Assembly (NCBI RefSeq): GCF_000218625.1
Contig: NC_015672.1
Span: 806,001-870,000, forward strand
Reading direction: 5' to 3'
Length of the DNA: 64,000 nt
From: Flexistipes sinusarabici DSM 4947
Lineage (GTDB): Bacteria; Chrysiogenota; Deferribacteres; Deferribacterales; Flexistipitaceae
Shown: one piece after another, positions 1 to 64,000 of the stretch
Layout: each line of letters opens with the position of its first letter
How positions within the stretch are numbered: position 1 is the stretch's first letter
The notes under the pieces: model-generated
The model's database searches: none
The model's input: only the letters and a program-made list of their open reading frames with translations
Told to the model about the DNA's origin: nothing
Program-made: the position numbers and the translations under genes

Positions 1-8189: not shown

Positions 8190-9662
8190 ATGATTTACGG
8201 AAAAATGTATATCAACGGTTCCTGGACTTCTTCTGTAAATGGTCTTACCAGGGACATTATTAATCCTTATAACTCTGAGATTGTTGCAAATGTTTCTGAA
8301 GGCTGCAGAGAAGACGCTGAATTGGCGGTAAGTGCGGCCAGAGACGCATTTGATAATGGAGAGTGGCCGGGCTTAACCGGGGACCAGAGAGGCGAATACC
8401 TTTATCGTCTGTACGAGCTCATAAAAAGAGACAGAGAAGAGCTTGCGAAGCTTGAAAGCTTAGATACGGGAAAAACGGTTGAGGAAAGCCGCTGGGATAT
8501 GGACGGAATTGCTGATACGTTTAAATATTATGCTGAACGGGCTTCAGAAGAGAGAGGCTACATTGTAGATTCCCCGATACCGAATACTTCCAGTATTGTT
8601 GTTAAAGAACCTGTAGGGGTTTGCGGCCAAATTTCCCCATGGAATTATCCATTGCTTCAGGCAAGCTGGAAGATAGCACCTGCATTGGCTGCAGGCTGTA
8701 CAGTTGTTGCTAAACCAAGTGAAATTACCCCTTTAACAACCCTTAAAATTACTGAGCTGATTGAGGAAGCAGGAATACCGGCAGGTGTTTTCAATCTTGT
8801 GCTGGGTAAAGGCGATGAAGTCGGCGCTCTTTTGTCTGAATCGAAAAATGTTGACTTGATTTCTTTTACCGGCGGTATCGAAACGGGAAGAAAGATTATT
8901 AAATCAGCCAGCTCCAATATAAAAAAGATTGCACTGGAGTTGGGGGGGAAGAATCCCAATATTGTTTTTGCAGATGCAGATTTTGATTTGGCTGTTGACT
9001 TTGCGCTGAATGCGGTTTTCTTCCATGCGGGTCAGATTTGTTCGGCAGGCACTAGGTTAATGATTGAAGATAAAATTCATGATGATTTTGTTGAGGCTCT
9101 GAAATTAAAGATGAGTAAAATAAAGCTTGGCAGTGGATTTGACAAAGACACGCAGATGGGACCACTGATATCCGAAGAGCACAGACAGAAAATTGAAAGA
9201 TATGTTGAGACGGGAATAAACGAAGGGGCAGAGCTTGTACTGGGAGGTAAAATACCGGAAGGAAAAGAGTTTGAGAAAGGATTTTTCTATGAGCCCACTC
9301 TTTTCCTGAACTGCAATGAAGATATGCAGATAGTTCAGCAGGAAAGTTTTGGCCCGGTTATCACTGTTGAGCGTTTTTACAGTGAGGATGAAGCTGTTAA
9401 AAAGGCTAATAATACTAAGTACGGTCTATCGGCCGGTTTCTGGACTTCGGATAATTCCAGAATAAACAGAGTATCTTCAAAGCTTAAATTTGGAACAGTT
9501 TGGGTCAATGATTTTAATATATATTTCCCCAAAGCCCCCTGGGGAGGCTATAAACAGTCGGGAATCGGCAGGGAGCTTGGATTTGCAGGTTTGGATGAAT
9601 ATTGCGAAACAAAACATATTTATCAGAATTTTAACAACTCACCGTTTAAATGGTTCGGTTAA
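8190..9662 (+). CDS. betB: Betaine aldehyde dehydrogenase
   Basis: The 490-residue aldehyde dehydrogenase starts with ATG after TTCGGAGGATG. Visible family motifs are SPWNYPLLQASWKIAPAL, the NAD-binding FTGGIETG, the catalytic Glu in LELGGKNPNI and the nucleophilic Cys in FFHAGQICSAGTR. The C-terminal PWGGYKQSGIGRE is also typical of BetB. It oxidises betaine aldehyde to glycine betaine in the cytoplasm. It is co-directional and closely spaced with betA. No frameshift or missing catalytic residue is seen. Confidence 0.93.
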   Translation: MIYGKMYINGSWTSSVNGLTRDIINPYNSEIVANVSEGCREDAELAVSAARDAFDNGEWPGLTGDQRGEYLYRLYELIKRDREELAKLESLDTGKTVEESRWDMDGIADTFKYYAERASEERGYIVDSPIPNTSSIVVKEPVGVCGQISPWNYPLLQASWKIAPALAAGCTVVAKPSEITPLTTLKITELIEEAGIPAGVFNLVLGKGDEVGALLSESKNVDLISFTGGIETGRKIIKSASSNIKKIALELGGKNPNIVFADADFDLAVDFALNAVFFHAGQICSAGTRLMIEDKIHDDFVEALKLKMSKIKLGSGFDKDTQMGPLISEEHRQKIERYVETGINEGAELVLGGKIPEGKEFEKGFFYEPTLFLNCNEDMQIVQQESFGPVITVERFYSEDEAVKKANNTKYGLSAGFWTSDNSRINRVSSKLKFGTVWVNDFNIYFPKAPWGGYKQSGIGRELGFAGLDEYCETKHIYQNFNNSPFKWFG

Positions 9663-9699
9663 TCAAAATTATAAACAGTAATAAAGTAAAAAGCATATA

Positions 9700-9728
9700 G
9701 CGGAGCGGCTTAAACCAGAGCCGTCCGC
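9700..9728 (+). other. Intercistronic hairpin betB / binding protein
   Basis: GCGGAGCGGCT pairs with AGCCGTCCGC across an 8-nt loop, with one bulged base. No T-run follows, so it is probably an mRNA processing or stabilising structure rather than a terminator. Such hairpins often give more transcript for the binding protein downstream. Confidence 0.5.
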
Positions 9729-9758
9729 ACCTGAAAAACACAATCAAAAGGAGGAAGC

Positions 9759-10721
9759 ATGAGTTATCTATTAAGAAACAGTATTATTGCAATTTGCATT
9801 GCCGTTATTTTTACCATTGCAGGTTTCTCTCCTGCAGGAGCCAAGGAGAAAGAAGTGCGTTTTGTACACGTATCCTGGACGGGAGTGACAGTGAAGACTG
9901 AGCTGGCTTCTAAAATACTTGAAAGTCTGGGATACGAGGTAACCAGCAATATGGTTTCCGTGCCGATATGTTATAAAGCGATGGCTACAAATGAGGCGGA
10001 TGTTTTCCTTGGGAACTGGATGCCTTCAATGAAGAGCATAGCAAACCCTTATTTTGAAAAAGGTACCGTAGTAAAATATGTGGCTAATATGGAAAACGCC
10101 AAGTATACCTTAGCTGTCCCTGAGTTTGTATATGAGGCCGGGTTGAAGGATTTTTCCGATATAGCAAAATACGGGGAAAAACTGGATTGGAAAATATACG
10201 GAATAGAAGAGGGCAACGACGGAAATAAGGTCATTCAGAAAATGATTGATAAAAACATGTTCGGCTTGGGAAAATTTGAGCTGGTTCCTTCAAGCGAAGC
10301 GGCTATGCTGTCTCAGGTTAAGTCGTTTGTTAAGAAAGGCAAATGGATTGTTTTTCTTGGATGGGCTCCACATTATATGAATGAAATAATTGATATGAAA
10401 TACCTTTCAGGCTCCACACCCGAAACTTTCGGACCCAACAATGGTTCAGCAACGGTTTACACAAATATAAGGAAAGGGTTTGCAAAAGAATATCCGAATG
10501 TGGCTGAATTGCTGAAAAATCTGAAGTTTCCTGTATCAATGATGAATCAGATTATGGAGATGCTTTATAAAAATTCGGATTTAACAACAATGAAAGCTGG
10601 ACTTATGTGGATAAAAGAACATCCTGAAATGTATAAAAAATGGCTTGCAGGAGTAAAAACGCTGGACGGTAAGCCTGCCTTACCGGCTTTTGAAAATTAT
10701 TTAGATTCTGTTGATCTTTAA
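9759..10721 (+). CDS. Choline/glycine betaine ABC transporter substrate-binding protein
   Basis: The 320-residue protein starts after AAAAGGAGGAAGC and has a Sec signal peptide (about residues 1-28, ending SPAGAK). The mature part matches the ProX/OpuAC/ChoX family: FVHVSWTGVTVKTELASKIL, the ADVFLGNWMPSM segment, and a GWAPHYMN Trp near the ligand pocket. These aromatic residues usually form a cage around a quaternary ammonium group. Its place after betAB suggests choline or betaine capture in the periplasm. No permease or ATPase gene lies next to it, so it must use a transporter encoded elsewhere. Choline versus betaine cannot be settled from sequence. Confidence 0.87.
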   Translation: MSYLLRNSIIAICIAVIFTIAGFSPAGAKEKEVRFVHVSWTGVTVKTELASKILESLGYEVTSNMVSVPICYKAMATNEADVFLGNWMPSMKSIANPYFEKGTVVKYVANMENAKYTLAVPEFVYEAGLKDFSDIAKYGEKLDWKIYGIEEGNDGNKVIQKMIDKNMFGLGKFELVPSSEAAMLSQVKSFVKKGKWIVFLGWAPHYMNEIIDMKYLSGSTPETFGPNNGSATVYTNIRKGFAKEYPNVAELLKNLKFPVSMMNQIMEMLYKNSDLTTMKAGLMWIKEHPEMYKKWLAGVKTLDGKPALPAFENYLDSVDL

Positions 10722-10744
10722 AAACTGACGTAAAATCATGTAAT

Positions 10745-10781
10745 CGGAAGGGCGTCTATATCCGTCCTTCCGAAATATTTT
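10745..10781 (+). terminator. Rho-independent terminator of choline operon
   Basis: CGGAAGGGCG (10745-10754) pairs with CGTCCTTCCG (10763-10772), a 10-bp stem with one G-U pair, followed by AAATATTTTTG. It sits 24 bp after the binding-protein stop and before the convergent nrdG. Confidence 0.75.
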
Positions 10782-10823
10782 TGTATATTATTTTTCAGCT
10801 AAACTCCAATAGAATATTTAATT

Positions 10824-11564
10824 TCAAGTTACAGATCTGAATGAGAAGTGAGGCAGTTTTTCCAAATCCTGCTGAATTTTTTTCAAATACGTTTTTGAAA
10901 TAGCTTTCCGGACTAAGTCATTGTTTTTAAATCGTTTGTCTAATATTTTTCCGTTGGTATTGATTTTTTGTATTATTATTTTTTGGTCGTTTTTCAAGTG
11001 GATATCTTTTTGTTTTAGAAGATTCAGAAATTTGAAAAAATCTGCTGCAGAGTACGTTTTCCAAAGTGTGTGTCTTATTTCAAAATTTACTGAACTGCCT
11101 TTATGGATTTCGTAACTTTTTATCTCATTTAATGTCTCTAAAAAGATATCAAGTGTATAGTTTCTATTTCTTGTAACATATTGGATGTCATCAGTATTCA
11201 ACCCTTTCAGATCAAGGGCTATATAATCCAAATGACCATTTCGTAAAAGTGTTTTTAATTTTTGCGGAAAGCTTCCGTTTGTATCCAGCTTAATGGATAT
11301 ATTCATATCTTTCAATTTTTCAGTTATCTCAGCAATACGCGGATCCATTAACGGTTCACCGCCTGTAATAGTTACAGCTTTTAATTTATTTTTTTTAATA
11401 TATTCAAAAAATTCATTGCTCACATTGCAGACTGATGATGGTAAGACCAATTCAGGGTTATGACAATACCGGCACCTTAAATTACAGCCATATATAAAAG
11501 CTGTTGAGGAAACTTTGCCGGGAAAATTAATCAAAGAAACCGGTGCGAAATCTGCAATATTCAT
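10824..11564 (-). CDS. nrdG: Anaerobic ribonucleoside-triphosphate reductase activating protein (radical SAM)
   Basis: The 246-residue radical SAM protein has the cluster motif CNLRCRYCHNPELV (CxxxCxxC, about residues 27-34) and the SAM-binding TITGGEPL. Its N-terminal MNIADFAPVSLINFPGK is characteristic of the NrdG2-type activases. It installs the glycyl radical on the anaerobic reductase using a [4Fe-4S] cluster and S-adenosylmethionine. It lies downstream of nrdD and of a small gene holding the glycyl-radical loop, all on the minus strand. A long hairpin precedes its start, and its own ribosome site is weak (AAGGTTTTATATG). Confidence 0.9.
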   Translation of the reverse strand: MNIADFAPVSLINFPGKVSSTAFIYGCNLRCRYCHNPELVLPSSVCNVSNEFFEYIKKNKLKAVTITGGEPLMDPRIAEITEKLKDMNISIKLDTNGSFPQKLKTLLRNGHLDYIALDLKGLNTDDIQYVTRNRNYTLDIFLETLNEIKSYEIHKGSSVNFEIRHTLWKTYSAADFFKFLNLLKQKDIHLKNDQKIIIQKINTNGKILDKRFKNNDLVRKAISKTYLKKIQQDLEKLPHFSFRSVT

Positions 11565-11578
11565 ATAAAACCTTTTTT

Positions 11579-11610
11579 AACAGCAAAAGGGAATATCCCC
11601 TTTTGCTGTT
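11579..11610 (-). other. Hairpin in nrdG leader
   Basis: AACAGCAAAAGGG pairs with CCCCTTTTGCTGTT across a short loop, giving a very stable 12-13 bp stem immediately upstream of nrdG. On the minus strand it is followed by A residues rather than T residues, so it is not a classical terminator for the upstream genes. It may control nrdG translation or mRNA stability. A perfect 14-bp palindrome, CTTGACATGTCAAG, lies nearby at 11655-11668 and could be an operator. The rest of 11565-11723 shows nothing else. Confidence 0.5.
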
Positions 11611-11723
11611 TCTGATTAAGTGCTTTGAATCATTTGTTGAGTAATGTATTACTACTTGACATGTCAAGCATGAAGGTATTTTCTCCGCGTTCCCGAATTA
11701 TTAAAAGCTTTCTTATTGTGTTA

Positions 11724-11933
11724 TTAAGTATCACTCACTGATTCTTTATAGTCTTGCCTATGGTAAAATTCGTCCTTTTTGCCATCGTTCCAGTTTTCAA
11801 CCGGTCTGTGATATCCGACTATCCTGCTGTATACTTCACACTTAGTACCCTCAGTGTTTTCAATTTCTTTTTCCAGTTCTTTGATACGTAACTCCAGCTC
11901 CTTTTTTGTTCCGTATTTTTTTTCTGCGATCAT
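11724..11933 (-). CDS. Stand-alone glycyl-radical domain of class III ribonucleotide reductase (NrdD C-terminal-like)
   Basis: The 69-residue protein starts with ATG after a perfect AAGGAGG ribosome site. Residues 8-28 are strongly helical and Glu/Lys/Leu-rich. Residues 32-56 read CEVYSRIVGYHRPVENWNDG then KKDEF, which matches the glycyl-radical loop at the C-terminus of NrdD (family form RVxGYxRPVxxWNxGK). Gly40 is the candidate radical residue. The upstream nrdD lacks this segment: it ends after the zinc knuckle CPLC plus a short helix. I infer a split enzyme in which this subunit docks onto NrdD and is activated by NrdG. The alternative, a glycyl-radical spare part comparable in idea to GrcA for pyruvate formate-lyase, would need an intact NrdD elsewhere. 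Confidence 0.75.
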   Translation of the reverse strand: MIAEKKYGTKKELELRIKELEKEIENTEGTKCEVYSRIVGYHRPVENWNDGKKDEFYHRQDYKESVSDT

Positions 11934-11955
11934 GTTGCCTCCTTTTTAATATATT

Positions 11956-11990
11956 CTACATATTTACCAGTCTTTCAGACTGATATTAAG
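11956..11990. repeat. REP-like hairpin, copy A
   Basis: CTACATATTTACCAGTC then a short loop and GACTGATATTAAG. It has the same layout as copies at 22874 and 39541 (ACATATTTACC, hairpin, GGTGCTA) with a different stem. It lies 22 bp upstream of the small glycyl-radical gene. Confidence 0.6.
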
Positions 11991-12026
11991 TATTTATTCA
12001 AGTTTCGCACTTGCACCTATTGTAAG

Positions 12027-12125
12027 TCTTTGCGAGGAGTGCTAACGACGAAGCAATCTCTCTTTATTTATTATTTTGAGATTGCCACAACCGAGCACTT
12101 AAATTCTTAAGTGGGCGGTCGCAAT
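12027..12125. repeat. GTCATTGCGAG-type palindromic repeat, copy 2
   Basis: The outer arms TCTTTGCGAGGAGTGC and GGTCGCAATGACCG enclose GAAGCAATCTC and GAGATTGCCAC. This matches the same widespread family as the copy at 1975-2105. It fills the gap between nrdD and the small glycyl-radical gene. A piece of it (CAACCGAGCACTTAA) recurs near 23030 in reverse. Confidence 0.7.
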
Positions 12126-12169
12126 GACCGACCTAAGTGCGAAACTTGAAATGTTTATTTTATAAATAT

Positions 12170-12206
12170 TGTATACACAAGTTTATCGGCTTTCAGCCGA
12201 TGCTAC
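12170..12206. repeat. REP-like hairpin, copy B (overlaps nrdD 3' end)
   Basis: TGTATACACAAGTTTATCGG, a CTTTCAG loop and CCGATGCTAC match copy C at 14542-14578 in reverse. The nrdD stop codon and its last residues (VASAESR) are read from this repeat. Confidence 0.75.
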
Positions 12207-14231
12207 ATGCATTTGCAATTCTTTAAGCTCTTTCATAAGCTTTTCCTGAGCCTCCTGTCTGCAAAGCGGGCAGTTTCCGTACTCACCTTTGATATACCCG
12301 TGTACCGGGCAGATTGAAAAAGTTGGTGTTATTGTGAAGTAGGGGAGTTTATATCCATTTGAGACTTTTCTGATTAGTTCTTTTACAGATGAAGTGTCGT
12401 CCACAGATTCACCGACGAATATATGAAAGACTGTTCCCCCGGTATATTTCGTTTGCAATTTATCCTGATGGTTCAAAGCCTTGAAAAGATCAAGTTTGCA
12501 GTTTACCGGCAGTTGGGTTGAATTAGTATAATAAGGTTTGCTTGTTCCGGCTGTTATAATATCGGGATATTCTTCTTTGTCTTTTTGGGCTAGTCTGTAA
12601 CTGGTACCCTCAGCCGGTGTTGCTTCCAGATTGAACAATATATCATCTTCATCCTGAAATTCCTGCATTTTTTCGTTCATAAAATTCATCATTTTGTCTG
12701 TAAATTCCAGTCCTTCATCATGAGTAATATCCACTCCAATAAAATTCATAAGGGCTTCATTCATACCTATAATTCCAATTGTGTTAAAATGATTACTCCA
12801 GTATTCGCCGAATCTTTCTTTTATATCCGAAAGATAATATTTTGCATAAGGATACAAATTTTCCTCGGTCAGTTTTTCTAATGTTTTTCTTTTTATATTT
12901 AAACTGTTCCTTGCTGTTTCCATAAGTTTTTCAAGATTGCTGAAAAAATCATCTTCACTGTCTGAGGTGTACCCAAGTCTAGGTAGATTGATAGTTACGA
13001 CTCCTATTGACCCTGTTAATGGATTTGCACCGAAAAGACCCCCGCCTCTTTTTCTAAGCTGCCTGTTATCCAACCTCAGCCTGCAGCACATGCTTCTCGC
13101 ATCTTCAGGATCCATGTCGGAGTTTACAAAATTTGCAAAATAAGGCAGTCCATATTTTCCCGTCATTTTCATTAAGTCATCCAGTATTTCTCTGTCCCAG
13201 TCGAAGTCTTTGCTTATATTGTATGTTGGAATGGGAAAAGTAAAAATTCTACCTTTAGCGTCTCCTTCTGCCATTACTTCTATGAATGCTTTATTAATAA
13301 GATCCATTTCGTTTTGAAACTCGCCGTATGTGTTTTCAATAAGTTTTCCGCCGTATACAACACTTTCGTTTTTCATCATGGATGGTACTTCCAGATCAAA
13401 AGTGAGATTTGTGAAAGGGGTCTGAAATCCTACACGGGTTGGAACGTTCAGGTTAAAAATAAATTCCTGGATTCCCTGTTTCACCTCCTTGTAAGTTAAT
13501 TTGTCAAATTTAACATAAGGAGCCAGATATGTGTCGAAGCTTGCCAGAGCCTGAGCTCCTGCTGCTTCTCCCTGGAGGGTATAGAAAAAATTTACAATTT
13601 GTCCCAATGCACTTCTGAAATGTTTCGGGGGTTTACTTTCCACTTTTCCATGGACGCCCCTGAATCCTTTTAAAAGCAAATCCCTTAAGTCCCAGCCGCA
13701 GCAATATACTGACAGAAGGCCCAAATCGTGTATATGAAAATCACCTTTGGTGTGGGCTTCTCTTATTTCTGCAGGATATACTTTATTCAGCCAATATTTT
13801 GCAGTGATGGTGGAGGAGATGAAATTATTTAGTCCTTGAAGTGAAAATGTGGTGTTACTGTTTTCTTTAACTCTCCAGTCAGCACCTTTTATGTAATTTT
13901 CTATTAACTGCTCCATTTCATCAAAAGAGGCTTTCAAGTCGCGTATATCGGAACGCTGCTTTCTATAGAGTATATATGCTTTCGCCGTTTTTGCATGGCC
14001 TTCTTCAATTAGTATTTTTTCGACTTCATCCTGCAATTCTTCCACGGTTATCACACCGATCTCAGCATATTTTTCATTAACAAATTTAACTGTTTGCAGG
14101 GCAAGCTTATTGGCTGTTTTTCTGTCTTCACCACCAACTGCTTTTGCAGCTTTGAAAATTGCATTTGCAATTCGCTCATAATCAAAAGGAACAACTCTTC
14201 CGTCTCTTTTAATTATTTTTTCAAGATTCAT
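12183..14231 (-). CDS. nrdD: Anaerobic (class III) ribonucleoside-triphosphate reductase, large part
   Basis: The 682-residue protein starts after AGAGGGGGAAAC. An ATP-cone occupies about residues 3-95 (KIIKRDGRVVPFDYERIANA). The catalytic barrel contains FHIHDLGLLSVYCCGWDL, GFQTPFTNLTFDLEVP and DARSMCCRLRLDNRQL, where the paired Cys are active-site candidates. Near the C-terminus a zinc knuckle reads CPVHGYIKGEYGNCPLC. In usual NrdD proteins the glycyl-radical loop follows directly; here a helix (RQEAQEKLMKELKELQ) and REP-derived residues end the chain. The loop is instead found in the small gene at 11724-11933. It reduces NTPs to dNTPs under anoxia with formate as reductant. A cobalamin riboswitch lies upstream. 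Confidence 0.92.
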   Translation of the reverse strand: MNLEKIIKRDGRVVPFDYERIANAIFKAAKAVGGEDRKTANKLALQTVKFVNEKYAEIGVITVEELQDEVEKILIEEGHAKTAKAYILYRKQRSDIRDLKASFDEMEQLIENYIKGADWRVKENSNTTFSLQGLNNFISSTITAKYWLNKVYPAEIREAHTKGDFHIHDLGLLSVYCCGWDLRDLLLKGFRGVHGKVESKPPKHFRSALGQIVNFFYTLQGEAAGAQALASFDTYLAPYVKFDKLTYKEVKQGIQEFIFNLNVPTRVGFQTPFTNLTFDLEVPSMMKNESVVYGGKLIENTYGEFQNEMDLINKAFIEVMAEGDAKGRIFTFPIPTYNISKDFDWDREILDDLMKMTGKYGLPYFANFVNSDMDPEDARSMCCRLRLDNRQLRKRGGGLFGANPLTGSIGVVTINLPRLGYTSDSEDDFFSNLEKLMETARNSLNIKRKTLEKLTEENLYPYAKYYLSDIKERFGEYWSNHFNTIGIIGMNEALMNFIGVDITHDEGLEFTDKMMNFMNEKMQEFQDEDDILFNLEATPAEGTSYRLAQKDKEEYPDIITAGTSKPYYTNSTQLPVNCKLDLFKALNHQDKLQTKYTGGTVFHIFVGESVDDTSSVKELIRKVSNGYKLPYFTITPTFSICPVHGYIKGEYGNCPLCRQEAQEKLMKELKELQMHVASAESR

Positions 14232-14357
14232 GTTTCCCCCTCTGACAATTTTTTCATTTGAGTAACTATTTTAAAAGATAGGGCAATTACAACAGAAAAG
14301 AATTCGGTTTAGCTGCATTTACTCAGGCAGAAACCTTCTGCTTTGCATGGCCCATAC

Positions 14358-14468
14358 TTAGCCGGTATCAGACGGAGGCTGAAAACAGATGGAAGCTTTA
14401 AATCGTAAGACTAAAAGAAAAAAAGATTTTAGATATGTTGATAAGAACAATAATGGAAAATTATTCAT
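14358..14468 (-). CDS. Possible 36-residue leader peptide behind cobalamin riboswitch
   Basis: This short frame starts with ATG at 14468 behind ACGGAGGGTGGA, a good ribosome site directly after the riboswitch. It has a hydrophobic core (FPLLFLSTYLKSFFLLVLRF). It may be a leader peptide, the start of a lost B12-uptake gene (its first part resembles a signal peptide), or spurious. The remaining DNA to nrdD (14232-14357) holds a small hairpin, GCAGAAACCTTCTGC at about 14333, and nothing else recognised. Confidence 0.3.
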   Translation of the reverse strand: MNNFPLLFLSTYLKSFFLLVLRFKASICFQPPSDTG

Positions 14469-14500
14469 TCCACCCTCCGTAGATTTTACCGTTATGACGG

Positions 14501-14735
14501 TCAGGTTAGATATCCTGGCTTGCCATCTCTTCTGTCTGCCTGTAGCATCGGCCAAAGGCCGATAAATTTGTGTACACAATAAGTCAGGCAGACAGAAAAC
14601 CTACTAACCGGCCTTCCCACCCCGCCCCAAAATTAATTTAGGTAATTTTGGGGCGGGACAGTGGCCAAAAAAAGCTTTCGTCCGGCTTACAGTTGCGGGG
14701 GCAGCACCGGCTTTCCACCGGTTTCCCTAACCTGA
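14501..14735 (-). promoter_or_regulatory. Cobalamin riboswitch upstream of nrdD
   Basis: Read on the minus strand, the conserved blocks appear in order. GGGAAACCGGTGGAAA is followed by GGTGCTGCCCCCGCAACTG and TAAGCC, then GGCCACTGTCCCG, GGGAAGGCCGG and AGCCAGGATA. The closing P1 stem is TCAGGTTAG (14735-14727) with CTAACCTGA (14509-14501). This is the B12 element. It is normally an OFF switch in front of B12 transport genes or B12-independent isozymes. Class III reductase needs no B12, so repression by B12 in favour of a class II (B12-dependent) enzyme elsewhere makes sense. The nearest following frame is the 36-residue leader; nrdD starts 270 nt downstream. A REP hairpin sits inside a peripheral loop. 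Confidence 0.87.
14542..14578. repeat. REP-like hairpin, copy C (inside riboswitch loop)
   Basis: GTAGCATCGGCC, AAA, GGCCGATAAATTTG and TGTACACA match copy B in reverse complement. On the minus strand it lies between TCTGTCTGCCTG and CAGGCAGACAGA, a 12-bp stem of the riboswitch periphery, so it occupies the loop of that stem. Confidence 0.8.
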
Positions 14736-14868
14736 TTAAAGAGTACCAAACTTATACTCGCCTTTCAACAAAAAAGACAAAAAAATTACAGAAAGCCATT
14801 ATAATATCTTTGGATAATTCGGAATGTGCGGCTGGAAATGCCGTTATGAGTGATAGGTGAATTCAAAG

Positions 14869-14925
14869 TTCACCCTGTTGAATGCCGCAAGCATATGGCA
14901 GAGCCATTTATTCATACAGGGTGAA
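14869..14925. other. Imperfect 57-bp inverted repeat
   Basis: TTCACCCTGT (14869-14878) and ACAGGGTGAA (14916-14925) are perfect inverted arms, extended by GAAT/ATTC. The 37-bp interior shows no gene. It could be a structured RNA, an operator or a small transposon relic. The remainder of 14736-15018 has no supported feature. Confidence 0.4.
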
Positions 14926-15018
14926 ATATTTATCTAATTAAATATGAAGCTTATTTAATAGGGACAGAGTCTATTTCACAAAGAATTCAGGGGCTCATAG
15001 TTTTCGTATGCAAGCTAA

Positions 15019-15774
15019 TTAAAACATGAGTCCTTTGACTTCTTGTAGATTTTCGCAGGATTTTTCAATAATATCAGCTAACATTTGCCACCGGTTTAAA
15101 CTTTTCCCGGTCAGACTATAAATGCTTTCCTGGTCTTCTGAATAGTTTGTAAGATAGATTCCAACCCCGATTACTACAAAGACACTTCTATCCCCTTCTG
15201 AAAAATGTTCTTCAAGAATTCCACCAATTTTTCTACCGTTTATAATAAAATCATCCCCTGAAACAGCAATTTTTATCTGATGGTTATTAAAAGCATATTC
15301 TACAGCCTGTTTGAAAATATTCGTTATTTCATCCAAATTATTCTGAAATAGTTTGAAAGGCAAAAAACCGGCTGTAAAATATATTCCACCTTCCGGTGAC
15401 GGCCAGTTTGTATTTTCATGTCCCCGTCCTCCGGTCTGCTTATCAGCAAGTACAATAATATTGTGCTTTTCATTAAAAAGATATTTAATAGCTTCCTGTT
15501 GTGTGGAAATTGTCACTTTATGATAACTTATTTTTTGGAAGCACAAAGATATTTTTTTTAAAATCCTTATCACAGGGTGTATTTCACTAAGTTTTATCAG
15601 TCTGTAACCCTTTTTCCTGGAAGAATCTATTTCGTAACCAAGATTTGTAAGTTTTTTGATGTATTTCCACACAGCTGTTCTGGAAATTTTGAGATTATTA
15701 GCCAAAAGTTCTCCGGAAACCCAACTGTCTTCAGACAATGTGTCCAAAACACGAAGTTCTTTTTCATTAAGCAT
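15019..15774 (-). CDS. birA: BirA-like biotin operon repressor with degenerate ligase site
   Basis: The 251-residue protein has an intact N-terminal winged helix (ELLANNLKISRTAVWKYIKK, then GYEIDSSRKKGYRL) and a biotin-protein-ligase fold. The ligase loop reads GGRGHENTNWPSPEGGIYFT; the usual basic GRGRRGRxW is lost except for GRG and W. The normally invariant KWPND block is replaced by AVSGDD, while the later GRKIGGILEE with its Lys remains. BirA proteins make biotinyl-AMP, biotinylate carboxylases and use biotinyl-AMP as corepressor. Here regulation is probably kept and ligase activity may be weak or lost. It is divergent from the bio operon, separated by an inserted IS element. Confidence 0.82.
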   Translation of the reverse strand: MLNEKELRVLDTLSEDSWVSGELLANNLKISRTAVWKYIKKLTNLGYEIDSSRKKGYRLIKLSEIHPVIRILKKISLCFQKISYHKVTISTQQEAIKYLFNEKHNIIVLADKQTGGRGHENTNWPSPEGGIYFTAGFLPFKLFQNNLDEITNIFKQAVEYAFNNHQIKIAVSGDDFIINGRKIGGILEEHFSEGDRSVFVVIGVGIYLTNYSEDQESIYSLTGKSLNRWQMLADIIEKSCENLQEVKGLMF

Positions 15775-15837
15775 AAAATATTATATACTTAAAAAACATT
15801 TCTTTCAAAACCTTTAATGTTAACCTATATTAAAAAA

Positions 15838-17310
15838 CTGGCGTCACCCCATTTTATTATAAAAGATATTGTATGACATGTATTTAGAGTTGAGAAGTCC
15901 TCCAGGATCGTGTATAGTTATTTTCGAGAAAAAAGCAACAAATACAACGACCTGGAGGAATTTTATGATAAGTGAAACCGTGGAAAATGTGAAGGGAAAA
16001 ATTAGAAAAATTGTGCACGATCTCAACGAACATATTTCAAAGCCTCAGCAAAAATATTTACTGGAAATGATTCCGGGATGTTTTTCAACAGGCAGCTTAA
16101 ATCTTACATCCATATCGGGCTATCTGAGTGAAAAGACCAAAGTAAAACATACGCTAAAAAGGCTGCAAAGGAATACAGAGAACTATTCGTCCCTGCTTAA
16201 AATTTCAAATTTATATAATATTCACAGCAGTTATGAAGAAACGATAAAAGATGAGAGAGTACTAATATCAGTGGATGAGGGAGATCTGGTTCATGATTAT
16301 GGCAAGTCATTTGAACTCATATCGAAGGTTCGTGACGGCAGCAGCAAAAAGAAACGGATAAATAATGGTTATTTTCTGAATCATGCAGTTTGTTACAGTC
16401 TTTCCAGCAAAAGAGTGTTACCGCTTTATCTTGATATTCACAGTAGCATTTCCCCTGATTTCAAGAGTGCCAACAATGAGACAATAAAATTATTGGATAC
16501 AATAGAGAAAAAATTCAAAGATAAGGGTATTTTTGTAATGGACAGGGGCTATGATGCTGGAGTTATACTGGAATATCTTTATAAAAAGGGTCTGAGTTTT
16601 ATAATAAGAAGCGTTGGTAACCGTCATGTAACTCACAGAGGCAAGAACGTACCGGTTTCCAAGTTGTGCAAATCTGTCATAAACAAACGTTACAAAAAGA
16701 ATAGTTTTTCTTATGGTTATGCGAAATGTTATTATAAGGGGCGTCCTATGACGGTAATAAGTGCTAAGGGGGCAGAAAAGGATAATTATGTCTATCTTCT
16801 TTGCGAGGGTCATATAAGAAAGAGCAAGGAAGCCTTTTTCCGGGTGAAGAGTTATTTCAAAAGATGGAAGGTAGAAGAGAGTTTCAGATTTATGAAGCAG
16901 CAGTTGGGCATAGAGAGATGTCTTGTGAGGAAATTTGATTCTATAAAGACAATGCTTGGTATAGCTTCTTTTTGCTGGAATTTATTATCCCGGATAGAAT
17001 CAGACAGATTGTTAGCGGTGGAACTTGAGAGAATGTCGAGACGTGAGAAATATAACACAAAGAATAGGACAGTGTGCACATTTATGCATTACAGGATATC
17101 AGACGGTATCAGGAATATGTTATTGTCTTATAATAAGAGGCTTTTTAGATTTAGAGATAAAAAATATAAATCAGATATAGTGTATTATATGAAGATACCG
17201 TATTATTTAGAAAAACATAGGGAAAGAGAAATTATAGATGGTATTCCTGTTGTCAGAAGGAAAAAAAGTTTACTCGTGGCATAAGTCTGCGAAAAATGGG
17301 GTGACGCTAG
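15838..17310 (+). mobile_element. IS4-like insertion sequence (1473 bp) between birA and bioA
   Basis: The ends are CTGGCGTCACCCCATTTT and, in reverse complement, CTAGCGTCACCCCATTTT. A perfect 11-bp duplication, ATATTAAAAAA, flanks it (15827-15837 and 17311-17321), within the 10-13 bp usual for the IS4 family. It carries a single intact transposase. The right duplication ends 3 nt before the TTGACA of the bioA promoter region. A 332-bp deletion derivative lies at 39322-39653. Confidence 0.93.
15965..17284 (+). CDS. IS4-family-like DDE transposase
   Basis: The 439-residue protein starts with ATG after CTGGAGGAATTTT; an upstream in-frame ATG at 15869 lies close to the element end and lacks a site. 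Catalytic acidic residues are visible in LISVDEGDLVHDYG (D), FVMDRGYDAGVIL (D) and RWKVEESFRFMKQQLGIER (E, in the region equivalent to the YREK signature). The frame is complete, so the element is potentially autonomous and could mobilise the MITE at 39.3 kb in trans. It is related at a distance to the transposase at 61811-63076. Confidence 0.9.
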   Translation: MISETVENVKGKIRKIVHDLNEHISKPQQKYLLEMIPGCFSTGSLNLTSISGYLSEKTKVKHTLKRLQRNTENYSSLLKISNLYNIHSSYEETIKDERVLISVDEGDLVHDYGKSFELISKVRDGSSKKKRINNGYFLNHAVCYSLSSKRVLPLYLDIHSSISPDFKSANNETIKLLDTIEKKFKDKGIFVMDRGYDAGVILEYLYKKGLSFIIRSVGNRHVTHRGKNVPVSKLCKSVINKRYKKNSFSYGYAKCYYKGRPMTVISAKGAEKDNYVYLLCEGHIRKSKEAFFRVKSYFKRWKVEESFRFMKQQLGIERCLVRKFDSIKTMLGIASFCWNLLSRIESDRLLAVELERMSRREKYNTKNRTVCTFMHYRISDGIRNMLLSYNKRLFRFRDKKYKSDIVYYMKIPYYLEKHREREIIDGIPVVRRKKSLLVA

Positions 17311-17324
17311 ATATTAAAAAATGG

Positions 17325-17358
17325 TTGACAATTATTGATGATTGTAATAGTTGTCGAA
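17325..17358 (+). promoter_or_regulatory. Putative BirA operator/promoter of bioA
   Basis: TTGACAATTATT (17325-17336) and AATAGTTGTCGAA (17346-17358) are near-perfect inverted arms around a 9-bp centre. The left arm contains a TTGACA -35 hexamer. The right arm ends 1 bp before the likely bioA ATG. No good -10 at standard spacing is evident; TGTAAT at 17343-17348 is a candidate at too short a distance. The place next to birA and the dyad support a biotin-responsive operator; binding is inferred. Confidence 0.6.
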
Positions 17359-17359
17359 A

Positions 17360-18652
17360 ATGGAATTTGAAGATCTGATAAAAAATGACAAAAAGCTATT
17401 GCAGCATCCTTACGATTCATCCATTAGCCCTTCAGACACATTTCCCATAAAGAGAGCAGAGGGTGAATTCCTGTACCTTTATGATAACAAACCCCTTATT
17501 GATGGAATGTCATCATGGTGGTGCGTTATTCACGGATACAACAACAATTTTATAAATGACGCTTTAAAAAAGCAGATTGAACGAATGTCCCACATTATGT
17601 TCGGTGGTCTTACTCACGAGCCTGCGGTTAATCTGGCTGAAAATCTTAATGAAATCATTAAAGGCCGTTTCGATAAGTTCTTTTATTGCGATTCCGGTTC
17701 TGTTGCTGTTGAAGTTGCAGTGAAAATGGCATTTCAATACCAAATGGGCAAAGGGAACAAAAAAAGAAACAAAATATTGTCTTTTAAAGGTGCTTACCAT
17801 GGAGATACGTTCATGGCGATGTCTCTTTGTGACCCGGTAAATAGTATGCACAAAGACTTTGGCGGTGTCCTTCATAATAATATTTTTGCACCGAGACCAA
17901 AATCAGATTTTTTTGAAAAGTATAATAACGATCATTTGGAAACCGCCGCTTTGTTGGAAGAAAATGCTGAAAATATTGCGGCAGTCATAATAGAACCTGT
18001 TGTGCAGGGTGCCGGCGGTATGTGGTTTTACCATCCGGAATTTTTAAATAAAATCAAAAGTCTGTGTGATTATTACGATATCCTTTTGATATTTGATGAG
18101 ATTGCTACCGGCTTTGGAAGAACCGGCAAAATGTTTGCCTTTGAATATTCGAATATTACTCCCGATATAATTTGTCTTGGAAAAGCAATTACAGGGGGTT
18201 ATATGAGCTTTGCTGCAGTTGGCACTACTAAGAATATAATGGACAGAGTGTGCAGTCCGAAAGGTCCCGGTGCATTTATGCACGGGCCTACATTTATGGC
18301 TAATCCACTTGCCTGTGAGTGTGCCAATGCCAGTATTCGTTTGCTGAAACAAATGGAGCTTTCAAAAACATTATCCGGTATTCAGAAAATAATTTCGAAT
18401 TATTTCTCAGAAGCCTCCGAATTTCCATTTGTAAAGGATGTGCGTATTTTAGGTGGAATCGGAGTTATTGAGACCTTTGAAGATGTAAACATAAAAACAT
18501 TAACAGATAAATTTATCAAAAGAGGGGTGTGGGTGAGACCGTTTAAAAATCTTGTCTACATTATGCCTCCTTACATTATCTCTGAGAAATCATTAAAAAA
18601 GTTGTGCAAATCAGTTCTGGACGGATTATGGGAAGATTTTTCGAAAAAATAA
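17360..18652 (+). CDS. bioA: Adenosylmethionine-8-amino-7-oxononanoate aminotransferase
   Basis: The 430-residue PLP-dependent class III aminotransferase contains LIDGMSSWWCVIHGYNN, the glycine-rich YCDSGSVAVEVAVKMA, SFKGAYHGDTFMAMS, and the PLP Asp and Lys in LIFDEIATGFGRTGKMFAFE and LGKAITGGYMSFA. It converts KAPA to DAPA with S-adenosylmethionine as amino donor. I choose the ATG at 17360; a TTG at 17351 is the only alternative. Neither has a Shine-Dalgarno site, since the putative operator abuts the ATG, so the mRNA may be leaderless or nearly so. It heads the bioADBF(H)C operon. Confidence 0.94.
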   Translation: MEFEDLIKNDKKLLQHPYDSSISPSDTFPIKRAEGEFLYLYDNKPLIDGMSSWWCVIHGYNNNFINDALKKQIERMSHIMFGGLTHEPAVNLAENLNEIIKGRFDKFFYCDSGSVAVEVAVKMAFQYQMGKGNKKRNKILSFKGAYHGDTFMAMSLCDPVNSMHKDFGGVLHNNIFAPRPKSDFFEKYNNDHLETAALLEENAENIAAVIIEPVVQGAGGMWFYHPEFLNKIKSLCDYYDILLIFDEIATGFGRTGKMFAFEYSNITPDIICLGKAITGGYMSFAAVGTTKNIMDRVCSPKGPGAFMHGPTFMANPLACECANASIRLLKQMELSKTLSGIQKIISNYFSEASEFPFVKDVRILGGIGVIETFEDVNIKTLTDKFIKRGVWVRPFKNLVYIMPPYIISEKSLKKLCKSVLDGLWEDFSKK

Positions 18653-19266
18653 TAAATTCCTCAGATGGATTTTTCATAACAGCTACCGGAACAAGTGTTG
18701 GCAAAACATATATTTCCGCACTTCTTTTGAAATATACCGGAGGCTTATATTTAAAGCCGGTTCAGACCGGAACAAAAGACAGCGATACTGTAAAAAAGTT
18801 GTCAAAATTAAACAAATACCATTTTTCTGAAGAGATTTACCACTTTTCTAATGCTGTAGCACCCAACATAGCTGCAGAAAGGAATAATGATGTAATAGAA
18901 ATAGATAAAATTGCTCTACCGAATTTAAATGAACATAAATTTTTAATAATAGAAGGTGCCGGTGGTATATACGCACCATTATCCAATAACTATTTTATGA
19001 TCGATCTTATAAAAAAATTTTCTCTTCCTGCTATTATAGTTGCAGAAGATATTCTCGGTACACTGAACCATACTATCATGACTTATAAAGCATTAACACA
19101 AAACAGGTGCAAAGTTGCATTTATTGTACTTAATAAATATTCCCCAGAAAGTTATAACTTCAGATGTTTAAGTGAAATCATAAAGATACCTGTACTAAGG
19201 GTTCCGTATTACAAAAACTTTCCGGGCATACATAAAATAAGGGAGATAATAAATGAATCAATTTGA
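18628..19266 (+). CDS. bioD: Dethiobiotin synthetase
   Basis: The P-loop is FFITATGTSVGKTYISALLL near the N-terminus. Further support comes from LYLKPVQTGTKDSD and the IIEGAGGIYAPLSNNY segment. The enzyme forms dethiobiotin from DAPA, CO2 and ATP. The ATG at 18628 overlaps the end of bioA by 25 nt; a GTG at 18604 is possible but would add eight residues of no family similarity. The stop overlaps the bioB start by 14 nt, indicating translational coupling. The protein (212 residues) is of usual size. Confidence 0.92.
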   Translation: MGRFFEKIINSSDGFFITATGTSVGKTYISALLLKYTGGLYLKPVQTGTKDSDTVKKLSKLNKYHFSEEIYHFSNAVAPNIAAERNNDVIEIDKIALPNLNEHKFLIIEGAGGIYAPLSNNYFMIDLIKKFSLPAIIVAEDILGTLNHTIMTYKALTQNRCKVAFIVLNKYSPESYNFRCLSEIIKIPVLRVPYYKNFPGIHKIREIINESI

Positions 19267-20212
19267 GTTGCTGGCGGATAAAATTTTAAAAAATAAAACT
19301 CCTAAAGATGAAGAATTACTATCAATTTTGGAAACGGATGATTTAGAGGATTTATTAAAAGTTTCGGTTAAAATTAGAAAACATTTTTTCGGCAATACAG
19401 TACATCTTTGCAGTATTCTAAATACCAAATCCGGCATGTGTGGTGAAGACTGCAAATTTTGCGCTCAATCTAAGCATTATAACGTTGATATTGTAAAACA
19501 TCCTTTTGTGAAGGAAGAGAAAATTAATGACTTTATTGATAAAAATGAAAACACGAATCTTCACAGGCTTTGTTTTGTTACTTCCGGCAAAAAACTTGTT
19601 AGAAAAGAAGTAAACAAACTGTCTGAGCTTATAAGAGATAGCTTCACAAGTAAAAAATTTTGTGCTTCAGTGGGGGTTCTAAGTGAAGAGGAGCTGAAGA
19701 TTTTAAAAGAAGCAGGTGTCTCAAGATACCATCACAATCTGGAAACTTCCAGAAGCTTTTACGATAAAATATGTACAACCCATAGTTATAATGAAAGAGT
19801 GAAAACTGTTAAAAAAGCCAAAGAAATAGGTTTCAGTGTTTGCTGTGGAGGGATTTTCGGAATGGGAGAATCTGATGAAGATATTCTGGAACTTGCATCT
19901 ACTCTTAAAGAGCTTGATGTAGACTCGATACCTATTAACTTTCTTAATTCTATAAAAGGAACACCTTTTGAAAAGTATAATTTTCTCACGCCAGAAAAAT
20001 GTCTGAAGATCATAGTTTTTTTCAGATTTTACTTCCCTGATAAAGAGGTTCTTGTTTGTGCCGGAAGAATTGAAAACATAAAGCATTTACATGAAAAAGT
20101 TTTTGACGCCGGTGCCAGCGGAATTATGACAGGGGATTATCTCACAAGAAAAGGAAGAACTTATAGACAAGATTTACAAATGATAGAAAAGATAGGTTAT
20201 TCGGTATTATGA
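19253..20212 (+). CDS. bioB: Biotin synthase (radical SAM)
   Basis: The 319-residue protein carries the radical SAM triad in SGMCGEDCKFCAQSKHY (CxxxCxxC) and the auxiliary [2Fe-2S] ligands around LHRLCFVTSG and RYHHNLETS. IPINFLNSIKGTPFE is also diagnostic. It inserts sulfur into dethiobiotin to close the thiophane ring. It overlaps bioD upstream and bioF downstream (ATGA type, 4 nt). All key Cys are present. Confidence 0.95.
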   Translation: MNQFELLADKILKNKTPKDEELLSILETDDLEDLLKVSVKIRKHFFGNTVHLCSILNTKSGMCGEDCKFCAQSKHYNVDIVKHPFVKEEKINDFIDKNENTNLHRLCFVTSGKKLVRKEVNKLSELIRDSFTSKKFCASVGVLSEEELKILKEAGVSRYHHNLETSRSFYDKICTTHSYNERVKTVKKAKEIGFSVCCGGIFGMGESDEDILELASTLKELDVDSIPINFLNSIKGTPFEKYNFLTPEKCLKIIVFFRFYFPDKEVLVCAGRIENIKHLHEKVFDAGASGIMTGDYLTRKGRTYRQDLQMIEKIGYSVL

Positions 20213-21360
20213 CAGTGTATTCTCAAATTTCAGATGAACTGAAACAGATAAAATCGAATGGGCTTTACAGAAAGATACCAGCTATTGCTAAAACAGCTAA
20301 CAAATTTATTGAGATCAATGGCAGTGTAAAACTTAATTGTGCCAGCAATGACTATCTGGGGCTTTCGCACAACAGTCAGGTAAAAGAAGCCTCTATAAAA
20401 GCTATAGAAACATATGGCAACTCATCTGGAAGTTCCAGGGTAGTGTGCGGCAATTATGACTTATTCGATAAGCTTGAGCAGGAAATGGCAAAATTTAAGA
20501 ATTGTGAGTCCTGCCTTGTTGTCAATACCGGATTCATGGCTAATCTGCTGATAATTAGCACTCTGGCCTGTCCTGACAGTATTATATTTACAGATAAGTT
20601 AAACCACGCGAGCATATATGACGGAATTAAATTAAGCGGAGCCAAAATGCTGAGGTACAAGCACAATGATATTGACCATTTAAAAATATTGCTCAAAAAA
20701 TATGCAGAACACTCGAAAAAAATTTTAGTAACCGATACATTATTCAGCATGGACGGAGATAAAGCAAAACTTAAAGAATTATCAGATTTGAAATACAAAT
20801 ATAACTTTCTATTGATGGTCGATGAAGCTCATGCTACCGGCATATTCGGTAAAGGCAAAGGTCTGGTTCATGAAGAAGGAGTTGAAAGGGATATCGATAT
20901 AAATATGGGGACTTTCAGCAAGGCACTGGGAGGTTTTGGTGCTTATGTCTGTGCTGATAAAACGATTATTGAATATCTTGTCAATAAAGGTAGAGGTTTG
21001 ATTTTTACCACATCTCTGCCACCTGCTGTAATCGGTGGAAATTTAAAATCTTTAGAAATTGTAAGTCAACAACATGAAAAATACGGAAAAAAATTATTAG
21101 ATCACTGCAGTATTTTTAAAGATCTTCTGACAAAGGAGAATATTGATTGTGGAGAAACCGAAAGCCAAATATTTCCTATTGTTTTTAAAAATAACAACTC
21201 AGTTATGGAAGCACAAAGAAGACTCTTAAAATCAGGCATATATGCAGCACTTGCCAGAAGACCTTCTGTGCCCACTCCAAGGTTGAGAATCAGTTTAAGA
21301 GCAGATTTTACAAAGGAGGATCTTGTTAAAATAGTAAGATGTCTGAAACAAATAATTTAA
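20209..21360 (+). CDS. bioF: 8-amino-7-oxononanoate synthase
   Basis: The 383-residue PLP enzyme contains NCASNDYLGLSHNSQV, YGNSSGSSRVVCGNYDL, FTDKLNHASIYDGIKLSG, LLMVDEAHATGIFGKGKG and the PLP Lys in DINMGTFSKALGGFGAY. It condenses pimeloyl-ACP (or CoA) with alanine to give KAPA. The start overlaps the bioB stop, and the 3' end overlaps the downstream esterase gene by 22 nt. Confidence 0.95.
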   Translation: MTVYSQISDELKQIKSNGLYRKIPAIAKTANKFIEINGSVKLNCASNDYLGLSHNSQVKEASIKAIETYGNSSGSSRVVCGNYDLFDKLEQEMAKFKNCESCLVVNTGFMANLLIISTLACPDSIIFTDKLNHASIYDGIKLSGAKMLRYKHNDIDHLKILLKKYAEHSKKILVTDTLFSMDGDKAKLKELSDLKYKYNFLLMVDEAHATGIFGKGKGLVHEEGVERDIDINMGTFSKALGGFGAYVCADKTIIEYLVNKGRGLIFTTSLPPAVIGGNLKSLEIVSQQHEKYGKKLLDHCSIFKDLLTKENIDCGETESQIFPIVFKNNNSVMEAQRRLLKSGIYAALARRPSVPTPRLRISLRADFTKEDLVKIVRCLKQII

Positions 21361-21941
21361 ATAATATTTTTATCTCCGGCTGGGGAGGTTATAAAGAACT
21401 TTTGCCAAGCCTTGCTGAAAAAACTAATTTTTATGTGCCGTTTATCGACCCTCCGGAAATAATAAAAGACAGTATAAAAAGAGGTGGAAAAACACTTATG
21501 GGGTGGTCAACAGGTGCACATATTATTTCAAAAGATATTCCTGAAAACACAGATAAATGGGAAAATATTGTGTTAATAGCACCTTTTTCAGACTTCACTA
21601 AATCTTTCGGGACAAAAATACTGGATGCCATGATTAAAGGTCTTCATTATAATTTTTACAAAACAATGAATCTTTTTTATCAGAGATGCGGGATAAAAAA
21701 GCAAATTGATGCAAAAGAGAATGATGCTAGTAAATTAATAACAGGGCTCGAATTTCTTAAGACTTCCAGATTGGTCAAAAACAGCAATACTGGTAAAATT
21801 ACAGTTATATATGGTACTAATGATCAAATAGTCAAAAAAAAGGAAATCCTTTATCTGCTGAAAATATTTAATAATTCTCATTTTACTGAAGTGGATCAAC
21901 CCCATTTTATAAATGAGAATATTTTATCAGAATTTTTATGA
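21339..21941 (+). CDS. Probable pimeloyl-ACP methyl ester esterase (BioH/BioG-like alpha/beta hydrolase)
   Basis: The 200-residue hydrolase has the nucleophile elbow LMGWSTGAHI (Gly-Trp-Ser-Thr-Gly), a likely catalytic Asp in IYGTNDQIV and a His in VDQPHFINEN. Its position between bioF and bioC in a tightly overlapped operon matches BioH, BioG or BioK type enzymes. These remove the methyl group added by BioC once the pimeloyl chain is built on ACP. Length and the GWS motif are closest to the BioG/BioH group, but I cannot name the subtype, so no symbol is given. Confidence 0.8.
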   Translation: MSETNNLNNIFISGWGGYKELLPSLAEKTNFYVPFIDPPEIIKDSIKRGGKTLMGWSTGAHIISKDIPENTDKWENIVLIAPFSDFTKSFGTKILDAMIKGLHYNFYKTMNLFYQRCGIKKQIDAKENDASKLITGLEFLKTSRLVKNSNTGKITVIYGTNDQIVKKKEILYLLKIFNNSHFTEVDQPHFINENILSEFL

Positions 21942-22687
21942 GTATGTTGACAAATAATTTTGATAAAAGGGCAAAACACTACAAAAAATATGCCCGTATC
22001 CAGAAAATTGCAGCCGAAAATCTTGTGAACATATTAAAAGATTCAGGAGAAAAAGATTTAAAAGGAACGCTGGAACTGGGTGCCGGCAGCGGTATTTTTA
22101 CTGATCTTATAAAAACTAATTTTGACTATGAAAATATATTCTGCGTCGATCTTGCCTGTAATTTTCTGAAGCTCAACAGAGAATCAGAAAAAGTACAGTG
22201 CAATATATTAAAACTTCCATTCAAAAAACAATCATTTAGCACTGTACTCTCGTCTTCGGTTGTCCAGTGGATCAATAATTTTGATGAGCTTTTAAAAGAG
22301 ATAAATTATGTCGGCAAAAACAATTTCAGAGCAGCATTCAGTATTTTCCTGAAAGGTACTTTTTATGAAATGGATAAGGTAAGCAAGATGACAGGGTTCG
22401 GTAATGTTTTAAAGATGAAAGAAAGTAGTTATTATCTTGAAAATTTTTATAAAAATGGTTTCGTTGTGGATTTTTTTTATGAAGAAAAGTACACCCACTT
22501 TTTTGATTCCGTCAGAGATTTTTTAAACAATCACAAGCACACAGGGGCAACGATCAAAGCGAAAAGAACTGTAAACAAAGGTGACTACAACTCATTTATA
22601 AAATATTATGAGAGCCTTTTTTCATTAAAAAACAAAATCCCTGCTTCTTATAATGTGGGTTATTTTGTAGTGAGCAAAGCTTCATAA
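21938..22687 (+). CDS. bioC: Malonyl-ACP O-methyltransferase
   Basis: The 249-residue class I SAM methyltransferase starts by overlapping the previous stop (ATGA). It begins with NNFDKRAKHYKKYARIQKIA, typical of BioC. Motif I is GTLELGAGSGIFTDLI, followed by the acidic FCVDLACNF and the FSTVLSSSVVQWINN segment. It methylates the malonyl-ACP carboxyl, priming fatty-acid synthase for pimelate production. A start at the second ATG (21944) is equally possible. It is the last gene of the operon. Confidence 0.9.
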   Translation: MSMLTNNFDKRAKHYKKYARIQKIAAENLVNILKDSGEKDLKGTLELGAGSGIFTDLIKTNFDYENIFCVDLACNFLKLNRESEKVQCNILKLPFKKQSFSTVLSSSVVQWINNFDELLKEINYVGKNNFRAAFSIFLKGTFYEMDKVSKMTGFGNVLKMKESSYYLENFYKNGFVVDFFYEEKYTHFFDSVRDFLNNHKHTGATIKAKRTVNKGDYNSFIKYYESLFSLKNKIPASYNVGYFVVSKAS

Positions 22688-22710
22688 ATAGGTTAAGACC
22701 TTTTCAAAGG

Positions 22711-22738
22711 TCCCCCTCCTATCAAAGAGTTAGGAGGG
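22711..22738. repeat. CCTCCTATCAAAGAGTTAGGAGG hairpin-type repeat (arms CCTCCTA/TAGGAGG)
   Basis: A 7-bp stem encloses TCAAAGAGT. A related sequence in reverse, with the core ACTCTTTGATAGAAGGGGGA, lies at about 60889-60917. It follows bioC by 24 nt and may act as its transcript end, though no T-run follows. Confidence 0.5.
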
Positions 22739-22971
22739 CATACATTACAGCTGGCGGACTATCCGGCAAAACTTTCCAATCTTATGAGAAAAACAGTTTC
22801 CATAAATACGAAGGAAAGTACAAGGATAATGCTCAGGGTGGTTTCTAAGCCTGAAGAATATCAGAAGTCAATTTGATGTGTTCCACATATTTACCAGCCC
22901 TTGCTGGTGCTAATAGTGCCCTGGTTTATTCAAGTAAAATTTTACGAAATAAAAAAATCTGTGGTGAATAA
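22735..22971 (+). pseudogene. C-terminal fragment of IS1634-like transposase, interrupted by a REP hairpin
   Basis: Read in one frame it gives KLSNLMRKTVSINTKESTR and later VSKPEEYQKSI, then a REP unit, then YSSKILRNKK. This matches the tail of the IS1634-like element at 44.3 kb (KLSNHMRMTVSMNTEENAR, SKTEEHQKSI, YSSKILRNKK). Only the last 60 or so codons remain. No other part of the element is seen around it. Beyond it, 22972-23107 is AT-rich with a short match to the repeat at 12079. Confidence 0.8.
22874..22912. repeat. REP-like hairpin, copy D (inside transposase relic)
   Basis: GATGTGTTCCACATATTTAC then CAGCCCTTGCTGGTGCT. Comparison with the full-length element at 44.3 kb shows the relic is continuous on either side (CAATTT before, ATA-GGCC-like after), so this is a clean insertion of about 38 bp. 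It nearly equals copy E at 39541 in reverse. Confidence 0.85.
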
Positions 22972-23107
22972 TTTTAAACCCACATCTAAATATACGAATA
23001 ATTTATGCAAAATTTCGACAGACTTGTGTTAAGTGCTCGGTTGGTAGGGGATATTTATTCAAAAGTCGCAGTTTTTTCAGGTTTTTTGAAGACAGGGTTT
23101 TAATATA

Positions 23108-23136
23108 TTGACATAGTTTCAGACATAATATATATG
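23108..23136 (+). promoter_or_regulatory. Promoter of rlmH gene group
   Basis: TTGACA (23108-23113), a 17-bp spacer and TATATG (23131-23136) lie 67 bp before the rlmH start. Predicted from consensus only. Confidence 0.55.
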
Positions 23137-23202
23137 TAAGCCCACTTGTGTACCGGCTTGATTTTTGTGATTTTAAACAGCCGGAAATATTGGACAGTGT
23201 TG

Positions 23203-23667
23203 ATGAAAATTCGTGTAATACTTGTTTCAAAGTTCAGAGATAAAAGTTATGAAAATATTGTTAACGAGTATATAAAAAGAATTTCTGGTTTTGGAGAAGC
23301 GGAGCTCATTGAGTTGCCGGATAGCAAAATTGGCAGTTTAGATAATGACGGTACTATGTCAGAGCGGGGTGTTGAAAAAATCTTAAAACAGACGGAAAAT
23401 CATTATCTGATTTCATTGGATCTTACTGGAAAGCACTTTTCCAGTGAAAACTTTGCCTCGTGGTTCAAAGAACGCGTTGAATTACACAGGAAGCTGGCTT
23501 TTTTAATAGGACCGTCAGGGGGGTTGTCAAAAAGCTTGACAGAAAAGTCTAATGAATTAATTTCCTTGTCAAAGCTGACATTTGCCCATAAAATTGCTGC
23601 GGTTGTTTTGTTTGAGCAAATTTACAGGGCTATTTGTATAAATACGAACCATCCATACCATAAGTAG
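23203..23667 (+). CDS. rlmH: 23S rRNA (pseudouridine1915-N3)-methyltransferase
   Basis: The 154-residue SPOUT-class methyltransferase has the family length (155 in E. coli). It begins MKIRVILVSK and shows YLISLDLTGKHFSSENFASW, LAFLIGPSGGLS and a C-terminal FEQIYRAICINTNHPYHK, which is highly conserved in RlmH. It methylates pseudouridine 1915 in helix 69 of 23S rRNA. The ATG at 23203 is chosen to match the family N-terminus. It is followed 10 nt later by a dksA-type gene. Confidence 0.94.
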   Translation: MKIRVILVSKFRDKSYENIVNEYIKRISGFGEAELIELPDSKIGSLDNDGTMSERGVEKILKQTENHYLISLDLTGKHFSSENFASWFKERVELHRKLAFLIGPSGGLSKSLTEKSNELISLSKLTFAHKIAAVVLFEQIYRAICINTNHPYHK

Positions 23668-23677
23668 GAGGACTTTT

Positions 23678-24040
23678 ATGGAAGACGCAAAACTCCAGTA
23701 CTTTAAAACGAAATTGCAGGAGCTGCGCAAGCAACTACTGGAAGATTTAAAAAGCAGATATGATGAAGCAATAAATATAGGTAAGGATTCGGGTAAAGAT
23801 TCTGCTGACGAAGCTTACAATATTTACAGCAGAAATTTGATGCTTGGCAGAGTGGAAACGGATGCGCTGAAACTCAGACTGGTAGAACAGGCAATAAGCA
23901 GAATCAAAGACGGCAGCTACGGTGTGTGCCTGGAGTGTGGTGAAGATATTGAAGAAAAAAGGCTGGAATATGTTCCTTTTGCCAGGTACTGCACTGAGTG
24001 TAAAAGCGAGCTTGAAAAAAAAGGTGTAATAAAAATGTAA
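23678..24040 (+). CDS. DksA/TraR-family zinc-finger protein
   Basis: The 120-residue protein starts after AGTAGGAGGACTTTT. An N-terminal coiled coil (about residues 5-75) is followed by the C4 zinc finger CLECG...YCTEC. The order and spacing match DksA/TraR proteins, which reach into the RNA polymerase secondary channel and tune promoters, often with ppGpp. At the coiled-coil tip DSGKDSADEA contains acidic residues, as in DksA. Small family members of this type are also seen as sporulation or general stress regulators, so the specific role is open. Confidence 0.85.
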   Translation: MEDAKLQYFKTKLQELRKQLLEDLKSRYDEAINIGKDSGKDSADEAYNIYSRNLMLGRVETDALKLRLVEQAISRIKDGSYGVCLECGEDIEEKRLEYVPFARYCTECKSELEKKGVIKM

Positions 24041-24077
24041 CCTTAATCCTTATTTATAATACAAAGGAAGGTTCTTT

Positions 24078-25607
24078 ATGACCGGAAAGAATAAATTGAT
24101 TCTTTTAATATTGGATGGTTGGGGGTTCCGGGAGAGTAAAGATCATAACGCTGTTCAGCTGAGTAACCCCGTTAATTTTAACAGACTTTGGAATAATGAG
24201 CCGCATATGCTGCTAAATGCCAGTGAAGAATATGTCGGACTGCCGTCCGGGCAGATGGGTAATTCTGAAGTCGGACATATGAACATCGGCGCAGGCAGAG
24301 TTGTTTATCAGGATTTTCTCAGGATAAACAAAGCTGTTGATTCCGGAAAAATTTTAGAAAATGATAATATCTCCTCTTTTTTTGACAAAATCAAGAATTG
24401 TGGCGGTACACTTCATTTTTTCGGTCTTGTCAGTGACGGAGGGGTACACAGTCACATAAATCATCTCAAAGGGCTTGTTAAAGCTGCAAAAGATTCAGGC
24501 ATAGATAGAGTCTGTATTCATGCTTTTATGGATGGGCGGGATACACCCCCTAAAAGCGGTATAAATTATATAAAAGAGCTTAACGAATATCTGAGTATAA
24601 ACAATTATGGGAAAATTACCACTGTTTCCGGGCGTTATTATGCGATGGACCGGGATAAGCGGTGGGACAGAATAGAGAAAGCCTATAATGCAATTGTAAG
24701 AGGAAAAGGCAGGATAGCTGACTCTCCTGAAAAAGCAGTCAAGTATGCTTATGAGGCTGGAGAGTCGGATGAATTTATTACCCCCACTGTTATTGAGGAC
24801 GACTTTCTCAGAATGGAAAAAGGGGATGGAATATTTTTCTTTAACTTTAGAGCTGACAGAGCAAGACAGCTCACGACAGTATTTACCGATAAGAATTTTA
24901 ATCAGTTTAAAACAGAGCCCGTAAATCCTTATTATATGACAATGACCAGTTATGACAAAGCTTTTGATGTTCCTGTGGCTTTTCCGCCATTGTCTCTGGA
25001 AAATATTTTCGGTGAAGTGTTAAGTGTAAACAAACTTACCCAGATGAGAATTGCCGAAACGGAAAAATATGCCCATGTAACCTTCTTTTTTAACGGCGGC
25101 AGAGAAGTTGAGTTTAAGGGAGAGATACGTGAGCTTATACCCTCTCCCAGAGAAGTGGCCACTTATGATGAAAAACCGGAAATGAGTGTTAAGAAAGTTT
25201 GTGACAGGTTTGAGGAAAGATTTTTAAGCAAGGATATAGATTTTACCGTAATGAATTTTGCAAATCCTGATATGGTGGGACATACCGGCGTTGAAGAAGC
25301 TGCGGTCAAAGCATGTAAAGCTGTTGATGAGCAGCTGGGCAGAGTTGTTAAGATTGCCCGCGATACCGATTCAGTACTTGTTGTAACAGCGGATCACGGA
25401 AACAGTGAGCAGATGTGGGATGAGGAAAATAACCAGCCTCATACTGCCCACACTCTTAACAGGGTTCCCTTTATTATTTTTAATTACGATTGCAAACTCC
25501 GCTCATCATCTGATGCTAAACTGGCAGATATTGCACCAACTCTGCTGGATATTTTAAAAATAAAAAAACCGAAAGAAATGACCGGTGAATCGCTGCTTGT
25601 TAAATGA
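24078..25607 (+). CDS. gpmI: 2,3-bisphosphoglycerate-independent phosphoglycerate mutase
   Basis: The 509-residue metalloenzyme has LLILDGWGFRES at the N-terminus and the phosphorylated Ser in PSGQMGNSEVGHMNIGAG. It also has FMDGRDTPPKSG, GRYYAMDRDKRWDR, MNFANPDMVGHTG and the metal ligands VVTADHGNSEQM. It interconverts 3- and 2-phosphoglycerate using two Mn ions. It sits with comF, gap and pgk, so this stretch encodes much of lower glycolysis/gluconeogenesis. Length and motifs are complete. Confidence 0.96.
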   Translation: MTGKNKLILLILDGWGFRESKDHNAVQLSNPVNFNRLWNNEPHMLLNASEEYVGLPSGQMGNSEVGHMNIGAGRVVYQDFLRINKAVDSGKILENDNISSFFDKIKNCGGTLHFFGLVSDGGVHSHINHLKGLVKAAKDSGIDRVCIHAFMDGRDTPPKSGINYIKELNEYLSINNYGKITTVSGRYYAMDRDKRWDRIEKAYNAIVRGKGRIADSPEKAVKYAYEAGESDEFITPTVIEDDFLRMEKGDGIFFFNFRADRARQLTTVFTDKNFNQFKTEPVNPYYMTMTSYDKAFDVPVAFPPLSLENIFGEVLSVNKLTQMRIAETEKYAHVTFFFNGGREVEFKGEIRELIPSPREVATYDEKPEMSVKKVCDRFEERFLSKDIDFTVMNFANPDMVGHTGVEEAAVKACKAVDEQLGRVVKIARDTDSVLVVTADHGNSEQMWDEENNQPHTAHTLNRVPFIIFNYDCKLRSSSDAKLADIAPTLLDILKIKKPKEMTGESLLVK

Positions 25608-26265
25608 AATTTTTTATTCAGAATGTGCCGGCTGCAGTACAACAATTGAGCCTGGAAAATATCTTTGCAGGCAGTGTCTTGAAACTCTCCCCTTTGTAGC
25701 GGAAAGATGTGAATCATGCGGCTATCCCCTCGAGATTTCCGCCTCGTACTGCAGAAATTGCAGTTCAAATAAATTTTTTGATTATCTGTTTATCCCTTTC
25801 TGGTACAAAGGCATGGTTAAAGAGGCGCTTAAGAATCTGAAATTCAGATATTGTTTCAGGGAGATAAGTTTTTTTAAATATCTTACTAATTTTATAGAGT
25901 GCCGTGCAGATGATTATGATTTTATAACTCCGGTTCCCTCACATTTCCTGAGAAAATTCAGGCGGTTCTGTCATCCTGCTGATATCATTGCAACAACTAT
26001 TGCTGAAAGATATGACAAGAAAAAGGTGGAAATTTTAAAAAGAAGAAAGTATACAAAATATCAGTGGCAGCTGAAAAAGAATATGCGGCATGTAAATGTC
26101 AGAAAAGCGTTTGAACTCAGAGAAGAAGTAAAAGATTCAAAAATTTTGCTTGTTGATGATATAATGACCACAGGAAACACTTTAAATGAATGTGCAAAAC
26201 TGCTAAAAAGCAATGGAGCTTTCGGAGTGGATTGCTTGGTTTTATCGAAGGGTGTTTTTATTTAA
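25585..26265 (+). CDS. comF: ComF-family phosphoribosyltransferase-like protein
   Basis: The 226-residue protein has an N-terminal Cys-rich zinc region (CAGC, CRQC, CESCG, CRNC), then a type I phosphoribosyltransferase fold. Its PRPP loop is ILLVDDIMTTGNTLNECAKLL. This is the ComF/GntX plan; family members support DNA uptake or nucleotide salvage, but the substrate is unknown. The GTG start at 25585 overlaps gpmI by 23 nt; a TTG at 25597 is the alternative. The overlap implies co-transcription with gpmI. Confidence 0.86.
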   Translation: MNRCLLNEIFYSECAGCSTTIEPGKYLCRQCLETLPFVAERCESCGYPLEISASYCRNCSSNKFFDYLFIPFWYKGMVKEALKNLKFRYCFREISFFKYLTNFIECRADDYDFITPVPSHFLRKFRRFCHPADIIATTIAERYDKKKVEILKRRKYTKYQWQLKKNMRHVNVRKAFELREEVKDSKILLVDDIMTTGNTLNECAKLLKSNGAFGVDCLVLSKGVFI

Positions 26266-26328
26266 CAAAATGTTCATGCAGTTAAAGGTTTAGCTGTTTT
26301 GACAGATAAGTTTATAAAAATCAATTAG

Positions 26329-27345
<1,017 letters not shown>

Positions 27346-27398
27346 AATATTTAGAGGCACCTGAGGTAGTTAAAGGTATTTGAAGTAGTTGATGTTCC

Positions 27399-27458
27399 CC
27401 TGTTAAATGCTGGTAAAGACAGCGTTTAACAGGAGATCAAAAGTGCAGACCGTGCACT
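27399..27458 (+). other. Two hairpins in the gap-pgk spacer
   Basis: CCTGTTAAATGCT (27399-27411) pairs with AGCGTTTAACAGG (27421-27433), a 13-bp stem with one wobble. Next, AGTGCA/TGCACT (27442-27458) forms a second small hairpin. Neither has a T-run directly behind it, so they may stabilise or process the gap-pgk mRNA. Word-repeat-like DNA flanks them. Confidence 0.5.
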
Positions 27459-27559
27459 CAGAGTAATTATTTTACTATTTTACCAATTCACCACTTCTCT
27501 ACTTTACATTTTACTGCCTCACTGTATTAATTAATGTTCTGACATATGGAGGTTTGATA

Positions 27560-28738
27560 ATGCTTGAAGGTGTGAAATTTATAAATGAGATGAACTTAAA
27601 ATCTAAAAAAGTTTTTATTCGTGTTGATTTTAACGTTCCTGTTAAAAACGGTGTTATTCAGGATGCCACAAGAATAGATGAAGCTATGGAAACAATTTCA
27701 TATGCCAAAAATGAAGGGGCAAAGGTTATACTGGCTTCCCATATGGGAAGACCAAAAGGGAGTGTTAAACCTGAATTATCACTTAAGCCTGTTGCAGAGT
27801 ATATTACCGGCAGATATTTTTACACTTGTTTCGCAGAGGATTGCATAGGTGAAAGTGTAAAGAAAAATGTTAGTAACATGGAAGATGGTGAAGTGCTTCT
27901 TTTGGAAAATCTTCGCTTTCACCCGGAAGAGAAGGCCAATGACCCTGATTTTGCAGCGAAACTGTGTGAATTTTGCGACGTTTATATCAATGATGCATTC
28001 GGCTCAAGTCACAGAGCTCACTCATCGGTAGACGGACTGCCCAGAAAATGCAGTGAAAAAGCTGCCGGTTTTTTGATGAAAAGAGAGCTTGAATATTTTG
28101 ATATGCTTGTTAATAACCCTGAAAGACCTTTTTATGCCGTCTTGGGCGGAGCTAAAGTCAGTGATAAAATTGGTGTTATAGAATCGCTTATGGACAAGGT
28201 TGATAAGATTCTAATAGGCGGCGCAATGGCTTATACATTTTTAAATGTACTTGGTGTGAAAACAGGGAAGTCGCTGGTGGAAAATGATCTTTTTAATACA
28301 GTGGAGAAAATCATCAGGAAGGCAGATGATAAGAATATGAAGATAGTCCTTCCTGTGGATCATATTTGTTCCACGGAATTTAACGGCAAGCCTGAATATG
28401 TTGATAAACGAGATATTCCGGATAATCTTATGGGGCTGGATATAGGCAATAAAACCGTTGAGCTTTATAAAAAGGAATTGAGTGATGCGAAAATAGTTAT
28501 GTGGAATGGCCCGATGGGTGTCTTTGAATCAAAAGATTTTTGTAAAGGGACATTCGATATTGCTGAGTATTTAGGCTCATTGGGTGCTGTTACTGTTGTT
28601 GGTGGTGGAGATTCTGTAAGTGCTGTGAAAAAAGCCGGGGTGAGCGGTAGTATTGATCATATATCCACAGGTGGAGGAGCTTCGCTTGAGCTGCTGGAGA
28701 AGGGGACACTGGCAGGGATTGAAGCATTGAAAACGTGA
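27560..28738 (+). CDS. pgk: Phosphoglycerate kinase
   Basis: The 392-residue protein starts with ATG after TATGGAGGTTTGATA. Signatures are KKVFIRVDFNVPVKNG, LLASHMGRPKG-type ILASHMGRPKG, LLLENLRFHPEEK, YINDAFGSSHRAHSS and the C-terminal TVVGGGDSVSAVKKAGV and ISTGGGASLELLEKG. It transfers phosphate between 1,3-bisphosphoglycerate and ADP. It is co-directional with gap and ileS. Confidence 0.96.
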   Translation: MLEGVKFINEMNLKSKKVFIRVDFNVPVKNGVIQDATRIDEAMETISYAKNEGAKVILASHMGRPKGSVKPELSLKPVAEYITGRYFYTCFAEDCIGESVKKNVSNMEDGEVLLLENLRFHPEEKANDPDFAAKLCEFCDVYINDAFGSSHRAHSSVDGLPRKCSEKAAGFLMKRELEYFDMLVNNPERPFYAVLGGAKVSDKIGVIESLMDKVDKILIGGAMAYTFLNVLGVKTGKSLVENDLFNTVEKIIRKADDKNMKIVLPVDHICSTEFNGKPEYVDKRDIPDNLMGLDIGNKTVELYKKELSDAKIVMWNGPMGVFESKDFCKGTFDIAEYLGSLGAVTVVGGGDSVSAVKKAGVSGSIDHISTGGGASLELLEKGTLAGIEALKT

Positions 28739-28905
28739 TGATGGTGAGATAGTGATATAGTGATATAGAGAAGTGGTGTATTAGTATATTGGTTTAGTTG
28801 TGTATTAGTTTAGTGGGCATTCAACATTGAACATAACCCATTACGCATCACGCATTACCCATTACCCATTACCCATCACTCCTCACACATTACGGTTTTA
28901 CGGCA
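28739..28905. repeat. Short-word repeat tract before ileS
   Basis: First come GATAGTGA, GTGATATA and GTGTATTAG words, then CATTACGC/CATCACGC and CATTACC heptamers up to about 28895. The second half closely resembles the tract at 37607-37672. From 28906 to 29023 there is ordinary AT-rich leader DNA; no T-box was recognised. Confidence 0.75.
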
Positions 28906-29023
28906 TCACAGCTTTTAAATGCTTAAATTCCGAAAGCTGCTAAGGTATTTTGGTGCTTGATTATTACCCTGTTTAGTGATAAAAGTCACACTTTAAAAGA
29001 TTCTTGTTATAAAAGGAGTAATC

Positions 29024-31825
29024 ATGGATTACAAGGATACACTCAACCTTCCTAAAACAGGCTTTCCTATGAAAGCCAGCCTTGCGAACAAGGAGCCTCA
29101 GAGGCTTAAAGCATGGTATGACAAGGAGCTTTACCAGCGGATTCTTGAGAAAAGGCAAGGAGCAGAAAAATATGTGCTGCATGACGGTCCTCCGTATGCA
29201 AACGGTCACCTTCATATGGGGCATGCTCTGAATAAAATTTTGAAAGATTTCGTCGTAAGAATTAAATCAGCACAGGGATATTTTTCACCTTATGTGCCCG
29301 GTTGGGACTGCCATGGTCTGCCTATTGAGCATCAGGTGGATAAGAAGCTCGGTTCCAAAAAGAAGAATATGAGTGTGTCAGATGTGAGAAAAGAATGCAG
29401 AAAATATGCAGACAGATTTATAGATATTCAGCGGAATGAATTTAAACGGCTGGGTGTTCTCGGTGACTGGGACAATCCCTATGTTACGATGGATTTTGAA
29501 TATGAAGCTGTTACACTGGGTGAATTATATAAATTTTTTAATAACGGCGGTGTTTATAAAGGTTTAAAGCCGGTGCATTGGTGCACAAGTTGTGTTACGG
29601 CATTGGCAGAAGCTGAAATTGAATATGCACAACATACTTCAGATTCTATTTTTGTCAAATTTGAAGTTGATGCGAAAACGGCTGAAGAATTTGGCATTGA
29701 GGGAGAAAAAATCAGTGTAATTATTTGGACAACCACCCCGTGGACATTGCCTGCAAACCTGGCGGTGGCTTTTCACCCTGAGCTTGAATATTCTTTTGTC
29801 AGGATTAAGTCCTCAGAGAACGGAAATCTTAAAGCAGGCGAGATAATTGTTGTTGCGAAGAAGCTGGTTGAGGATTTGATGCAGGAGTTTGGTGTGAATG
29901 ATTATGAAGAAATCAAGACAGCTTTCGGCATTGATTTTGAGAATAAATATGCACACCACCCTTTTTATGACAGAAAATCCTTAATGATTCTCGGTGAACA
30001 CGTTACCACCGAGCAGGGCTCAGGTATTGTACATACTGCTCCGGGACATGGTCAGGAGGACTACGAAGTCGGAAGAGAATACGGACTTGAAGTTCTTAAT
30101 CCAGTGGATGACTACGGTATTTTTAAAGGCAGTCTGCCTGTATTCGGCGGTAAAAATATTTTTAAGGCGAACCCAGAAATAGTTGAACATATGAGAGAAA
30201 ACGGTTCACTGATTAAAAGCTCTAAAGTGGAACATTCTTATCCTCACTGCTGGAGATGCAAAAAACCCGTGGTTTTCCGGGCAACTCCCCAGTGGTTCAT
30301 ATCGATGGAAAATAATGATCTGAGAAAAAATGCTCTGAGCGAAATAAAAAAGGTCAAATGGATTCCTTCCTGGGGGGAACAGAGAATTACATCTATGATT
30401 GAGAACAGACCCGACTGGTGTATTTCAAGGCAGCGTACATGGGGTGTACCTATAGCTGTTTTTACCTGCCAGGATTGTGATGAAACAATAGTTGATGAGG
30501 ATATACAGGAAAAAGTACTTGAAGCCTTCAAAAAAGAAGGTGCCGATGCATGGTTTGATTACTCAGTTGAGGATTTTCTCGGTTCAGATTTTGTGTGTCC
30601 CAATTGCGGTAGTAAGAAAATCAGGAAAGAAACAGATATCCTTGATGTCTGGTTTGATTCCGGCACAAGCCATGCGGCTGTCTGTGAGAAAAGGGATGAG
30701 CTGACGTGGCCGGCAAATATGTATCTTGAAGGCAGTGACCAACACAGAGGGTGGTTTCACAGCTCCTTGCTGGAAAGTGTGGGAAGCCGCGGTAAAATTG
30801 CCTATAAAGAGGTGCTGACACACGGTTTTGTTGTTGACGGAGAAGGGAGAAAAATGTCCAAGTCAGTCGGCAATGTTATAACACCTGATGAAATTGTAAA
30901 TAAATATGGAGCAGAAATTCTCAGACTGTGGGTCAGTGCGGAAGATTATTCTGAAGATGTGAGAATTTCCGCTGATATTATTAAGCGTCTTGTAGAATCC
31001 TACAGAAAAATACGAAATACTTCCAGATACCTTCTCGGGAATCTTTCCGATTTTCAGCCGGATGAGGATATGGTCAGCTACGACCATCTGCTGGATTTGG
31101 ACAGATATATACTGATTAAGTGGGAGAAAGCCAAAAACCGTATATTGACAGCTTTTGATAAATATCAGTTTCATACATTTTATCATACCTTTATCAATTT
31201 CTGCATAAATACGCTTTCATCCTTTTATCTGGATATTTTAAAGGACAGGCTATATACATATAAAGCAGATTCTCATTACAGGAAGTCGGCACAGACAGTG
31301 GTTTTTACTCTTATGAAAGAAATGTGTATTATTATGTCCCCCATTTTATCATTTACAGCAGATGAAATCTGGGAATATCTTCCCGAATATGAAAGTAAAA
31401 GTGAATTTGTGTTTGAGGAAATTTTTCCGAAAATACAGGAGCACAATGAAGTACAGCTTGAAGAGAAATGGGACAAAATTACGGCTGTCAGAAAGGAAGT
31501 AAATAAAGCTCTTGAACTCGCAAGGGCGGAGAAACTAATTGGCCACCCTCTTGATGCAAGGGTTACTCTTGGCTCAAAAGAGAATTTAAAGGATGTATTA
31601 ACAGCTGATGAGGGGATAAACAGAATTTTCATCATTTCTGAGCTGATTATTAAAGATTATGAGGAAATTTCCGACGGCTTTGAATCAGAAAATATGCCTC
31701 TTAAAATTTTTATCGAACAGGCTCCATATGAAAAGTGTGAGCGGTGCTGGGTGCGTTCGGATTCCATAGGTGAGGATGAAGAGCATCCGGGGATATGCTC
31801 AAGATGTGTATCTCAGGTTAAATAA
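29024..31825 (+). CDS. ileS: Isoleucyl-tRNA synthetase
   Basis: The 933-residue class I synthetase has the HIGH motif in PPYANGHLHMGHAL, the editing-domain block WTTTPWTLPANLAVAFHPE, WCISRQRTWGVPIA, the DVWFDSGTSHA segment, KMSKS in GRKMSKSVGNVITPDEI, and a C-terminal zinc knuckle CERCW...CSRC. It charges tRNA-Ile and edits valine. The ATG follows AAAAGGAGTAATC. It is followed closely by lspA, a common gene pair. Confidence 0.97.
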   Translation: MDYKDTLNLPKTGFPMKASLANKEPQRLKAWYDKELYQRILEKRQGAEKYVLHDGPPYANGHLHMGHALNKILKDFVVRIKSAQGYFSPYVPGWDCHGLPIEHQVDKKLGSKKKNMSVSDVRKECRKYADRFIDIQRNEFKRLGVLGDWDNPYVTMDFEYEAVTLGELYKFFNNGGVYKGLKPVHWCTSCVTALAEAEIEYAQHTSDSIFVKFEVDAKTAEEFGIEGEKISVIIWTTTPWTLPANLAVAFHPELEYSFVRIKSSENGNLKAGEIIVVAKKLVEDLMQEFGVNDYEEIKTAFGIDFENKYAHHPFYDRKSLMILGEHVTTEQGSGIVHTAPGHGQEDYEVGREYGLEVLNPVDDYGIFKGSLPVFGGKNIFKANPEIVEHMRENGSLIKSSKVEHSYPHCWRCKKPVVFRATPQWFISMENNDLRKNALSEIKKVKWIPSWGEQRITSMIENRPDWCISRQRTWGVPIAVFTCQDCDETIVDEDIQEKVLEAFKKEGADAWFDYSVEDFLGSDFVCPNCGSKKIRKETDILDVWFDSGTSHAAVCEKRDELTWPANMYLEGSDQHRGWFHSSLLESVGSRGKIAYKEVLTHGFVVDGEGRKMSKSVGNVITPDEIVNKYGAEILRLWVSAEDYSEDVRISADIIKRLVESYRKIRNTSRYLLGNLSDFQPDEDMVSYDHLLDLDRYILIKWEKAKNRILTAFDKYQFHTFYHTFINFCINTLSSFYLDILKDRLYTYKADSHYRKSAQTVVFTLMKEMCIIMSPILSFTADEIWEYLPEYESKSEFVFEEIFPKIQEHNEVQLEEKWDKITAVRKEVNKALELARAEKLIGHPLDARVTLGSKENLKDVLTADEGINRIFIISELIIKDYEEISDGFESENMPLKIFIEQAPYEKCERCWVRSDSIGEDEEHPGICSRCVSQVK

Positions 31826-31869
31826 TCGTTATGAGGGGATTTGTCCCTCTTTTTATTCCGGTGGTTCTG

Positions 31870-32346
31870 ATGAAGAAATATATACTGCTTATTGCAGCTG
31901 TTGTAGGTTTGGATCAGTTTACAAAATATCTTGTTGTACATAATATGTCCCTTTATGAAAGCTTTCCTGTGATAAAAGGGTTCTTTAGCATTACATTTAT
32001 ATTGAATCCCGGTGCGGCTTTCGGCATGATGGCCGATTTAAATGAGGCTTACAGGCAGCTGTTTTTTATAATAATCACGATAATTGCCATAGTTATAATT
32101 TCGATTCTGGCATACAGGGAAAAACAACACAAACTGCGGTTTTTTTCCTATATGCTAATTATTTCGGGAGCTTTAGGCAATCTTATAGACAGGATATTTG
32201 TTGGAAAAGTCGTGGATTTTCTGGACTTTTATATTGGAAAATATCACTGGCCGGCATTTAATGTGGCCGATTGTGCTATTTCTGTTGGTATATTTTTTCT
32301 GATTGTTGATATAATTTTTGTCAAGGAGGTAAAAAGTGGTGATTAA
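31870..32346 (+). CDS. lspA: Lipoprotein signal peptidase
   Basis: The 158-residue inner-membrane protease has four predicted transmembrane segments. Its catalytic Asp pair is visible as GALGNLIDRIFVGKVVDFLD and FNVADCAISVG. It removes signal peptides from prolipoproteins. I start at the ATG at 31870, after GGTGG; an in-frame ATG at 31831 would add 13 hydrophobic residues upstream of the usual N-terminus. The stop overlaps the purH start by 11 nt. Confidence 0.93.
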   Translation: MKKYILLIAAVVGLDQFTKYLVVHNMSLYESFPVIKGFFSITFILNPGAAFGMMADLNEAYRQLFFIIITIIAIVIISILAYREKQHKLRFFSYMLIISGALGNLIDRIFVGKVVDFLDFYIGKYHWPAFNVADCAISVGIFFLIVDIIFVKEVKSGD

Positions 32347-33886
32347 ACCTAAAAGGGCTCTTTTGAGTCTTTCGGATAAAGATGGGTTGATAGAGTTTGC
32401 TGAAGGCCTGGATAGATGCGGTATTGAGATAGTTTCCACCGGTGGGACTGCAAAACTTTTAAAAGAAAAAGGTTTCAATATTATTGAAATTTCTGATTTT
32501 ACCGGTTTCCCTGAAATTCTGGACGGTAGGGTAAAAACACTAAACCCTAAAGTCCATGCCGGTATATTGAATATAAGAGAAAATGAAGAGCATAGGCAGA
32601 CAATGGAAAAACACGGTTTTGTTGATATAGATATTGTAGCTGTGAATCTTTACCCTTTTGAGAAAACTATAAGTTCCGTTTCAGTTACAACGAATCAAGC
32701 AATAGAAAACATAGACATCGGCGGCCCGACAATGATTAGAAGTGCGGCAAAGAATTTTAAGTATGTGACTGTTGTAGTGGATAAACAGGATTATGCTGTT
32801 ATTTTGGATGAAATAAACACAGACGGTGGTGTAAAATTCGAAACAAGAATGAATTTGGCGCGCAAAGCGTTTACACATACGGTGATGTATGACAGTATTA
32901 TTTCAGGATATTTCAATGATTTGATGGGTATAAATTTTCCTGAGGAAATTGCGCTTCCCATGAGGAAAAAACAGGACTTGCGCTATGGAGAAAACCCACA
33001 CCAAAAAGCTTCATTTTATTCATCACCGGCTGCTTCTGAGCCGGGTGCGACCAATGCACATCAATTGCACGGCAAGGAGCTTTCTTTTAATAATATTATT
33101 GATACTAATGCAGCTCTTGAACTGGTTCAGGAGTTTGATACACCAGCCTGTGTAATTGTAAAACATACCAATCCATGCGGCGTTGCTCTGGCTGATGATA
33201 TTGTAGAAGCTTACAAAAATGCTCTGGAATGCGATCCTCTAAGTGCTTTCGGGGGTATTGTGGGATTAAACAGAGAGGTGGATAAAGAGCTGGCTGAAAA
33301 TTTATCTGAAATTTTTCTGGAAGTTATTGCAGCACCCTCTTTTTCAGAAGATGCCCTGGATATTTTAACAAAAAAGAAAAATATTAGATTGCTTGAAATA
33401 AAAGGCGATTTTTCTGTAAAAAACAAAGAATTGGATATAAAAAAGGTTGTTGGCGGTTATTTGCTTCAGGAGAAGGATCTTCAGACCTTACCTGATGACA
33501 GGGATTTGAAAATTGTCACCGAAAAGAAACCCACGGGGGATGAGTATAGCGATTTAATATTTGCCTGGACTGTTGCAAAACATGTCAAGTCGAACGCTAT
33601 TGTGTATGCAAAGAATAACAGAACTGTTGGGGTTGGTGCAGGGCAGATGAGCCGTGTGGACTCCAGTAAAATAGCGGCTGAGAAAGCCAGAAACCCACTT
33701 GAAGGGTCAGTGATGGCATCTGATGCTTTTTTCCCTTTTAGAGACAGTATAGACGAAGCTGCAGAGAAGGGGATAAAAGCTGTAATCCAACCCGGCGGAT
33801 CGATCAGGGATGAGGAAGTTATAAAAGCTGCTGATGAGCACGGAATGGCAATGGTTTTTACAGGCATGAGGCATTTTAAACATTAA
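32336..33886 (+). CDS. purH: Bifunctional AICAR formyltransferase / IMP cyclohydrolase
   Basis: The 516-residue protein begins with GTG after CAAGGAGGTAAAAA. The N-terminal IMP cyclohydrolase domain shows ALLSLSDKDGLIEFAEGL, EIVSTGGTAKLLKEKG and PEILDGRVKTLNPKVHAGIL. The C-terminal AICAR transformylase domain shows LRYGENPHQKASFYSS, VIVKHTNPCGVAL and AAEKARNPLEGSVMASDAFF. It carries out the last two steps of IMP synthesis. It overlaps lspA; purD and purE follow after a 176-bp repeat-rich gap. Confidence 0.96.
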   Translation: MVIKPKRALLSLSDKDGLIEFAEGLDRCGIEIVSTGGTAKLLKEKGFNIIEISDFTGFPEILDGRVKTLNPKVHAGILNIRENEEHRQTMEKHGFVDIDIVAVNLYPFEKTISSVSVTTNQAIENIDIGGPTMIRSAAKNFKYVTVVVDKQDYAVILDEINTDGGVKFETRMNLARKAFTHTVMYDSIISGYFNDLMGINFPEEIALPMRKKQDLRYGENPHQKASFYSSPAASEPGATNAHQLHGKELSFNNIIDTNAALELVQEFDTPACVIVKHTNPCGVALADDIVEAYKNALECDPLSAFGGIVGLNREVDKELAENLSEIFLEVIAAPSFSEDALDILTKKKNIRLLEIKGDFSVKNKELDIKKVVGGYLLQEKDLQTLPDDRDLKIVTEKKPTGDEYSDLIFAWTVAKHVKSNAIVYAKNNRTVGVGAGQMSRVDSSKIAAEKARNPLEGSVMASDAFFPFRDSIDEAAEKGIKAVIQPGGSIRDEEVIKAADEHGMAMVFTGMRHFKH

Positions 33887-33889
33887 TTT

Positions 33890-34045
33890 AGTGCTAAGTT
33901 TTAAGTGATAAGTGTTAAGCGAGTGAAGCAGTGAGATGGAGAAGTGGAGAGGCAGAGGTTGAGGAAGTCGAAATGGTTGAGAGAGTTGAAGGGAGCAAAG
34001 GAAATTAATTACTAAACCTAGAACTTAGAACGTTGAACTTTAAAC
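33890..34045. repeat. Short-word repeat tract between purH and purD
   Basis: AAGTGATAAGTGTTAAG, GTGAGATGGAGAAGTGGAGA, GGTTGAGGAAGTCG and GAACTTAGAACG words follow each other. The first words repeat those at 1550-1877. No gene is present. Confidence 0.7.
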
Positions 34046-34062
34046 ATATACGGGGGTATTGA

Positions 34063-35346
34063 ATGAATGTTATGGTTGTCGGCGGCGGAGGCAGAGAACA
34101 TGCCATAGCCTGGAAAGCAGCATGCAGCGGGAAAGTTGAGAAAGTGTATTGCGCACCTGGTAATGGGGGAACTGCTGCGGAAAATAAATGTGAGAATATA
34201 AATATAAAACCTTCAGATTTTGCAAAGTTAGCTGACTTTGCAAAAAAGAACAATATTGAATTAACAATTGTCGGGCCGGAAGATCCTCTTGTGGAGGGGA
34301 TTGTTGATTTTTTTGAAGCCCGGGGGCTTAAAGTTTTCGGTCCCTGCAGTGAAGCTGCTCAGATTGAGGCAAGTAAAGCTTTTGCTAAAGATGTAATGGA
34401 TAAAGCCGGTATTCCCACAGCAGAATATCAACGTTTTACTGATTACAACGAGGCACTTGCATATGTTGATAAAAAAGGTGTACCTATTGTGATAAAAGCT
34501 GACGGTCTGGCAGCAGGTAAAGGCGTTACTGTTGCTTTTGAAAGACAAGAAGCAAGAGGGGCACTTAAAAATATACTGGTTGATAAAATATTCGGAGAGT
34601 CCGGCAGCTCGGTTGTTATTGAAGAATATTTGAATGGAGAAGAAGCGTCATATCTTGCTTTTACAGATGGCAATACAATTTTGCCTCTTCAATCCAGTCA
34701 GGATCATAAACCTGTGTTTGACGGAGATAAAGGGCCAAATACAGGGGGGATGGGAGCATATTCCCCGGCACCGGTTGTCACCCAGGATATTATGGATTAT
34801 GTGACTGAAAATGTTGCCAATCCTCTCATAAATGAGCTTAAACAGCGCGGCATTATCTACAAAGGAATTATTTATGCCGGATTAATGATAACTGATAACG
34901 GAGTTAAGGTACTTGAATTTAACTGCAGGTTTGGAGATCCGGAAACACAGCCCATACTTTACAGAATGGAATCGGATATTACAGATGTGATTAGCAAATG
35001 TATTGAAGAAAAACTTGATTCTGTAAATATTGAATGGAATGAGAAACCATCAGTTTGTGTGGTGATTTCTTCAGGAGGTTATCCCAAAGCTTACAATAAG
35101 GGTTGTGAAATTACAGGTATTGAAGACGCAGAGACGATTGAAAATGTGAAAGTATTCCATGCAGGAACTGCTGAAGTGAACGGCAAACTGGTTACTTCCG
35201 GTGGCCGTGTACTGGGTGTCACTGCGAAAGGAGACGGGCTTCAAAATGCTATAGAGAAGGCTTATAACGCTGTGGAAAAAATACGTTTTTCAAATATGCA
35301 TTACAGAAAAGATATAGGAAATAAAGCCCTTGGGAGGATGAAATGA
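34063..35346 (+). CDS. purD: Phosphoribosylamine-glycine ligase
   Basis: The 427-residue ATP-grasp enzyme begins MNVMVVGGGGREHAIAWKAA, the family N-terminus. Other blocks are LTIVGPEDPLVEGIVDFFE, VIKADGLAAGKGVTVAF, SQDHKPVFDGDKGPNTGGMG and LEFNCRFGDPETQPIL. It makes glycinamide ribonucleotide in purine synthesis. Its stop overlaps purE in an ATGA arrangement. Confidence 0.96.
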   Translation: MNVMVVGGGGREHAIAWKAACSGKVEKVYCAPGNGGTAAENKCENINIKPSDFAKLADFAKKNNIELTIVGPEDPLVEGIVDFFEARGLKVFGPCSEAAQIEASKAFAKDVMDKAGIPTAEYQRFTDYNEALAYVDKKGVPIVIKADGLAAGKGVTVAFERQEARGALKNILVDKIFGESGSSVVIEEYLNGEEASYLAFTDGNTILPLQSSQDHKPVFDGDKGPNTGGMGAYSPAPVVTQDIMDYVTENVANPLINELKQRGIIYKGIIYAGLMITDNGVKVLEFNCRFGDPETQPILYRMESDITDVISKCIEEKLDSVNIEWNEKPSVCVVISSGGYPKAYNKGCEITGIEDAETIENVKVFHAGTAEVNGKLVTSGGRVLGVTAKGDGLQNAIEKAYNAVEKIRFSNMHYRKDIGNKALGRMK

Positions 35347-35849
35347 GCAAAGTCGGAATAATTATGGGAAGTAAATCTGACATCGAAATCGCGGAAAAAG
35401 TCATGGATACTTTGGATGAGTTTGGCGTGGAATGGGAGGTTACCGTTTCCAGCGCCCACAGAACTCCTGAAAAAACAGCTGATTGGGTAAAAAATGCTCC
35501 ACACAGGGGAGTGAAAGTGATTGTTGCTATAGCCGGTGCAGCAGCTCATTTGGCAGGAGTGGTTGCCAGTGAAACACATATTCCGGTATTGGCAGTGCCG
35601 GTGGCTTCAACATCACTGCAGGGAATGGATGCTCTTTTATCAATGGTTCAAATGCCCGGAGGCGTACCTGTGGCAACAATGGCTATTGGCAAGGCCGGTG
35701 CTAAAAACGCTGCAATATTTTCCGTACAGATTATTAGTGCCGGTGATGAAATATTGGAGAAAAAACTGCTTGATTATAAAAAAGAGATGGCAGAGAAGGT
35801 TTATAAGGATGACGAGGAAATTCAGAGGAGATTGAAAAATAGAGGTTGA
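35343..35849 (+). CDS. purE: N5-carboxyaminoimidazole ribonucleotide mutase
   Basis: The 168-residue class I PurE shows VGIIMGSKSDIEIAEKVMDT, WEVTVSSAHRTPEK, VIVAIAGAAAHLAGVVAS and SLQGMDALLSMVQMPGGVPVA, including the active-site His in SAHRTP. It moves the carboxyl group of N5-CAIR to give CAIR. It is coupled to purD by a 4-nt overlap and followed closely by a TsaC-like gene. Confidence 0.95.
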   Translation: MSKVGIIMGSKSDIEIAEKVMDTLDEFGVEWEVTVSSAHRTPEKTADWVKNAPHRGVKVIVAIAGAAAHLAGVVASETHIPVLAVPVASTSLQGMDALLSMVQMPGGVPVATMAIGKAGAKNAAIFSVQIISAGDEILEKKLLDYKKEMAEKVYKDDEEIQRRLKNRG

Positions 35850-35861
35850 CAGTTGCTTATA

Positions 35862-36461
35862 ATGAAAGCAGATACGGCAGATGCTGTTAAAGTATTTAAA
35901 AAAGCAGCGTCATCTCACTCTCCGGTAATTTTTCCCACAGATACTATTTATGGTATTGGTGCTGAGTTTTTTGATGTTTTTGCCAATGAGAAAATAAGCA
36001 AAATAAAGGGGAGGGAGGCTAATAAACCTTTTCCTGTATTGATATCTGATTTTAAGCAGATGGATGATTTGAAGATTATCCTTACGAATAAAACAAAAAG
36101 AATCCTTGATAAGTTATGGCCGGGTCCTTTTACTTTTATTTTGGAGACTGATCTTGAGGGTTATTCTTATGCTGTTAATAACGGCAAAATCGCAGTAAGG
36201 CTGCCGGATAAAAAATGGCTCAGGGATGCTATCAGTATGATGCATACCCCTTTTACAGCTACGAGTGCAAATTTATCCGGGGAGGTTTACAATGGAGAAT
36301 TCAGAAATATTTTTGAAATTTTTAAAAATGATATAGATTATTTTTTATATGAAGAACCTTCTTCACAGGGAAATACGCCTTCGACTATTGTGGATGTTTC
36401 CGGTGAGGAAATAAATATTTTGAGGAATCCTTTAGCAATAAATATTAAGGATTTACAATAG
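35862..36461 (+). CDS. Sua5/YciO/YrdC-family protein (threonylcarbamoyl-AMP synthase-like)
   Basis: The 199-residue YrdC-fold protein has VIFPTDTIYGIGAEFFD, ISKIKGREANKPFPVLISD, LWPGPFTFILE, IAVRLPDKKWLRDAI and TATSANLSGEVYNG, which form the nucleotide and threonine pockets. STIVDVSGEEINILR is the usual C-terminus. Members make threonylcarbamoyl-AMP for the t6A37 modification of tRNA, though YciO paralogues have other roles. The ATG at 35862 is preferred over a TTG at 35853. It is co-transcribed with purDE by spacing. Confidence 0.85.
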   Translation: MKADTADAVKVFKKAASSHSPVIFPTDTIYGIGAEFFDVFANEKISKIKGREANKPFPVLISDFKQMDDLKIILTNKTKRILDKLWPGPFTFILETDLEGYSYAVNNGKIAVRLPDKKWLRDAISMMHTPFTATSANLSGEVYNGEFRNIFEIFKNDIDYFLYEEPSSQGNTPSTIVDVSGEEINILRNPLAINIKDLQ

Positions 36462-36467
36462 ATTAAT

Positions 36468-36887
36468 ATGGATATTTTCAACTTTCTGCAGAATGAAACA
36501 TTTATATTCTATGCTGCGGCTTTCTCTGTTTTGTTTTTTTTAATAGGTATTATTTTGGTTCCATATGTTATATTGAAAATTCCGCACGATTACTTCAGTT
36601 ATTCTTCCAAAAAAGAGTATTTTTCACGAAAAAGGGATATTGCAGTATATTATATGAAAATGACACTTAGGAATGCCGCTGCACTTTTGTTGTTTTTTTT
36701 AGGTATTATTCTTCTTGTTGTCCCCGGTCAGGGGCTTTTGACAATACTGTTGGCTTTTCTTCTTGCCGATATACCAGGTAAATATAAAATAGAAAAATAT
36801 CTGATAAAAAAAGAAAGAATTTATAATTTACTCAATAGATTCAGACAAAAATACGGTAAAAAGTCCTTTATTCTGCCTGAGGATTAA
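36468..36887 (+). CDS. PGPGW-type small integral membrane protein
   Basis: The 139-residue protein has two strongly hydrophobic stretches (about residues 13-38 and 70-98). The block FLGIILLVVPGQGLLTILLA resembles the PGPGW transmembrane family (LGxxLLxxPGPGxLTIxLG). The tail is basic. Function is unknown. It starts 7 nt after the TsaC-like gene and is the last gene before a strong terminator, so it is part of the pur operon. Confidence 0.65.
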   Translation: MDIFNFLQNETFIFYAAAFSVLFFLIGIILVPYVILKIPHDYFSYSSKKEYFSRKRDIAVYYMKMTLRNAAALLLFFLGIILLVVPGQGLLTILLAFLLADIPGKYKIEKYLIKKERIYNLLNRFRQKYGKKSFILPED

Positions 36888-36890
36888 AGA

Positions 36891-36913
36891 GAGGGGAATT
36901 CCCCTCCCTTTTT
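36891..36913 (+). terminator. Rho-independent terminator of purD operon
   Basis: The perfect palindrome GAGGGGAATTCCCCTC (36891-36906) is followed by CCTTTTT. It also lies at the end of the convergent Gly-rich gene and may serve both directions. Confidence 0.75.
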
Positions 36914-37349
36914 ACTGATTGTTGTTGTAAATCGGCATAGGTCCTACTACGTATCCGAAAGGGTTTACCCTTATGAGAAAATTGTTTTTATTTTCATCCT
37001 GTACTGTGTATTGGTACATTGTGCCTCTGGGCATATTAAACTGTTCCTGATTTACAATTTCAAACCCTTTTAAATTTACGGACAGGAATTCTTCAACCTT
37101 TTTTGTTGCCTCTTTCTCGGTGAGCTGATTCACCTGCTGATTACCATAAAAAGGACCGGGGCAATTGTAGCCGGGCATCATTCCTCTTCCATAGCCTGGT
37201 CCACCTCTGTGATAGCCGGGGCCGCCATAAGGCTGTCCCTGATATCCAATCATTCCGTTGTGGTAGCCACCTCCCATTCCCGGGCCGTAAGCAAATGCCA
37301 TTGTAGCTCCTAATGCCAAAACACCTAAAATTACAGCTAATTTTTTCAT
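36912..37349 (-). CDS. Secreted Gly/Tyr/Pro-rich protein with PepSY-like C-terminal part
   Basis: The 145-residue protein starts with ATG after AAAAAGGAGGAAATC. A signal peptide (MKKLAVILGVLALGATMAFA) leads into a Gly/Tyr/Met/His-rich segment (about residues 22-72). The C-terminal part (about 75-140: LTEKEATKKVEEFLSVNLKG, then GTMYQYTVQDENKNNFLIRV) looks like a small PepSY-type fold. Metal binding is possible from the His/Met/Tyr content but unproven. Similar genes are found in Deferribacteres-like and deltaproteobacterial genomes near redox genes; I do not recognise a named family. A sigma-54-like promoter lies upstream. Confidence 0.65.
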   Translation of the reverse strand: MKKLAVILGVLALGATMAFAYGPGMGGGYHNGMIGYQGQPYGGPGYHRGGPGYGRGMMPGYNCPGPFYGNQQVNQLTEKEATKKVEEFLSVNLKGFEIVNQEQFNMPRGTMYQYTVQDENKNNFLIRVNPFGYVVGPMPIYNNNQ

Positions 37350-37388
37350 GATTTCCTCCTTTTTGTTTATTAGCTTCACTGATATAAT

Positions 37389-37404
37389 GGCATAAAACAT
37401 GCCA
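37389..37404 (-). promoter_or_regulatory. Possible sigma-54 promoter of the Gly-rich secreted protein
   Basis: On the minus strand TGGCATGTTTTATGCC has GG and GC separated by exactly 10 nt, as in TGGCAC-N5-TTGCA. It lies 40 bp upstream of the start codon, leaving a short leader. The sequence is also a near-palindrome, so it could be an operator instead. Confidence 0.4.
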
Positions 37405-37606
37405 AAAAGTGTCATGGCGAGTAATTGCTTGATAATAAAAATTAAATTGCAAGGTGGTCAAAATTAAGGTGTGAAAAAAATGCACAGTGGAGTATAAATT
37501 TTTCACAATCAGAGGTTATCAATTTGGGTTAAAATTTAAGAGCCCGGTCTAAAGGGAGATGTTTTAAGTGAAATAAATAAAATATTGTGGGCGCGGTTAG
37601 CACCTT

Positions 37607-37672
37607 AACTACCTACCTGTCACCTATTACGCGTTACGCATCACTCATTATCCATCACTCATCACGGTTTTT
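37607..37672. repeat. Short-word repeat tract after the M20 peptidase
   Basis: CACCTATTACGCGTTACGCA and CATCACTCATTATCCATCAC words, highly similar to 28834-28895. They abut the stop codon of the peptidase gene. 37405-37606 is AT-rich with no gene recognised; TTTGGGTTAAAATTT near 37525 resembles an IS1634-like end but is too short to call. Confidence 0.7.
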
Positions 37673-38749
37673 TTACAATTCATTCATAATGGAGAGGTAA
37701 GTTTCTGCAGCTTTCTCAACCTCATTGAAATTAATGTATTCCTCTTTTGTATGTGCATATGAAATATCACCCGGACCGAGAATAATAGGTTTAATACCTG
37801 ACTGCCATAAAATGGGGGCATCGGAATCACTCTTAAAAAAGAAGGGCTTATACTCAAATTTATGTTTCTCGAAAACTTGCTTGATAAGCTGAGGCAGCAT
37901 ACCTTTTTCTGTCAGTTCAAAACCGTGATGAATTGTTTCAAGGGAGTAATTTACTTCGTTATTTTTAAAATTTCTGAAAATAATATCTTCAATTTCGGCG
38001 GTCAGCACACCAATGGGATATCGTGTGGGCAGATGCAAATCCAGATATGCTTCACATCTGTCCGGTGTGGCAAAACCGGCCTGGGAGCTGCTCAAGTCTC
38101 TTATGTTGTAAATGATATCGCTTACATCCTTCTCTATGTAATTGATTATAATATTCAAATAATCCATCATCTTTTTCACGGCATTTTTATCGGGCTTGGA
38201 AAGGGAGGCGTGAACCTTCTGCCCGTAAGCGGCAAGTGCAATTTCTACATAACCGAAATGCCCATAACACGGCTGCAGGTTTGTAGGCTCGCCTATGACT
38301 GCCCAGCGGAAGGAGTAATCTTTTGATAATGCATATGCACCGTCTCCGGATTCCTCTTCACCAACTACCAGTGCCAACCCAGCGGTAAAATCCTTTTTAT
38401 TGTTTTCCTGAAAAGATAAAAAGCTTTCAATCATGGCGGCGCATCCGCCTTTCATGTCAACGGCTCCCAACCCGTAAATTTCATTTTCATAAATATCAGA
38501 TTCGTAATTTTCATAATCGAAAGCTGGAACGGTATCTATATGTCCCACAAAGATTGTGTCACACTCTCCTGATTCCGGCATTACAATAATGTTACCCCTT
38601 TCATTCTCAACTTCCTGGAATTCATAGGAAAGATTGTGCACTTTCATGTATAACTGGAGAAAGTCCGTTAATTCGGTTTCTTTGCCAGAAGGGCTGTAAA
38701 TATCTATCATTTCCGTTAGCAGTTTCTGCAGTCTTTCACTGTTTATCAT
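37673..38749 (-). CDS. M20-family metallopeptidase (ArgE/DapE-type deacylase)
   Basis: The 358-residue protein has the di-zinc pattern: TIFVGHIDTVPAFD (His, Asp), YGLGAVDMKGGCAAMI (Asp), VVGEEESGDGAYAL (catalytic Glu pair), AVIGEPTNL (metal ligand) and a late His in ISYAHTKEEYINF. The dimerisation domain lies between. Members deacylate acetyl- or succinyl-amino acids in arginine or lysine synthesis. Length is close to LysK/ArgE-type enzymes, but the substrate cannot be read. I start at the ATG at 38749 (MINSERLQKLL), overlapping the GNAT gene by 14 nt; an ATG at 38770 is also possible. Confidence 0.82.
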   Translation of the reverse strand: MINSERLQKLLTEMIDIYSPSGKETELTDFLQLYMKVHNLSYEFQEVENERGNIIVMPESGECDTIFVGHIDTVPAFDYENYESDIYENEIYGLGAVDMKGGCAAMIESFLSFQENNKKDFTAGLALVVGEEESGDGAYALSKDYSFRWAVIGEPTNLQPCYGHFGYVEIALAAYGQKVHASLSKPDKNAVKKMMDYLNIIINYIEKDVSDIIYNIRDLSSSQAGFATPDRCEAYLDLHLPTRYPIGVLTAEIEDIIFRNFKNNEVNYSLETIHHGFELTEKGMLPQLIKQVFEKHKFEYKPFFFKSDSDAPILWQSGIKPIILGPGDISYAHTKEEYINFNEVEKAAETYLSIMNEL

Positions 38750-39227
38750 TACCCGGCACCGCCTCATCAAGGTTTAAAGTAAGATATATCTGCTCATTAG
38801 GCTTGGCAAAACCTTTTTTCATGAAAAATCTCAGAGCCTTTTTGTTATCAGCTTCGGTATCAACGAGAAGAACCTTTACGTCATTTTCCAACATATATTT
38901 TTTGAATTCGTCAAACAGTTTGGACGCGATCCCTTTACTTTCAAATTCAGGGTCAACACACATCCATACAAGGTATCCATATTTTTTGGGAGATTTATTG
39001 ACAATATAAGAAAGGATAAATCCAGCTATATTTCCATCTATTTCAGCTACAAAGCTGCTCTCGGGATCGTTAGTATAAAAATTTACTACCTCATACTCAT
39101 CCCAAACTCTGTATAAATTTGGAAAACTCTGAAGTGTGAAAATTTTTTCTCCCAGATGGTATACAGGCGCCAAATCATCAATAGTTAGATTTCTGACTTT
39201 CAATATTTTTTCGTTTGTTTTGCCCAT
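38736..39227 (-). CDS. GNAT-family N-acetyltransferase
   Basis: The 163-residue protein starts after GAGGGAGTACA. It has the GNAT core: LTIDDLAPVYHLGEKIF, the beta-4 YLVWMCVDPEFESKGIASKL (acetyl-CoA loop, Q/RxxGxA-type variant) and LLVDTEADNKKALRFFMKKG. It probably acetylates an amine or a protein N-terminus; the substrate is unknown. The overlap with the M20 deacylase suggests the two act on related N-acyl compounds, but this is inference. Confidence 0.8.
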   Translation of the reverse strand: MGKTNEKILKVRNLTIDDLAPVYHLGEKIFTLQSFPNLYRVWDEYEVVNFYTNDPESSFVAEIDGNIAGFILSYIVNKSPKKYGYLVWMCVDPEFESKGIASKLFDEFKKYMLENDVKVLLVDTEADNKKALRFFMKKGFAKPNEQIYLTLNLDEAVPGNDKQ

Positions 39228-39321
39228 TGTACTCCCTCTCAATATTATTTTATATTACAATATAACACATTCATCTTCAATAGTTTTCATCTAATCCCAA
39301 GTTTTGGATTTGCGTAAAAAG

Positions 39322-39653
39322 CTGGCATCACCCCAAAAATTATATAAAAGTTTTGTTTTACATATACTTAGCTAACATGACACTGATTTCAATGTAATTT
39401 GCACGCATTTCGCAGCCGAAACTCGAAACTACTGCCGCTAACCGTCTACACCCTCCTCTCATAATTGTTTTTATTTGCAAATATTTATCCATTTTACATT
39501 CCAACACAGGGTGTGACCGCTAACCGGCAGTACGTTTCTCTAGCACCAGCCCGTAAGGCTGGTAAATATGTGGAACACATCCAACATCGGCTGCTTCATT
39601 TGTGCAAATTACATTGAAAAATATTTGCACTGCGAAAAATGGGGTGACGTCAG
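39322..39653. mobile_element. MITE (332 bp) derived from the IS4-like element at 15.8 kb
   Basis: The ends CTGGCATCACCCC and, in reverse complement, CTGACGTCACCCC match the IS4-like termini. The right 20 bp inside (CTGCGAAAAATGGGGTGACG) is identical to the IS right end. A perfect 10-bp duplication, GCGTAAAAAG, flanks it (39312-39321 and 39654-39663). There is no transposase. Inner inverted repeats include TTCAATGTAATTTGCAC (39388-39404) with its complement at 39602-39618, and ACTGCCG/CGGCAGT blocks, so the whole unit can fold on itself. A REP hairpin is nested inside. 39228-39311 shows no feature. Confidence 0.9.
39541..39581. repeat. REP-like hairpin, copy E (inside MITE)
   Basis: TAGCACCAGCC, CGTAA, GGCTGGTAAATATG and TGGAACACAT form the reverse complement of copy D at 22874-22912 with only the loop differing. 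Confidence 0.85.
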
Positions 39654-39666
39654 GCGTAAAAAGTAT

Positions 39667-39695
39667 TTGACAAATAATAAAATTTATAATATAAG
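39667..39695 (+). promoter_or_regulatory. Promoter of tRNA-Pro
   Basis: TTGACA (39667-39672), a 17-bp spacer and TATAAG (39690-39695) lie 12 bp before the tRNA. The MITE duplication ends 3 bp upstream of the -35 box. Confidence 0.75.
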
Positions 39696-39707
39696 ATGCG
39701 ACTCATT

Positions 39708-39781
39708 CGGGGCGTAGCGCAGTTTGGCAGCGCATCGGTCTTGGGAACCGAGGGTCGGAGGTTCAAATCCTCTCGCCCCGA
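39708..39781 (+). tRNA. tRNA-Pro (anticodon TGG)
   Basis: The acceptor stem CGGGGCG (39708-39714) pairs with CGCCCCG (39774-39780), and the discriminator is A. The anticodon arm TCGGT-CTTGGGA-ACCGA gives anticodon TGG. The T arm is GGAGG-TTCAAAT-CCTCT. CCA is not encoded. Downstream (39782-39900) there is no other tRNA. Confidence 0.96.
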
Positions 39782-39900
39782 TTATTTTTATCTTTACTAA
39801 CAGTATGTTAGCCAGTCGAGTTTTGAATTGTGATAAAATTGTGATAAAAAAATCATTCTAAAAACATTTTTGTATCAACCTGTTAAAATTTATAGTTTTC

Positions 39901-40614
39901 TTAATTTTTTTGCATTTGTTTGAGTAGCATATTATAGGCTTCGCAGCTTTTTTGAAGACTCATATCGCAGGCCTTTTTGAACAAATTTTTCGCTTTTTCT
40001 AAATCTCTTTCAACAGATTTGCCATTGTAATATATTGCAGCTAAATTGTAACATCCCTTTGCAATTTGGCCGTCACAGGTTTCAGTGTATAAATTTATAA
40101 CTTCAGAGTAATCTTTTGCTGCCACTTTTCCAGTGTCATACATGACGGCTAAATTAAAGCATGCGTTTAAAGCTCCCGCATCACATGCTTTTTTGTACAA
40201 TTTCTCTGCTTCAGCATAATCCTGCTTAACTCCCTGACTGTTTTCATACATGTATGCAAGGTTCAGACATGCGTTTGAAATTCCATTACTGCAGGCCATG
40301 TTATAAAACTTTGCGGCTTGTTTATTGTTTTGTTCTAATCCTCTTCCATTGTGGTAGATAAGTGCCAGGTTGTAGCAGCTTTCGCTAATACCGTTTTCGC
40401 AGGATTTCTGATATAATATTGCAGCTTTGGCATAGTTTTGTTTTACTCCCCGGCCGTTTTCATACATATAAGCCAAATTTGCACATGCTTTTGCATATCC
40501 GTTATTACAGGCTTCTTTAAGTTGAAGAGCTTTATTTTTTGCAGTTACAGTATTAACTGTGAATAAAAAGATAAAAATGGCGAGGATAGGGATGATTATC
40601 TGTTTAAAATTCAT
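39901..40614 (-). CDS. Secreted Sel1-repeat, Cys-paired protein (Hcp-like)
   Basis: The 237-residue protein has a signal peptide (about residues 1-25, ending VTA) and six Sel1-type repeats of 36 residues, each like ACANLAYMYENGRGVKQNYA. Each repeat carries two Cys about eight residues apart (for example CENGISESC), the pattern that forms disulfides in Helicobacter cysteine-rich proteins. Such alpha-alpha solenoids are protein-protein adaptors in the periplasm or outside. The partner is unknown. It stands alone, convergent with tRNA-Pro and divergent from the next gene. Confidence 0.85.
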   Translation of the reverse strand: MNFKQIIIPILAIFIFLFTVNTVTAKNKALQLKEACNNGYAKACANLAYMYENGRGVKQNYAKAAILYQKSCENGISESCYNLALIYHNGRGLEQNNKQAAKFYNMACSNGISNACLNLAYMYENSQGVKQDYAEAEKLYKKACDAGALNACFNLAVMYDTGKVAAKDYSEVINLYTETCDGQIAKGCYNLAAIYYNGKSVERDLEKAKNLFKKACDMSLQKSCEAYNMLLKQMQKN

Positions 40615-40792
40615 AAAAACTCAACCTCCGAAATTTTATACTATAATTATATCATTTAACATGATTGTTGCAAATTATGTTATTCGATAACAAAGTAACG
40701 CATGATTTTATAAACAGCTTTATTTATGAAAGTGTTGAATAATTTGCTCTGTGCGGTAAAATTATATAAATATTATAATATCAGGAGATTTA

Positions 40793-41635
40793 ATGATCGG
40801 GAAAATAATTCTGAGTGTATTGTTAGCTGTTTTATTATTTTTATCTGTTTTCGCAATAACGAAGCCGGAGATAAAGAAAACAATTTTTCTTGACAGGGTA
40901 ACCACTGAATATCTTGATGCCAATATGGAAAGAACAGCTGTTGCATTTGCAGTATCGAGAGGGGTGAATGCGCTGGTTTCTTTTCTTCAGGATGCTGATT
41001 TGGAAATGGGAGTTGGACTCAGCGCACAATTTTCACCGGGTGAATTTCTCGATCCGCTCAATGATATGGTTGAACGTTTTTCCTGGCTGATGCTTTTGTG
41101 CTTTACCGTTATCGGGGTGGAGAAAATATTGTTTGAGATTTTCCAATCTATCGGTTTTTTTCTGTTGGCTTTTTCCTCTTTATTCTTTTTGTTATGTATA
41201 TGGTGGAAAAAGGTGTTCAACTACTCTAATATTTTTCTGAAATTTGCTTTTTTAGGGCTGATACTGATTTGTTGGATACCTGCTCAGGCTGCAATTGGTG
41301 ATCTGTTACATAAAAATTACTTGAAACCCGGTTATGAACAAGCACAGACTTTTCTTAAACAACACGATAGTAAAAATGAGATTGAATCCTCGGGCTGGTT
41401 TAGCGATATGAAAAGTATGCTAAGTGTTAAAGAAAGAGTGGAAAATCTGAAAAATGCCGCTGAAGAGTATTATGATAAAATAATGGATTTGATTGTGATT
41501 TTTACTCTTGAATCGATTATCTTGCCTTTGGTTACTTTCTATGCCGGTTTGAAAATATTTTCTATTACATTCGGCAGAAATACGAAAATAAACGATTTTG
41601 CAAATCAGATTACACAAAGATTTTCAAACAATTAA
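40793..41635 (+). CDS. Multi-pass membrane protein of unknown function
   Basis: The 280-residue protein starts with ATG after ATCAGGAGATTTA. It has hydrophobic stretches at about residues 4-22, 96-115, 118-138, 145-165 and 235-258. A long non-membrane segment lies between about 23 and 95, and a charged, partly coiled-coil region at about 170-232. I do not recognise the family. There is no obvious partner: the Sel1 gene is divergent and rmlB is convergent. The sequence looks well-formed and is probably a real gene. Confidence 0.7.
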   Translation: MIGKIILSVLLAVLLFLSVFAITKPEIKKTIFLDRVTTEYLDANMERTAVAFAVSRGVNALVSFLQDADLEMGVGLSAQFSPGEFLDPLNDMVERFSWLMLLCFTVIGVEKILFEIFQSIGFFLLAFSSLFFLLCIWWKKVFNYSNIFLKFAFLGLILICWIPAQAAIGDLLHKNYLKPGYEQAQTFLKQHDSKNEIESSGWFSDMKSMLSVKERVENLKNAAEEYYDKIMDLIVIFTLESIILPLVTFYAGLKIFSITFGRNTKINDFANQITQRFSNN

Positions 41636-41658
41636 CATTCCAATTTATCCGTACTGTG

Positions 41659-42813
41659 TCATCGTTTATTGTAATTTTGTTCCACCCATTTCTTATACCC
41701 ACCGGATTTTATGTTGTCTATCCACTTTGTGTTTAGCAAATACCATTTAACTGTTTTCTTGAGACCTTCTTCAAATGATACGCTTTGTCTCCAGCCGAGC
41801 TCATTTTTTAATTTATCACAGTTTATGGCATATCTATGGTCATGCCCCGGCCTGTCTTTTACAAAAGAAATAAGTTCTTTGTAGCTATTGCCTTTCACGT
41901 GGCTATTATATTTGCAAGGGTATTCTTTATCCATAATTTCGCATAATTTGGTTACAAGATCTATATTTGTCCACTCATTTTCCCCGCCGATGTTATATGT
42001 ATTTCCAAGCCTGCCTTTTTTTATTATTTCCCAGGTGGCATCGCAATGATCCACCACAAATAGCCAATCTCTAATATTTTTTCCGTTGCCGTATATTGGT
42101 AATGGTTTGCCCTCCATCATATTTAGTATCATTAAGGGGATGAGCTTTTCTGGAAACTGAAATGGACCGTAATTGTTTGTGCAATTTGAAATGGTAACGG
42201 GCAAGCCATAAGTATGATAATAAGCCCTTGCAAGATGATCGCTTGAAGCTTTACTAGCGGAATAAGGACTGCGAGGATCGTAAGGTGTTGTTTCGTAAAA
42301 ATAACCGGTATCACCCAAGGTACCATACACTTCGTCGGTACTGATGTGGTGGAAACGGTGAACGGGTTTTGGGTTTTGGGTTTTAGGTTTTGGGTTATGG
42401 GTGATAGGTGATTGTGGGTTGTCGAGCCAGTGTTTTTTTGCTGTGTTCAGCAAAGTGAAAGTACCGGTAATATTAGTTCGGATAAATTCTTCAGGACCGA
42501 GTATTGAGCGATCAACATGAGATTCCGCTGCAAAATGAATTACAGTGTCAATATTATATTTTCCAAATATTTCATCTAATTTTTCTCTGTCACAGATATC
42601 TCCTTTAATAAAAAAGTACTGCTCATTACCGTACTTTGAGTCGATGTCTTTTAAATTTTCCGGATTACCGGCATAGGTAAGCAAATCATAATTTACTATA
42701 ATTCCATCATAACCAGTCTTTTCCAACAAAAACCGTATGAAATTTGAACCTATAAATCCGGAACCGCCTGTAATTAGAATTGACTTGGGCTCAAAACTCT
42801 CAGTATTGCTCAT
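41659..42813 (-). CDS. rfbB: dTDP-glucose 4,6-dehydratase with an in-frame heptamer-repeat insert
   Basis: The 384-residue SDR enzyme has the NAD site SILITGGSGFIGSNFIRFLL, the HFAAESHVDRSI segment, HHISTDEVYGTLG with catalytic residues, and YSASKASSDHLARAY (Tyr-Lys). It makes dTDP-4-keto-6-deoxyglucose. Family members are usually 330-360 residues. The extra length lies at residues 131-151 (NPQSPITHNPKPKTQNPKP), encoded by seven 7-bp repeats in a loop just before the conserved RFHHISTDEVYG. Upstream on the same strand are rfbD and a truncated rfbC. Confidence 0.93.
   Translation of the reverse strand: MSNTESFEPKSILITGGSGFIGSNFIRFLLEKTGYDGIIVNYDLLTYAGNPENLKDIDSKYGNEQYFFIKGDICDREKLDEIFGKYNIDTVIHFAAESHVDRSILGPEEFIRTNITGTFTLLNTAKKHWLDNPQSPITHNPKPKTQNPKPVHRFHHISTDEVYGTLGDTGYFYETTPYDPRSPYSASKASSDHLARAYYHTYGLPVTISNCTNNYGPFQFPEKLIPLMILNMMEGKPLPIYGNGKNIRDWLFVVDHCDATWEIIKKGRLGNTYNIGGENEWTNIDLVTKLCEIMDKEYPCKYNSHVKGNSYKELISFVKDRPGHDHRYAINCDKLKNELGWRQSVSFEEGLKKTVKWYLLNTKWIDNIKSGGYKKWVEQNYNKR
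42364..42412. repeat. Seven heptamer units inside rfbB
   Basis: On the plus strand GGGTTTT occurs three times in tandem, followed by AGGTTTT, GGGTTAT, GGGTGAT and AGGTGAT. The period of 7 is not a multiple of 3, so gain or loss of one unit would shift the rfbB frame. The words resemble those of the intergenic tracts. Confidence 0.9.
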
Positions 42814-42824
42814 ATAAAATCTCC

Positions 42825-43667
42825 TTAAATATTTAATTCTTCAACATACCTGTCTACGGCATTTTTCCAGTCAGGAATTTGTTTTCCGACTGTCTTTTCC
42901 AGCTTTTCACTGTCCAACTTGCTGTACTTGGGTCTTTCAGCCGGTAGATTAAAATCTGATGATTTTGCTCTGCCGAGCTTCCCATTCCACCCGATTTTTT
43001 CCAGAATATATTTAGCCTGATCATACTTGCTTGCTTCTGAGCCGTTTGACATATGATATAATCCGAAAGTACCCATATTTATAAGCATCCATGAAAATAC
43101 AGCCAAATCGTACGAGTAAGTGGGGGAGGATACTTGATCATCAACAATTTTTAGTTCTTCATTTTTTTTAGACCATTCGATAACTTGGGTATTAAAATTT
43201 TTGTTGGCTATTCCAAAAACCCAGGATGTCCTTATTACAAAACTTCTGTTGTAAATTTTTAAAACCGCTTGTTCACCCTCCAGCTTACTTCTTCCATAAA
43301 TAGAAAGAGGGTTGGGTTTATCGGTTTCCTTATAAGGTGCACTTTTGGTGCCGTCAAAAACAAAATCTGTGGAATATGTTACAAAAACAGCTCCCGTTTT
43401 TTGCGCAGCTTCAGCCAAATACAGTGGAGCATCCCTGTTAAGTTTGTAACAGATCTCGGAATCTTTTTCAGCTTTATCAACATTATTATAAGCAGCACAG
43501 TTAATTATTATCTTGATATTTTTACCTTTAAAAAAGTTTTCAATTTCATTCTTATTCGTTATATCCAATTCGTCTACATCAGTCGCAATATAATCTACTT
43601 TTTCACGATTTAATATTTTTTGAAAGTCAGTACCGAGCTGTCCGTTTGCTCCTGTAATAAGTATCAT
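42825..43667 (-). CDS. rfbD: dTDP-4-dehydrorhamnose reductase
   Basis: The 280-residue SDR protein begins MILITGANGQLGTDFQKIL and shows IINCAAYNNVDKAEKD, VTYSTDFVFDGTKSAPYKE, NPLSIYGRSKLEGEQAVL (Tyr-Lys) and VIRTSWVFGI. It reduces dTDP-4-keto-rhamnose to dTDP-rhamnose with NADPH. It ends 11 nt before rfbB. The preceding spacer holds a hairpin and the truncated rfbC. Confidence 0.93.
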   Translation of the reverse strand: MILITGANGQLGTDFQKILNREKVDYIATDVDELDITNKNEIENFFKGKNIKIIINCAAYNNVDKAEKDSEICYKLNRDAPLYLAEAAQKTGAVFVTYSTDFVFDGTKSAPYKETDKPNPLSIYGRSKLEGEQAVLKIYNRSFVIRTSWVFGIANKNFNTQVIEWSKKNEELKIVDDQVSSPTYSYDLAVFSWMLINMGTFGLYHMSNGSEASKYDQAKYILEKIGWNGKLGRAKSSDFNLPAERPKYSKLDSEKLEKTVGKQIPDWKNAVDRYVEELNI

Positions 43668-43699
43668 ACAAACTCCTGTGCATATTTTTCATTATAAAG

Positions 43700-43722
43700 A
43701 AATTGCTCATTTCGAGCAATTT
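43700..43722 (-). other. Hairpin between rfbC remnant and rfbD
   Basis: AAATTGCTC and GAGCAATTT form a 9-bp stem around a 5-nt loop, followed on the minus strand by CTTTATAATG. It could be a weak terminator after rfbC or a leader element of rfbD. TATAAT just after it may be a -10 box for rfbD. Confidence 0.45.
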
Positions 43723-43803
43723 TAGTTGCGAGAAATCTATATCAACTATTTATGATAATCCTCTTAACACTCGTAGGAATGCCATTATATTCAATAAAAA
43801 CTC

Positions 43804-44202
43804 TCAACCAAAAATCTCTTTAAACGTTTTTAACTTACTATCCTTTTCCGAAAGATTCGGCTTATCAATACCGTATTCTTCTAAAGGCCATTTGATGTCT
43901 AAATGCGAATCATTCCAAATAATCCCCGAATCACATTCTGGCGAATATTCAGAGCCGGAGACTTTATACAATATTTCTGCATTTTCTGAAAGTGTTAAAA
44001 AAGCATGGGCAAAGCCTTGCGGGATCCAGAGCATTAATTTGTTTTCATCAGAGAGCTCATAAGCAACCCAATGCCCGAATGTAGGACTGCCTGCTCTTAT
44101 ATCTACTGCAACATCATATATTTTACCATTTATACATCTTACAAATTTCCCTTGTTCTTTTGGATATTTTTGAAAATGCAGTCCGCGCAAAACACCTTTT
44201 GA
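43804..44202 (-). pseudogene. rfbC: dTDP-4-dehydrorhamnose 3,5-epimerase, 5' end destroyed by IS insertion
   Basis: The remaining frame reads SKGVLRGLHFQKYPKEQGKF and continues with GKIYDVAVDIRAGSPTFGHW, MLWIPQGFAHAFLTLSE and YSPECDSGIIWNDSHLDIKW, matching RmlC from its conserved VLRGLHFQ block onward. About 50-55 N-terminal residues are missing: the frame runs straight into the inverted repeat of the IS1634-like element. No matching N-terminal piece is found on the far side of the element. Translation from an internal ATG (44190) would lack part of the cupin fold. Confidence 0.88.
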
Positions 44203-44267
44203 GGATTTAGCCCAACTTTGCCAAAAAAATGCATAAAGTGCTGGTGTGTAAAGAAGCGGATTTAAAA

Positions 44268-46104
44268 TTATTCACTACAGACTTTTTTATTTCGTAAAAT
44301 TTTGCTTGAATACCCCAAGGCCTTATAAATTGACTTTTGGTGTTCTTCAGTCTTAGAAGTCACCCTCTGCATTATCCTTGCATTTTCCTCCGTATTCATC
44401 GAAACCGTCATCCGCATATGATTAGAAAGTTTTTTTACGAACTGTACGCCAACTGTAATGTATACCCTCTGATTTCAACTTCCTCCTAAGATTATGAACC
44501 AAATGATACGCCAAAACACTTATAAAAAGATGACCCTCCACAGCTGATTCCTTGCTGTGATATACAGGCCTTAAACCCAATTCACTCTTCAATGTCCTGA
44601 ATGTGGATTCCACATCATTAAGCATTACATATATATCCCATATCTCCTGCTCACTTAAGTCAGTGAAATTTGTCCGGATTACATAGTGGCCGTCAAGTGT
44701 ACCGGAAAGTTTCTCCTCATCAACTCTCCAGCGTATATCTGCTGCATTGCCAGAATCTTCTTTTTTCACAACGTCTATATCATAATATCCCGATACCTTG
44801 CTGCATTTACTCTTAAGTCTGCCAATACGCTCAAGAACCTTCTCATAACGCTTAACACCATTCTTCTTGAATAATGAAGACCGTATATTCTCAAGACCTT
44901 CTTCAAATCTCTGCCTAAACCTGTCTTTAATACCACCCTCTTTAATCTCCCGCATCTCACTGCTTACACATAAAAAACTCTCACCATCTACAATATTCAA
45001 TTTGCCTTTCACACTATAAGAATCATTCTTTATCCTGATATCCTCTCCGTCTGAATAATCAAGGGCTGTATCCTTCTTCCTGGAGACTGCAATATAATTA
45101 TACCCGGAATCCTTTATATACCCTAAATTCTCCTCCGAAGCTATTCCGGCATCTATTACTACTGTAGGCTTTACCTGTAAATTAACCTGTGATGATAAAT
45201 CCGTTACTATATCAATTAACGTCTTCGTTTCTGATTGATTGCCCTCATATATCTTGCTGCATATCGGAAAACCTTCCTCATTCAACACTACTCCCAGTGT
45301 CACAAGGGGGCAATCTGAACGCTTCTGCTTTGATTTACCACGCTTAGCCTTTTTGTTATTTTTCTGGATACCTTCAAAATGTGTGTTCGTAAGATCATAA
45401 AGCAAAATCTTATTTTCAAAGTTAAACAACTGCTGTTCATACTCAAAAAGTTTTTTCTCTATCTCTTCTGAATACTTAAAAAGACTTTTCCGATACACGG
45501 TAAAACTGCCTCAGCGATTCCCTGTGATAATTTATTCCAAGTAATTCAAATAAACCCGACTTCTCCTTTAACCATTCATACGTATTAAGTTCACTGCCCG
45601 GATTAAGCATCCGACCTATTATTAAGCCCTGGATATATCTATCTCGGATTCCGTGAAACCAAGAGATTTCAGCATATCTCCTATACCAAGCTCTTTAAAT
45701 GATTCATTGCATATATACTCTCCGCCTATGCTCCGGGGCTCTGATACTTCTATACTGGATACATCCACTTGCTCGTATTCCGGCTCATAAGAATTCTCCT
45801 TTGATTCAGGTTGCTTTGAAGACGCTGTGATCATATTCAATTTTGCTTTCTTTGCATAAGTATGGGCAAGCTCTTCCGTCTCCTCATCAGGCTTGAATAC
45901 AGGTTCCTCATAACCGTCAAGCAATTGCTCTATACGGTTTGCAAGTTCTTTTAACTGCATGGGAGGAATATGAGACAGATCTCCCATGTCCATAACAATA
46001 CGTTGTCTGGGACCCTTGGGAGTACGGTATGATTCCACCAGCTTATAGGCAGTATACTTTTTTCCGGTCTTTTTATTATTGGTTATGTATGATCTTATAA
46101 ACAT
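44268..46104 (-). pseudogene. IS1634-like transposase with three frameshifts
   Basis: The N-terminal piece (46104-45622; MFIRSYITNNKKTGKKYTAY, then SYRTPKGPRQRIVMDMGDL) and the central piece (45498-44422; ILLYDLTNTHFEG with the first Asp, PTVVIDAGIASEENL, and IYVMLNDVESTFRTLKSELG with the Glu) belong to one protein. Shifts are needed near 45635, near 45482 and at an A7 run near 44437. After these the restored tail reads KLSNHMRMTVSMNT to KVCSE. The product cannot be active without programmed frameshifting at three places, which is unlikely. Confidence 0.88.
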
Positions 46105-46110
46105 GGACGC

Positions 46111-46138
46111 ATTATAGCAGAAGTAGAGGCGGTGTCAA
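46111..46138 (-). promoter_or_regulatory. Consensus promoter of IS1634-like transposase (leaderless)
   Basis: On the minus strand TTGACA (46138-46133), a 16-bp spacer and TATAAT (46116-46111) are followed 6 bp later by the ATG at 46104. Transcription would start at or next to the A of ATG, and no ribosome site exists, so the mRNA is predicted to be leaderless. Confidence 0.7.
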
Positions 46139-46312
46139 TACTAAATATTATCTTAGGTCACTACAATCGTATAGCTAGCCTCTTCCTTACATATTTACTT
46201 AACCCGTGAACGAACTATCAGTATTTTACGGAGGTTGTGTTTAATAATGATTAACCAAAATCAATAAAATAATTATTTTAGAACATCGTGTTGGCAAATT
46301 TGGGTTAAAACC

Positions 46313-46785
46313 TTAATCTACAACATCTTAAAGGTGGCTTGCAACTCCTAATGCAATCTTAAAGTAAATATTGCAGGTAAACAAAAAACCATTTATTCAA
46401 CATGCAGAAGAGCCGGAGCGATAAAAAAATGTTCTAACTAATTTCTTTTTGGTTGCTATAATCGAGCACCTGAATCCTCTAATGCTCGATTTCAGGATGA
46501 TAGAACAAAGCGAGAAAATTTAATTAGAATAATTCTTTAAATGACTCCAAGTTTTGCCATTACAATAGTTTTTAGTTTGGGTATGACGGTGTCAGTGAAG
46601 TAAGTTATTATATTGCTAATTTTTATTGATATTTTCAGCCTGAAAATCAAGATATAGTAAAGCCAGTGCAGGTAAAGAATGCTCACTTGTTTATATTAAT
46701 GATTTTTAAGAAAGAAAAACAAAATATAGCTTGACTGAACAGCATGTTTGCATTAATTAATTTAAAATAGGAAAGTTTTAAAATA
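46313..46785. other. Intergenic region before livJ
   Basis: This AT-rich stretch has no supported gene. It contains a hairpin with arms ATCGAGCA (46461-46468) and TGCTCGAT (46483-46490), overlapped by a CCTGAA/TTTCAGG pairing. A plausible livJ promoter with TTGACT near 46731 lies at the end. No rfbC or rfbA remnant was found here. Confidence 0.5.
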
Positions 46786-46812
46786 ATGAACAAAAATTTG
46801 GGAGGTAATGTT

Positions 46813-47931
46813 ATGAATACTGGTTTTAAAGGTTTTTTGGCAATCATTTTTGTTTTAACAATGTCTATATCCGTTTTTGCTGCGGATACTATTAAGCTGG
46901 GAGTTGCCGGTGCTCATTCGGGGGATTTGGCATCATACGGTATCCCCACTGTAAGAGCCGCGCAGTTTGTCGTAGATGAATATAACAAGAACGGCGGCAT
47001 CGATGGAAAGAAAATCGAGCTGCTTGTAGAGGATGACGAGTGTAAACCGGAAAAGGCTGTTAATGCGGCAACTAAGCTGATGTCACAAGGTGTTGACGTT
47101 GTTGTTGGCCATATATGCAGCGGTGCTACAAAAGCCGCACTTTCCATATATCTTTCACAGATGATTCCCGTTATTTCTCCCTCTGCAACCAACCCTGCTC
47201 TTACACAGAGCGGAGATTATCCTAACTTTTTCAGAACAATTGCTCCTGATGATGCTCAGGCCAGACTTGAGGTGGATTTTGCAGTTGAGGAGCTGGGTCT
47301 TAAAAATATTGCGGTAATACACGATAAAGGTGATTACGGTAAAGGGCTGGCTCAGTTTGCCAAAAAATTTATAGAGGAAACTGAAGGCGTTAACGTTGCT
47401 TTATTTGAAGGTGTAACGCCGGGTGCTCTCGATTATTCAGCTATTGTTCAGAAAATAAAAAATTCTAACGCAGACGGTGTGATTTTTGGGGGCTATCATC
47501 CCGAAGCTTCCAAGATTGTCACACAGATGAGAAAAAAGGAAATGAACATTCCTTTTATCTCCGATGATGGTGTAAAAGATGAAACTTTTATAAAAGTCGC
47601 CGGTAAATATGCTGAAGGCGTCTATGCAACCGGTCCGAAAGATGTCTCTAGTAATCCGTTGGCAAAAGAAGCTGAAAAGAAGCATATGGAAAAATATGGC
47701 GAGCAGTCAGGTGCGTTTTATCTTAACGGTTATGCTGCAGCTCAAGCTATATTGAATGCTATAGACAATGCTGATTCCACAGATCCGCAGAAGGTTATGC
47801 AGGCTATGAGAACTAACTATGTGGAAACTCCTCTTGGTAAAATTAAGTTTGATGAAAAAGGTGATGCAATTGGTGTCGGCTTTTCTGTTTACCAGGTACA
47901 GAACGGTGAGTACGTAGAGCTAAATTACTAA
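46813..47931 (+). CDS. livJ: Branched-chain amino-acid ABC transporter, substrate-binding protein
   Basis: The 372-residue periplasmic protein starts at the ATG behind TGGGAGGTAATGTT; an upstream ATG at 46786 is less likely. A signal peptide covers about residues 1-24 (ending VFAAD). The mature part shows IKLGVAGAHSGDLASYGIPT, LLVEDDECKPEKAVNAATKL and VVVGHICSGATKAALSIYLS, the type I periplasmic-binding Leu/Ile/Val fold. It captures branched-chain amino acids and delivers them to LivHM. A terminator-like hairpin separates it from livH, probably giving excess binding protein. Confidence 0.93.
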   Translation: MNTGFKGFLAIIFVLTMSISVFAADTIKLGVAGAHSGDLASYGIPTVRAAQFVVDEYNKNGGIDGKKIELLVEDDECKPEKAVNAATKLMSQGVDVVVGHICSGATKAALSIYLSQMIPVISPSATNPALTQSGDYPNFFRTIAPDDAQARLEVDFAVEELGLKNIAVIHDKGDYGKGLAQFAKKFIEETEGVNVALFEGVTPGALDYSAIVQKIKNSNADGVIFGGYHPEASKIVTQMRKKEMNIPFISDDGVKDETFIKVAGKYAEGVYATGPKDVSSNPLAKEAEKKHMEKYGEQSGAFYLNGYAAAQAILNAIDNADSTDPQKVMQAMRTNYVETPLGKIKFDEKGDAIGVGFSVYQVQNGEYVELNY

Positions 47932-47946
47932 AATTCAATAATTTCT

Positions 47947-47977
47947 GCCGGGCCTTTTTAGCCCGGCTTTATTTTAG
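47947..47977 (+). terminator. Attenuating terminator between livJ and livH
   Basis: GCCGGGC (47947-47953) pairs with GCCCGGC (47961-47967), followed by TTTATTTTA. Partial read-through into livHMGF is expected, as in other binding-protein operons. Confidence 0.8.
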
Positions 47978-48003
47978 GTAACTGAAAAAAAGGGGATTTC
48001 ACA

Positions 48004-48906
48004 ATGGAATACTTTCTTCAGCTGTTTTTTGCCGGCCTTACCAAAGGTAGTATTTACGCATTGATAGCTCTTGGATATACTATGGTTTACGGTATCATTC
48101 AATTAATTAACTTTGCCCATGGGGAAATTTACATGATAGGGGCTTTTACCGCTCTTATTGTGGCAGGAGTTTTATCTGTTTTTAATTTACCGGTTGCCGC
48201 TATCTTTGTCATTGTGACTCTTGTGGCCATACTTTATTCTTCTGCTTACGGTTATACTATTGAAAAAATTGCCTACAAGCCTTTGAGAAATGCTCCGAGG
48301 CTTTCAGCACTGATAAGTGCAATCGGCATGTCAATATTTCTGCAAAATTATGTTTTGCTGGCACAGACATCAGATTTCCTGCCGTTTCCTTCACTTATAG
48401 GGCAATTTGAGTTTATGGCATCTTATAATCATATTTTGTCTTCTTCCGGACTTGTTATAATTATATCGACATTTATTGCTATGGTGCTGCTGTCCTTATA
48501 CATTAAATTCACCAGGATGGGTAAAGCGATGAGAGCAACCGCTCAGGATAAAAAAATGGCTCTTTTACTTGGTATTAATGTGGACAGAGTAATCTCAACC
48601 ACATTTGTTGTCGGGTCTGCTCTTGCGGCGCTCGGGGGTGTTTTGATCGCCAATCATATAGGTCAGATAAATTTCTTTATCGGTTTTATTGCAGGTATAA
48701 AAGCTTTCACTGCAGCTGTATTAGGTGGTATCGGCAGTGTTCCGGGGGCGGTGTTGGGCGCATTGATACTTGGATGGACGGAGAGTTTTTCCACAGGATA
48801 TATTTCAAGTGATTATCAGGATGTTTTTGCCTTCATACTGCTTGTGGTGATTCTTATCTTTAAACCCAGCGGAATATTGGGTAAAAAGACGGATCAGAAG
48901 GTATAA
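48004..48906 (+). CDS. livH: Branched-chain amino-acid ABC transporter permease LivH
   Basis: The 300-residue permease starts after AAAAGGGGATTTCACA. It has about eight hydrophobic segments and the conserved blocks GLTKGSIYALIALGYTMVYG, LINFAHGEIYMIGAF and AFTAAVLGGIGSVPGAVLGA, the coupling region seen in LivH. It forms the membrane channel with LivM. The livM start follows after 2 nt. Confidence 0.93.
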   Translation: MEYFLQLFFAGLTKGSIYALIALGYTMVYGIIQLINFAHGEIYMIGAFTALIVAGVLSVFNLPVAAIFVIVTLVAILYSSAYGYTIEKIAYKPLRNAPRLSALISAIGMSIFLQNYVLLAQTSDFLPFPSLIGQFEFMASYNHILSSSGLVIIISTFIAMVLLSLYIKFTRMGKAMRATAQDKKMALLLGINVDRVISTTFVVGSALAALGGVLIANHIGQINFFIGFIAGIKAFTAAVLGGIGSVPGAVLGALILGWTESFSTGYISSDYQDVFAFILLVVILIFKPSGILGKKTDQKV

Positions 48907-48908
48907 AA

Positions 48909-50144
48909 ATGTTTTCTGAGATAAAAAAATCGCTACTTGTTTCCGTCTGGTTCATGTTTTTGACTTTCCCTATAATGGTTATAAAAGTAAATACAATTGA
49001 AAATACCATTATATGGAGATGGGAAAATCTTGTCTTGATAGGTCTCGGATCATTTTTCCTTTCTTTTCTGTGGAGATTTATGCACAACAAAAAAGCCACA
49101 AAAAGAAGACAGGATTATAAGGACGTATTATCAAAATTATTTTACGACAATTTAATAGAAAATAAAAAGGTTTTTATACCTATAGTTGCAGCTTTAATAA
49201 TATTTATTCTGCTGTTTCCGAAAATGTTTTCAACATATCAAGTCACAATTATGACTACAGCTCTTATTTATGTTGTTTTAGGATTGGGTCTTAATGTTGT
49301 TGTAGGCTTTGCTGGCCTGCTTGATTTAGGTTATGTGGCTTTTTATGCAGTAGGTGCTTATACCTATGCTCTTCTTAATTTTAATTATGATATAAGTTTC
49401 TGGATTGCACTTCCTCTTGCCGGTATACTGGGTGCTATGGCAGGTATTTTACTCGGTTTCCCCGTACTAAGGCTCAGAGGTGATTATTTGGCCATTGTTA
49501 CCTTAGGCTTTGGTGAAATAATTCGTCTGGTGCTTGAAAACTGGGGTGAGTTTACTCATGGTCCCAGCGGTATTGCCGGCATAGACAGGCCCAATTTTGG
49601 TTTTGATTTAAGTATTGTGGGCAGTATAAACGCAATTTATTATTTTGTATTTTTCTTTGTTCTTGTGACTATATTTTTTACAAACCGTCTGCAGAATTCA
49701 CGGATAGGTAGAGCATGGGTGGCTTTGAGAGAGGATGAAATCGCCTGTCAGGCCATGGGTGTGGACAAAACAAAAACGAAACTTTCGGCTTTTGCTTTTG
49801 GAGCAACATGGGCAGGGTTCATGGGGGCTGTCTTTGCAGCAAAAACCACATTTATCAATCCGGCCAGTTTTACATTTCTGGAATCAGCTATAATTCTTTC
49901 CATAGTTGTTTTAGGTGGTATGGGCAGTATTCCGGGTGTTATTCTCGGTGCACTTATTTTGATACTTCTTCCTGAATATCTAAGGGCTTTTTCTGAGTAC
50001 AGAATGTTGATTTTCGGCGGTGCCATGGTTCTTATGATGGTTTTCAGACCTCAGGGACTGATTAAGAGTAAACGAAGACGGTATAACCTTGAGTCTATGT
50101 CCAAAAAAAAATTAAAGGAGAGACAAAATGCAGCCTCTTCTTGA
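48909..50144 (+). CDS. livM: Branched-chain amino-acid ABC transporter permease LivM
   Basis: The 411-residue permease is longer than many LivM proteins because of an N-terminal extension of about 90 residues with two membrane segments. The core shows GLGLNVVVGFAGLLDLGYVA, VLRLRGDYLAIVTLGFGEII, GPSGIAGIDRP and IILSIVVLGGMGSIPGVILG. The 3' end overlaps livG by 17 nt. It pairs with LivH. Confidence 0.93.
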   Translation: MFSEIKKSLLVSVWFMFLTFPIMVIKVNTIENTIIWRWENLVLIGLGSFFLSFLWRFMHNKKATKRRQDYKDVLSKLFYDNLIENKKVFIPIVAALIIFILLFPKMFSTYQVTIMTTALIYVVLGLGLNVVVGFAGLLDLGYVAFYAVGAYTYALLNFNYDISFWIALPLAGILGAMAGILLGFPVLRLRGDYLAIVTLGFGEIIRLVLENWGEFTHGPSGIAGIDRPNFGFDLSIVGSINAIYYFVFFFVLVTIFFTNRLQNSRIGRAWVALREDEIACQAMGVDKTKTKLSAFAFGATWAGFMGAVFAAKTTFINPASFTFLESAIILSIVVLGGMGSIPGVILGALILILLPEYLRAFSEYRMLIFGGAMVLMMVFRPQGLIKSKRRRYNLESMSKKKLKERQNAASS

Positions 50145-50922
50145 GATAAATGGTTTAACGATGGATTTCGGAGGCTTAAGAGCGGTTGACAATATAGATT
50201 TTAATATCTACTCAAAAGAAATTGTTGCTCTCATAGGCCCGAACGGTGCAGGCAAGACTACTTTCTTTAATTGTGTGACAGGTATGTACAGACCTACCGG
50301 CGGGGACATTTATGTACATACGGACCGTGATAATAAAAAACGTGTAAACGGTCTTAAGCCTAATAAGGTTACCGAATTGGGTCTTGCCAGAACTTTTCAG
50401 AATATCAGGCTTTTTAAAGGGATGACGGTTCTTGAAAATGTCATGATAGGCAGGCACTGCAGAACCCATGCAAATATTTTTTCAGCTCTGATGAGAAACA
50501 AACGCATAATTCGGGAAGAGTATGAGTCAGCCTCTTATAGCTATCATATTCTTGAAAGAGTTGGTCTGGACGTGTTTGCCAATGAGATTGCTGAAAATCT
50601 TCCATACGGGGCTCAAAGGAGACTTGAAATTGCGCGTGCTCTTGCAACAGAACCAAAGGTTTTACTGCTGGATGAGCCTGCTGCCGGACTTAACCCTCAG
50701 GAAACGGACAATTTAATAGATATTATAAAGATGCTGCGTGATGAAGAAAATATTTCTGTTTTGCTTATAGAGCATGATATGGGTATGGTAATGAAAATTT
50801 CTGAAAGGATTACAGTAATGGATTACGGCAAAAAGATTGCCGAAGGTCCTCCTGGTGAAATAAAAGAAAATCCAGATGTGATAAAAGCTTATCTCGGAGA
50901 AGACATCGATGCTCAGGCTTAA
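50128..50922 (+). CDS. livG: Branched-chain amino-acid ABC transporter ATP-binding protein LivG
   Basis: The 264-residue ATPase has Walker A LIGPNGAGKTTFFNCVTG, the Q-loop region LARTFQNIRLF, the signature-like NLPYGAQRRLEIARALA, Walker B LLLDEPAAGLNP and the H-loop in VLLIEHDMGMVM. It powers LivHM with LivF. Note that the signature is LPYGAQRR, a LivG variant of LSGGQ. It overlaps livM and livF. Confidence 0.94.
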   Translation: MQPLLEINGLTMDFGGLRAVDNIDFNIYSKEIVALIGPNGAGKTTFFNCVTGMYRPTGGDIYVHTDRDNKKRVNGLKPNKVTELGLARTFQNIRLFKGMTVLENVMIGRHCRTHANIFSALMRNKRIIREEYESASYSYHILERVGLDVFANEIAENLPYGAQRRLEIARALATEPKVLLLDEPAAGLNPQETDNLIDIIKMLRDEENISVLLIEHDMGMVMKISERITVMDYGKKIAEGPPGEIKENPDVIKAYLGEDIDAQA

Positions 50923-51619
50923 TAATGTCAATACTTTTTACGGAAATATACAGGCTTTGCATGATGTAAGCCTTGAAGTAAAAGAGGGTGAAATTGTAGC
51001 CCTCCTGGGAGCAAACGGTGCCGGGAAAACCACGACACTCATGACAATCAGCGGAATAGTTCCTCCGCAGACAGGTGAAATTTTTTATAATAAAACACCA
51101 CTTCATTTGATGAAGCCGGATGAGATTGTAAAACTGGGTGTTTGTCAGGTGCCTGAAGGCAGACATATTTTTCCTCATCTTTCGGTAAGTGAAAATATTG
51201 ACCTTGGAGCTTTCCTCAGACGCGATAAAGAGCAAATCAGAAAAGATGTTGAATATGTGTATGATTTGTTTCCGCAGTTAGCTGTGCGTAAAAATCAATT
51301 GGGGGAAACACTAAGTGGTGGAGAACAGCAAATGTTGGCAATCTCAAGGGCTCTTTTGTCAAAGCCAAAATTACTGCTCCTTGATGAGCCTTCGTTGGGT
51401 CTTGCCCCTATAATTGTGAGGCAGATTTTTGACATTATTAAACAGATTAATCGTGAAAGTAAAACTACAATACTGCTGGTGGAGCAGAACGCTAACCTTG
51501 CTCTTCAGATTGCGGATAAAGGTTATGTTATGGAGACGGGGAAAATCAGGTTGTCAGGGGATGCCAAAGACCTTTTGAACAATGATGACATAAAGAAAGC
51601 TTATCTCGGCGGTGTCTAA
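50909..51619 (+). CDS. livF: Branched-chain amino-acid ABC transporter ATP-binding protein LivF
   Basis: The 236-residue ATPase has Walker A LLGANGAGKTTTLMTISG, VPEGRHIFPHLSVSENI, signature ETLSGGEQQMLAISRALLS, Walker B LLLDEPSLGLAP and the H-loop position VEQNANLAL (Gln in place of His, usual for LivF). It is the last gene of the operon; its stop overlaps the end of the convergent DUF457 pseudogene. Confidence 0.94.
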   Translation: MLRLNNVNTFYGNIQALHDVSLEVKEGEIVALLGANGAGKTTTLMTISGIVPPQTGEIFYNKTPLHLMKPDEIVKLGVCQVPEGRHIFPHLSVSENIDLGAFLRRDKEQIRKDVEYVYDLFPQLAVRKNQLGETLSGGEQQMLAISRALLSKPKLLLLDEPSLGLAPIIVRQIFDIIKQINRESKTTILLVEQNANLALQIADKGYVMETGKIRLSGDAKDLLNNDDIKKAYLGGV

Positions 51620-52525
51620 TTAAAGCTGTATTCGGTTAATTCCCCATTACCATTTGTTTTAAATTGAAGAGCAAATGCTTTATGATTATGTTTGCCAAAT
51701 ATATCTTTGTTAAGCATAAACTTCAGATCGAAGATCTCAAAATCGTATTTTCCCCCGGCTTTAACAATAACCGGATAATCCACGAACCAGAGATAAGTCT
51801 TTAAAAATTTAGTGCTGAAATTATAAACAGAACATTCTTTATTAAATTTCCTGTAACTTTTGAACGCTGCCGGATCTATCTTCTGGTATGTTTTTACATC
51901 TTTTACTTTGTAAGTATCCTTTCCTTCTATTATCACCTTCCAATAAAGAGGGGTGAAAGCTGTCGTGGTTACTATCACCTTGTTATCCGTTAATTTTGAT
52001 ACCTTAGATTTCACAAAGGATTTAACTCCAAGGTTAGTAACGGGATAAAATAGAAGAAATGCGGCGGCAATTATTGCTGTCTTACGGCTTCTTAAAATAA
52101 GTGCAAAAATCAATAAAGTTATAAGTGTTAAAGTAAGGATCGATAATGAAAACCGATGATAAAGCAAATCTGTGTCTGCTGAAAGGGGCAAGCAGTTGGG
52201 TTCCGTAGCTGGTAATATAGTCCAGGTATATGTGAGTATACATTATTGAGGCACCGGTGATTAAAGAAAACAGAAAACTTTTCTTAAAAATGTATTTTAA
52301 TAAAAAAGCAGCCAAAATTCCCAGTATCAATCCACCCCAGACCGAATGAGTGAAACCTCTGTGATAGAGTAAATAATCGGCTTTAGTACCGAAAAATGAT
52401 ATCACATTGTCAATATCAGGCAGCAAAGCGAGACTGCCGAAAAGTACAACTGATTTCGTTTTAGCTTTAAAACCAAGTGATTTTGACAAAACAACACCGC
52501 TGGTAAAATGGGTAACAGGATCCAC
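51616..52525 (-). pseudogene. DUF457/YdjM-type inner-membrane metal-dependent hydrolase, frameshifted
   Basis: The 5' part (GTG at 52525, after CGGAGC) reads MDPVTHFTSGVVLSKSLGFK, LLPDIDNVISFFG, YLLYHRGFTHSVWGGLILG and THIYLDYITSYGTQLLAPFS, with the metal-binding His/Asp pattern of DUF457. At FIIDPYF (about 52128-52132) the frame is lost; adding or removing one base there restores SILTLTLITLLIFALILRSR and runs on to 51616. An A-run is the likely site, so a sequencing error or a recent mutation are both possible. The IS5-like copy 2 lies only 22 bp upstream of the start and has probably displaced its promoter. Confidence 0.8.
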
Positions 52526-52547
52526 AATAAGCTCCGAATACCATATT

Positions 52548-61790: not shown

Positions 61791-63227
61791 TTGGCACCCT
61801 CCCATTTTTTTCACAGTATCATACCAAGTGAACGTTTATTTAACAATTCATCAATTGTAGGAGCTAAATTAGGCGGCTTGGGTTTTCGAAATCTAAATAT
61901 TTCCTTAGCCATAATAAATGCTCTGCTAATACCATCTAAAAGGCTATAATATATAAATTTTGGTCGATCTTTCTTTTTGGATTTCTCCCTCTTAGAATTT
62001 GCAATGACCTGCTCTTTTAATATTTCATCCTCCTGTACCATCAGCAATACGCTCCAGGCTAACATGGATGCTCCAAGCAGTGATTTTATCGCATTAAAGT
62101 TAGGGGTTAAACTCTTCTCTATTCCAAAGCCCTGCTTCTCAAATCTGTAACATTCTTCCACGCCCCAGCGGTGGTAATATCCTGTCACGCGTCTCTTAAT
62201 CTCTCTGGATTTCTTTATGTGACCATTTGTAAGTAAAATATGAGGCTCTTTATTCTCCTCCCCCTTATTAACCATTACAGTCACAGGGTAAAGCTTACCT
62301 TCAAGATTTATATAACACTTCTTATAGCCAAACCTAAAAGATTTCCCAATTTTGTAACGTCTGTTTATTTTCTTCACTAAATCAGGAATACTTACCGGTT
62401 TACCTCCTAAAACAAGGTGGCGCTTTTTTGTTAATCTGGTTACAAAATCAAGATCCTTGTTTAAAAAATAATTCAGCATAATACCGCCGTCATAACCACG
62501 GTCTAATACCCACAAACCTTTGGGTCCAGCTGCTGATACAAAATTCTCTACCGCTTTCATACTTTCCGTGTTCATACTCTTAAAGCTCTGTTCTTCGCTG
62601 CTGTACATATCAAGATACATTGGAAATGTTATTCTCTCAGAAGGATTGTAACAACTTATTTGATTTAGATAATAACCGTTGCCGGTACTGCCTTTGCTCC
62701 CATCTCTTAAACGACAATGATTTTCAAAGTTATTGCCAAAATGATGACAAATGTCTCCCGCATCCAAAGCTATTATTGTTTCTTCCCTTACTTTGTCTTT
62801 CCACTTGTTCATATTGTAATAATTCGACAATTCAAGAATCTCTGGGTGATCATGGACATTACGGCGTATCCTTTTTAAAGTGTCTTTTATGGCTATATCT
62901 TCCTTCAGGCTTCTTGCTATTTCTGTTAAGTTGCAGCTCTTTGAGGCTAATACTCCGGTTACTATTTCCAAAATATGTTTATGAAGGGGCTTTTTTACAC
63001 TTACATTATCCTCTGAAATTGATGATGCTACACTCACAATTTTTCTCTTCACATTTTTCCTAATTTCACCTATCATAAACTGCCTCCTTTTTCTTTTTTG
63101 TTAGTGCTTTATGGTAAATTCACTATACAGGAAAAAGGAGGCTTATTCAATCACTTATCTTCATCTTTTACCTTTCTTTACAAATACTTATCAAATATCT
63201 TTTTGAGAAAATGGGAGGGTGCCAATG
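61791..63227 (-). mobile_element. IS4-like insertion sequence in fadL-type gene (about 1.44 kb)
   Basis: Inverted ends TTGGCACCCTCCCATTTT and AAAATGGGAGGGTGCCAA are perfect over 18 bp. The duplication GAAAAATA is at 61783-61790 and 63228-63235; the right end has two further bases (TG) before it, so the exact boundary is uncertain by 2 bp. The termini resemble those of the element at 15.8 kb (CACCCCATTTT), which suggests a related group. One intact transposase lies on the minus strand. Confidence 0.9.
61811..63076 (-). CDS. IS4-family-like DDE transposase
   Basis: The 421-residue protein starts with ATG after AAAAGGAGGCAGTTT. Catalytic residues are visible in IIALDAGDICHHFG (D), LWVLDRGYDGGIML (D) and RWGVEECYRFEKQGFGIEK (E; YRFEK with a following K, close to the IS4 YREK signature). 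It shares domain order and several blocks with the transposase at 15965-17284 but is clearly distinct. The frame is intact, so the element may be active. It is transcribed opposite to the porin gene. Confidence 0.9.
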   Translation of the reverse strand: MIGEIRKNVKRKIVSVASSISEDNVSVKKPLHKHILEIVTGVLASKSCNLTEIARSLKEDIAIKDTLKRIRRNVHDHPEILELSNYYNMNKWKDKVREETIIALDAGDICHHFGNNFENHCRLRDGSKGSTGNGYYLNQISCYNPSERITFPMYLDMYSSEEQSFKSMNTESMKAVENFVSAAGPKGLWVLDRGYDGGIMLNYFLNKDLDFVTRLTKKRHLVLGGKPVSIPDLVKKINRRYKIGKSFRFGYKKCYINLEGKLYPVTVMVNKGEENKEPHILLTNGHIKKSREIKRRVTGYYHRWGVEECYRFEKQGFGIEKSLTPNFNAIKSLLGASMLAWSVLLMVQEDEILKEQVIANSKREKSKKKDRPKFIYYSLLDGISRAFIMAKEIFRFRKPKPPNLAPTIDELLNKRSLGMIL

Positions 63228-64000
63228 GAAAAATAAGCTTGCAATGTTGCCTTATAACGGGAGTATTTTAATGCTTAATTCAGACGGTGACTCCAAGCTT
63301 ACTGCAGATGACTGGGCTTACGGGTGGAATGCTGCAGTTCATTATAAAATTACAGAAAACTGGAAAGCCGGGATTTCCTACAGAAGCGGAATTAAACATG
63401 AAATAAAAGACGGAACTGCTGAATTGTCACTTCCTTCAGGTAATCTTATCGGAAGCGGCCCAGTGCCTGCCATGAATATTCAGAAAACGGGAAGTGCTGA
63501 TATAACATTACCTGAAATTCTTTATTTAGGTACTTCTTACGAAATAGGTAAATTTACTTTTGAACTGGACGGGCAGTGGACAGGTTGGTCATCTTATGAT
63601 GAATTAAAGATTGAATTTGAAGACGGAAGCCAGCAAGTAAGCCCCAAAAACTGGGAAGATGTATGGGCAATAAGATTGGGGGCACAGTATAGTGTTAACA
63701 AGATGCTTGATTTGAGAGCGGGTATTATCAGAGATTATTCACCGATCCCGGATGACACTGTTGATCCTCTTGTACCTTCTGGAGACAGATGGCTGTATGC
63801 TGTGGGGCTTGGATTCAATTTTCACCGGTTAACAATAGACGTTGCGTATAATTATCTTGATGATGAAAACAGAGAATTTGATAATGAAGTGGGTAAGAAA
63901 GCTCCGTACGGTTATGTTGCACCGGAACTTACAGGGGAATTTAAAGATATAGATGCACATATCTTCGGTGTAAATGTTTCCTATAAATTTTAAATAAAAT

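Follow-up and report, generated by a model that had tools for sequence, protein, structure and literature searches.

A two-hairpin REP-like unit of Flexistipes with clean empty sites, a degenerate target motif and copies nested in its own family

In the chromosome of Flexistipes sinusarabici MAS10T, the relic of an IS1634-family element is interrupted by a short palindromic sequence, and this locus raises the question of what that sequence is, how it arrived there and which enzyme could have moved it. The relic lies within the stretch of DNA analysed here (the window: 64,000 nucleotides, bases 806001-870000 of the 2,526,590 bp single-contig genome, G000), in a genome for which its authors counted 86 transposase genes (PMC3236037). 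Two further Flexistipes species, G001 (99% complete) and G002 (88% complete), served for comparison. A first-pass annotation of the window had claimed a clean insertion of about 38 bp into the relic, and a BLASTN comparison of the relic with the window bore this out: the alignment with 44469-44201 on the minus strand (68% overall) was broken by one gap of ~38 bases, at AGTCAATTT|ATA. The element at 44.3 kb belongs to the IS1634 family (NCBIfam NF033559, E 2.6e-76), and for some 11 other IS1634 copies in the genome the alignment runs straight across the junction, with no insert. The inserted unit is GATGTGTTCCACATATTTACCAGCCCTTGCTGGTGCTA (38 bp, 22875-22912); the annotation had given 22874-22912, with the correct end and a start one base early, and unit ends as placed by hand carry a boundary ambiguity of one base.

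Table 1. Positions of unit copies, their hosts and related genes (window coordinates unless a genome is named).
Feature	Position	Strand	Evidence or remark
Mobile two-stem hairpin unit, 38 bp, in IS1634 relic	22875..22912	+	covariance model 51.0 bits, E 5e-10
IS1634-family relic hosting the unit	22735..22971	+	similarity to 44469-44201 (minus strand)
IS1634-family element	44201..45498	-	NCBIfam NF033559; 44469-44201 part is the paralogous empty site
Unit copy in multi-copy MITE-like repeat, site B of the repeat	39541..39581	-	56.4 bits
Unit copy in terminal loop of peripheral stem, cobalamin riboswitch	14543..14580	-	covariance model; orthologous site empty in G002
Cobalamin riboswitch (RF00174), unit-interrupted, upstream of nrdD	14488..14775	-	64.4 bits, gathering 31.5
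Unit copy, TCGG-stem subtype	12168..12205	+	43.2 bits
Decayed unit copy	11948..11988	+	34.8 bits
RAYT-like gene that has a REP family of its own	G000:C1:2043045-2043632 (L040); G001 C25 (L115)		

Across the family the unit is 38-42 bases long and consists, in order, of a weak stem (ATGTG-NNN-CACAT type), ATTTA, a strong stem and TGCTA. The arms of the weak stem change in step (ATGTG/CACAT, ATGTA/TACAT, TTGTG/CACAA, TTGTA/TACAA, ATGCC/GGCAT), and the strong stem occurs as CCAGCC, CCAGTC, TCGGTC, TCGGCC, CCGGCC and others; the two stem subtypes distinguished by the annotation were both found in the window. Pair counting over 22 distinct units gave 95% standard pairs, with two-sided changes in 9 of the 12 pairs of the two helices. 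The covariation score of this structure was reached by none of 500 shuffles, and no slid structure came near it. Because the upstream palindrome covaries too, a reading of the unit as a single-hairpin REP was rejected. The layout proposed at first (ACAxATTTA, a stem, then TGCTA) had captured the TGCTA end and the strong stem, its 5′ part being the second covarying stem; this stem, the riboswitch location of the copy at 14543 and the nesting of units had been overlooked.

A covariance model built on units gathered genome-wide returned exactly five credible matches in the window (E from 4e-6 to 2e-11), the number claimed before, among them the reversed, near-identical unit already placed at 39541-39581. 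In the three Flexistipes genomes the matches numbered about 90, 129 and 43 (approximate counts, the scoring having been capped); the same model found no unit in the other 43 of the 46 genomes of the order, and the family is genus-restricted. The pattern ACANATTTA-N(8-30)-TGCTA had 64 matches in the genome; its reversed control had 3. When strong hairpins of CCAG type followed by TGCTA were sought apart from the unit, none were found save in units split by another unit, and no larger autonomous element sharing the unit's ends was detected, all CCAG-hairpin-TGCTA matches being full or nested-split units. A wider pattern scan of genome contigs gave repeated matches in Deferribacteraceae UBA1873; nine single matches (Psychrobacter, other Gammaproteobacteria, Bacteroidales and Verrucomicrobia) were set aside as lying at about chance level for that pattern size by our own estimate, and three viral matches were likewise discounted.

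An orthologous empty site was found in a cobalamin riboswitch, downstream of which lies a gene (12183-14231, minus strand) for an NrdD-type anaerobic ribonucleotide reductase (PF13597). The unit is present in this riboswitch in G000 and G001, whereas the riboswitch of G002 lacks exactly ATTGTGTACACAAATTTATCGGCCTTTGGCCGATGCTA in the loop, so that the alignment gap is the exact 38-base unit. The interrupted riboswitch still scores above the Rfam threshold (64.4 bits versus 31.5), and its predicted fold keeps the peripheral stem, with the two hairpins of the unit atop it. Here a mobile hairpin has settled in a riboswitch stem loop and left the aptamer recognisable, a simple way in which mobile DNA can lengthen structured RNAs. 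G002 carries a separate unit between the riboswitch and nrdD (L079).

A third host was an IS110-like transposase gene, so identified from a reading of its translation, which is empty in G000 (L123, ...GCCATTATTGATGAGAATG...), filled by a single unit in G001 (L127) and both filled and nested in another G001 copy (L139); since four bases (GATG) are common to the unit end and the target, the junction at this site is ambiguous. No target duplication was found at the IS1634, IS110 or riboswitch empty sites, and the terminal inverted repeats and target duplication of a DDE-type MITE were absent, the unit ends also differing from each other (TAGCA versus ACAT[C/T]). Orthologous empty sites were also sought for three further copies (L084, L035, L108), whose flanks were not recovered whole in the relatives. 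The many dispersed copies and the clean empty sites, one of them orthologous, agree with the earlier picture of a mobile REP-like unit with consistent ends; the two observations named beforehand as contrary to it, a want of empty-site partners in relatives and inconsistent ends among genome-wide copies, were both looked for and neither was seen. Of the active dispersal also claimed, the sequence comparisons point to dispersal on the scale of species divergence, not to present activity; neither an excision product nor a fresh insertion was seen.

Read with the strong hairpin first, an inserted unit has the form YNNC | TAGCA - strong stem - TAAAT - weak stem ending CAT(C/T) | A. The insertion motif YNNC^A comes from 22 distinct sites, possibly not all independent in that some may share descent. 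Position -4 is a pyrimidine in 22/22 sites (p 2e-7) and C in 14, position -1 is C in 12 of 22, and position +1 is A or C in every case (A in 17 with that of L035 taken as A). These three positions stood far above the remaining ones when compared with random-site controls, and the flanks of the unit are unrelated at about 20 sites. The motif is strong at -4 and +1 but degenerate, and in this it differs from the stricter tetranucleotides of IS608 and ISDra2. The 3′ tetranucleotide of the unit itself is CATC, CATT or CAAT, then A, and so resembles the target motif.

Two subterminal hairpins, the lack of duplication, the 5′ target, the similar end tetranucleotide and the tag NTAG placed two bases ahead of the stem together form a layout typical of IS200/IS605 and TnpA-REP substrates, and from it we infer movement as single-stranded DNA by a Y1 enzyme. 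The unit is thus probably an orphan REP-like, non-autonomous two-hairpin element moved as ssDNA by a Y1 (HUH) transposase in trans. The unit with its ends, its empty sites, its target motif and its nesting is an observation, and the empty sites show that it enters between YNNC and A without duplication of the target; the single-stranded route, the class of enzyme and the choice of enzyme belong to the model. According to this model, the unit would be cut and joined as single-stranded DNA by a transposase encoded elsewhere, most plausibly one of the RAYT-like proteins of the genus. TnpA-REP cleaves at CT or CA, and which of them is cut depends on a tetranucleotide that lies 5′ to the hairpin (PMC8266576).

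Candidate enzymes are encoded in two of the three Flexistipes genomes, in the form of RAYT-like Y1 genes: the F. sinusarabici genome has three Y1_Tnp loci and G001 at least four, whereas none was found in G002 (88% complete) despite its 43 units. For the two Y1 proteins tested, the best NCBIfam match was REP-associated tyrosine transposase, below its cut-off. All Y1 loci of G000 and G001 are free of unit copies to a distance of about 1.5 kb. The annotation had named a RAYT as the driver; RAYT-like genes are indeed present elsewhere in the genome, none is flanked by the unit, and one has a REP family of its own. The flanks of this 232-aa RAYT carry another hairpin, CACACTT-NNN-AAGTGTG, of which the three genomes have 8, 12 and 5 copies. 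The hairpin abutting the start of this RAYT (TTGGTGCTG) and the foot of the unit (GGTGCTA) are alike over 7 bases, possibly by chance; the REP family of the RAYT and the unit share the short foot TGGTGCT and are otherwise unrelated. A second Y1 group of ~297-308 aa (L041, L042, L116-L118), with two members in G000 and three similar ones in G001, has no flanking unit and may be related to a published Y1 subclass of long proteins without REPs (PMC6006769). Neither TnpB (PF07282) nor an IS605/TnpB parent was found in the genus Flexistipes; nor was any IS200/IS605 parent with tnpA and/or tnpB sharing the unit's ends detected, there being no free CCAG-type hairpin and no unit near tnpA-like genes.

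Because no RAYT is flanked by the unit, we also consider that a non-Y1 enzyme moves it as a novel substrate, an unlikely alternative. Such an enzyme could be of DEDD/IS110 type or a site-specific recombinase, or the unit could integrate as a reverse-transcribed short RNA; all three routes achieve integration without target duplication. The orphan status of the unit relative to Y1 genes, the number of units in G002 beside the missing Y1 gene and the presence of an IS110-like transposase gene (L123, by the reading of its translation) would all fit. Against this, the search for a larger element with such ends came up empty, and the two hairpins together with the flanking tetranucleotide suit Y1 substrates better.

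The unit itself carries CCAC^ATATTTA, which matches the target motif, and because its sequence holds so good a target, units insert into units. Many are interrupted at this point by another unit in the opposite orientation, and units within units, up to four levels deep, share nearly always the same entry point. At one locus a single unit in G000 (L135) is found in G001 as the same unit with two more inside (L144). Copies of one intergenic repeat show the same progression: the compared segment measures 63 bases with a single unit (L013/L014), 102 with one nested (L058) and 182 with the four-level nest (L055/L060), in which a CCAGCC unit holds a TCGGTC unit, which holds a GCTA-stem unit, which holds a CCAGTC unit. 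Here the third level enters the second at another point, CCGAT^AAATTTG, also 5′ of A. The identical junction recurs across host contexts in at least seven combinations, some of which may not be independent. A search of the literature on nested palindromic elements found nothing relevant. The L013-type context had been considered as an IS, a reading dropped on the evidence of flanking genes that suggest an intergenic repeat. A longer intergenic repeat with the palindrome CGAGCACTTAATGCTTTAAGTGCTCGG hosts most of the CCAGTC/TCCGCC doublets (e.g. L005, L029, L039).

These abundant inverted doublets (CCAGTC with TCCGCC) can themselves be read as nested units, and their uninterrupted outer unit survives in L062. 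On this reading, entry of units into units at CCAC^ATATTTA gives rise to the inverted doublets, and these were later copied within larger repeats. Inverted REP pairs, a feature of REPINs and BIMEs, are thus present, and one might suppose that the family is a relic REPIN whose cognate RAYT is extinct, the singles being decayed halves of doublets and nothing moving today. The common doublets, the lack of a cognate RAYT and the copies common to G000 and G001 would fit this account. We regard it as improbable, since clean empty sites for single units exist in the riboswitch and the IS1634 relic, hosts are seen both without and with a nested unit, and insertions differ among G000, G001 and G002. 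The rule that the doublet is mobile and singlets are remnants fails here on the clean single-unit insertions and the stepwise nesting. These empty sites and hosts show the single unit to be what is inserted, with doublets secondary.

That the hairpins are passive, copied only inside IS elements and MITE-like repeats, is very improbable: many copies do ride in repeats (among them the IS21-type element and the MITE-like repeat at 39.5 kb), but this reading is already contradicted by the exact orthologous empty site, by nesting at a fixed point and by the unrelated flanks at about 20 sites, which need insertion of the unit itself.

Returning to the orphan, probably Y1-mobilized unit, its closest parallels are the GTAG REPs and their TnpA-REP (group 3, e.g. 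Marinomonas REPMb), which likewise have a short perfect stem and, ahead of it, a tetranucleotide that ends in TAG and two further bases (N-TAG-CA-stem in the unit), many copies, head-to-head dimers and Y1 genes in the genome (PMC8266576, PMC3733652). The unit shares with REPs the form of a short palindrome of 20-50 nt in many copies. It differs from GTAG REPs in having no fixed GTAG: TAG(C) is conserved in most copies, while the preceding base (C 12, G 5, T 4, A 1; n=22) varies, being supplied by the target. It has, moreover, an extra conserved stem on the other side, no RAYT flanked by it, and a single rather than a dimer as the insertion unit. The REPINs of Pseudomonas fluorescens SBW25 are similar as inverted hairpin pairs dispersed as non-autonomous DNA, and there Bertels and Rainey proposed the doublet as the mobile unit and singlets as remnants (PMC3116915), whereas here it is the single that moves, each doublet examined consisting of one unit within another. 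CGTC-tagged REPs, palindromic repeats without a dedicated transposase in RAYT-bearing species (PMC3733652), are by analogy a precedent for orphan families; the unit lacks the CGTC tag, has another tail and carries an additional stem. Subterminal hairpins and the lack of target duplication also recall derivatives of IS200/IS605. In Haloquadratum walsbyi, PATEs are short, have no transposase, make no target duplication and have near-terminal palindromes, and SMR-A elements prefer palindromes of other mobile elements (PMC3119063); together they set a precedent for tiny elements that insert without duplication and favour the palindromes of others. PATEs, however, are IS605-related and measure 52 bp when terminal-only, against about 39 bp for the unit in a genus without a TnpB gene, and SMR-A is about 110 bp long with terminal inverted repeats, whereas the unit targets its own family.

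The unit is therefore REP-like in behaviour, yet it departs from the fixed GTAG, the flanking cognate RAYT and the doublet rule of REPINs. Tentatively, and with some doubt, it could be assigned to a distinct class of orphan two-stem ssDNA elements that are moved by some enzyme which is not a cognate RAYT and that take their own folded family as preferred targets, with self-nesting as a general origin of doublets. How REPs move remains for the most part a matter of inference, since few cases offer clean empty sites or a target motif; the Flexistipes family provides empty sites of both kinds, paralogous and orthologous, together with a motif for insertion and, at single loci, the sequence of events. 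This points to one hairpin unit being able to move by itself, and to self-insertion as a possible source of inverted doublets. The excess of heterodimers among REP dimers has no obvious explanation (PMC3733652); self-insertion as the origin of inverted doublets offers an answer, in that a heterodimer bias would follow from self-nesting, if true.

Several hosts carry units in further arrangements. The MITE-like repeat (~300 bp; window 39360-39660; loci L002, L006, L010, L020) offers three or more distinct sites of unit insertion, and its copies differ in which of these are occupied. In the IS21-type element (L001, L009, L011, L015, L018) the unit cuts short a protein that reads, in translation, as IstB-like; with at least five copies, the interrupted element may still have spread. 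At L028 and L045 the upstream reading frame ends exactly in a TAA stop that the unit makes by inserting after a T (T|AATG); at L028, in both G000 and G001, the unit is also followed directly by the start codon of a CysQ-like gene.
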